Part shown: positions 1-64,000 of the stretch, one piece after another
How the letters are laid out: each line of letters starts with the position of its first letter
Numbering within the stretch: position 1 is the first letter of the stretch
Notes under the pieces: model-generated
What the model saw: the letters and a program-made list of their open reading frames with translations, nothing else
Database searches by the model: none
What the model was told of the DNA's origin: nothing
Program-made: the position numbers and the translations under genes
Assembly: GCF_029227915.1 (NCBI RefSeq)
Contig: NC_079886.1
Location: 10,251,501-10,315,500 of the forward strand
Source of the DNA: Hydractinia symbiolongicarpus
Lineage: Eukaryota; Cnidaria; Hydrozoa; Anthoathecata; Hydractiniidae
DNA: 64,000 nt
Direction: 5' to 3'

Positions 1-1
1 T

Positions 2-660
2 TTGTTGGGGAAAATGGTTTTGTTTAAATTTGACATAAAACAAGGCTATCATCACATAGAAATTGCTCCAGAGCATCAGAAATATTCAGGATTTTCTTGG
101 GTAACAAATGGCGAAAAAAGGTATTTTGTTTTTACAGTCCTACCGTTTGGTCTCTCTTCTGCCCCCTTTATTTTCAAAAAAAACAATGCGAGTCCTCGTA
201 AAACACTGGCAAGAACATGCTATAAAATTTGCATGTTTTTTTTTTGATGACGGCGCTGGCACAAGCAATACCTATGAATCGACTTTGAGGGCGTCAAACT
301 TCGTCCGAGGCTCGCTTAAGAAATCTGGATTTGTCGCTAACAACGAAAAATCTCTGTGGAGTCCCACTTAAAACATGACATGGCTCGGCATTAATCTAGA
401 TCTGAAGAAAAAACTTTTTTCTATACCTTCCCAGCGATTAATTTTTACTCTTTCGAGTTTACAATTCATTCTTGATTCCCTACCGTACACGTCAGCATAA
501 AAATAAGCAAAATTTTGCTGAAAAATCACGTCCATGAAATTTGTTATAGGCAATTTGGCCCAACTGAAAATTCGACGAGTTTATTATCTAATCGCGAATA
601 TCATGGGACTCCCGAATGAACATGTCACACGCTTCAGAAGCTTTGGAAGAACAATCTGCT
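2..660 (+). pseudogene. Reverse transcriptase remnant of DIRS-type element
   Basis: The reading begins mid-domain with the palm-region motif FDIKQGYHHI and continues through LPFGLSSAPFIF, both typical of DIRS-type RT. A frameshift near 180 moves the reading to another frame that contains FFDDG, the DIRS counterpart of the catalytic YxDD box, followed by NFVRGSLKKSGF. A further shift near 370 gives WLGINLDL and then a thumb/connection stretch with two in-frame stops near 500. Domain order and motif spacing fit DIRS RT well. No functional protein can be made from this copy. Confidence 0.8.
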
Positions 661-677
661 AAAACACTGAGAGACCA

Positions 678-1472
678 ATGACACGGGGAAATACTCCCTG
701 GTTAATCGTTTGTTCTGATGCGAGCAATACAGGGCTGGGTGCACACACGTGGCACAAGAATAGAATGCATATTTCTATTAAGAATTTCACACTAACGGAA
801 AGCATAATGCACTCCACGTGGAGAGAGCTATACGCTATACAATATTCGCTACAATCATTAAAATCAGTTTTAAGCAACAAAGCAGTACTTTGGAAGACAG
901 ATAATTACGCGAGCCATTGTATAATAAAAAGAGGCAGCTCAAACTAAAACTTACAGAATTGGCAGAAAATATTTTTGATATTTGTAAGAAACCAAAAAAA
1001 AGATTTAAATGTCGAATGTGTCCCAAGAAACCAAATTCAATACGCTGATAAATTAAGTCGTTATACGGACACAGACAATTGGGAAATCACAAAAAGCTTT
1101 TTTGAATACCTAAACAGTCTCTGGGGTCCATTCACCGTAGATAGGTTTGCTAATGGCGAAAACAAAAAGGTTGGCAGGTTCAACTCAAAATATTATTGTC
1201 CGGAAACTGAATGCGTAAACGCCTTTAATACCTCGGGGGAAAACGAAAATAATTTACTCGCGCCCCCGATTCAAAGTATATCAAAGGTTTTAAAGCACAT
1301 GCAGACCTGCAAAGCTTCGGGCACACTGGTGGCCCCATACTGGCCTTCGGCAGCTTTTTGGCCATTTTTAACTGATTCAACCGGGGACTTCCAAAAATTT
1401 ATTAAAACTTCAGGATCTTTGACAATCCCAATTTATGCGTTACTCAAGGAAAGTGCAAAAAATCCGCCATAG
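678..1472 (+). pseudogene. RNase H and following region of DIRS-type element
   Basis: The RNase H fold is recognisable by SDASNTGLGA (first catalytic Asp), STWRELYA (catalytic Glu) and KTDN (second Asp). A frameshift near 940 breaks it; the next frame continues with ECVPRNQIQYADKLSR, the usual end of DIRS RNase H, and then WGPFTVDRFAN and LVAPYWPSAAFWP, conserved in the segment between RNase H and recombinase in DIRS elements. The reading ends in a stop at 1470-1472, which may be the natural end of this ORF because the recombinase follows separately. Confidence 0.8.
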
Positions 1473-1570
1473 GTTCAAAGCATTTTAAAAGCAAAATAAT
1501 AGCTTTCAAACTGCAATTTACATAAACCGAATCCACAGGGACAGCGACGGTGTCGTCACTGGACTAAGAC

Positions 1571-2496
1571 ATGCAGTCACTGGACACACAAAACCACTTA
1601 AAATCAATAGGCAATGTTTTTTACATTTTAGAACTCTTTACAAGTCATTTTTTGCAACATTTGGAAAATGAAACTTTGAGGCATTTAGCAGAAGATCTAC
1701 CAGAATATATCTTAAATTTCAGGGCAAATAACACGATAAAAACGTACTATTGTTCTTTTAATTCATGGAATACATGGTGTCAAAAATATTCTGTATCAAA
1801 ATTACCAGCTCACCGCTAACAGTTGCGTTGTACATACTTAACCTAACCCAAATGAACAATTCTTATCCTAAAATCGAAATCGCATTCTACGCTATCCAGT
1901 ATTTTCACAATTTGACAGGCTACAAACGCCTCAAACTCGCAAGAAAGACAAGAACTTAGAACTTTTAATATGTTTTTCTTGGGATTCTGTGGCTTTCTTA
2001 GGTTTTCGGAAATTAGTAATCTGAAAAGATGTGACGTCAATTACAAAAATAGCTTTATGAAACTGTTCATAGCGAAAAGCAAAACAGATATCTACAGAGA
2101 AGGACACTGGGTTTACATCAGCGCTTGCGGAGATGTGATCTGCCCAGTATATAATTTAACTGAGTATTTGAAGTATGTACCTACTGAGCCTGATTCCTAT
2201 CTGTTTAGAGCGGTCACAGTTACATCAAACAACAAATTCGGAAGCTTTAAAAAGATGAACCGCCCAATCAGCTACACAACAACAAGAGAAAATGCACTCG
2301 ATGCACTGGCATCAATCGGATTGGATAGGACAAGATTCGGATTTCACAGCCTACGTGCTGGAGGAGCAACAGCAAGGGCAAGTGCAGACGTCCCAGACCG
2401 TCTTTTTAAACGACATGGTAGATGGCAGCCAAAGATGGTTATGTGGAGGACGACGCAGAGCATTTACTATATGTTACAAGGAATCTAGGTCTTTGA
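1571..2496 (+). pseudogene. Tyrosine recombinase remnant of DIRS-type element
   Basis: An N-terminal SAM-like part (1571-1819) contains NFRANNTIKTYYCSFNSW, typical of DIRS recombinases. A frameshift near 1815 follows. The catalytic part from 1970 has the box I Arg in FLRFSEISNLKRCDV, then HSLRAGGATA (His-x-x-Arg) and RHGRW (second His). A single frameshift near 2428 removes the last catalytic residue from this frame, but the shifted frame still encodes the expected KDGYV Tyr segment and a natural C-terminus ending NLGL with a stop at 2494-2496. The protein is broken but the catalytic set is still traceable. Confidence 0.8.
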
Positions 2497-3328
2497 AACA
2501 CCTACCAACCCTAACTTTTTCGTACATAACTACTACTACTAGTCGAAGTTCTTTGAGTCTTCCCTGTTGCAAAAATAAGAAAATAAATAAGGTTATTTTC
2601 GGTTGAGCGCAGCGAATTAGAAAGTAGTTCGAACAAGTTTCTTAGGTCCCTTTAACTTTTTAATTCTTTCTTTTAAACAACTCGGGTTACCTGGAACGTT
2701 CGTTAAGTCGACCCATTTTCGGCCCCCCGAGGCTAAGTTCTTCGGATAACTCAAATTTTTACTCAAAAGAAAGGGAAATCAGATAGTTCTTAATTTTTTT
2801 CTTTTGTAATAGTCTGTCAAGGAAAATTTAATTTACAGTTGACTGGCATGCCTTTTTCATAACCAAGCTTGTACCTTTTATCAGTAACTGTTGCCCAACC
2901 TTGCAAAAATCGGTTAAACTCGAACTATAATCTCGTTTTTTAGACCGAATTCGAATTAGCGGAAGCTTCGTTGAACAGTCGTAAGTCGAACTATTTCCCT
3001 CGGTCCCTTGGAGGTTCGAGTTACCGGGAGTTAACTGTATGAAATAAAGCCCGATTTACTAAAGACGGAAATTTACGGGTTATTTTCATGTAAGCTTTGT
3101 GGCTTTTATGTATTTATACATTCAACGTTTCGGCCCAGCTCATGCAGACAGGAAATTTTCAGAGCAAAATGCCGCTGAGATAATTCACTCGATTTTGAAA
3201 CACTGTCTAGAATTGTAATGAATGATAAACGGGGTTTATCTTCTAAACGAAAAAAGGTCAGCCAAAGTCTTAGTTGCAAAGCGCAAACACTAACTTGTTC
3301 CAACGAAAACAAAGAAGTAGGAATAATA
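2497..3328. other. Presumed 3' non-coding part of the DIRS element plus flanking DNA
   Basis: No gene is seen. Composition is less AT-rich than the following region. It probably includes the terminal repeat of the DIRS element, but no boundary can be fixed. Confidence 0.3.
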
Positions 3329-3365
3329 CAGTGAAATCTCGATATAACGAACCAAGTCCCCGAAG
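3329..3365 (+). repeat. Pogo/Tigger-type terminal inverted repeat fragment
   Basis: After a TA dinucleotide the sequence CAGTGAAATCTCGATATAAC followed by GAACCAAGTCCCC matches the usual form of pogo/Tigger terminal repeats. No matching opposite end was found within the next few hundred bases, so this is called only as a solitary end of a decayed element. Confidence 0.4.
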
Positions 3366-4529
3366 CACTTATCTATCCAATATTAATGTCAAAATTAAAA
3401 TGTGAGAAAAAAGAGTTTGGGCTTGCTAAACTTGAAGAGACACAATGATCAAAAAGGCAAAATGAATTTTGCGCTATCTTCAACTTTTTCTTAGCATGGT
3501 GTACTCCCCCCTTGTAGATATCTTCCCTAGGTAGGTTATAGATGATTTTGTTATCTTGAACTCCGCTATTTCCAAGAAGAATTATAGTCGCTATCCCGAA
3601 CTTTTTAAACAAAAATATTTTGTTTGAGTTTTCCTTGAACGTTTTTTGTTTGTTTGTTTGTTTATTTTTATTCAAATTTTATGCTTTGTGTAGGATTCGA
3701 ATGCTTGAAATCATTTTTGTATATTATGGAGATATGCTTGTAGCATCTCCATCATTATTACATTTCTTAAAGGGATAAAAGCACATGTTCGCCATTATGT
3801 TTGTATACAAAAAAGTCACCCAAACAAAGGCTTTACTTTCTACCAAGTAGAAGACGACAAACATGGGGGTAGCGGCATGTCAATAAAATCCCTGCTTTAA
3901 TCGCCAAAGCCCCCATTATTTTCAACATCTTAAAAAGGTAAAGACTCTCGGCATTTTTTTATCACTCATTTTCCGTACTATCGAGAGCAAAATGGACGAA
4001 ACGCACTTTTGATTTGGTACGACCACTTCCGGCTTTTTAAAAATATGAGTCAATAAGATTACATTGGCAAACATATCGTGAGCTAGCTATGTCCATATGA
4101 TGGCTTATGTTGTTAACTAGCTAACTTTATTTGTTCATTACAGGAATACAATTTTAATTGCAAAAAATGACTGAAATTTTTAGGGTATATAGCTAGCTAC
4201 AAGAGTATTTAAGCAGTAAATATCTTTCTCATGTCACTTGTCAAATCAGTATAGCTAGTTGTGGTTTATATTTTACATCGTTAGCTAGCCTTGTTAATTT
4301 CTAAGGGGCAAACCATAACAATTAATTCCCTGAGTGACCACAAAAGCTGTTCCAGAGTGTTCAATGCTTTAGCTACCTTCCGTGACAAAAAACATCTAAA
4401 TCAACTGAAATATATAATAACCTTGTTTACATTAAACAATATTATATAGCTTCCTTTTTATGAAATTTGTACTCATACTCAGAATATATTACAAAATTTG
4501 TCTTTCCTTTTCTTTACTACCTACACCGA

Positions 4530-4814
4530 CTGATAGCCTTGTAGTAGAGCGTTCGCTTTCAGTGCGGGAGGTCTTGGGTTCAAACCCTGGACGAGTCATG
4601 CCAGAGACTATAAAAGTGTGAATCTATCCTTTCTGCTTAGCGTTCAGCATGAGAATAGGATTGATATCTTAGGCGGTTGTCTAGTAGAGCGATTGCTGTG
4701 CTTTCACGACTTTCGTAGCTCAAATGGGAGCTTTAAATGTGCTAGGACCCCCTTCGCAGGACCCTCGTTGATAGCAGTACCAATAGGAACTGAAGAGGCT
4801 ATCCTGGGTAAATA

Positions 4815-4849
<35 letters not shown>
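4530..4849 (+). repeat. tRNA-derived SINE with (TAA)n tail
   Basis: A tRNA-like head at 4530-4597 contains a B-box GGGTTCAAACCCTGG and an upstream A-box-like TAGTAGAGCGTTCGC at normal spacing, which would be an internal RNA polymerase III promoter. It is followed by a body of about 210 bases and a tail of about ten TAA repeats (4812-4849). This head-body-simple-tail structure is that of a tRNA-derived SINE. Parts of the body (the stretch around GTAGCTCAAA and GAGGCTATCC) recur near 31250-31370, suggesting a second family member. It is not a functional tRNA, since the acceptor stem does not pair. Confidence 0.7.
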
Positions 4850-5872
4850 TTATTCAAGCTTACTTTCGGAATGTGACAGTGTGGAGTATGTAAAGAAAAT
4901 TAAACTTTTTTTTTATGGTATCTAGATTCTGCTTGAGATGAGTGTTAAAACTTGCAAGAGCTTGCTTGTTTTATTTATAAATTATTCTTTATAAATCTTT
5001 TTTGTATTCTGTTATTTAATTTCTACATGCTTTGCAAGGGAAAATCCATCATATCCATTCGTTTACCAAAACTTGATAAAAGACAGACCTGTCATTATAT
5101 AGCTATATATTCTATTTTTTATGTTTTGATAATTTATTTTGTTTTCTATCTTTCCCGTTTTTCATCTTTCGACCTTATCTTTTTTTGCTTTAAATTGTCA
5201 ATTTTTTTAAAAAAACTTTACATGTATATAAGTCATTAAGAATATTTATTTGTGTTCATTTTTTTTATTTTGAAATGATAATGATGTTAGTGTCACTATT
5301 AAATGCATTGTTGCTGTTAAAAATAGAAATTATTAATTGTTTATTGGTGAGGAAATATTCTGCCTGTCACTTTTAATATTGTTTAATTTGGCAACATTTT
5401 TTGGGAGTTCGGATTAGATCCAACTTGGGAATTTTTTATGGATTATTTAGAGTTTGATAACGATAATATAAATGAATTAGGAAATTTACGATAAATTCAA
5501 ATGAGGATCCAATCTATGTCAGAGCCGTCAGTCAACTGTTATAATTTTTGTAGAGAAAAGTTACAAAATAGATTAGGGTATGACCATTCCTTGCCCCTGC
5601 AACCAATAAACTTTGCCTGGTGTTGTATTGGTAAAATTTCTAGTAGCTAGCTGACTGATACACTTTTTTTGTTAGAAATAAAAAGCAGTATAATGCTGTT
5701 GTTCATCAGCTACAAGCTTTTGTACTAATGAGCTAGACACGCTCAAATAAAATTTGAAACCATACACAAAACCTTTAAGTGTTAAACTTGTTTTACCTAC
5801 AACTTTTTACATGATTGTTATGGCTAACGATAATAGTTAGGGCCAAACTACAAGTTAAGCATACTCGTAAGC
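4850..5872. other. AT-rich non-coding stretch
   Basis: No gene, repeat boundary or RNA could be supported. Open frames here are low-complexity AT-rich readings. Confidence 0.4.
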
Positions 5873-5917
5873 AAGATGCATATGAGTGAGTGTTTGTAAC
5901 TCACTCATATGCATCTT
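5873..5917. repeat. Perfect 19-bp inverted repeat with 7-bp loop
   Basis: The left arm AAGATGCATATGAGTGAGT (5873-5891) is exactly complementary to the right arm at 5899-5917, with a 7-base loop. It could form a cruciform or an RNA hairpin. It may be the fused end of a palindromic transposon remnant. It sits 39 bases before an hAT-like MITE. Confidence 0.85.
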
Positions 5918-5956
5918 CAGTCTAGTGGGCCCCGGAGCATCATTGCCTTTTAAGCT

Positions 5957-6410
5957 CAGGACTTGAAATCCGACTCGAGTCCACAAGTCCGACTCGCGCT
6001 GAGACTCACGTAAGTCAAGCATGGGAGTCCAAAGGGACTCTCGCAAAAAGTTTAGAATGAAGCTTAGCTAATTAGATTTTTTCAAGGATATTTTATTGTG
6101 CATTTTTAATTTACTTTATTTACTAAATGTTCTAGTTATTTCTTGAGCTAAACTTTTTTAGGTTAAGTGCTGTATTTCCTTGTGTAAGAAGTATTGGGTT
6201 TATATAAAAAAAACTTAGTAGAGATTAAATTATTTTAAATGTTTAATCATGTCATTTTGTTAAACATGAAGTAAAAAAATAACATTATTTTAAAATTAAA
6301 CGGTTGTTACTTATTTTTAAGGGAGTCTAAAAAGACTCAGTGGGCTAGCACAATGTATTTGACGCGAGTCTGAAAAGACTCGCCTGAAATGGGTTAGATT
6401 TCAAGCCCTG
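5957..6410. mobile_element. hAT-like MITE with CAGGRCTTGAAATC terminal repeats
   Basis: The left end CAGGACTTGAAATC (5957-5970) is matched in inverted orientation by GATTTCAAGCCCTG (6397-6410), a form seen at hAT-family ends. Inside, both ends carry clusters of GAGTC/GACTC motifs (5971-6050 and 6324-6382) that may be subterminal transposase-binding repeats. There is no coding capacity in the 454 bp. A clean 8-bp target duplication is not visible. Confidence 0.5.
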
Positions 6411-6939
6411 GAGCTCCCACATAATTTCAACACAAAATGTCATGGAGAATGACTTTAAAGTCATTTGCCTCGCCTAAGATAAATAAAACACTGTTTTTAC
6501 AAATAGAAAGGGCATACAGGAAAAGAAGAAAACACCCAAAATATCACACTTCTGTATTAACGAAACACCACTTGGCCAAAAAGGTTTTCGAAAAGTTTAT
6601 AAATGCACATGTGAAGGAGAAGAGCTTGTTTTGATGAGATATTTGGATTTAACTATTAAATCCATGGATAAACTTAATGAACATTTAGAAGTAAAACATT
6701 AGCGAGAAAAGCTGTTCAAATGCATGCATTAGCATATAATTTTGCTAAGCAGCTGAGATAGAGCTTAAGTCCTGAAATGCATAAAATTTTGAAAATACGT
6801 TATCCTACAATAAAGCCAAGTTAGGAATTATTTTTGTTTTTGTTATGTTTTACACCTTCTGTTATGTTAGCACCGCAAAGGCTTACGCTTGAGATTGGAG
6901 TCTTAACATTTTTTAGTTATTTTTTCTGTTATATTCATA
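6411..6939. other. Non-coding stretch
   Basis: No supported feature. A 65-codon open frame at 6437-6634 has no recognisable domain. Confidence 0.35.
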
Positions 6940-8258
6940 CTTTATAAATATATATGCTTTTACATATTTAGTTGGGTCTAACGTTGATGATTCCAAAATC
7001 TGTTCACATTGTTTCCTAAAATCAGGATGCAAGTAATCATTGCCATTTGCAACACATTTGACAATTCTGCAACAGTTTTTAGCTCCTCTTCTCTCACTTA
7101 AAAACCTAAAAAGACAGATTATTTATTATTAAATGATAGTAAAGTATATAAAAATTTTGTTCTTTTTAAAATGTTCAATTTTTGTTATGTTAACATTAAA
7201 GAAAAAAGAGAAAGTTCTTACCACATTTTTCTAACCCATATCTCCCTGGAAAATCGTAAATGTGCTTAGGTTTTCCTTCAGACAACATTGTATTTCGCTG
7301 ATATCTTATGCAATGTGTATTCCACACTATTTCCTTAAAATCATCTAATTCTTTTTGTACAATTGGAATCATGATAAATGCCAGCAGGTCTCTAAAAAAA
7401 ATCTGTATAAACACACCTTTTTATAGTCCTATAATAGTTTTATAGTTCGATTATTTGAGAATATATTTTTTTAAAGATTTGCCTGTCACAAGAGTTATTG
7501 GAATCATAATAATTTTCTGTGATAAGCCAGTTTAACCCCTCCTTGAAGTACTTTTTGAGTCTTTCGTGCAGCTCTTTCCACCAGTGCTCAATCTAAAACA
7601 AAAAAAGTCACCTTTGGATATAGAAGACATAAAGGACATAAAAGCCTTACGAAAGTTACAAATTCTCAGACCTCGAAATAAATTTTTTATACCTGGCTTA
7701 AAGTTAAAAAATCAGTTGGGTCAGAAAGTTCGCCCTTATGATTACGTAGATATGCTTGTATAGTAGCCATCGCTCCATTTTCTGTACCTCCATCCATTCT
7801 CACATATGATGGTAACATTCTTGTATAGATATTCTAAAATCAATGACCAATTTGGACCTTTGTTGGTAAAGTATATTTTGGCATGCTTTCTTTTACAACC
7901 CGGTTGACGAGCTTCTAATCTTTCATGGTCTATAGCATACATCATGTCATAAACTCTATCTCCAGGCACCTTTATATATTTTTGTCGCATTTTATTTTGC
8001 ATTGCCCTATATCCTAGCAATTTCCATGGTCTCATTCTCTACTGCAGCTGTCACCTTGCTTATGCTAAATCCATAGTCAGTGTAATAAATATTAAAGTGT
8101 CTTAAACGTCTTTCTAGTGTTCTAAGATTCCACTTGTAATTAGAGAAATCTCTCATATAGTCCATTATCTCGACCCGCTGCATGCCCGGCAAAACATAAG
8201 TGCTAAGGACCTTTTTCAAGTCGTTGTCAAAACGCCAACCATTTTTTACAAGCGCCAT
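6940..8258 (-). pseudogene. Decayed eukaryotic integrase-core (rve-like) gene of the cnidarian/fish transposon family
   Basis: Reading on the - strand from 8258 gives a helical DNA-binding region with NYKWNLRTLERRLRHF, then after a frameshift near 8030 LLGYRAMQNKMRQKY, DMMYAID, LEARQPGCKRK and KGPN. A deletion after KGPN removes the first part of the catalytic core. Another frame near 7800-7730 carries MDGGTENGAMATIQAYLRNH, whose DxGxEN-type motif marks the second catalytic segment. Further fragments follow at 7590-7480 (EHWWKELHERLKKYFKEGLN), at 7385-7210 (QKELDDFKEIVWN, GKPKHIYDFP) and at 7110-6940 (HPDFRKQCEQIL). This order matches the large family of animal proteins annotated as integrase core domain proteins. 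Frameshifts and deletion indicate a pseudogene; intact exons downstream leave some doubt about its age. Confidence 0.65.
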
Positions 8259-11200
8259 GTTTGTTTACATTTTTCTATTGTAAGCTCCGCAGATATTATA
8301 TAATGGCAGTTTCCGGCCAGGTCACAAAACAAAATTTAAAATATGATTAAAACAATTTTATATTTCATTTTATTTTAAAACTGTTTTCAAAACCAATTTA
8401 AATTTAATTTTAATTTTTTTTATTAAATTTAAATGTTTTTCGATTGGCAGCTCTCAGCCACCATACTACACTATTGCTCTTGTTTGAATATTGGGCCTTT
8501 ATCTATTTTTGATCTAATTGTAATATTTTTTATGTTGCCAAAATGTGTCATCATTATCATTTGACTGCGTGGTCTTACACAACACATAAAATTTTTTAAT
8601 GAAGCACTTCTGCATTATTTTAAACTGATAACTTTAATTTGAGCTGAGATTGAGTCAGCATAATTATAAATTTATCATAAATATAATTACAACATGTTTC
8701 AAGCTAATAATTACCACTTTTTTTTCTCATTTTTGTCAACATCTACCATAAACACTCTAAATCTTTTTAATATAATCTATTAATCCATTTAAGATGAGTA
8801 TAGTTGCATGCAAGGGTGATGTGGTGTGCCCATACTCACTTTCATTATTTGACTAAATAACTACAAAATTGCAATGACTTTTCTTTGTTTAGAACAAATA
8901 GGATATGCACACATCTTTATAGTAATCCATTTTTGTTTTTACATAATAATCAAAGAGGTACTTGCAAGCACACATGATATGGTAGAACGAGCTGTCAACA
9001 AACTGTAACCCTGTCTTAATGGTAAGGTTATAACAACAAAATTATTTCATTTAGATTATGAATATTTGTGATTGAGTGCATGGAGCATTCCCAGATCTGT
9101 TTAACTGCCGCCAATGTTAGCAGAAATTTATTCACTGAAGATAAAGAGAACGTTGCAGAAGTATGTATTTCTAAATTTGTCTTTGAAACTCTCCCTAATA
9201 AAATAATTTCACTGCACCAAGTCTTTCCTTATGACCTAGTGCAAGTTTTTGTCCAAAAATGCTCAGTTTTCAACAAAGTTTAACATAGTAAAGGCATACT
9301 GAACATAATTTTGACATCAACATTTTTAACTTTTTCATATCCAGTACTATTCTTGGCTCTATTTGGGCCATAATTTAAAAATTCTACTTTTTAAATAATT
9401 ATGAATGCAAAAATATTTTAGCTTGTAAAATAGAAGTATCCAGTACTTTTTTACCATTAATAATTTTTTGTTCTTTTTTTGCCATTCACTACAATCCTGA
9501 CAATATTTTTTTTTGAGGCACATCAGACAGCCAACCACATTACCGGTTTGTTTTAAACTGTCATTGTACCTAAACTCTGGTAGATTTTATCTTGGTCAGA
9601 CTTTCATGTGTTTTTGTCACATCCCTGAGTACACATGTTCATAACCTACCTGAACATTTCAGCTAATTACTGGACTTGAACTGTCAAGACACTAATCTGG
9701 ATTGACTCACCCCTTTGTAACTAGACCTTGCAAAAAAAAATCCCATCATGCAGTCCTGAATAACAACACATAAGTGAAACCATTGGCAGATGCCTTTACA
9801 ATTTAATTGATTTTTTTATGTGGCATGTGTACTTTTCATTTAAGTAATTTTAAAAGCAAAGCTCATGTGTGGCATAACAAATCTTATTTTAAGATAGCTA
9901 AACTTTTTGTATTAATTTTGATGTTTTATATAATTGAGACATGCGGGTAAATTCAAAAGGTTTAAGTTGTCGGTGAATTTATGTTTGCGATGTCTTCACT
10001 ACTTTTTTCATTAGTTTTTCTTTATCTTAAGTGAATAAATTCCCTTGCATGGGTAAAATTTTGAGTCCACGACACGCAACTCATTGGTCACTTTCTTATG
10101 ACATGGCTGTCAATAAGATTTGGACAAGTTCATAAATATCAGACACTGATTTGGACACAAATTTCCTCATAATTTGTTTATAAATCTGCCTAGGTTGCTA
10201 AAATTTTCAGCGATGCTGCGTATGCTTGTTCTTTAAATGCTAATGCTGTTGGTCAAAATACCAAAAAAACTGTTGTGGGACATGATTTTGATAAAAAAAG
10301 TAACATCATTTTTTTGGTTATCCTTGTGTTATCAAACCCCTCTTTAATGGTAGTATGTTTATGAAAAAAAAAATTAGGACACAAATTTATCAGAGTATTT
10401 GAACAATATACTGATACATTTTTAACAAACAAAAATGTCATACTAATTTTTCAATTAGATAAATGTCCTGTATTGTGTAAAGAACATTAAAATCATGTCA
10501 AGTCTTTTTTAATAATGCCTAAAAACAACTTTAGGGGTAATAAAATGATAAAATCTTAACAATAACCAATAACCAAACTCTACTTTATTATTGCCTTTTT
10601 AAGTTTTTTATACTGTTATGTTAGACTCATTGAGTATTGAGTGCATAAATGGTTACTGCCACATATGGTTGAAAATGTTTACTATGTATGAAATGGACAG
10701 GATTTGATAACAAAATAACTAGAAAATGGAGTATTTACAAAGAAATTTTTGCTCTACATGGGATATATATTCAGTAGTGTTCCAGTTAACTGTATTTTCA
10801 TATAACATAATTACAAAAAAATAGTTATCTGTCTCTTTTATTTTTGGGGTCACAAGCTGATAAAACCTAACAATTTTGTAGCTTTAGAGTGTTATATTTT
10901 TATCATTTTTGTGTCCTGGAAATCTGAAAAGAAAGGAAAGGAAAGTCCTGAAAAAATATGCAAAATTGCTCAGAAAGTTCCTAAAAACATCATATTCAAA
11001 GCAGAATACATAATTTATAAAAAAAGGAAATTAGAGCACTTGTTAATTTTTTATCAATTTATTGTTCCTGAAACAAACGTTAATAACTATGTTAATATTT
11101 GCTGTTATGAAACAGGGATTTCATATTCAGGAACTTCTGGCTATAATGCTAAGTCTAAAATCAAATTGGTTTTTTAACTTATTCTTTATAAACATTTTCT

Positions 11201-14200
11201 GATAAACCTAAAACAACTTATACCAATGTCCAAAAATCATCAAAATATGGTCTGATATTTATGAACTTGTCAATTTACTAAAAAAATAAGTAAGCCGCCA
11301 AATGAGAAAACAGGGGTCCATTTGTCATTTATGCTGCAGCGCCGTTCTTGGTCTGACAGTTCTAGCTATAGTAACTTATAGCATGCTTTTTTTTATTAAG
11401 GCACTATATATTTTCAGGCCATAGTCATGTTAAGAACATATTGAGAATATTAAGGATAGCATTTGTCAAAGAAGTCGAGAACATTGAGGCTGAAACTAAA
11501 ACACACTATTCTTATAAAAACAGTGTGTATATCCTAGAGAAGAATTTACATAAACTGTAAAAAGTAATTTTTCCGTTGTTACTGTGTTTAACACTGAAGA
11601 CTGTGTGATTCAGTGTTTATGTAGTTATAAAAAATCTAAACTTAAAACCTAAACCAATGTTTACATCTGTTACGTTCCGATCGTTTGAAATATATCCTAT
11701 TCTTAAATTCGAAAACGCTGCATTGTTATCTTCTTTGATTTTATGAGTGATTTTCTTGATTATAAGTTTGGGTCTGTAAGGCAAACTGTTCTTTTGATAT
11801 TTTGGATTGAAATAATTTGGTAGATATACAATATACCAAATGATTCAAGTTTTTATATTTCCCTTTTATGCATTTTTAACTATTAATTTCTTATATTTTG
11901 ATTAAAATTTTGAAAGGTCTGTCGTATGCAATAGACTGAATAGCTGATTTTGTATGACTTAACGAAAAATGTTGGTTTTTGTTTCAGCGGTTATAAACAT
12001 AGAATATTGCAGATTGTAAGCAACTTCGATCGCAGGGCTTTTTCTCTTTTTGCCATCCCTTTATAAAAGAAACAAAGAGCCCGGGGTCAAGGTTGAAATG
12101 TGAGTTTTGAAAATTCAAATTAGTGTTGTATGTTTTGGTTGGTATCCCTTACATCCGTTTAATGAGAGATTCAGTGGATTCTTCCATGGGAATTCAGCTA
12201 GTAAGAGGTTATTAGACAATGATTTTAGTATGGCTTTTCATTAGCAATAAGTTTGTTTTTTGTTTTTATAGCTAACAATAAGGGAATTGTTTAATTTCCA
12301 AACATATTTTTTGTATTGCAAGGTATTATTTTTTTATCCTGACTTTTAGACTTGTTAGGCTGGTTTATTTCAAATTTTCGCTCTATTTTGTCCATATACC
12401 ATCAAAATTGATTTGATATTGATTTTATGTGGTTGTTGCACCCGTCAGCATTAAAGTCCTAGTGATATAATTGGCTTTTTTATATACTAAAATACTTTTG
12501 TATCTATTTGGAAGGGTACTTACCCTTTGCTGTATAAACATGTCAATTAAAAGGGTGAGAAGTTGGAAGAATCTGCGGCTGCAAGCAAGCTCAGCTCACA
12601 TCTTCTAAACAACCTGTGATTAAATCCTCTGTTTTTTTAGCTGCTAGTTAAGTGATCATTTTATAGAACATTTTTATCTTAATTTTTTTCTCTAGGCCCC
12701 AGAAACACTAGCAACGATAAAAAAAATGAATCAAAAATTATGCATCCAAAAAAAAAAATAATAAAAAATCATCCTGTTTTTCTGTTCACATAATTCTTAT
12801 ATATATTTTCTTCATTTAAATTCCCATATAAATAAATTGTGTGTTCTAGCTTAAGTTAAACCCATTTCTTTGAGGATCAGAAGTTTGGCTTGTGTATTTA
12901 AACTAACTATAAAACTTCAGCTTTCAACTTAGTTACAGTTTTTAACACAATTTTGTTAATTAATTTTACAATCTTGGTTTTATATGTGTTTTTTTTCTTG
13001 TTTATATCGTGTTTTTTCTTAATTATAATATTATTTAAAAACGTTGTTTGCACCAAGGGTTGTTTTAATTTTTCAAAAATGTAGATTTAATTTTTATTGC
13101 ACAAAAAAATGTTATGGATAGTATTCTTTCTACTTCCTTGGCTCTTTTATTGCTGGTAAAATTTCTGTTTGTTGTGTGCACCAGGGCAGCAGGTGAAAAT
13201 ATAGCTTCTTATCTAAAAACTTTTAAAAGGCAGGTGTTACTTTAGTAATCTTCACCACTCTTGTTTTTATTTATATTGTGGATGTTGAGCATGTTTTTTT
13301 AATTCAAAACCTCTGCGATGGAGTGTTGTATACATATTTTTTCAAGAAAAAGTTTTTTGCATGTCCTTTTCTTCTTTTTTGTTTAAATATTTGCTCATTG
13401 GTTGCATTTACAATGTATAGGTCTAATAAAAGAAGAAGAAGAAGAAGAAATTATCTCAAAAATATAAAATACAGAAGCTGAGTGAAAAAATGGGTGTTTT
13501 ATAAAAAGCAGCAAATGTGTTTGAGTTTGTTTAGTTTTCTGGTTAACACATGGTTTAAATATTTTTATTACATATCTGTTTGTTTGTTACAACTTCAAGC
13601 TTTTCTTAGTTAGAAAAAACGTGAACAAAATTATAGGAAGTTCTGGTTGTTATTATGTTGTGAAATTTTCGATTATGAGACTAAAATCACGAGTTACCTT
13701 TCCAACAAGTGTGCCACAACTTGATAATCAAACTAAGGTATGTCTCAAATAATAACAGATAGTAATAATTAAATATAGTATTATATCACAAGAACATTAA
13801 GAATTTCACACTAATATAAAAAATGTTTTGTTTATTTTCAGCTTCATCTTAGTTTGTTTATGTACTTTTAAAACTTAGTTAAACTTTTTGTAAAAAAAAA
13901 TTGAAAAAAACTAATTATATATATTGACAAAAAAGCGTGCTAATTGTGACAGTACTCTCCCCCTCTCTAAAAAAACAACAACAACATAGTCTGCTGGATA
14001 CTCACTATGTATATATTCAAATACTATTCTTTGTTCTTTTTACATCAGTTTTGTTTCTCTTTTTATTATGACTACATTTTGTAATAGCAAGGGTAGTTGT
14101 TGTTATTGTTGATCATGTGTGGTTATAAATTTATTGGATAAGAAAAAAGTTGATTTCTACTTCAGTGATATGTTATATCTCTCTGTACGATGTTTACAGC

Positions 14201-15236
14201 TTATTACATATTTTTTCAGCCTGTTTCACCAAGGATTGGTGCCATTTGCCTGACCAGAATGTTCAACTTTTAAATATTTATGTTTATGCTTTGTGTGGTG
14301 GCTTTTGTTCTTTTTATGTGAACTGTTAATAATGAATTAAAAGTTTTATTATAAATCATTGCATTGGTTATGTAGTAGTCTACCTTTATCAAAAGACCTG
14401 AGTGAAATTTTTTAGCTAACTGATTTTTAATATATCAAAAGTGAGTGTACTTATTGAATTATAACCCAAAGAGAGATTTTTTTTTTTTTAAAGTTTTTTT
14501 GACAAAAAAACAAACTAGCTCTAAATTTTGTTGTGATGATTTTCATTTTCAAAATCTAAATTTCTTTTCCAAAGATATAATTTTGTGATTTTTCATTTAA
14601 ATTTCATGTCAGATATTATTTTTCTTGACCTTTCATTTCATTGAGGTAATTAGTTTAGTAGGTTAAATGGTTTGGTCTGACCTTGGGTATGCTTTTTCAC
14701 CCTGCCACCTGCTTTATCTGGTGGCCCAACATTCTAGTAACATTTTATATCTTGCTCAAAGTGAGTTGCTGCATGATTCTTTTTGCAACTATTTCCTCTC
14801 TTCATTTATTCTAAAACTAGGGGTTCAACTGTCACCTGTCAGAGATCAACCTTTATAAAAAAAGTAAAATGTTTCTAATAAACAAGTTGCATTTAATAAA
14901 CATGAAATGAATATATCTTATTTTTAGATATTTTTGAACCATAAAAAAGGAATTTTTGCATAGATTTTTATATTCGCATGGTGTTTAATAAAAAAATTAA
15001 AATTAACTAAAATTAAGAGAGCAGACCCTCTACATATGATGTAGTTTTGAACTTTTAATTTGGTAATTTCAGTCATATTATTGTAGCTTTGCATCAAAAA
15101 AAATTTTTTATTGAAGGATGTCCTGGGAAGGGGGTGCTAGTTCAACAGAGTCTTAAAGTCTACCATATTTTTGTTTATTCCACTGATTTGGTAGTTTTTG
15201 CAAAGAGTCAATCTTTTTTGCACTGTTTGCTTTTAG
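8259..15236. other. Long AT-rich intergenic region upstream of the R3H gene
   Basis: Seven kilobases without a convincing coding exon. It probably contains the promoter and untranslated first exon(s) of the downstream R3H gene, because the ATG exon of that gene is preceded by a splice acceptor. A somewhat GC-richer spot at 12020-12100 is a candidate promoter or first exon, which is only a guess. A (GAA)n run lies at 13427-13448. Confidence 0.4.
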
Positions 15237-21526
<6,290 letters not shown>

Positions 21527-23993
21527 TAGCTGTTTTTCTTTTAAAGGTAAATACGAGAAAATAAAGTTTTTAAGTTTATTTAGATTGCTATATGCAAAAT
21601 ATTTTTTAAAGAATATAATACTACTATTGTCGCTCACCACAGTCTTAACCTTTTTATCTTTGCATATTTATTTTTATCTCTTCTTTCACCAGGTTTTGTG
21701 ACAATTCCCAGAACTCGGTTTACAATTCCTAGCTTTTTTAACGTATTGTTATAGTGCTTAAACGAACTCTTTGAAGGCTATGTTTATATTAGCGTCGTTT
21801 GATTGCGTAGATTTTTGTTCGTACCAGAGTAAGAATATTGTCAAACAATAGTGCTAGTGGAGATCGAACCTATTCCAAAAGTTCAGGCGCGTTTTGATTA
21901 CTGAACTATAAATGTGTTTAAATGAATTTATACGTGTAGAATTTTGTGAAAGAAACGCGGAGTTAGAGAAATGAAAGCCAGAATAATTTGTGTTGTAACA
22001 CAATAATTGTTTTGGTTGTCATTTTGTGTAAATCTTTGATTATGTATGAAACCTTTCACCTCCTTGAGTTCCTCAAGAAACTTTTAAACTTCTAAAAGTA
22101 GATTTTAAAACGACTTGATTACCCAGGAACTTTATAAAGGAGAGAAAAGCAGTTGAGGTTGAGCATAAGAGAATGAACTTCCATATAACTTTGGAATGTA
22201 CTCCTGTAATGACGTAAACACTTTCCTTTTTTCAATTAAATTAGTGGCTGACGCTTAAATATGGTTTCGCGTGAGGAAATTTCTTTTTCTCAACCTCATA
22301 AATATGTGACATGGTACAGTGAATAAGAACAAACATATAATGTATAGTGTAAAAGTGAAAACTATTCTAGAATGTTATTTATTTGTGTCTAGCGCACCTA
22401 TTTACGCATTTTTCACAATTTTAAGTTCACATCAACTCCACTTCGTACGTACATATGGAAGGGTGGGATTGTTTTACATGAATTACTCGTACTCAAAAAT
22501 TTTGTTTCTACCCTCATAGAAAATTCTATTATTTTCCTTTAAGCAATGTTGTTGTGATATCACCTGCCCTCATGTGATTAGGTAAATTATCACAATATGG
22601 CCATTATTAGTGGGAATTCCTTACCAGTCTCCCCGCACTCGTGGGATTAAAGAAGATTGTTGTACGAAATTATTAGAATTTTCTACGTTGAAAACCCCTT
22701 TTACTTTTTTCTACGATATCGGTGAGCATATATTTATTTTTGCATTAAGCTCCTGTGCAGGAGTGGGAAGCCTGGGTTGGGAAAAGAAATAGACTTATTT
22801 ATATTTTTCTTTAGCTACCTTTTTATCTTTGTTAATTACATTTTTCTCTAAATATTATAGATGTAACAGTAAATAGAAATAAATATTGTGTTTTTAAAAT
22901 CAGGTTGATTTGTCTGTTTGTTTGTTTGTTGCTTCCTGTTCAACTTCGTCCCCATTGCTTTCCAATGGCTCTGCCCTTTCTGAGAGTTTCACCTTGGCTT
23001 CTTTTTATATCAGTGACATTCCGCTTACGATAGGACATAACATCGTTAAACGGTTTAGCGGGATTCAGAAATATTTGAAATTATTAAACTCGAATTGGGA
23101 ATAGGCTAATTTAAAAAAATTACGTACGGTTAAGTGTGAATTGCTAATGAAAAAAAAATCCAAAAAATTTGTTTATTTGGATTTTATATGAATCGCATAT
23201 GACCGCGGTGTCTTTCCTAACAGGGTCCAAAATAACTCTGACCTGAACACGTATCAAAAAGTTTTTGCGAACGGTGCAAAACGTGATTTGTCTCCGTGAT
23301 AAGCGGGGGTTTCCACAGTGTTTTTTAATGAACCAATTGATAATTATGTTTTCATTTTCTAAGCCAATCATATTTTATGAATAGTTGTATTAAAACTTTG
23401 AACACAATGAGCACATGGCTCATTCCACTGGATATGGTACTTGAATCGGAATCAATAAACACAAAATAATAGGCATGCGACAGAAATGATAGTAGAAAGT
23501 TTGGTTTGCTGTACCTTCTTTGGCATTTTTGGGTTTTCAGAATGAATCTTCCGAGATAACGAGAGTAACTCCGATGTCTTAAGGTAAAAAGTAATGTAAC
23601 TTTTTCCATTTTGAATTTTGTGTGTAAATTAACTCTCATTGTTGTGGCAGAATAGCGGAGACGGTAGCTAGCTGCCTGGCTAAGAGTTTATGAAAGATAC
23701 TTAATCTCAGATTAGTAAATAGCCTTAAAGTGGGTAACCCAGATGACTCTAACATTAAAATTTTCTTGTTTTTAATTGTTTATATTAAAATACCACGGAA
23801 AAGTTCAGCGAAATATGTAGCTAAACACCGTTACTGTTCTCTACTTGTACTACTTTCAAATTATGCCTAATCTCCCTCCTCAACCACCCCCCTCACACAC
23901 ACAGATACAAATACACACTAGCCATCTGGTGTCAGCCCTTGGTTTCTCAGTTGCCATTTTTTTAATAATTATAATTGGTATTCCTTTTCCTAG
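21527..23993. other. Intergenic region between R3H gene and CDK gene (copy 1)
   Basis: Contains the R3H 3' UTR and, presumably, the promoter and an untranslated first exon of the CDK gene, since the CDK ATG directly follows a polypyrimidine tract and AG. No further gene was seen. The same holds for 27011-29477 in copy 2. Confidence 0.5.
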
Positions 23994-24214
23994 ATGATAT
24001 CCCCAAAAAGAAACTATGAAGACCTTTCAATCATTGGAAAGGGAGCATATGGCACAGTTTTTAAGGCGTTTGATGCTGAAAACGATCGCATTGTTGCATT
24101 GAAACGTGTGCGTATTATTAATGATAGTGAAGATAAAGGTGTTCCAGTTTCAACATTACGTGAAATTACGCTATTAAAACAACTGGACAACATTGCACAC
24201 CCAAATATTGTTAG
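23994..24214 (+). pseudogene. Orphan duplicate of the CDK start-codon exon
   Basis: Identical to 29478-29698 in every base I compared. It has the acceptor directly before the ATG, codes residues 1-73 of the kinase including the glycine-rich loop GKGAYGTVFKA, and keeps its donor. The exon next in line is a duplicated R3H exon, not CDK exon 3. Splicing to that exon would join phase 2 to phase 1 and give an immediate TGA. It could still contribute to a normal kinase mRNA if splicing skipped to 31977. Confidence 0.85.
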
Positions 24215-24688
24215 GTATGTTTATTTACACTATATTTGGTACAAGTTCAATGCTAGTATTGATTCCACTGATGTCTGAGGTCATTGATACTTCTGTAACT
24301 TTGGAATGGTAAAGCTTATAAACATATTCTTTAAAAAATAGATGTTCATATCGTGCATGTTATTGGATGTTATGTGTATCAATAATAACTTATTTATTTA
24401 CATTTTTCATACAATTCTAACAAATGATCCATGTCTGTTTGTTCACAATATGAAATGCATTTCTGTATCATTTTAGTATGCTTTGTTCTATCTTGAATAT
24501 ACTATACAATGTGTATATGCATTAGAATTTGTCAAATTTTTTAAAAAAATTTTCATTTTACGCAGAAGCAAATCTTTATATCAGGGCAAACCCTAATTCT
24601 CATTACAATTCTTTAGGTATATCTCACTAACAACAGGATGAAAAGCAACATGTTTAATCATTTTTTATGAATATTTTGTCTTCTTCAG

Positions 24689-27010
24689 TTGAAAGCTATT
24701 CCCCAACAACTGCTGCAACAATTGCAATTAATCCTCAAACAGGTAGTAAGTTCTTTTCCAGTTCAAAAAATTTTCGTTGTTAGTTTTTTTTGGTCTTGTA
24801 ACAACAGCTCATGCTAAAATTTCTCGCAGGTCAACCTATTGTGGGTGCAGATAGTAGTCCTGTGTATTATCATCCCAACTATCCACAACCGCATGCAGCA
24901 CACGTTGCATATGTACCAAACACTGGCCATCCATATATGCAGCAGCAACAGCAGCAGCATGGGCAGTATGTACCCGTGTACTATGTAAGTGGAAGTACTA
25001 CATCAAACACAGGCCAGCCTGGCTCACAGTATTATATGGTGCAACAAACTCCTTCAGGACAAGTCTTATACATCCCAACACAGGTTCGTGTTTGCATATA
25101 TGTTTAAATCTGTACGATACGCTTTTAGGTGTGTAAAAGTTAACCCAGTTTGTTTGTAACTTATTCATATTACTAAAATAGTTTGTATTTTTTTTTGTAG
25201 AGTACGGTAGAACAGCAGCCATCTTCTGCTTCCACTGTTGTCTTGTCGCCACAGCAGCAAATATCTTATCACGATTATATTAATCAATTGAGTGCAATGA
25301 ATATTAATGAACGTCATTCCAGTATCTCTACCGATGAGAATTCTCTAGAAAAACAACAGGCAACTTCACCAACTAGTCCAGTAGATGGTGTAATACCTTG
25401 CGCTTCAGAATTTTCGACTCATGGCAGACAAGTTGTGTATGTACAAAACGAACAGCCAGTACAAGGAACTGTGTATCAGCAACAGGCGAATTATCCATTG
25501 CAATATTATCAGAATATACATGGCGGGTACCCAACGTATTCTATTAACCAATATGGTCAACAAGAAGCTGGACAATATAATCCTGCCACTGTCCATTCAC
25601 CTGTTCTTTCACAACGTACCCCGTCACCTACCGTTCTCCAACAACAGCAACAACACTATGTGTCTTCACAATCCGTCCAAAACACTAGAGCTGTTGCACA
25701 AGCACATCAAATTCAATCCTCCCATGGTGTTTGCAGACCAAGATTTATTTCTGGTATTATGCCTAACCCTAGACCTGGAACGCCTATGTATATACCAGTA
25801 GCTACTCCTCAAGGTTCTATGTTAGTAACAGGACAGTATCCAGGTAATGTGTCTGTGAATGCTAGTGGTTATCCTATGCAATCCATGTACAGAACTGATA
25901 AATTTTCATCGGAAAGTGCAGAGTACAAACTTGATCCTAGGGAAGGTCGCAACGTATTAAATATCGGCCAGAACAAAGCACTGTTACAAATGCAACCAAC
26001 GTATCAACCCAGTCATGCGTATTTAAGTCATCCTCAAAGGTAACGTTTTCCTGTTTTTAAAAACAGGGGCATCCTGAATATTTGATGACATTGTTTACAT
26101 GAAATCATTAAAAATTAAAAAGGGCTCTCAGTTTATCAGGTTTTGAGTTTTATTAGTTGCAGATATGAAATCTTGGACGTTTTTCAGGTGTTTTTTCCTA
26201 TACATACAAAGCAAAAATAGAATCTTTGAAATTTGGTTATTGGACCTCTGAATTGCCACTATAAAAGACTGTTTTCACTGATTTATAGTGTAGTGTTAGG
26301 CAATACCACAACGTAACCTGAGATGAACAAAATGTTTAGCTGTCGTAGGCAGTCGTGGTTTGAAGTACTAAACCTCTTCTTGTTAAAAAAATGTGTATAT
26401 TTATTTGCATTGGCTATTGAGCAGTTTTTGTTAATTGCTGTTTTAGGTTTGTCTCGCCTTCATATGGTGGTCAGTTGATACGACCCGTAGTACAGCAAGG
26501 ACGCAGGTATAGACCTCACAGACATGCGACGAACAACCAACAAATAAGAATAAGTCGACCGAACTCAAATTCTAGTGAAGCCGACCAAAAAAGTAACGTG
26601 TTATTTCTGATTACTCAGCGGTTGCAATCGTAAAATCATTGCTTACATTTTTAAATATTAAGTCATCCTATTTTTAATTTTTTTTATATATATATATTTT
26701 AGCTGTTAGTCATATATTGGAAATTTACGACTTCCCTGACACAGTAACATCAGATGCAGATGCGATATTTGACGAAATCAAGAGCTTTGGTGCTCGTATT
26801 TTAAAAATCAACAGTAGCAGTTCACAGTCTTTAAGCAGCTCACATAGTAATCTTCCTAATCAACGACCTACGATTTTAGCTATTTTTAAATCAGCGGGTG
26901 AAGCACAAAAGGCGTTGGAATCAGTAACAAGTCCGTATTATAAACTAAGAGTCTCGCAAAAGTCGCCCACTCATTTTGCGGGAGGAGACGGAAGTCCGAT
27001 CAAAAACTAG
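24689..27010 (+). pseudogene. Duplicated 3' exons 11-15 of the R3H gene, without the R3H domain
   Basis: Exon copies at 24689-24742, 24830-25083, 25201-26039, 26447-26592 and 26703-27010 keep all splice sites, phases and the stop codon. No R3H domain or upstream exon precedes them within this copy, so they can only be expressed if the R3H transcript runs through copy 1 and splices into copy 2, or as an alternative terminal exon set. The one-codon insertion (an extra Val after YYM in exon 12) and one Ala-to-Gly change are the only protein differences noticed. Confidence 0.85.
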
Positions 27011-29477
27011 TAGCTGTTTTTCTTTTAAAGGTAAATACGAGAAAATAAAGTTTTTAAGTTTATTTAGATTGCTATATGCAAAATATTTTTTAAAGAATAT
27101 AATACTACTATTGTCGCTCACCACAGTCTTAACCTTTTTATCTTTGCATATTTATTTTTATCTCTTCTTTCACCAGGTTTTGTGACAATTCCCAGAACTC
27201 GGTTTACAATTCCTAGCTTTTTTAACGTATTGTTATAGTGCTTAAACGAACTCTTTGAAGGCTATGTTTATATTAGCGTCGTTTGATTGCGTAGATTTTT
27301 GTTCGTACCAGAGTAAGAATATTGTCAAACAATAGTGCTAGTGGAGATCGAACCTATTCCAAAAGTTCAGGCGCGTTTTGATTACTGAACTATAAATGTG
27401 TTTAAATGAATTTATACGTGTAGAATTTTGTGAAAGAAACGCGGAGTTAGAGAAATGAAAGCCAGAATAATTTGTGTTGTAACACAATAATTGTTTTGGT
27501 TGTCATTTTGTGTAAATCTTTGATTATGTATGAAACCTTTCACCTCCTTGAGTTCCTCAAGAAACTTTTAAACTTCTAAAAGTAGATTTTAAAACGACTT
27601 GATTACCCAGGAACTTTATAAAGGAGAGAAAAGCAGTTGAGGTTGAGCATAAGAGAATGAACTTCCATATAACTTTGGAATGTACTCCTGTAATGACGTA
27701 AACACTTTCCTTTTTTCAATTAAATTAGTGGCTGACGCTTAAATATGGTTTCGCGTGAGGAAATTTCTTTTTCTCAACCTCATAAATATGTGACATGGTA
27801 CAGTGAATAAGAACAAACATATAATGTATAGTGTAAAAGTGAAAACTATTCTAGAATGTTATTTATTTGTGTCTAGCGCACCTATTTACGCATTTTTCAC
27901 AATTTTAAGTTCACATCAACTCCACTTCGTACGTACATATGGAAGGGTGGGATTGTTTTACATGAATTACTCGTACTCAAAAATTTTGTTTCCACCCTCA
28001 TAGAAAATTCTATTATTTTCCTTTAAGCAATGTTGTTGTGATATCACCTGCCCTCATGTGATTAGGTAAATTATCACAATATGGCCATTATTAGTGGGAA
28101 TTCCTTACCAGTCTCCCCGCACTCGTGGGATTAAAGAAGATTGTTGTACGAAATTATTAGAATTTTCTACGTTGAAAACCCCTTTTACTTTTTTCTACGA
28201 TATCGGTGAGCATATATTTATTTTTGCATTAAGCTCCTGTGCAGGAGTGGGAAGCCTGGGTTGGGAAAAGAAATAGACTTATTTATATTTTTCTTTAGCT
28301 ACCTTTTTATCTTTGTTAATTACATTTTTCTCTAAATATTATAGATGTAACAGTAAATAGAAATAAATATTGTGTTTTTAAAATCAGGTTGATTTGTCTG
28401 TTTGTTTGTTTGTTGCTTCCTGTTCAACTTCGTCCCCATTGCTTTCCAATGGCTCTGCCCTTTCTGAGAGTTTCACCTTGGCTTCTTTTTATATCAGTGA
28501 CATTCCGCTTACGATAGGACATAACATCGTTAAACGGTTTAGCGGGATTCAGAAATATTTGAAATTATTAAACTCGAATTGGGAATAGGCTAATTTAAAA
28601 AAATTACGTACGGTTAAGTGTGAATTGCTAATGAAAAAAAAATCCAAAAAATTTGTTTATTTGGATTTTATATGAATCGCATATGACCGCGGTGTCTTTC
28701 CTAACAGGGTCCAAAATAACTCTGACCTGAACACGTATCAAAAAGTTTTTGCGAACGGTGCAAAACGTGATTTGTCTCCGTGATAAGCGGGGGTTTCCAC
28801 AGTGTTTTTTAATGAACCAATTGATAATTATGTTTTCATTTTCTAAGCCAATCATATTTTATGAATAGTTGTATTAAAACTTTGAACACAATGAGCACAT
28901 GGCTCATTCCACTGGATATGGTACTTGAATCGGAATCAATAAACACAAAATAATAGGCATGCGACAGAAATGATAGTAGAAAGTTTGGTTTGCTGTACCT
29001 TCTTTGGCATTTTTGGGTTTTCAGAATGAATCTTCCGAGATAACGAGAGTAACTCCGATGTCTTAAGGTAAAAAGTAATGTAACTTTTTCCATTTTGAAT
29101 TTTGTGTGTAAATTAACTCTCATTGTTGTGGCAGAATAGCGGAGACGGTAGCTAGCTGCCTGGCTAAGAGTTTATGAAAGATACTTAATCTCAGATTAGT
29201 AAATAGCCTTAAAGTGGGTAACCCAGATGACTCTAACATTAAAATTTTCTTGTTTTTAATTGTTTATATTAAAATACCACGGAAAAGTTCAGCGAAATAT
29301 GTAGCTAAACACCGTTACTGTTCTCTACTTGTACTACTTTCAAATTATGCCTAATCTCCCTCCTCAACCACCCCCCTCACACACACAGATACAAATACAC
29401 ACTAGCCATCTGGTGTCAGCCCTTGGTTTCTCAGTTGCCATTTTTTTAATAATTATAATTGGTATTCCTTTTCCTAG
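27011..29477. other. Intergenic region upstream of the intact CDK gene (copy 2)
   Basis: Near-identical to 21527-23993. It supplies the immediate upstream region, and presumably the 5' UTR, of the complete CDK gene. Confidence 0.5.
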
Positions 29478-35842
<6,365 letters not shown>

Positions 35843-36740
35843 GATAAAGGTCTAGTGACGAGTTAGTGTAATGTTGATAAGCAGAAACAGCGAAAGGTAA
35901 AATTCAGAGTTGTATCCGTTCCTTTGCGATGTTTATATTTGTTAAAGGACATAAAAACGTCTTAGTGTAAATATAGCTTTGTATGATGTAGATGAAGACC
36001 TAGTGTTTTAAATTATTATATACTTTTTCATGCTAAAACTTTTACCAATGTTTTTAACACCATTGTATATTATTACTCTTTAACATAATATTATAAAAAG
36101 AAATCGGTTTGACATATTTTAAACGACTGGCAACCCATAGCTTAAAACGCGCATTTATTTAGTTAGGGCTAAAAAATAGCTCATTCGCAATAAATGCAAA
36201 CACAGAGTTCACTAAAAGTGGTATATTCAGACCTCACCAACAATTAACCCTTTCTTTACCAGAAAAAATCACGCTTTTTTCCCGGAGCGAAAAACTCAAT
36301 TTTTAGGGTGTTCCGCTTAAACTTAAATATCTCAAGAACCATTGGCTCAAATAAAATTTTCACCCTTTTTTTAAAAGATGTTATTCATTACTAAAATTAA
36401 AAAAAATTTTGAATAACAAATTTTTTTCACCGACCAATGATCCAAAATGGCGGATATGAAAAAAATAAAAAAGCGTCAAATCCCAAAGAATCCCCTAAAG
36501 AAAAATTATTACTAATGAGTATAGTTAAAAACTAGTATAAAATATAAATCTCCTAAATGTAACCTACTTTCAAAAAAAATTCAGCCAAAAAGAACAATAG
36601 ATATTACATGTTTCGGTGCACATTCGGTACACACAACCATTGAAAATCAAAGAAAGCAGAAACTAGAACAACCTTATTATAAATAGCCTAAAAAACATGG
36701 AACATATAAATCATATATACAGGATAAGTTCAAAAAAGAA

Positions 36741-36806
36741 CTGGACTCGATTACGGAGAAGCTGATAAATAAGATTATTCATCAGCTTCTCCGTATTCAA
36801 GTTTAG
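36741..36806. repeat. Imperfect 26-bp inverted repeat inside the piggyBac-like element
   Basis: TACGGAGAAGCTGAT at 36752-36766 is complementary to 36781-36795, with a 14-base loop, and weaker pairing extends outward to 36741 and 36806. Confidence 0.75.
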
Positions 36807-36949
36807 TGTGGTACAGTTCAGGGTGTTTTATTCTCCATTCTAACATTCAATCCCTCAGTCTCTTGGAATGGAAAGTTTTTCAGATCGATGTGTTGATCTT
36901 TGTTAGATTCATTTCATACCACTACTTTGTTCGTTTTTTGGCCTTTTTC

Positions 36950-37515
36950 GCTAAACTTTCAAAAATGGCCACTCGCGAAAGTTTATTCAGTACAAACTTT
37001 TTAAATTGTCGATTCGCGAAAGTTTATCCACTAATATTTAAAAGAAATTTCCTGGTTTTAAAAGTTATTTCTTGACTCGCCCTCACTTGGCTCGCCTTCC
37101 CCATAAAAAAGAGACAACTGGCGCTGAGAACGAGATTGGAATAAACTTGAAATAAACAAAAGCGATGATGTTTCAAATGTATGTATGGCTTATAACCGAG
37201 TTACTGGCAAAAAGGCGATAACGACGATGCGTGGGAGCTAGAAATGTGTTTGATCTGTTTTGTGATTTTGACGATGAAGCCAGTTTGTAAATAGAAGTTT
37301 TTACATACCATTAGAAAGAAAATTACATCGTTAAAAAACACTTTTCTATCATAAGAAATATAGGCCACTTTTTTTATAAGAACATAAAAAATCACGAATC
37401 GCGAAAGTTTATCTCGCCAAAACTTTCCAATTTTTTTAATTTGTAGATTCGGGAAAATTTATCCAAAAATTTTGCGAGTTTTTAGACTCGCAAAAGTTTC
37501 TCTTGCGAAAGTTTA
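36950..37515. repeat. Cluster of TCGCGAAAGTTTAT motifs
   Basis: At least six near-copies of TCGCGAAAGTTTAT occur (near 36974, 37013, 37397, 37447, 37488 and 37503), in the same orientation, inside the piggyBac-like element. They may be subterminal binding sites or a nested MITE. Confidence 0.5.
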
Positions 37516-38051
37516 TACGAATGAAGTAGTTTCGGTCGTCCCCCTATACTGTTTTGTCTCCTTCCTCGACCTTGTCCAGTACCACGTCCCCTTGGTCTTC
37601 TTCTAGCATTTCCACCTCCAGGAACTCCTTCACGAATACCACCGCGATCACCTCTTGTTCTTACACCACGACTGCTACTAACACACATGGGTTCAACATT
37701 ATTATTACTTTGGGCAAGATCAGCCAATGGAACATCATCTTTAGAAGATGCCTCACTGTCACTGTTTGGATTACTGGAATTGCTAGCAGGCTCTGAAGGT
37801 TCATTCACATCGGTCACCTTATCTAACTGATTGTTGTTATTGAACTTTCAAAGCTTTGAGGCACACTACCACTTACAAAAGTTACTTCTGTTTTTTTTTT
37901 CATACTCCCAGTCAATTTCATTACTTTCATCATCCATTCTCATACTACCATCACTGTCATCATTTCCATTAGTTACAAATTCAATTATCTCATGAATATT
38001 TTTATAAAGAGCTCGTTTTGGCTGCCATTTTTCAAAAAAAGATATGAACAA
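37482..38051 (-). pseudogene. Possible piggyBac transposase N-terminal remnant
   Basis: The first part (38051-37866) contains IHEIIEFVTNGNDDSDG and DDESNEIDW, an acidic N-terminus like those of piggyBac-derived proteins. A frame break with stops follows, then 37817-37482 has an acidic Ser/Asn stretch, PLADLAQ and a long Arg/Gly-rich segment. No catalytic domain follows. The assignment rests mostly on position inside TTAA/CCCTTT ends; alone, the Arg-Gly frame could be mistaken for an RNA-binding protein. Confidence 0.4.
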
Positions 38052-38505
38052 GCGGGTTTTTTTTCCGAATCGGATATTTTATCCAGTTTCGGAATGTTTT
38101 TATTTTTCTCGGTCAGACTGCCAATGGGAAACTTTGCAGGGTTTTTATTGGCAGTATGCATAAAGGGTTAAAACGTATATGTCAGCATTACCTTCCAACT
38201 TTGCATAGGGCAAACATACCGTTTATCTTTTTCGTAGAATTAGTCCCCTCGAAAATTATTAGAAAATATTTTTGTATACAGTTGACTCTCTCTATCTCGA
38301 ACTCGCAAGGGACCAGAAAATTTGTTCGAGATAGAGAAAGTTCGAGATAGAGAAAAATTGACAAAAATTGGATTTTTTCGTAAAAAACGTATTTTTAACC
38401 TTCAGTGTATCGGGAGTTGATAGAGGTCAATGAGAGATGTTAAAATGTTAATATTCAATGCACAAGACTTCTTTTAAAATAAATACATAAAATAAATTTA
38501 CAGCT

Positions 38506-40714
38506 TCATTTAAAGAAATCGGTTATGTCTTTTTGTTTAAGTGATGCCACTCTGTCTTCATTATACATTTTTTCGAATTTGGAGATAAGCATTTGCATTT
38601 CATTGCCTTTTTCGCAACACATTGCTAGATCTTTCAAAAGATCAATACTACACTCGACTTTTGATCTTGATGGTTTTTCGACAACTATATCAAATGAATC
38701 ATCCTCCATGTCACTGCCATCGTCTTCAGCTTCGTCGTCCTGAGATTTCCGAAATTCATCAATGATATCCTCATTAGAGATTTGAGGGGCGGTTGCGATA
38801 ACCTCATCATCCAAGGTCACAAGATCATTAGCACTGAGATCATTTGGTACCAATGATGGATCAGCCTCTCTTGAATCATCCAAACTTTCTTGAAGATCTT
38901 TAAATGGGTCATCCGAATCAGCAATAGCATCCTGTTGTCCTGTAGAAGAGATTCCAGATTTCTTAAAACAATTGATGATGGTTTGTTTAGTTACAGCCTC
39001 CCAAGAATCAGCCAGTATCTTCATTCCGCTTAAAATTGAAATCTTTGGCAAAGGTTTGTTGTTCTCCAAAGCACTGCACAGCAAACGTACAACTCTCCTT
39101 CGGTAATGCGCTTTTAGACTTCGTTTGACACCTTGGTCCATCGGTTGCAACACAGACGTTGTGTTAGGGGGCAAAAAAACGAGATGAATGTTTGTTAAGT
39201 TCGAGATCGATGGGTGTGCTGGACAGTTGTCGATTATAAGAACGATTTTTCTCCCGTCTACACGAAACTTTTGGTCCAGTTTCCGGACCCAGTTTTCAAA
39301 TATTTCACTATCCATCCAACTTTTCTTTTGTGATGTGTATTGGCAAGGGAGATGTTTGATGTTATTAAAGCAGCGAGGTTTTTTTGATTTGCCAATGACG
39401 AACATTGGCAACTTTTCTCCAGTAGCACTTGCTGCGGCCATTCCAGTGAATCTCAATTTGCTCTTCTTCCCCCCAGAACACTTTTCTCCTTTGAGGTGGT
39501 ATGTTTTCTCGGGAAGACATTGGTAAAACAAACCAAATTCGTCTGCGTTGAAAGTGTCCTCCAATTTGTAATTCGACAGAATGGTTGGGAGCGTGGTTTC
39601 GTTCCAGGAGCTTGTCATTTGATTTGTAACTGACTTACATTCACCACCGATAACTTTCAAGGAAATGCTGTGCCTGAAAAAGTAAATAAATAAAAATGTT
39701 TCGTGTAAAGCAGCCCTTAATATTAATCGAACATAACACAATCGAACATAAATTTTAAGATTGGTTCGATTCGATTCTTATCTGTTTACAAATTATATTG
39801 TTGAACACGTGGAGTGTAGTAGAATCTGTAATGAACAATATGGCTATAAATTTACTGGGACAAGAAATTGAATTAACTGAAAATATGCCACTCGTCGTTT
39901 TGTCTTCCACTGACATTACATCTTACATAAAAGGGTACCATGTTTACAAAAGTTTATGGACACCAGTCCAACAAGAAAAACTACAAGGAGAAATGGAACC
40001 TCACAACCCTGTCGACAAATACGCTGTAGCTGTTAAAAAAGATGGGAAACTAGTCAAACATTTGCCGTTAGGAGAAAATGGAAAGTTTGCTAAAACCATA
40101 TTTTATTTTCTCCGTGCTGATCAATTTGGGAGATGTGATATAACTGTTACTGGAAAGGCAGTTAATCTTGGAGATGGTGATGGAATGCAGGTCCCCTGTG
40201 TTCTAAGCTTATCCGGGCAAAAGTCAATGGTAGAGATTTTGAAAAAACAGAAGCTGTAATTTTAGTGTTTGATATGTAATCACGTTGTTTTTATACACGA
40301 AATGAAAATTATAACTATGTTATTTACCTTTTTTTCCATTTGTCCAGCCAACCATCGGAAGCCTTGAAACTTGAACAATCAAAGTTTTTAGCAAAACTGA
40401 GTGCCTTTTCTTTTATCAAATTGCCATCGATCGGAATGTTTTGGCTTCTTTGAACAGTAAACCATTTGAAAACAGCCTTGTCTATCTGCTCATAATCACA
40501 GCCTCGAACCTTTTTCGAACCAGACGCGGTTTTTTGTTCTTCCAAGCTTTGTAGGATCTTATGTTTTTTTTTTCATCCAAGTTGAAATTGTATTTTTGGG
40601 GATCCCGTATTTTTCTGCTGCCTCCTTGTTTGACATTCCTTTCTCGATTTCCCGAATTATTTGACATTTTTGAATTAAAGAAACGTTATTGAGTTTTCTT
40701 TTTAAAGCCGACAT
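38506..40714 (-). CDS. Tigger/pogo transposase, two exons, one homopolymer frameshift
   Basis: Exon 1 is 40714-40328, intron 40327-39674, exon 2 39673-38506. Exon 1 starts MSALKRKLNNVSLIQK and encodes an N-terminal helix-turn-helix (EIEKGMSNKEAAEKYGIPKN) and the CENP-B-type second DNA-binding domain (FKASDGWLDKWKKR). A run of ten A residues at 40573-40564 puts the two halves out of frame; nine would restore it. Donor and acceptor join Arg AG|G in phase 2. Exon 2 has the DDE nuclease: FNADEFGLFYQ (first Asp), LIIDNCPAHP (second) and TTSVLQPMDQGV (third). An acidic linker and a C-terminal QKDITDFFK follow; the last fits the PCNA-interaction box QxxIxxFF, a feature known from Drosophila pogo. 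The enzyme would cut and paste the element at TA sites. Confidence 0.9.
39798..40259 (+). CDS. Stand-alone HIRAN-domain protein inside the transposase intron, antisense
   Basis: A complete single-exon frame of 153 codons lies wholly in the 654-bp intron of the transposase, on the opposite strand. Residues about 44-140 form a HIRAN domain: IKGYHVYKSLWTP, EPHNPVDKYAVAVKKDG, VKHLP, FYFLRA, ITVTGK and GMQVPCVLSLSG match the family pattern. HIRAN domains in HLTF/Rad5-type proteins bind 3' ends of single-stranded DNA at stalled forks. No helicase or nuclease domain follows. Start choice is open: in-frame Mets are at residues 1, 12, 15 and 30. Small HIRAN-only proteins are common in cnidarian gene sets, where they may likewise be transposon-borne; that link is my inference. 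No poly(A) signal was recognised nearby. Confidence 0.85.
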   Translation: MLNTWSVVESVMNNMAINLLGQEIELTENMPLVVLSSTDITSYIKGYHVYKSLWTPVQQEKLQGEMEPHNPVDKYAVAVKKDGKLVKHLPLGENGKFAKTIFYFLRADQFGRCDITVTGKAVNLGDGDGMQVPCVLSLSGQKSMVEILKKQKL

Positions 40715-41058
40715 CTTCACCTCAAGAAGGTTTCTGGTTCAAAACACTGTAAACAATGTTTTGTGAGTGACTTTAGAATTCGAACGTCAAACATTTTCGT
40801 TCGAAAATGGAACATTTTAATTCGATTTTTAGTGTAAATAGGTTCTTAAATCCGGAAAAGTTCGAGATAGAGAGAGAAACAGTCAGACGGGACCGAGATT
40901 TTGGTTCGAGATAGAGAGGTATTCGAGATAGAGAGGTTCGAGATAAAGAGAGGAAAATAGCTTAGAGCCTACACAAATGTCCAAGGGACCGAGACTTTGG
41001 TTCGAGATAGAGAGATGTTCGAGATAGAGGGTAGTCGAGATAGAGAGAGTCAACTGTA

Positions 41059-42626
41059 ATTCTTTTCCAGCTGAGATACTGACTTCTGATGTGGAATCTG
41101 CGCCGGAATGAATATTTTTTCGATCGAAACCATAGTAGACTTACATCATTTTTCACTTTGGGAACCCTGTACATGTGCGCAAAATTTATAATAAAAAAAT
41201 AATGCAGGCCAAGCTTCGTAGCAACAACAGGTTGAGTTATTTTCGCCAATTACTTGGAACTCTGAGTCACGACTTCGTTAAAATTAGATTTTGACAGAAA
41301 AAAGGTGTTTATTGGATAGGAAAATTTTTTTCCCGTCAAGAAACGATAGAAAAAAATGCCCTGTTTCAAATAATTTCTTCAAGTTTCCAGTTTTGAGGGA
41401 GACACTGTTCTAATTATACCTGGGAGGAGGGGCATTACTTTCTTTTTAATTTTAAAAAATTCGTAGCATTTGTTAACATTTTATATATATTCTAATGGAA
41501 CTTGGATTTTTACATCTCATAAAAATCATGTAAAAATCCCTGGGAACGAAGGTGGGTTGCTCCATATTTCTGTATGTTAGGACTAAAATCTTCTAACTTT
41601 TTACGCCGTAGCTATGACTTCATTTTCAAAAAAATGCGACACTTGTACTTGTATTGAGGTGTTTTCCTATTGTGACAAGTTTCATTCCAGGACCATTTTA
41701 AGTACTAACCAAGTCTAATTGGCCGTTAGGCAATTAATATCAAACTCTCCCTCTCTCCCTCCCCACAAAAAATTGCAACTGCGAAATGTTCCGCGCAGGT
41801 ACCAAATTATATGCAATAAGATCAGGATTGTGTGGCGTATTTACATCGAGAGTTCTCTTACTTACTCCTAGGACGATCCTCCTAGGTTAGTGTAAACAAA
41901 GCACGCTTCTCCGGTAGTTGCAATTTAAATAATGTATTCCATAAACTAAAATATTTTATTTTCGTGAATATGAAAGTGTGATTTACAAATGAAATATAAT
42001 TTACTGTTCTGTGATATGAATAATCCATGATCAAACGAAGACTTAAAGAGTCAACTTTTCATTATAATCATGTCTTTAAATTCTTCAAATGTTATTCTTC
42101 GATTTCTATCCAATCTAAAAAATTACATGTATTGCTACAAAAAACTTTCTAAAAAAAATTCCTTATAATAATTAGGAATAGTAATAAATACGCGTTTCCC
42201 GTTGCTTGTTTTTGTTTAAAAATTTTATAACTTTGATGTTTTGACTTTAAAGTCATACTCAGAATTGGTGCGCGTAAAAAGGTTCACCTTATCCGACATG
42301 TGAAAATGGTGTTTTGGTGGTGTTAATGTTACGGTCAAGTCTTTTTAATTGTTGATTTGTACTAATAAGCTTCTGTTTAAAGCAGAAGTCAATTAGTACA
42401 AAATTAAAATTTTGTTTGGCAAAGTTGAGAAATAGCAGTAGTACATCAAAGAAAACTAATTCGGGAAAGGTGTATTATGCATTTCCCTGCACAAGTAATA
42501 TTTTAAGAAGTAGAAAAGGAGATTTTTAATATAACGCCTTATCAAATATTTACGTACCCACTCTTACCGCAACGCCCAAGTAAAGGTGCGGCGACGGTGA
42601 TACGAACCAAATATCGTTTTACTTAC
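41059..42626. other. Intergenic region
   Basis: No gene recognised. The missing last exon(s) of the EF-hand gene may be here. A copy of the motif TCGGGAAAGGTGTATT is at 42461-42476. Confidence 0.35.
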
Positions 42627-43147
42627 TTGAAGTGTTTGATAATGTTTTGTTTGTCGGCTTCCGGAGCTTTTTCCATGATGTACAGTAAAGCTTCTTTAAT
42701 ATCTTTGGCTGCGATGTAACCTTCTCCCATAAAATCGAATGCGTTGAACGAATCACGAGCTAGAATGTAAAACAGTAAGTAATCAAATAGATAAATATAA
42801 CATTAAAGGTAGGCTAACGTGTTGTTCGGTTGTTTAAATCAAATGCATGAAACAGTCTCTTGGGTTTATCCATTTAGCAAATGACCTTACATAATACCTG
42901 CTTTTGTTTCTTTTTCGTCACTCTGCAATCTTTGCGTTAAATCAACAAACTCGTTAAAGTTTAACCCGTTATTTCCATCTTTATCTGCCATTATGGTCAT
43001 ATTTTGTAACTCCACATCAGTAGGGTTGAAACCCAGAGTTTTTAAGGCATCTCTCAAAAGTTCACATTTGATGACACCGAGATGATTTTCAAACATGCAA
43101 AATGCATCTTGATATGTTTGCAACATGTCGTCTGTTAGAAAGACCAT
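42627..43147 (-). CDS. Calmodulin-like EF-hand protein, 3' end not located
   Basis: Exon 1 is 43147-42898 and exon 2 42759-42627, joined in phase 1, giving 127 residues up to a phase-2 donor GTAAGT. The N-terminal lobe follows the calmodulin/centrin/myosin-light-chain pattern: a first EF-hand with a degenerate loop (FENHLGVIKCELLRDAL), then a canonical second loop DKDGNNGLNFNE. A third degenerate hand is in exon 2 (FDFMGEGYIAAKDIKEAL). A fourth hand and stop should follow on another exon, but none was recognised down to 41060. Only the second hand looks able to bind calcium. The paralogue cannot be named. Confidence 0.75.
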
Positions 43148-43510
43148 GTTTATGACGTTTCAGTTTAGACCAGTTCACTGTAAGTAAAATCTGTTTTTCT
43201 GTTTTTGAACGTTTTTGTAACGCTCTTCATTTCAATCAAGCCACGTATTTTCCAAACAATCATGGCGGCAGTGAAATAGTTTAATAACAGACACACTATC
43301 GTTTCAATTATTTCTATACATCTTTAATACATAATTTAGTAGTAGCTAATACAGTAGCCTTGGGAACCAGTTTGGGGATTCAGCAACATTTTTTTTAAGA
43401 TCGTGTACCCTTTGTGTCTATCTAGCATGTGGGTCATATATTTTAGGGCGTCAACCAAGGATGATTTACTTGATATGACATCAACAATTAACAACATGAA
43501 CAAATATAAA

Positions 43511-43596
43511 AATATTATTATTATTATTGTTCTTATTATTATTATTGTTATTGTTATTATTATTGTTAGTATTATTATTATTGTTATTATTATTTC
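43511..43596. repeat. (ATT)n microsatellite
   Basis: Imperfect run of ATT/GTT triplets. Open frames across it on both strands (poly-Ile) are artefacts. Confidence 0.9.
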
Positions 43597-43683
43597 GCCA
43601 TTGAAAATTTTACGTTTTCTTCGTAAAAATAAATACACAACTATAGCTGTTGTATTGTAGAATGTAGAAATGTGTGATTGCAT

Positions 43684-45153
43684 ATCCTTTAGGTGCAGCT
43701 AGTTAAAAATAACAGAAGCAAGAAGAAGACTGCAGTAGTCTTATCACGGAGCCCCGAAACCTTTTATAAAAGATTAACAAAGATTTAACTGTTTTGTGAT
43801 CTAAAAAAGCTGTAGTGTCAGCAGTTATAATTTACGTGCTAAAACTGTGACAATTCTTGCTGGCGTCAACAAGGCCTGTATTTCCGATTTCCTTGACCTT
43901 CGCGGACCGTTGCGTTAATGGCTTCACAGAAACTGCGTCTAGCGCATTTTCAACTCTCCCCGTCCTCGCTAAACATCAGCCAAAGAAGACCTCTTGCAGC
44001 CTTTCGACTGCAGAGAATTCAACAGCCGATGCTGTTTTGTCATTTTAAAAGCTTGCCTAAAAATTATGCACACGATTGTAGCTAGCTAGCTACAATCGTG
44101 TGGATGTGTGTATTTGTGTGTATTTAGTGCTATTTAGTGCTAATCTCTTAAGGTTTTTATTCAGTTTGGTATAAGAGCTTTTTATCCCAGACAAAATTAT
44201 TTATTTGTGCTACCTTCACCAATCTGATATTTACACAGTTGCAATTGTACAGTTGGAGTTGTGCCTACTGTTATCTACCTCAGGGTAAAAAATGAAAGTA
44301 GCCAAATAAAGTTCGCTGAAAAAAAAAGTTTAGATAATCTTTCTTATTCTTAATGTAGTCAAGTAGCTTTACTGTAATATAAACTTTGGATAAAGTCAAG
44401 TTTTCTGATCAGACAACGCTCTCAATATTTTGCAACGGCAAACTTTAGGATGTGTTTTTATTAAACTGACAACAAATTTTACGAAAAATTATTTTGCAAA
44501 ATAAAAATGCCGAGTGATTGTTTCAACTGGATAGGGTAACGACGGATGTTTCTTGTGTTACCGAAATCGCACTAAGTCATTTTGAAAAGGGTACTACGCC
44601 TGCAGGGCACACTGAGGTAAGCATTCCACACACGAATGTGCGACATGTTTCACCTGCACTAGGAGTTACGTTTAATTCTTGAACTTTTACGGGAACTTAC
44701 TCCGCAAATTTAAACAAGAAGGGCTGCGCACTGCAACAATCGTGTTTAAAGGAGATATTACAAAACCATGAAAAACATTAACAGTAGTGTAGTTAATATC
44801 TATCATTTTTGTAGATTTGCTTATACGGTGTGGAGTATAAAAACTTCCCAAATAGCGTTGCTGATAGACCACATAACCACATAGACAATCTGAAACATAG
44901 TTCTATCCAATAAAACATGGTTGACTTAAAAGCCTAACACGCTAGCATCGCAGGCTAGTGTTGGAGATAGAAGAAACTTAACAGAGGATTTATGATTGTG
45001 ACTAGCTACAACTTATTCTGAAGAAATAACCCAATGATGATCTACCAAAACATAAATTCTTGTCTTAGCTGGGTACTATGTTATATATATCAAACTTGAA
45101 GAAAGTCATAACGAGAAAGTAGCGCAGAGGCGAATATGTAGAGAGAGTTGTTC
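43684..45153. other. Intergenic region with one large palindrome
   Basis: No gene seen in this stretch apart from the palindrome listed separately. Confidence 0.4.
44069..44102. repeat. Perfect 34-bp palindrome without spacer
   Basis: CACACGATTGTAGCTAG at 44069-44085 is followed directly by its exact reverse complement at 44086-44102. No loop. Such perfect palindromes are unusual in assembled sequence and may be the remnant of two TIRs joined after an excision, or a MITE core. Confidence 0.95.
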
Positions 45154-45538
45154 AATACACCTTTCCCGAGACTTATTCTTTTGATGTGCCTTTTTCTGTT
45201 GAGTTTTATTAAAAACGGACAACAGATTTGAATTCCTTATCAAAAATTTCATAAACAAAGAAAATTTCGAAACAATGCAGCAAGTAAACAACCTGCTATT
45301 TTAATTTAAAGATTTGTGGTATGTCCAACCTCTTTTTGAATCCGAGGCGGGACATGGTAACTTGAGCATTAAGAAGACTTTAACTGTGAGATATATCTCC
45401 TCAAAATAGCACTTTCTGTTGGCGTATCAAGTTAAACTTTTACACATAAATTAAACAAACTATGCTGAATTCAAATATGGTATTCATATTTTACGAGTTT
45501 AAAAAAAGTATGACTCATGGTCTCGGGAAAGGTGTATT
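45154..45538. mobile_element. MITE-like element with 19-bp terminal inverted repeats
   Basis: AATACACCTTTCCCGAGAC at 45154-45172 is the exact reverse complement of 45520-45538. The same motif occurs singly at 42461-42476 and in part near 56488, so it belongs to a repeat family. No coding capacity and no clear target duplication were seen. Confidence 0.6.
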
Positions 45539-45647
45539 CTTTAAACTTAAACAGAGTTTGAAACCCTACAGGGCGTTAAATAGCATTTTTACTGAAGTGC
45601 TGAAAAAAGGGGCAGGACTGGGTTTCTTTCTTTTATCAATATATTTT

Positions 45648-45690
45648 GTTCTAGGAACATGGCCCTCCTCTAGGGCCATGATCCTAGAAC
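45648..45690. repeat. 19-bp inverted repeat with 5-bp loop
   Basis: GTTCTAGGAACATGGCCCT (45648-45666) pairs with 45672-45690 at 18 of 19 positions. Could form a stable hairpin in DNA or RNA. Confidence 0.9.
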
Positions 45691-46703
45691 ATATGAAACA
45701 TATGAAACCTGCGCAAATGTGTCAGATAATTATTGTGTCAAAAAAACACTTTCGGACAAACAGGAGAAAGCTGTTTGAATTTAAATGGCGAAGGAGTTTT
45801 AGCATGTTTTTTTCAAAGTTACAAATTTAATAAAAAGCATTACTAGCAATGAAAATACAAGAAAAAGAAATATAGTGTTTGAAATATTTTAATAGCTAAC
45901 TAGCTAGCTAGCACGAACCTAGAAAACTATTTGGTGTAACGTATCTTGAAAAGTCATTATAGGGTGATAATTCTGCTAGTCTAACTATGTCGAGCAAAAC
46001 GTTTTTAACAAATGAATTTTTATCGATTGAATTTTTTCAAATGAATTTTTATCTATTTTTTATTAGTTATTGCATAATCAAACAAGTTTATCGCATAATC
46101 AAAGGAGTGCAGTTACCTTCGCCTTCCCGTGATTGAACTGACGTAAAAATTGCATGAAAAATCAATCGTTAGCTATAACTTCAGGCTGCACGTTCTCAAT
46201 GATGAAAAAATGATGAACTAAATTTTATTATTTCAAAGGAGTCAAAACACTTTAATGACTATTTACCATCACAAAGAGGACCCTATCACATCCGTCATTT
46301 TCTTCCTGCATTTGCTCCAATTTAGCAGCCTCGTCCCCATGGCATTGTGCGGCCGCTTTGTTATAACAACTTAAGAGGCAATAAGGATGATCGGCAAAAA
46401 AAAATGTGGAATTTGTACTAAAATTTTCTCTTTCCATCTGATATACATGAAACACGCTATCACCAAAATTATGATTATGAACAGTAATATATTAAAATAA
46501 ATAAATAAAAAATATATTTTTTATTCTATTATACAGAAAGTACATACGACTAGACTCTACTACCTATACAGGTATATATTTCTCCCATTTATGAATTATT
46601 CGACTTTTTTGCACACGCTAAAAATTATCACATGCTTGCAAATCATTTCTATTTTCAATTAAAAAAAATTAACATTTGATTTTATTATAGTTATATAAAA
46701 AGT

Positions 46704-49700
46704 CTAGCTCATATCTTCAATTTTATTAAAAACCCATTCTTGAAGTTTCGTACCTAAACATGGACCTGTTGCGATATAATTTTTGGTCTTTAACTGCAAG
46801 CATACGTTAAACCTATCGTTTCGAATTCGGTTATTCTAAAAATATTAGAAAAATACAAAATTAATATAACTTACCTGATTAGCACCACTGGAGGAAATTC
46901 TACGGCCTACTAACTACTCTTATTTTTTATAAACAACTTTACTTTTGATCTAGGTCTTGAGTTGCTGAAAAAACGCTTTAAATTTGACAATTAAAAGTTG
47001 CTTAATGGCCGCTCAAGCAGAAACTGTGATTTCTCCGTTCATATTTGAGCCAAAAATTCATCCACGGTTTTTCAATTTAATGTCAAATTTTTCAGTTAGT
47101 GCGCTAACTAAAAAAAATATTTGTTTGAAAATCAGAAAAAAGAGCTGTTCCATTAATGAGCGCAAATTATTATCTTAGTGAAAATAAAAAGAAGTTAAAA
47201 ATTGTCAACATCAAACCTAATAATGCATTTTCAAAATCGTAGTCAAAACTTGTTGCTTAGAAATCTTTTCGTTCTTAGTACGGTTGCCACAAGTTAGTTG
47301 TTTATAAAAGGGAAAATAATTGCACAAATGTTATTAAATTGTTATAAAATTCTTTTATTTCTCCTTTATTTTTATAGCTTGTTAAATATAGCTTAGATTG
47401 GTTGCAGAAAACAGGGTCGGTATGTATCAGCCAATATATTAAAAAAATTAAATAAAGTGATAAAAAACAGAACAAGATACACACCTCATAGGACCATTTC
47501 TGATTTAATCCTAAACTATCGCAATCTCTTATATATAAATCGTGACCATTGTAATCCAGACAATTATCTTCGCTCTTCAGTTCTCCTTTACTGTTTAAAG
47601 TGAAATACTACGATAGAAAATAGAAGTGATGAAATTTTGTAGCTTTAAGAAACCAAGCAATGGCCAACTCATTTTTTAAGTTTAAGGTCGTTTAATCATA
47701 AAAAGTTTTCATAAGAGGGGTGTTCAATCAAATACATGATTTTGACCCAAAAAAGAGAAAGATAATGAACACATTGAAGGAAAGATAAAATAATCTATTT
47801 TTTGTTTTTCATTCATATTCTAAAATGATGTTTGATTCGTTGAAGTCATGGATTTTTCAATATTCTTCTGATTTGTAGGAATGACCTACACGATATTTGT
47901 CGAATTTTTTGTTATACCAGGTACTAATACCTAATTGGCATCTAATTGCCATTAGTAGAGAAATTTCTCACTTAAAATTTTTTACAACTGGTTAAAGATT
48001 CTTATTCTTAGGAAGGCAACTAGTCAGCTTCTTATAAATGTTTTTACTATGTAAAAGCAATTCGTCCCAATCTTCTCCAAACCTACCTGGTTACCACCTT
48101 GACCATGGCAGACATATAATCCCAGAGGAGAGCCTTCTTGTTTACCTAACGTATCCAAGCATACCCCCGTCTCAGGATTTCGAACCTAGAAATGTTAAGA
48201 ATATAAAAATTGGCGACATCAAAGCAACAGCAACGAGAATGACAGCGACAACAGTCATGACGACGACAACAACAACAATAACAATACAGCAACGACAACG
48301 ACGACGACAACGACGACGACAACGACGACGACAACGACAAAATGTTTACCTCTCCAGCAGCGAGATAGTTATCATCTGGTATTTCTAACTCAGGATAAAC
48401 ATTTTCAAGATACCATTTAAAACTTTTACACTGCAATCTATCTCGTATCGTCTTTCTTTCGCTGACGTCATCGTGACGTTTACGTTTTAAATCAAACCTG
48501 AATAAAATGCGGAACAGAATATTACAATGGTAAGCTTCTAGTTCATAAGAGCTGGCGCTACAGCTGCGTAGTCCAACCAGTTGATGTGGTGTGAAAAGTT
48601 TTTTTACAAAGGAGGTTTATTTTAAGCGTTTTAAACAGCAATACCCAGTGTACAATGCTTCAAAGCATTTTGTTGGAAATGTTATGAAATCATGCGGATT
48701 CAAATTATCTTGGATTATTATTGGTATTATTAAAATTTGTTACCTTGGATAGCGAAGGGCGTCATAGTGCAGTTAAATTGTCCTTTATTGTTTTGAAAGT
48801 ATTTCTATGCTTTTCCAAAATTGTAAATAGCACAAAATGCGCACTAAAAATTTCTATACTTTTTATTTATCTCAGATTTTTCAATGATTGCATATCCTTG
48901 CCCTGTTTAGCTTCGTCCCCAGGGCATCTTGTATTTTATCTGACATCAGGTCGGTGATATAAAAAAGATACAACAGGCGCTGGGAACGAGGTTGCTTCCT
49001 GTTGCTATAATTATAACTTGTGAAAACTAAATAAATCTGTATTTAAAATTTCTTACCTAATATTGTAAAAATGCTTTGCATAATCATCCATCCATACGTC
49101 AGCAACACGCATTAAATTGCGACTGACGACGTCACCATCGGATCCACGACGATTTGGAAACGAATATGGGAATCGTGGTCTGAACACGTGTCCAACACGT
49201 GAACAAGGTAACATTTCGATTGATCCACCGCACATCCATATCTAAATAGAGTAACATTTCCTGATTTTTTACTAAATTTTCTTCTAGAAAAGAGAACAAT
49301 TTATCAGATAAACTGGCATTTCTTCACAACGATGCTGCATTTAGTAAACATACTTAATCTGGGAACCACAATCCTTATTACGTGATGTACATTATATATT
49401 TGTCTGTGAAAGCCGTTGAAAAATAATGAGACGGTGGTTATACACTTTTACTTTATGGTCCTCTTCTTTATTTACCATCGAAAAAGCAAAGAAAACTTAC
49501 CCTGAATGAAATCTCTATATTTTCACCTCCCCAAATATCCATGCCGGTGTCGTAACTACCTAACTCATAAAAGTAGTCTCTATCAATGGAAAACAGCCCA
49601 CCAGCCATTACAGGAGTCCTAAAGCAAGCGAAAACCACAATAATCATTGGAATCGACAATAAGCACTTTAAATTGTTTCACTATCTAAAGAAAAAATTCT

Positions 49701-52700
49701 CAATTAGTTCTTTACTCTTTTACCTTATTCCTTCTGCTTCATCTTTTCTTCTCTCGTCTTCATATTGAGGAATGGGGCGCCATGTAAACTCTAACCTCCA
49801 TTTAAAAACACCCCTTTGAAACGGTTCTGGCACGGCATTGTAATGAAAATTTGTCTCGCTTATCTCGTCAATTACTGGCATAACTACATTTGTACGGTCA
49901 TCTTTTATCCTTGTTAACAGAGGCTCTACCCATCCCAGTGAACACTCACAATGAGCGTCTAAAAATGTCAATACTTTTCCCTTCGCTTCTTTTGCACCTG
50001 ATAAACGCGCCCGTATGAGACCTTGTCTTTCCTTCAGACGTATGATTTTAACAACTCCTAAATTTGCTATGTAGTCATCAAGACGTTGTTTTAAATCGTC
50101 TAAAAGTTAAAAAGAAGAAATTATGAGTGACGTAACATCTAAAATAGTTACTCATTCATTTATTCATTCATTCATTTATTTATTCTTTCTATCATACACT
50201 CATTTATTTACTCGCACCATCATCTAATCACTTCTCCACTTTCAGGAAATGTACCTGTGGATCAACCTCATCTCCAGCTTATATGTGTTCATTTGTTCAA
50301 GCCATCCAAACAAAGAAAGCCTAACAAACCCTAAGGACGAGGTTGCCTAAGATGTCGCGTATCGACATACATTCCATCGTTACTTTCAACAAAATAAACC
50401 AATCAAAAGTAAAATATATTAATGTTGTTTTTCCTTAACCGCGTACCCAGGGTCTTGTGGCCCCTGAGCTGTTAGTACGGAATCAACTTAATCAACAAGG
50501 CAAATGAACGAGGTTGGTTTTCCCCAGCACATTCCCTTAGTCTATATCTTTCTGAAAAGAAGAAACACATCTACGACCCTCCATCCTTGTTGGTTACACT
50601 ACACAAGTATGCAAGTATAGCACAAAAATATTGAAATCTTACCCCTCGTGCTTGCATCGTCGACTAAAATAATTTCTTTCAAGAATTTTGGTGGTGTTCT
50701 GTTGATAACGCTATGTACAGTACGAAGGAGGGTGGACCACGCTTCGTTGTGAAAACATATAATAATCGACGTTGATGGAAGATTCGTAGGGTACTTCTTC
50801 GTCTTGCATCTAGAAAACAAACAAACAAAAAAATGATGTGGAATAGTCATAAAAGGGAAACATAAAGTTGGTTGTTTCATGGTTATTAGTTTCATGGATT
50901 TATCCTCAAATGTGACAAATTGTGTACACAAGTCTCTGTTCGCAGAAATTAAACCCTGCGAGCGAGAGACAAATGGTAGCAAAAAATATAACAGGAAACA
51001 CTACTGCTGGTTTAAAATTCATTTAAAATATCTTCCTAGTTTTTTATCAGCTCTAGTACGCATGCGCATCATTTTAGTCACAATAGCAATCTAAACTGCT
51101 GGTATACAATCGTCTTAGAGATATAAATATTACTGGGGACGAAAACATACATAACCAATAATAACTCCTCAGGCGAATTTATAATAAATGTTGTTTATAT
51201 ATGGAGTACTGATTTCAATAATAGCCGGCGCGGCAGTGACGTAGGCCTACCCTAGTTAAATATAAATTATCCTATGTTGGCATAAAGTTATGCAATGTTG
51301 GGTTATGAGCTCTCTACAAGGTATGTGGTTATCGTATTGGACGATAAAAATAAACCAACAAAATATTGACTATTAGCTCACCTTTGATTTCTATAGTCTC
51401 GAAGTTTTCTTTGAAGCGATATTTTATCACTAGCTAACAAGTTAAATGCATGTTGTGTGTATCCTACTTTTTCTCTATATTTATTAAAATACTTTATATC
51501 AACTCCTTTTCCCATATAACCTGCTTCAAACGGTCTCATGCGAGGCGAAACATCATAATCAGCTAAATTCCAGGTCACGATTTCTGTATTAATCGAGTTC
51601 AGGCTAGCAAAATTAAAATAAACTCGATGACTAAAGTTTGTGAGTCTCATGTATAACACGCACAACGGAAACCATATCAATAACGCAACATATGTTCTGA
51701 CGGCTCGTACTCGGTAATACAAACCACATAGTCTCATTTTTGTGCTGAGTGAGGAGTACGAGGTGTAAACGTATGCAACGCCAGTATCATATCGCACTTA
51801 GGTATAAATTGACAAAGAAGCGCAAAGTATGCGATTATATATTGTTTCACTATAATCAACTATTATTATTTTAATATTATTATCAATTATCCTAGACAAC
51901 CGAAAAATAGTTAACCCTAACTCTAATTGTTAATTTTCAATACATTTTCCAGCCTCCCACCCTACCCCACCCACGTAATTCCGAAATCTAGAGTTGCATT
52001 CAAACAAACAAACAAATCAACAAATAAGCTTAACAAATGCTTTCAACAACAGCATCTAGAAATTTAGCCAAATTTATTTATTCCATGGTTAAACATTTGA
52101 ACTCGAAGGGAATTATAGAGATATTATATAAGCATTTTCTAAAGTAGTAACCTTAGATGCGGAACTAAACCTAGTCACAGTGTGATACCAGCCGTGTACT
52201 GATCGAGGCTGTATGCACGAATTACCAGCTAATAACTTTGATGCGGCAAAACGGTATGACATCCAATCAACCGGTACGGCATGTATCTCAACCGGCATGA
52301 CATGCAGTCAACTGGTATGACATCCAGACAACCAGTATGACATGCAGAAAACCGGTATGGTACGCAGTAATTATTAATTATTCATCATTCAATATGGTAG
52401 CCGCAATTGCATCACTCTCCTCCCACGGCGTCACAAGTGTGCCATGTGTATTTTAATACACATGAAAAATATTTGTACACATCAATAAAATGGTCTGCCT
52501 CATTGCGAATAAATATTTTACATGCTGAAAATTTCACTGATCTTTGTAATAAGAAAAAAACATTTCTTTTTCAAACCACATTATAATAGAGTCACGTAAT
52601 AATGAAAAAACAACCGCAGCATTTTGGTTTCCAAGTCAAACCGTGATATAAATATTCCATAAAAAATAACAGATGTAATTCAAATATAAGATGAAAAATA

Positions 52701-55700
52701 TTTTATTTTATTTAATTTCCTTTCTTTTCGTTTCTTCTCTGTAAGTTTTTATTTTTATTTTTGAACTTTCCTTCCGCGCTCAACACTGCTGTAAATTAAA
52801 ACAAAACAATAAATTCTATAAACATTAAAAACACTCCCCATGACATGTTCTTTCATAACTTTCAGTTCTACGTGAGCTTCCTCTTCGTGCGACAACATGA
52901 AACGGACAAACAAGCTATAGAGCTGAATGTTTGTCACAAAACTCGTGTCCAGTTAACAAAAGTAGTAGGTTGTCACGGAAATACGAAGTCTTTTTATATA
53001 ACACAGGATCCCCAATAAATAATTTAAATAACAAAAGAAACAAACAAATAATGAAATAAATAAATAAATACTACGAAAGTAACTGGTGAAATTTAAGCCT
53101 GTGCCAGAAACCTTTTAAACTATAATTTTCAATCAATAATAGAACACATATTATAAAAAATGTTAACCTTTTTATTAAAACGTGGAAATTTGGCGCGAAA
53201 ATCAACACATCTCCACCTGCATGCTGCGTATGTATTCTTTACAAGAAAACATTTTCTCCAACAATAAATAGTCGCTGTAACAAAGAATTTTTTTACATCT
53301 TTCATATTTCATTTCGCAGTACGAAGGAAGCGCAGCTGTAGCTAAGCATTCACGAATGTTGCGATGCAATCTCCGATAATAAGCGCAAAACGTCGAAATT
53401 CACATTTCAAAATAAGTAAAGGCAAAGCAAAATGGGAATTAATTTAATATAATGAGACTTGCCCTCCTCCACAGCCAATTTTTAAGTGTTTTCGAATTTT
53501 ATTTTCTTCTTGGCAGTAGCTTTGCCTCTCAGTAGTTATAGATGTCATCCGCGTAATTGGCATACTTAATAAATTGTATTTTTAAAAACAATATCAACTT
53601 AAATCTATTATCAACAATAAATTTCAAAATCAGATAAATATACTTCACGTACATCGTGTTGTCAAAATCTCCAGCGTTTTACAATCTTTTCCAATTTGTA
53701 AACAAATTTCATTTTTACGATTTCATGCGTCAGTTTGGTATTTGCATCGAGTTTTTAATAAATATTTTTAAAATGTTTTTATTTGAATAAGCAAAACGTC
53801 AGGCACGTTCTGAAAAGTAAAAACACAATGGACTACCACGCTGTTGGCAACCATTGAAATCTCCATGACAACTGAGATAAACAAGAATCGGCTCTTACAT
53901 AATTGCTTCGCGTTGAAGTCTGCGAATTTCTCAAGGCTTCTTTTTAACTAAAACGTTTTACATTCTATCGTCTTCAGGGCAGAAGGAGAAAAATTATAAA
54001 TTCGTTCTGTAATTTTAAATTACTTCCACACGTGAGTACATCGCATTCCGACATATGGTCGAAACACATTGCAGCCTACAAGAATAACAATGTTTTTGCC
54101 ATTTACACCTTGTTTTTTAAGCAGAAGAAAACTTTGATAAATAATCGTCGTATTAACTGGTTATAGATGTAAAATAATTTCTTTTTAAGTATAGTTATTA
54201 TTAAAAATTTTATTAAACTTAAAAACTGTCTGACTTGTGTCAGGTTTCACAGATTCTGTGTCAATCCGTTACAGTTTTCGTTGATTTTGACAATACTACA
54301 TTTCCTTTGGCCTCAAAAAATAACAATTCAAAAATTTTCAAGATTTTTAAATCATGGCGAAAAATTAACCACGTTCACCCTCAATTAATTGAATTTAATG
54401 TCAAAATTTTACTTGGTACGTCTACTAAAAAAATGTAAGCCCGGTATTTATTGAAACCCCGGCCAAAAATTCATCCACGATTTTTCGATTTTTTTAAATT
54501 TTTTCACTTAGTGTGCACCAACTATTTTTTTTAAAAATCAGAAAAAAGGGGCTGTTCTATAAATGCATACAAATTATTATTTTAGTGAAAACAAAAAGAA
54601 GGCAAACTTTGTCAACGTCAATGTAAGCCCTGTAATACATTTTCGAAATTGCAACAAAAATGTAAATTGTTGCTTGTATCCAAAATTTTTTAAAGTAAAG
54701 TTGCTTAGATATCTTACAAATTTGATCACAACGTGGTTGCTTTATAAAAACAAAAACTGTGCTTCATAATTAGATCGAATAACTTGTTGCGTGGACACTT
54801 AAACCCTTTTTTCTCTTTTTTTTTCAAAAATAACTAGAATAAATTATAAATATAATCTTAATTTGTTTCAAAAATCGGTGAATTACGAACATCATTCACA
54901 TAAACTACAGTCATCATTTCTATAAATATACTAGAATATATATTAAAATTATAACCAAAATCAGTTTAGAATGCAATAAAGAATTATGCAAGTAAACTTC
55001 TATAGGTCTCTGCAACAACATCAAAGAATGACACGGTGTTATAAAGTTTGCAAAACATATTTTAAAAATGTTAAACAAACAATTATTATTAATATTATTA
55101 TTTTTCAAAACATAACAGTTCCATGTTTGTTTTAGCGGAAGAAATATCTTAAAAAGTAACAAGTTTTTCAAAACATTTTAAATTTTTATGAAAAATACTA
55201 AGCTGCTAATTTTTGCTTTTTTCCTTATACCGAGTATGACAAAATGTTTTAATGTCTTTTTATTAGCTGCTTCAGTTTTGTCATGGTTAAAAAATATAGT
55301 GGACTCAAAATTTATTTCACAAAACTGTCCTCGTTAAATCTTATTGCGAACACTGATACCACTTCTAGTTTTTATCTGGAATACTGTTTTTAAACATGTA
55401 TATATTTGTCAATAAAAAAATTTATTTTCACGAAATCTCTGTATGATGTCAAGCCAATGACAATGCTACTATTCGTGCGTTTAACTCCGAAGATATGTGT
55501 CCGCAGAATCAGGAAAAAAATTTGCAAAAACTTCATAGGATTTTTTAGCCTTATAAAACACTGCATACACAATAATTAAACGAAGTTTTTATGAAAAATT
55601 AATTAATAAAAAATATTCTAAAATCAAAAAATAATGGTGATATCACTTAATAAACAGATTGGGTAAAAAAATAATGGTAATATATTTATATAACCAGATT

Positions 55701-58700
55701 GAATAACTTGTTACCTAGATACTTAAACTATTATTTCTATTTTTATTTTTTGAATATCGGAAATATATTTTCAATTCTGATGATCATCATGTTTTAAATA
55801 TGACCACATATCACCACAAAAAACTGTCAACATCACTTAAACAAAAATAAATTACAACCATTACTTCTTGAACATTCTCTGTCATTAAAAATTCGAAATT
55901 TGTATACAAAATAGCCCGCTCAAAATTCAGACAGAATGAAACAAACTTCCATAAAGAAACACGCAGCATAATAAAGTTTGCAAAACGTATTTTAAAAATA
56001 TTAAACAACAATTCCATTATTCAAAACATAACAGTTCCATGTTTGTTTTAGCAGAAGAAATATCTTAAAAAAGAAATGAGTAACAAGTAGCTAAAAAGTT
56101 TTTTTAAAAAAACATTTTAAAAAACATTTTTACCATTCGGAACAATCTAGTCCGTTTATTCTTAAGTCACAGTTAATGGCAGAAAGTTCTTTTGCAAGTT
56201 TTAATGAATGGAATGAGTTAGATATCAGATGGCGGGGTGTTATTTTTACTTTTAACTAGTCGGTGGCCCGTGGAAAGATCCACGGGTTTGCCCGTTCTTT
56301 TTATACCGCATTGCATGCGTCCCGTTACTTGCAGTACCTTTTTGCGTGACAGACAGACAGACGTGTACAGGTTTTTTATAGATAATAGTTTTTAACCCGA
56401 GATGTGCGCTCGTGAAAACTTAAAATCAACTTTGTGTGGAGAGAAATGCAACTTGCTCACACTCTAAAGTTTTACCATGAAATAGACCTTTCCCGAATTT
56501 CCTAATTATGCCAAACTCAATTAAAAAGGTAGATACTAAAAATGATTCTTATCCCTAAGTTTCTTTATCAAAAGGTAGAATAAATTACCAAATTTCGTAA
56601 ATATTTCTATTCGTTAAGTGCCTCAATTGCGAGCTGAGAGTTACGGTCAAACCCTTCATATACAAATGTCAACAACGTGCTCCCAGCATGCATTTCAATT
56701 TTTTAAGTGGAGTAATCACGAACTTTTATTATTTTTCCGCAGAATGGGTTCTAGTTTGTGTACTACGTAGAAGAATACGCATTTTTTTTTTGTACTGAGC
56801 CAGAATCTGATTAAAAAAAAGATTACACCTGAGTATTTGTATTTTCAAATTTTTCATTGCAAAGGTAAAAAAAAGATCATATCAGAACTCATTTATTTCT
56901 CTTCGTTATTATTTAAATTAGTTCTATTAAAAAGTAATGTTTTTAACAATAAGAGATTGTTATACGTCACAAACAGGAAACCATATATTTATTTACACCT
57001 GTGAACTATTACGGTGTTCGCAACCTAAAATGTTTCCTATGATCGGAAAAAAAACAATCCCCCCCCCCCAAGGAATTATTTGCGCCCGACTTAAATGGCA
57101 CAAATTAGGCAACGATTTTTTTAAATAACATCAAGTTAGTAACTTTCAAAGATGCATCAATGTAAAATTAGTTGATGAGCCATTTGAAAGTCGTTCATGA
57201 GGAAATATAATGAGGACTTGGCCAACTTAATTCTAAAGTTAGGCAACAGCGTACCGTATTTTCTCGAAAGTTGACCGAACTTCGAAAATAAGACCATTTA
57301 CAAGTAGGCCGAAAAATTTAATTTTATAAAAGAAAATAAATCACGAGCTGATTTTCGAAAAAATGCGGTAAATGGTATAAATAAGAAAAATAATTCAAAA
57401 TTAAACAATTACCCCACTTCCACTCAGATAAACAATAACTAAGAAATCTTTGGGGCGTATTTACTAAATACCTATCAATGCCTAAAGCGAAGTACTAAAA
57501 ATCATTTCTTTATAAAAAAAGAATGTAAACATATATAGAGGTCATATAATCTTAAAAATACCTAGCGTAGGCTTCATGTAGAGAATTTATGTTTTCCTTA
57601 AAAATGACGCTATACAAAGTAAAGGTTTATAATTAATAAAAAGAAATTAATCAACTAATTAATATAAAAAATAGAATAAATAATAAAACAATCAAACGAC
57701 AGTAGTAATCAAACTGCAGCCACAACTAAACAAAATGATAACCAAAGCTTCAGAAAAATGAAAGTTCCAGATAACCAGTACATAAGATCAGTTGAATTGC
57801 AATGTTGCTAAACTAACATAAAAATCTCAACTAAATACATTGAACTTTTCATTGAAAAGAAGACCGCACCAACTTGAATAGAAAATAAATATTTTAGTTT
57901 TTTTTACAGCTGTATACATACAAATGTGTCATCAGATTTATTTTGTTTACATAAACAAAGTGGGTAAATTGAATAAAAAACGGTCCTATCCAAAATATTT
58001 TAAACACTTTTTAATTATTATATTTGAAGACACACAAAATTTTTCATTGGGTCTGGTGTTTTACGAACATACATGATTCCGCCCACACCCAGCCTCCTTT
58101 TTATCCATCACTTCTGATTGGCTTTCCGAAATAGAATCAAACTTTGGGCAGTTGTAGCGACAAATTTTCAGCACTTTTATATACGAGCCCATCAGTATAC
58201 CATTCTTTGCTTAAGGCTTACCTCCCACGTTAAAAAAGCTTAATCTCGAAACACGAACAAGGTTTAAAAATCTACTTGCATTTCCGATCACCAACTTTTG
58301 CATAAGAGCTCTCGCGCAAAGCAGCAAACATCAAGGTTATTTTGACGTCATTATATTGCTCGCCGACAAAATGATCGAAATTTTAATAGGGGACACAGTT
58401 AACAAAGTCAGTGAAATTTTAAGTTTTGACGTTGGATTTGTTGCTCCGTCCGAAATAAAGTCGCTGGAAATAAAACAGGGATATAGCGGCTGTAAAAACC
58501 CCCTATGACTCGACCCTTTTTTATTATAACTGGCGCAATCCTGACGTCATAAAGTTGCTACCTTATGACGTCAAAATCATATTAAATCCGAAAAAAGTGA
58601 GAAAAAAATAATTCTTTAAGGTTTTTTTGCGTTAGTGTTTGCGAAACGAATACTGTTTTGTTCAATACTAATATGTTATAAACATATCAAGATTAACTTA

Positions 58701-61700
58701 TGGAAGTTGGGGAAGTAAGCTTTAAAATCTCTTTAATTCAGTTAACGAACTTTACCATTCCGTTTAAAGTTTCTGGTCCCCCCCCCCTCTCCCCCAAAAA
58801 AGAAAAAAAATAGAAAAAAATTTCTCCAAGTTTTTACAAGAAATTCCAGAAATCTCTCAAAAAACCGATTTTCTCAAACTTTTTATATAAAATCAAAAAA
58901 TATGGTTAATCTTATGTCAAAACGTAGAATGATTTCTCTTGATGTTTTTTAAGTTTTTACGAAAATTACTATAATTTACCGATTTTATGGATTTTATAGA
59001 AATTTAAAGGGTAGTTTGCAGTAATAATCAACATCTAATTCTTTAGGACATAAAACAGTAAAGTGTCTAATAGATAAAATAGAAAATAGTTATGCAGCAT
59101 AGCAAAAGACCAAAAGACTAATTAAAAAAAAGGGGGGATTTTTTGATATTATGGAAGAGAACTAAATCCAGCAGTGCTTAATTTTAGGGAACATTCGCAA
59201 CCGAACGAAGACGGATTGCGAGTTGTTTCCATGGTTACCAGCATTCGCAGTCCGCTCTCAATTTGTTTTTAAAAAATGAACTCGCAAAATTAAATGCCAT
59301 ATCATCAAAACAAGATGGAGGATTTGCTTCCACATGGAGTGCAATGGAGTACAATGGATGATGAAGAATATATCTTTCTTTTAGAAACAAACATAAAAGA
59401 TAATTCCACTTTTTCGTACTGGTTGTATTCCAAGTTTTTACTTGATAATTGGAACGACAATGAAGTTGGGCTGACTTCAGACAGATTTAAAAAGGCGGAC
59501 CTTATTTGATTAAAAAATGCTTGAAATTGAATGAACCAGTCAAAGCAGAAAATCGCCTAAACGTCGATCCCTTTTAGAGTCCATTCATTTCTTTGTAAGT
59601 AATTTGACTTAATACCACGTTTTAGAAGATCGTCCAATTTCCAACAAAATGTTGGATCTAATTTATGACAGATTTACTCATTTGTTATCATGATGCAGAC
59701 AGAAGGCGAAAAAAAAACCTATTTCCTGGACCAAAAATATACGGTTATATTTTCTGAAAGCTTGATAAATTCGTAGAGTCCTAATGTAGGTAATGAAGAG
59801 GATAAGTTTAAAATCATAAAACCCTGCTACCTCTCTACATACAAAAACTATCATTTAGTTGCCAAAGTTTCCCTTGTGTAGCTTTGATTTTGACTAGAAA
59901 AAGTTTCTCAATCATATTTTTTACATGATTGTCTATTTTTTTGCAAAATCAAGGGTAGAATTTCAAGTTACTGCCAAAATACTAAATTGTTATTTTTTGT
60001 CACCCCCATCACCAGGAATTTTTGCCTTTTTTGCCGTCATCTTTCATATCAAAAAATTCAAGATCCCTGGGGATTAAATGTTCACTCTGACCATACAATA
60101 TTTATCATGAAGGTAATTGACAACACATTTTAAGAAGAAAAGATACATTTAAACGAATTCACTTCTATTTATCTAACAACCATCTTTCTTACAACAAGGA
60201 ACTTTACTCATTGTTGGAATTGATCCAACATGATCCTTTGTCAAATATTTATGTTTCAATTGGAACATATTTCCATTTTTATTTTCGTATCTACTGACAG
60301 TAGAGAGGTATGTGGTTAGATCTCCGTGTGGAAAGATGTTACTGTTTGTTGTCTCCACCCCATTGTAAACTTCTTGAAACCCATCCATATCTTCGTCTAT
60401 GCTATCGCCTACCTTTTCATCTTGTTGTATTATAACATTAGAGGAGGAGAGTCTTGAACTTGTCTCATGTTTGTTTTGAACAGATGACGGACAAGGTAGC
60501 TCTTTTTTATTTTCTCCAAAGAAAAGTCTCTCGCGTATTGGTGGTTCAATATGAAACAATTTGGTCGAGTTGCAATCCGATTTCGAGTTGCAACCCGATG
60601 TCGAATTGCAATCCGATTTCGAGTTGCCAACTGATTGTTTTTCTTTCAAACGGACATTTTTCACTCGCCTACCTAATTGAGAAGAAGTTATCTTTCTCAA
60701 TTTATCCACAACGCTTTTCTTTTGTGGTTTCTTTTTAATAATAACAGGAGCAGAAAGTCTCCCCTTCTTAACTGGGCATACATTTGATTCTCCGTAACTG
60801 ATACGAACGCCGTCAACAGCTCTCGGTTGATTTCCAGAAGTGTACATGTCTTATGCGCGCATCAACATACCTTGCTGATAATAAGACAAACTGAAGGTTT
60901 TAATGTAATTTGACGTCATATTAGTAACATACCCTTCGAACTGACGCAAGAAAAATTCATAAATTAATAGCTAAAAACTGAAGACAACATTCATTATCTA
61001 CAACGTCATCTATTTTCCAAGTTGCAATTGTTTGGTTTCTGTTGTAGTCGAAAGATATCATTGCAATGTTATTTGAGAGAAAGTGGAATCCAGAAAAAAA
61101 TTATGTTAAAATAAGACTGAATTACCTGAACGTAATTTGTGCGAATTTTACATGGAATCCTGAGCATAACTTTTTGCGAAGTATTTCCTACCCGCATTTA
61201 TTTGCTTGTTTATTTGAAACAACAGAACACATTTTTTATGAAAAGTAAACAAAATAACATCCCGTGAAGATTTTAGCTACTATTTCGTTTTATTCAAAAA
61301 TAAAACAATGTGGATTTTTAAGGGTTATTATATAAGATGGGGACGAGGTTGCTCCTAAATGCAGACTTGGTCACAATTTGTGAACGAGTAATTAAAAAGC
61401 AAATCCTAACGTAACATTGTTCTATTACAGGTTCGTACCAGACACAATTTTAGAGGCTGAAGAAGGATGATAAGAAAAGGCTATTTTAACCTCCCAGATT
61501 ATGTCAAAACGCATCTGCTGCACAAGTCTCCTCGTGTCACAATAGCGACTAATGAAAGTTTCTTTCTTTCTGTGTGCTTAGAAGAGTTTTGCGATCGCCA
61601 CAATGTCCGGGAGAGAGCTGGGTGTATTTATTAAATTTTCTCTCTTTTTTTGGTGCGCAAGAGACTACAGATTGGCACTTATTTAGCAAAAACTTGTCAT

Positions 61701-62524
61701 ATTCCAAAACATACACTTTCGCAAAGATCGCAAAACTTTCGGCTACCAAAACTTTCTGTGCTTAAAATAATGGATGTGTTTACAAATCGCATGGTTCTCT
61801 GTATGCAAAACTTGCATGCAGAGAACAAATAAAAACCTTTGTGGTATGTGCCATAACAGATTCCCGGCTTTTCAACCATTAGACGCTTCTCGTAGCAAAT
61901 TGGGTATTCATTTTTTATACCGCAATACTTGCGTCTCACTACTTGTGGTACTATTTTGCGTGACAGATAGATGTATATAACATATATTTGATGTATTTAA
62001 CATAGATGTCACCCCTAAATAATGACCAATGAAAATAAAGCTTACTTTTCGTTTCTATAATCCTTTAAACTTCTATGAATTGAGATTTTGTCGCTCACCA
62101 ATTGATTAAATGCGTGTCTTTCATAACCCAATTTTTCTTTTTCCTTTTCACCTGGTCCCACTGCTACACCTCGTCCCAGTTCTCCTGGAAGAAGGGGATC
62201 TCTTCTCACAAGGGCATGTTCATAATTAGCGAGCGCCTTACTATTTACTTCGATAACTTCGCTCTTGTCTGAGTTTGGCAGCTGAAATTTATCACGAAAT
62301 TTTGTACTACTTATTGGAATGTCATTCTCCGAAAACGTCGTCGTCAAGGCGTCAGCTACTTTGCGTTTGACGGCGACAGTTACTTCGATGTCGTCGAGAA
62401 ACATGAAAGTTAAAGTTCCAATTATCCATATTAAAGATGTCGCAACAATTGTATAATATATTAGACGCCTTCTTGAATGCATATATTCCGGAGTAATCAC
62501 AGCCGCTCTTGCTCGATCTTTCAT
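46704..62524 (-). CDS. Polypeptide N-acetylgalactosaminyltransferase (GALNT family), distal-promoter isoform
   Basis: Exons: 62524-62046, 50809-50643, 50099-49724, 49618-49501, 49241-49057, 48497-48350, 48185-48087, 47607-47485, 46835-46704. They join in frame to 608 codons, normal for the family. The product is a type II Golgi protein that starts mucin-type O-glycosylation by moving GalNAc from UDP-GalNAc to Ser/Thr. Visible: anchor near residues 21-43, catalytic domain with [24 protein letters not shown], the DxH metal site in LTFLDAHCE, and [20 protein letters not shown] with [25 protein letters not shown] before the lectin linker, then a three-repeat ricin-type lectin (VCLDTLG...[15 protein letters not shown]...[11 protein letters not shown]...GPC...QEWVF). 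The IWMCGG/PCSRVGH form recalls GALNT11-like enzymes, but the paralogue is not certain. AATAAA lies just past the stop near 46680. Confidence 0.9.
47048..47194. repeat. Interspersed repeat, copy related to 54462-54601
   Basis: Shares GCCAAAAATTCATCCACG, AAATCAGAAAAAAG, GCTGTTC and CAAATTATTATCTTAGTG with the second copy in the same order. Lies in a GALNT intron. Family unknown. Confidence 0.7.
48225..48340. repeat. (CAA/CGA)n triplet microsatellite in GALNT intron
   Basis: Imperfect ACG/ACA triplets between GALNT exons 6 and 7. Open frames through it are artefacts. Confidence 0.9.
48909..48994. mobile_element. Short MITE with CTCGTTCCCAGCGC-type inverted ends
   Basis: AGCTTCGTCCCCAGGGCATC at the left and, read inward from the right, CAACCTCGTTCCCAGCGCCT form imperfect inverted repeats around about 40 bases. 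Half-sites of the form GGGAACGAGGTTG or GGGGACGAGGTTG recur near 37122, 50337, 50503 and 61340. Confidence 0.55.
50150..50215. repeat. (ATTC/ATTT)n microsatellite
   Basis: Imperfect tetranucleotide run between GALNT exons 2 and 3. Confidence 0.8.
51382..51737 (-). other. GALNT alternative first exon B (proximal)
   Basis: From the ATG at 51737 it codes 118 residues: [19 protein letters not shown] as membrane anchor, a shorter stem, then [20 protein letters not shown] and DYRNQ, ending in phase 2 at a GTGAGC donor. An upstream non-ATG extension of the frame to 51797 is ignored. Using this exon in place of A gives a 567-residue enzyme. An upstream exon cannot be excluded, but the exon already has everything an N-terminus needs. 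Confidence 0.8.
52250..52367. repeat. Six degenerate tandem copies of a 20-bp unit upstream of GALNT exon B
   Basis: Units beginning AACCGGTATGACATGCAG start at about 52250, 52270, 52291, 52311, 52331 and 52351. They lie about 0.5 kb upstream of first exon B and could include regulatory sites, but no known site was recognised. Confidence 0.8.
52368..54461. other. GALNT long intron, AT-rich, no feature
   Basis: Nothing coding recognised. A promoter for first exon B should lie between about 51740 and 52400, but no TATA-like element can be singled out. Confidence 0.35.
54462..54601. repeat. Interspersed repeat, copy related to 47048-47194
   Basis: See the partner copy for shared segments. A shorter, partly similar stretch precedes it at about 54330-54430. 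Confidence 0.7.
54773..55156. repeat. Diverged direct repeat, copy 1
   Basis: Begins GATCGAATAACTTGTTGC and ends TTTAGCGGAAGAAATATC. The same order of segments, including CAAAACATAACAGTTCCATG, recurs at about 55697-56060, 0.92 kb further on. Confidence 0.75.
55697..56065. repeat. Diverged direct repeat, copy 2
   Basis: Second copy of the unit at 54773-55156, with many substitutions and small indels, so the duplication is old compared with the 5.48-kb one. Confidence 0.75.
56256..56396 (+). repeat. Non-LTR-like 3' tail repeat with hairpin
   Basis: Contains the hairpin CCCGTGGA/TCCACGGG (56267-56286), then TTTTTATACCGCATTGCATG, GCGTGACAGACAGACAGA and ends TTTATAGATAATAG. A second diverged copy is at 61876-61980. 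Tail form suggests an RTE-like LINE or its SINE; this is inference. Confidence 0.45.
56397..59293. other. GALNT long intron, no supported gene
   Basis: AT-rich with poly-C runs at about 57060 and 58780. No coding or RNA feature is supported. Confidence 0.35.
59294..59577 (+). pseudogene. Possible PIF/Harbinger transposase N-terminal fragment
   Basis: A 71-codon frame contains [20 protein letters not shown] and DRFKKADL, and a frame shifted at about 59506 continues [21 protein letters not shown]. This order resembles the N-terminal region of Harbinger-derived nucleases (a W/F-rich stretch, then an RF-K-DI motif and a short helix before the DDE core). No DDE core follows. Similarity is weak. 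Confidence 0.35.
60173..60847 (-). CDS. Hypothetical 224-residue protein nested in the GALNT intron
   Basis: A single-exon frame starts with an ATG at 60847 and ends at 60173, on the same strand as GALNT and inside its first intron. I do not recognise a domain. The N-terminal third is basic with [19 protein letters not shown]. Residues about 73-94 are an internal repeat of [14 protein letters not shown] units, coded by 18-bp tandem DNA repeats at about 60560-60630. The C-terminus is Cys/Lys-rich (PCCKKDGC). It is too long and too balanced in composition to dismiss as chance in AT-rich DNA. It could be a nested gene, a retrocopy or an alternative GALNT exon; no signal peptide or membrane segment is visible. 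Confidence 0.5.
   Translation of the reverse strand: MYTSGNQPRAVDGVRISYGESNVCPVKKGRLSAPVIIKKKPQKKSVVDKLRKITSSQLGRRVKNVRLKEKQSVGNSKSDCNSTSGCNSKSDCNSTKLFHIEPPIRERLFFGENKKELPCPSSVQNKHETSSRLSSSNVIIQQDEKVGDSIDEDMDGFQEVYNGVETTNSNIFPHGDLTTYLSTVSRYENKNGNMFQLKHKYLTKDHVGSIPTMSKVPCCKKDGC
61876..61980 (+). repeat. Diverged copy of the 56256-56396 repeat
   Basis: Shares TTTTTATACCGCA, CTACTTGTGGTAC and TTTTGCGTGACAGATAGA with the other copy in the same order and orientation. Confidence 0.6.
62046..62524 (-). other. GALNT alternative first exon A (distal)
   Basis: Codes residues 1-159: a short basic cytosolic tail, a membrane anchor ([20 protein letters not shown]), an extended stem, and the conserved segment [20 protein letters not shown] ending DYRNE. 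It ends in phase 2 at a GTAAGC donor. Its C-terminal 25 residues are homologous to those of exon B, about 10.7 kb nearer the catalytic exons. Confidence 0.85.
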
Positions 62525-62584
62525 AAGGATTTTTTGAGACTAATAGAAAACTTTCCGTGCAATATCGATCTAAAATTTCCATTC

Positions 62585-63520
62585 CTGTACAATGGCTACC
62601 GTTAAATTCATCCTAGCCCAGCCAAATTTCCATAAGTTAAAAAGTTCAATTTATATAAAGTTCAATTAGATTCGAATATGATTTATTTAAATTACAAACT
62701 CATTATCGTTCTGCATAATATCAGTGTGTATGATTTTGTAGCAGAAAAAAATTTAAATGGCTTCTTGATCTTTTGAGCACAACATGGAAAGCGCAGTTGT
62801 GTAAAATACGGAACGATGCGATTTACTGCGAGATTTACACATGCGCCATTTTCAGCTGCGTAATTATGGCCATGTTTACAGGTTAACCTGTAAACAAAAC
62901 ACTTTCAGAACTCACTTACTGCAAATCATTGAAAATGTTAGCAAATAACAGAGCGTATTAATTTACGTTAAATTTGCAAAGTCTGTGGGCTTGCTGGGTG
63001 ATTATAATTTGTGGATATGGCGATTTAAACAGGAATTCTCGTGGTGTAATTTTAGTTATTCTTTGGAAGATGTGTTCTGTGTATATTTATGTGCGCGCAT
63101 CTTTGTACTTTAATAAACAGTGCAGTGAAATCTAAAAAAATGTCCGCCGTAAATGTGTCTGCGGCGTGGAGATTTCTAAATTGGCAAATATTCAAAAAAC
63201 CTGCTCTCGGTTGTTAGGATGTAGTGATTTAGTTGATTTTGGAAAGCAAAGAGTTTAAAGACAATATAATGTAAATATGCTATCTTTCACTCAAAACGTA
63301 AAAAATATACTTTTAGATTCCACTTAATTAGAATATAGACAAACTTTTTACAAAAAATGTTTTATATGGCCTGTTTGGGCGTATCTGCTATCGAGAGGTT
63401 AGCAATGTAGGGGCGTAAATCTAGACATTGAAAGGTTGTTCGTTCGTTTTTAGTCCCATTTCAAAAAGTAGGGATACTTTGAGGCGAAATAATCTACAAG
63501 AAGATGGGTCAACAGAAAAA
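62585..63520. other. Region upstream of GALNT exon A
   Basis: Should contain the distal GALNT promoter. No coding feature or named promoter element is supported. Confidence 0.35.
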
Positions 63521-63524
63521 GAGG

Positions 63525-63881
63525 TAGAAAACTACACCGGCACCCAAGAAAAAGTCGATTGCCGAAAAGAAATTTGATTTGCTTTTCAAATGTACAGAAG
63601 CCATAACATCAAAAACAGCTACCCCAACTCCAACACCAAAGAATGACGCGATAGCTCCGAAGATTTCTAACTTTGCATTGTATTTTGACGAAAAACTGTC
63701 GACTTTGGATAAACGCAATAGAAGAATAGCGGAAAACCGTACATCCGACATTTTATTCGAAGCCGAAATTTCATCTGATATGCTAGAAGTAGGAGAGCAA
63801 CTCTCATCAGTCTCAACCTCGCGCACTTTTTACTCCAAAATCTTATCAACGTACAGGAGCTCAAGGTCAAGTATCATTTAA
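63525..63881 (+). pseudogene. BESS-like domain fragment, probably from a MADF/BESS transposon-derived gene
   Basis: The frame is open after a TAG at 63522-63524 and contains KKKSIAEKKFDLLFKCTEAI, a Thr/Pro linker, then FALYFDEKLSTLDKRNRRIA followed by ENRTSDILFEAEI, which has the helix-rich pattern of BESS motifs (protein-interaction segment of MADF factors). The C-terminus is Ser-rich and ends at 63881. No MADF DNA-binding domain or start codon of good context precedes it here, so this is either a last exon or a decayed copy. Confidence 0.3.
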
Positions 63882-64000
63882 TCAGGGCCAGCCCGAACAA
63901 GGAGGGCAAAATAAAATGGAAATAACAATAACTAGATATATTTGTTTTTATTTTCGTATACTTTATATAATTTTCTTTAATAGAAAGGATGAAAAACAAG

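Follow-up and report, generated by a model that had tools for sequence, protein, structure and literature searches.

Can a transposon of the pogo/Tigger kind carry a second gene of its own, on the opposite strand and inside the intron of its transposase, and what might such a gene do for it? Elements of this kind are spread across the eukaryotes, and several host genes, CENP-B among them, descend from them. The copy that raises the question lies in the genome of the hydrozoan Hydractinia symbiolongicarpus, in a stretch of 64,000 nucleotides that we call the window (NC_079886.1, positions 10,251,501 to 10,315,500 of the forward strand). The sequence-only reading, made from the letters of the window, had described there an element with perfect terminal inverted repeats, a two-exon transposase with an exact GT-AG junction, and a complete 153-codon HIRAN-domain frame nested in the intron. 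We searched the assembly (480.9 Mb, 76 contigs) for copies and relatives. We are confident that the frame is a conserved functional second gene of pogo transposons and not a chance insertion, because its placement is kept, its protein is under purifying selection, its predicted fold agrees, it diverges together with the transposase, and a PIP motif is found on either one partner or the other. The parts of the element are as follows.

38277..41058, no strand: whole pogo/Tigger-like transposon, TA to TA, recognised by its terminal repeats and by 40 chained family elements in the genome
38277..38300, plus strand: left terminal inverted repeat including the TA, perfect over 24 nt
41035..41058, minus strand: right terminal inverted repeat including the TA, perfect over 24 nt
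38289..38353, no strand: left subterminal copies of TTCGAGATAGAGA with at most one mismatch, starting at 38289 (reverse), 38325 and 38341
40861..41046, no strand: right subterminal copies of TTCGAGATAGAGA with at most one mismatch, starting at 40861, 40905, 40922, 40937, 41001, 41018 and 41034
40328..40714, minus strand: transposase exon 1, the DNA-binding part (HTH_Tnp_Tc5), with ATG at 40714, frameshifted in this copy
39674..40327, minus strand: transposase intron, GT-AG, 654 bp, placed by the exon junctions
38506..39673, minus strand: transposase exon 2 (DDE_1, DD30D, by Pfam match and Asp spacing), ending at stop 38506
38512..38535, minus strand: codons for QKDITDFF, the PIP-box motif at the C-terminus (residue 381 when counted in the frame 38506-39675)
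39831..40259, plus strand: HIRAN-like gene of 142 aa, antisense inside the transposase intron, open from TTG 39798, assigned from relatives, profiles and predicted fold

The TA duplication, short terminal inverted repeat, HTH/CENP-B-type domain and DDE_1 domain of the pogo superfamily are all present, and in its TA ends, short repeats, HTH and DDE_1 parts and overall length the element resembles described pogo or Tigger-like transposons (PMC7325037, PMC7386202). The perfect repeats, 24 nt long, are as first described, and both ends recur in 17 of 20 compared copies (the window's included), whose flanks are mostly different. Subterminal copies of the short repeat number ten, in either orientation. 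Pfam places HTH_Tnp_Tc5 in the frame 40324-40545 (E 1.7e-16) and DDE_1 in exon 2 (E 6.1e-43). The 654-bp GT-AG intron is likewise real, but the intactness of the transposase had been overstated, since exon 1 is frameshifted and reading from its ATG ends after 51 codons. The plus-strand frame 39798-40259 lies entirely within the intron, although 153 codons are reached only by counting from a TTG; translation probably begins at ATG 39831, which matches the start of the database relative P0001. Within this protein a Lys replaces the Gly of the motif VGHLPLG, which is Gly in all 19 other copies compared. The window copy is therefore damaged, both in its transposase frame and at a conserved motif glycine. 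The exon-2 frames of P0121, from the window family, and of P0130, from Penaeus monodon, both read through the acceptor as FFRH[NS]ISLK, an indication that the window family and this shrimp relative have their intron at a common position.

Is the nested protein a HIRAN protein at all? Searched as a single sequence, it has no Pfam match at E <= 1, PF08797 included, and no PDB sequence match at E <= 10. The assignment comes instead from its relatives, from profiles and from the predicted fold. Related protein clusters number 374 at E <= 0.001, PF08797 is matched by 24 of 35 relatives (best E 4.5e-4), HIRAN proteins from three other loci of the genome (L063, L065, L066) exceed the Pfam cut-off, and both profile comparison and the predicted fold agree with a HIRAN domain. 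Because the relatives match PF08797 while the protein by itself does not, it is best termed HIRAN-like, a divergent relative, and the domain identity first given to it is to be read in that sense. D94 has a role in the 3'-end pocket of HLTF. By human HLTF numbering, the columns of N91, D94 and H110 are retained in the window's family and its sister families (A to E, described below), and those of N90, Y72 and Y93 are changed. The pocket of HLTF includes Y72, Y93, N90 and N91, with Y72 and Y93 as stacking tyrosines (PMC4666394); since families A to E have other residues in the columns aligned with these two, DNA binding by their proteins may differ from that of HLTF. The departure from HLTF is smaller in a third lineage, where the aromatic pair is nearly kept: its HIRAN protein retains the columns of Y72, N90, N91, D94 and H110, with an aromatic residue at 93.

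The copies of the window's own family (family A) show how firmly the frame belongs to the element. A DNA search of the genome (40 of 385 candidates scored) gave 63 pieces that chain into the 40 elements, 34 of them with both ends. Exon 2, HIRAN and exon 1 are all whole in 15 of these 34, and HIRAN is whole in all 15 elements that have both ends and a whole exon 2, so that a general absence from other copies, which would have spoken against the first reading, is not what we see; none of the 34 has a whole exon 2 without a whole HIRAN. HIRAN is gone from 12 of the 34, each also missing part of exon 2, cut in three, and kept beside a cut exon 2 in four. Six pieces do not have both ends: five carry a whole HIRAN, and one lacks HIRAN but has an almost complete exon 2. 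Among the 20 compared copies, again counting the window's, the HIRAN frame is intact from ATG to stop in 16; it is open from a second ATG in L019 and broken in L010, L022 and L026. The joined transposase frame of 517 aa is open in two of the 20 (L012, L022), and measures 510 aa in L018 and 511 aa in L024. Across 19 young copies, with L016 excluded for the flanks it has in common with L014, pN/pS is 1.80 for HIRAN and 0.78 for the transposase, near-neutral variation as expected from decay after insertion. This variation, together with the loss of HIRAN in deletion derivatives, is also what a passenger or chance frame without selection would leave behind. The identical or half-identical flanks of L014/L016 and of L018/L025 show that the members of each pair did not insert separately; either the host segment was duplicated or the assembly holds it twice.

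Older divergence gives a different picture. A HIRAN protein search of the genome (150 of 720 candidates scored) resolves families at about 97% (A), 62% (B), 54% (C) and 44% (E) identity, plus others. In family B the HIRAN gene is antisense between exon 1 and exon 2 at six of six loci (L053-L058), and the family C locus (L059) has the same arrangement as the window, in keeping with the early view of the layout as stable. The transposase match of family E (L060) has no such gap, and HIRAN lies upstream, head-to-head; two decayed loci (L061, L062) have it at the 5' side of transposase remnants. Over 121 shared codons, pN between families is 0.28-0.39 and pS, saturated in many pairs, is 0.66-0.85. 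Because pN is well below pS, the HIRAN protein has been kept between families while silent sites have not, that is, by purifying selection, for which the sequence-only reading had asked as a check; young copies vary near neutrally. A transposase search (106 of 925 candidates scored) gave 99 merged loci, and at 77 of them HIRAN lies 5' of the transposase on the other strand, with a spacing characteristic of the family (mostly 123, 234, 281-287 or 622-632 bp). Position alone would predict about 0.2 of the 99 (150 matches x 6 kb / 481 Mb). At 19 loci none of the 150 scored HIRAN matches falls within 3 kb, and at three HIRAN has another orientation or position.

The Pfam model, which misses divergent HIRAN proteins, revealed further elements. 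Run against the genome (150 of 251 candidates scored), it gave 91 matches, none within 600 bp of a place found by the protein search. Many belong to multi-copy groups. The strongest (80.9 bits) is a singleton at C3:13870189, intron-split and HLTF-like (L067, G000:C3:13864600-13870700); judged from its HIRAN part, it is probably the host HLTF gene. In a second pogo lineage (L063), HIRAN stands head-to-head with a DD32D transposase, their start codons 5 bp apart, and in 22 of 23 counted transposase rows it lies 5' of the transposase on the other strand. That count takes rows of at least 88% identity and at least 760 bases (23 of 142; those left out are shorter or more distant, many of them lineage 1 matches) and used 32 of the 91 HIRAN rows. 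In a third (L065, L066), the head-to-head partner is a DD35D transposase (DDE_1 E 2e-10), and the same placement holds in 21 of 21 rows at 90% identity or above and in seven of seven full-length rows at 62%, two short 62% rows being left out. The spacing between the last two catalytic Asp residues is 30 residues in families A, B, C and E (lineage 1), 32 in lineage 2 and 35 in lineage 3, which match the DD30D, DD32D and DD35D spacings of the pogo superfamily; DD30D, DD30-32D and DD35D are recognised pogo groups, and Tigger is polyphyletic (PMC7325037). At G000:C12:8533480-8538804, a family E and a lineage 2 element lie within a few kb, two HIRAN-bearing pogo lineages adjoining. The sequence-only reading was right that a HIRAN-bearing pogo family exists, and understated its breadth, which extends to three pogo lineages and to both nested and head-to-head layouts.

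Across six representatives the identities of HIRAN and transposase are strongly correlated (Mantel r 0.91, a value reached in 2.6% of 720 permutations): the two proteins co-diverge. The association has its bounds. HIRAN was detected in five of 49 rows of distant lineage 3 transposase relatives at 46-61% identity and in none of 22 rows below 46%, and because these relatives are mostly without a detected HIRAN, the gene is common in the pogo elements of this genome and not universal to, or needed by, every one of them, with the reservation that the Pfam model can overlook divergent HIRAN proteins. A passenger or chance frame is nonetheless very improbable: pN well below pS between families, HIRAN frames that are mostly open, and the presence of the gene in three diverged lineages refute it in the main.

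Lineage 3 also bears on the age of the activity. Among the matches listed, 19 of its transposase loci are 100% identical, and such near-identical copies are a sign that the elements moved recently; the host animal is one that can be reared under laboratory conditions. One element spans about 1588-5060 in L065, with inverted ends of 39 bp or longer made of repeats like ATTTTGGCGGGAACT; such repeats were located at 2367-2573 in L064 and at 1588-1626 and 4850-5060 in L065. We take these repeats to resemble E2F sites, in which case they would fit S-phase expression or a binding site for a host factor.

Which cellular process might such a pair of proteins engage? A first indication is the PIP box. 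The canonical motif Qxx[I/L/M]xxF[F/Y] ends the transposases of families A (QKDITDFF), B (QTSILSFF), C (QTVITDFF) and E (QCSIKDFF) and of lineage 2 (QSSIKDYF), and is absent from the HIRAN proteins of these same groups. Lineage 3 differs from this: its 540-aa transposase frame has no PIP motif, and its HIRAN proteins, L3 and L3b, have one (QKDIRNFF, QKDIRSFF), the transposase sequence of L3b being partial. Shuffled proteins contain the motif in 0.7-0.9% of cases. It occurs in 65 of 120 transposase relatives listed, many of them truncated proteins, in none of 165 HIRAN relatives listed, and, by a looser pattern confined to the last 25 residues, in 76 of the 120. A two-hybrid screen identified the pogo transposase itself as a partner of PCNA, and Tigger and Lemi1 share its PIP box (PMC5371812), so that the C-terminal position on the transposase is like that of pogo, while a motif on the HIRAN protein is not. 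A putative PCNA-binding motif thus sits on one or other of the two partners. Because PIP motifs are found on either protein, a function at replication intermediates or excision ends becomes more likely, and we think it probable that HIRAN protein and transposase act jointly on DNA ends or forks. The likeness of the second protein to the end-gripping part of a repair enzyme that works at forks suggests that the elements move with help from DNA replication.

Work on HLTF shows what a HIRAN domain can do there. It binds single-stranded 3'-OH ends (PMC11237066, PMC4666394), and fork regression requires it (PMC4666394). Through its HIRAN domain HLTF strips Cas9 from cut DNA, and the isolated domain is dominant negative (PMC11237066); cells without HLTF show more break signals at nickase sites, and removal of the nickase by HLTF is the explanation put forward in that study (PMC11620331). 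The transposon proteins differ from HLTF and Rad5 in being lone HIRAN proteins of 142-216 aa, with no SNF2 or RING parts. By analogy, a HIRAN protein that stands alone and is tied to PCNA, whether by itself or via the transposase, has the makeup to be looked for in a factor that sits on 3' ends, be it at forks or at breaks made by the transposase. The two products would then work jointly at replication forks: PCNA would tether whichever partner has the PIP box, and the HIRAN protein would hold exposed 3' ends, either nascent fork ends or ends cut by the transposase. The most likely benefit would be that occupied ends keep a host remodeller of the HLTF/Rad5 type from binding through its own HIRAN domain, and so from stripping the transposase off the DNA or reversing the fork; that the protein does shield 3' ends in this way is a doubtful step. 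If so, a mobile element may counter HLTF-type remodellers. The nested layout would let two opposed genes share one short stretch, and splicing would remove from the transposase mRNA the sequence complementary to the HIRAN mRNA.

Other roles can be read from the same evidence. HIRAN and PIP box might serve to guide the transposase to forks, which it would favour as target or donor sites much as Tn7 does by means of TnsE and the beta clamp, rather than to shield cut ends. The PIP motifs, the predicted HIRAN fold and the coupling of Tn7 and others to sliding clamps (PMC5371812) agree with such guidance, a lesser but real possibility, although a PIP box alone would serve equally well. The HIRAN protein might instead draw repair factors of the host to the site of excision, or restore the donor copy, with no contest with HLTF, HIRAN being a DNA-end module of repair proteins (PMC4666394); this seems unlikely, as Pfam finds no further recognisable recruiting domain in the protein and a lone HIRAN inhibits HLTF in vitro instead of helping it (PMC11237066). 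A regulator that adjusts expression or copy number by binding the transposase or the ends of its own element, its link to forks being incidental, would suit the divergent head-to-head layout of family E and lineages 2 and 3 as well as the subterminal repeat arrays. The PIP motif on the lineage 3 HIRAN protein speaks against that role, which we regard as improbable; moreover, binding of specific duplex sites is not a known property of HIRAN domains.

Joint action at DNA ends or forks, the reading we prefer, can be widened into a more tentative one: a large and old division of pogo may consist of two-gene, replication-coupled elements, in which HIRAN and transposase would form one machine, held at PCNA by whichever partner has the PIP box, with HIRAN capturing 3' ends at forks and transposition in animals being steered by, or shielded from, host fork remodelling; this would be the eukaryotic equivalent of the fork-directed pathway of Tn7 and a direct contest of the transposon with HLTF. 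This wider form is less likely than not. By organisation the elements are like Tn7, which has an accessory protein beside its transposase and couples to the sliding clamp (PMC5371812), and like PIF/Harbinger, which also has an accessory protein beside its transposase (PMC2836001). A conserved HIRAN partner and a PIP box on either protein would give replication-coupled transposition in animals a testable form.

What is new here is a conserved, unrelated accessory gene in pogo transposons, the transposons themselves being known: to the described pogo/Tigger plan the Hydractinia elements add an opposite-strand HIRAN gene, nested in an intron or head-to-head. The claim that no described family has this cargo agrees with what we found in two broad surveys, whose main text does not contain the word HIRAN (Dupeyron et al. 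2020, PMC7325037; Gao et al. 2020, PMC7386202), and in the openly accessible literature on HIRAN and transposons, which reports no HIRAN gene in eukaryotic transposons as far as it could be consulted, Repbase and most subscription journals lying outside its scope. In the accessible parts of that literature, HIRAN domain, transposable element and transposase come together in a match that concerns marine viruses; HIRAN appears in PMC5512222 in the reference list only and not in PMC5481773. Dupeyron et al. (PMC7325037) do report additional ORFs, in the ciliate elements TBE and Tec. Gao et al. describe elements with one or two transposase-encoding ORFs (PMC7386202), and these are a different thing from a HIRAN cargo.

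The rest of the window holds features of its own. Positions 19133-24615 and 24614-30099 form a head-to-tail duplication of 5.5 kb at 99.89% identity, with frames of 266 aa at 19759-20559 and 25243-26043, which either arose in tandem very recently or is an artefact of the assembly. At 975-2488 two frames have weak Pfam matches to a Dam methylase and a tyrosine recombinase (phage integrase), which we take to be probably a DIRS-like retrotransposon. On the minus strand, 50602-50982 is a frame with a glycosyltransferase family 2 domain, which may be an exon of a polypeptide GalNAc-transferase gene.
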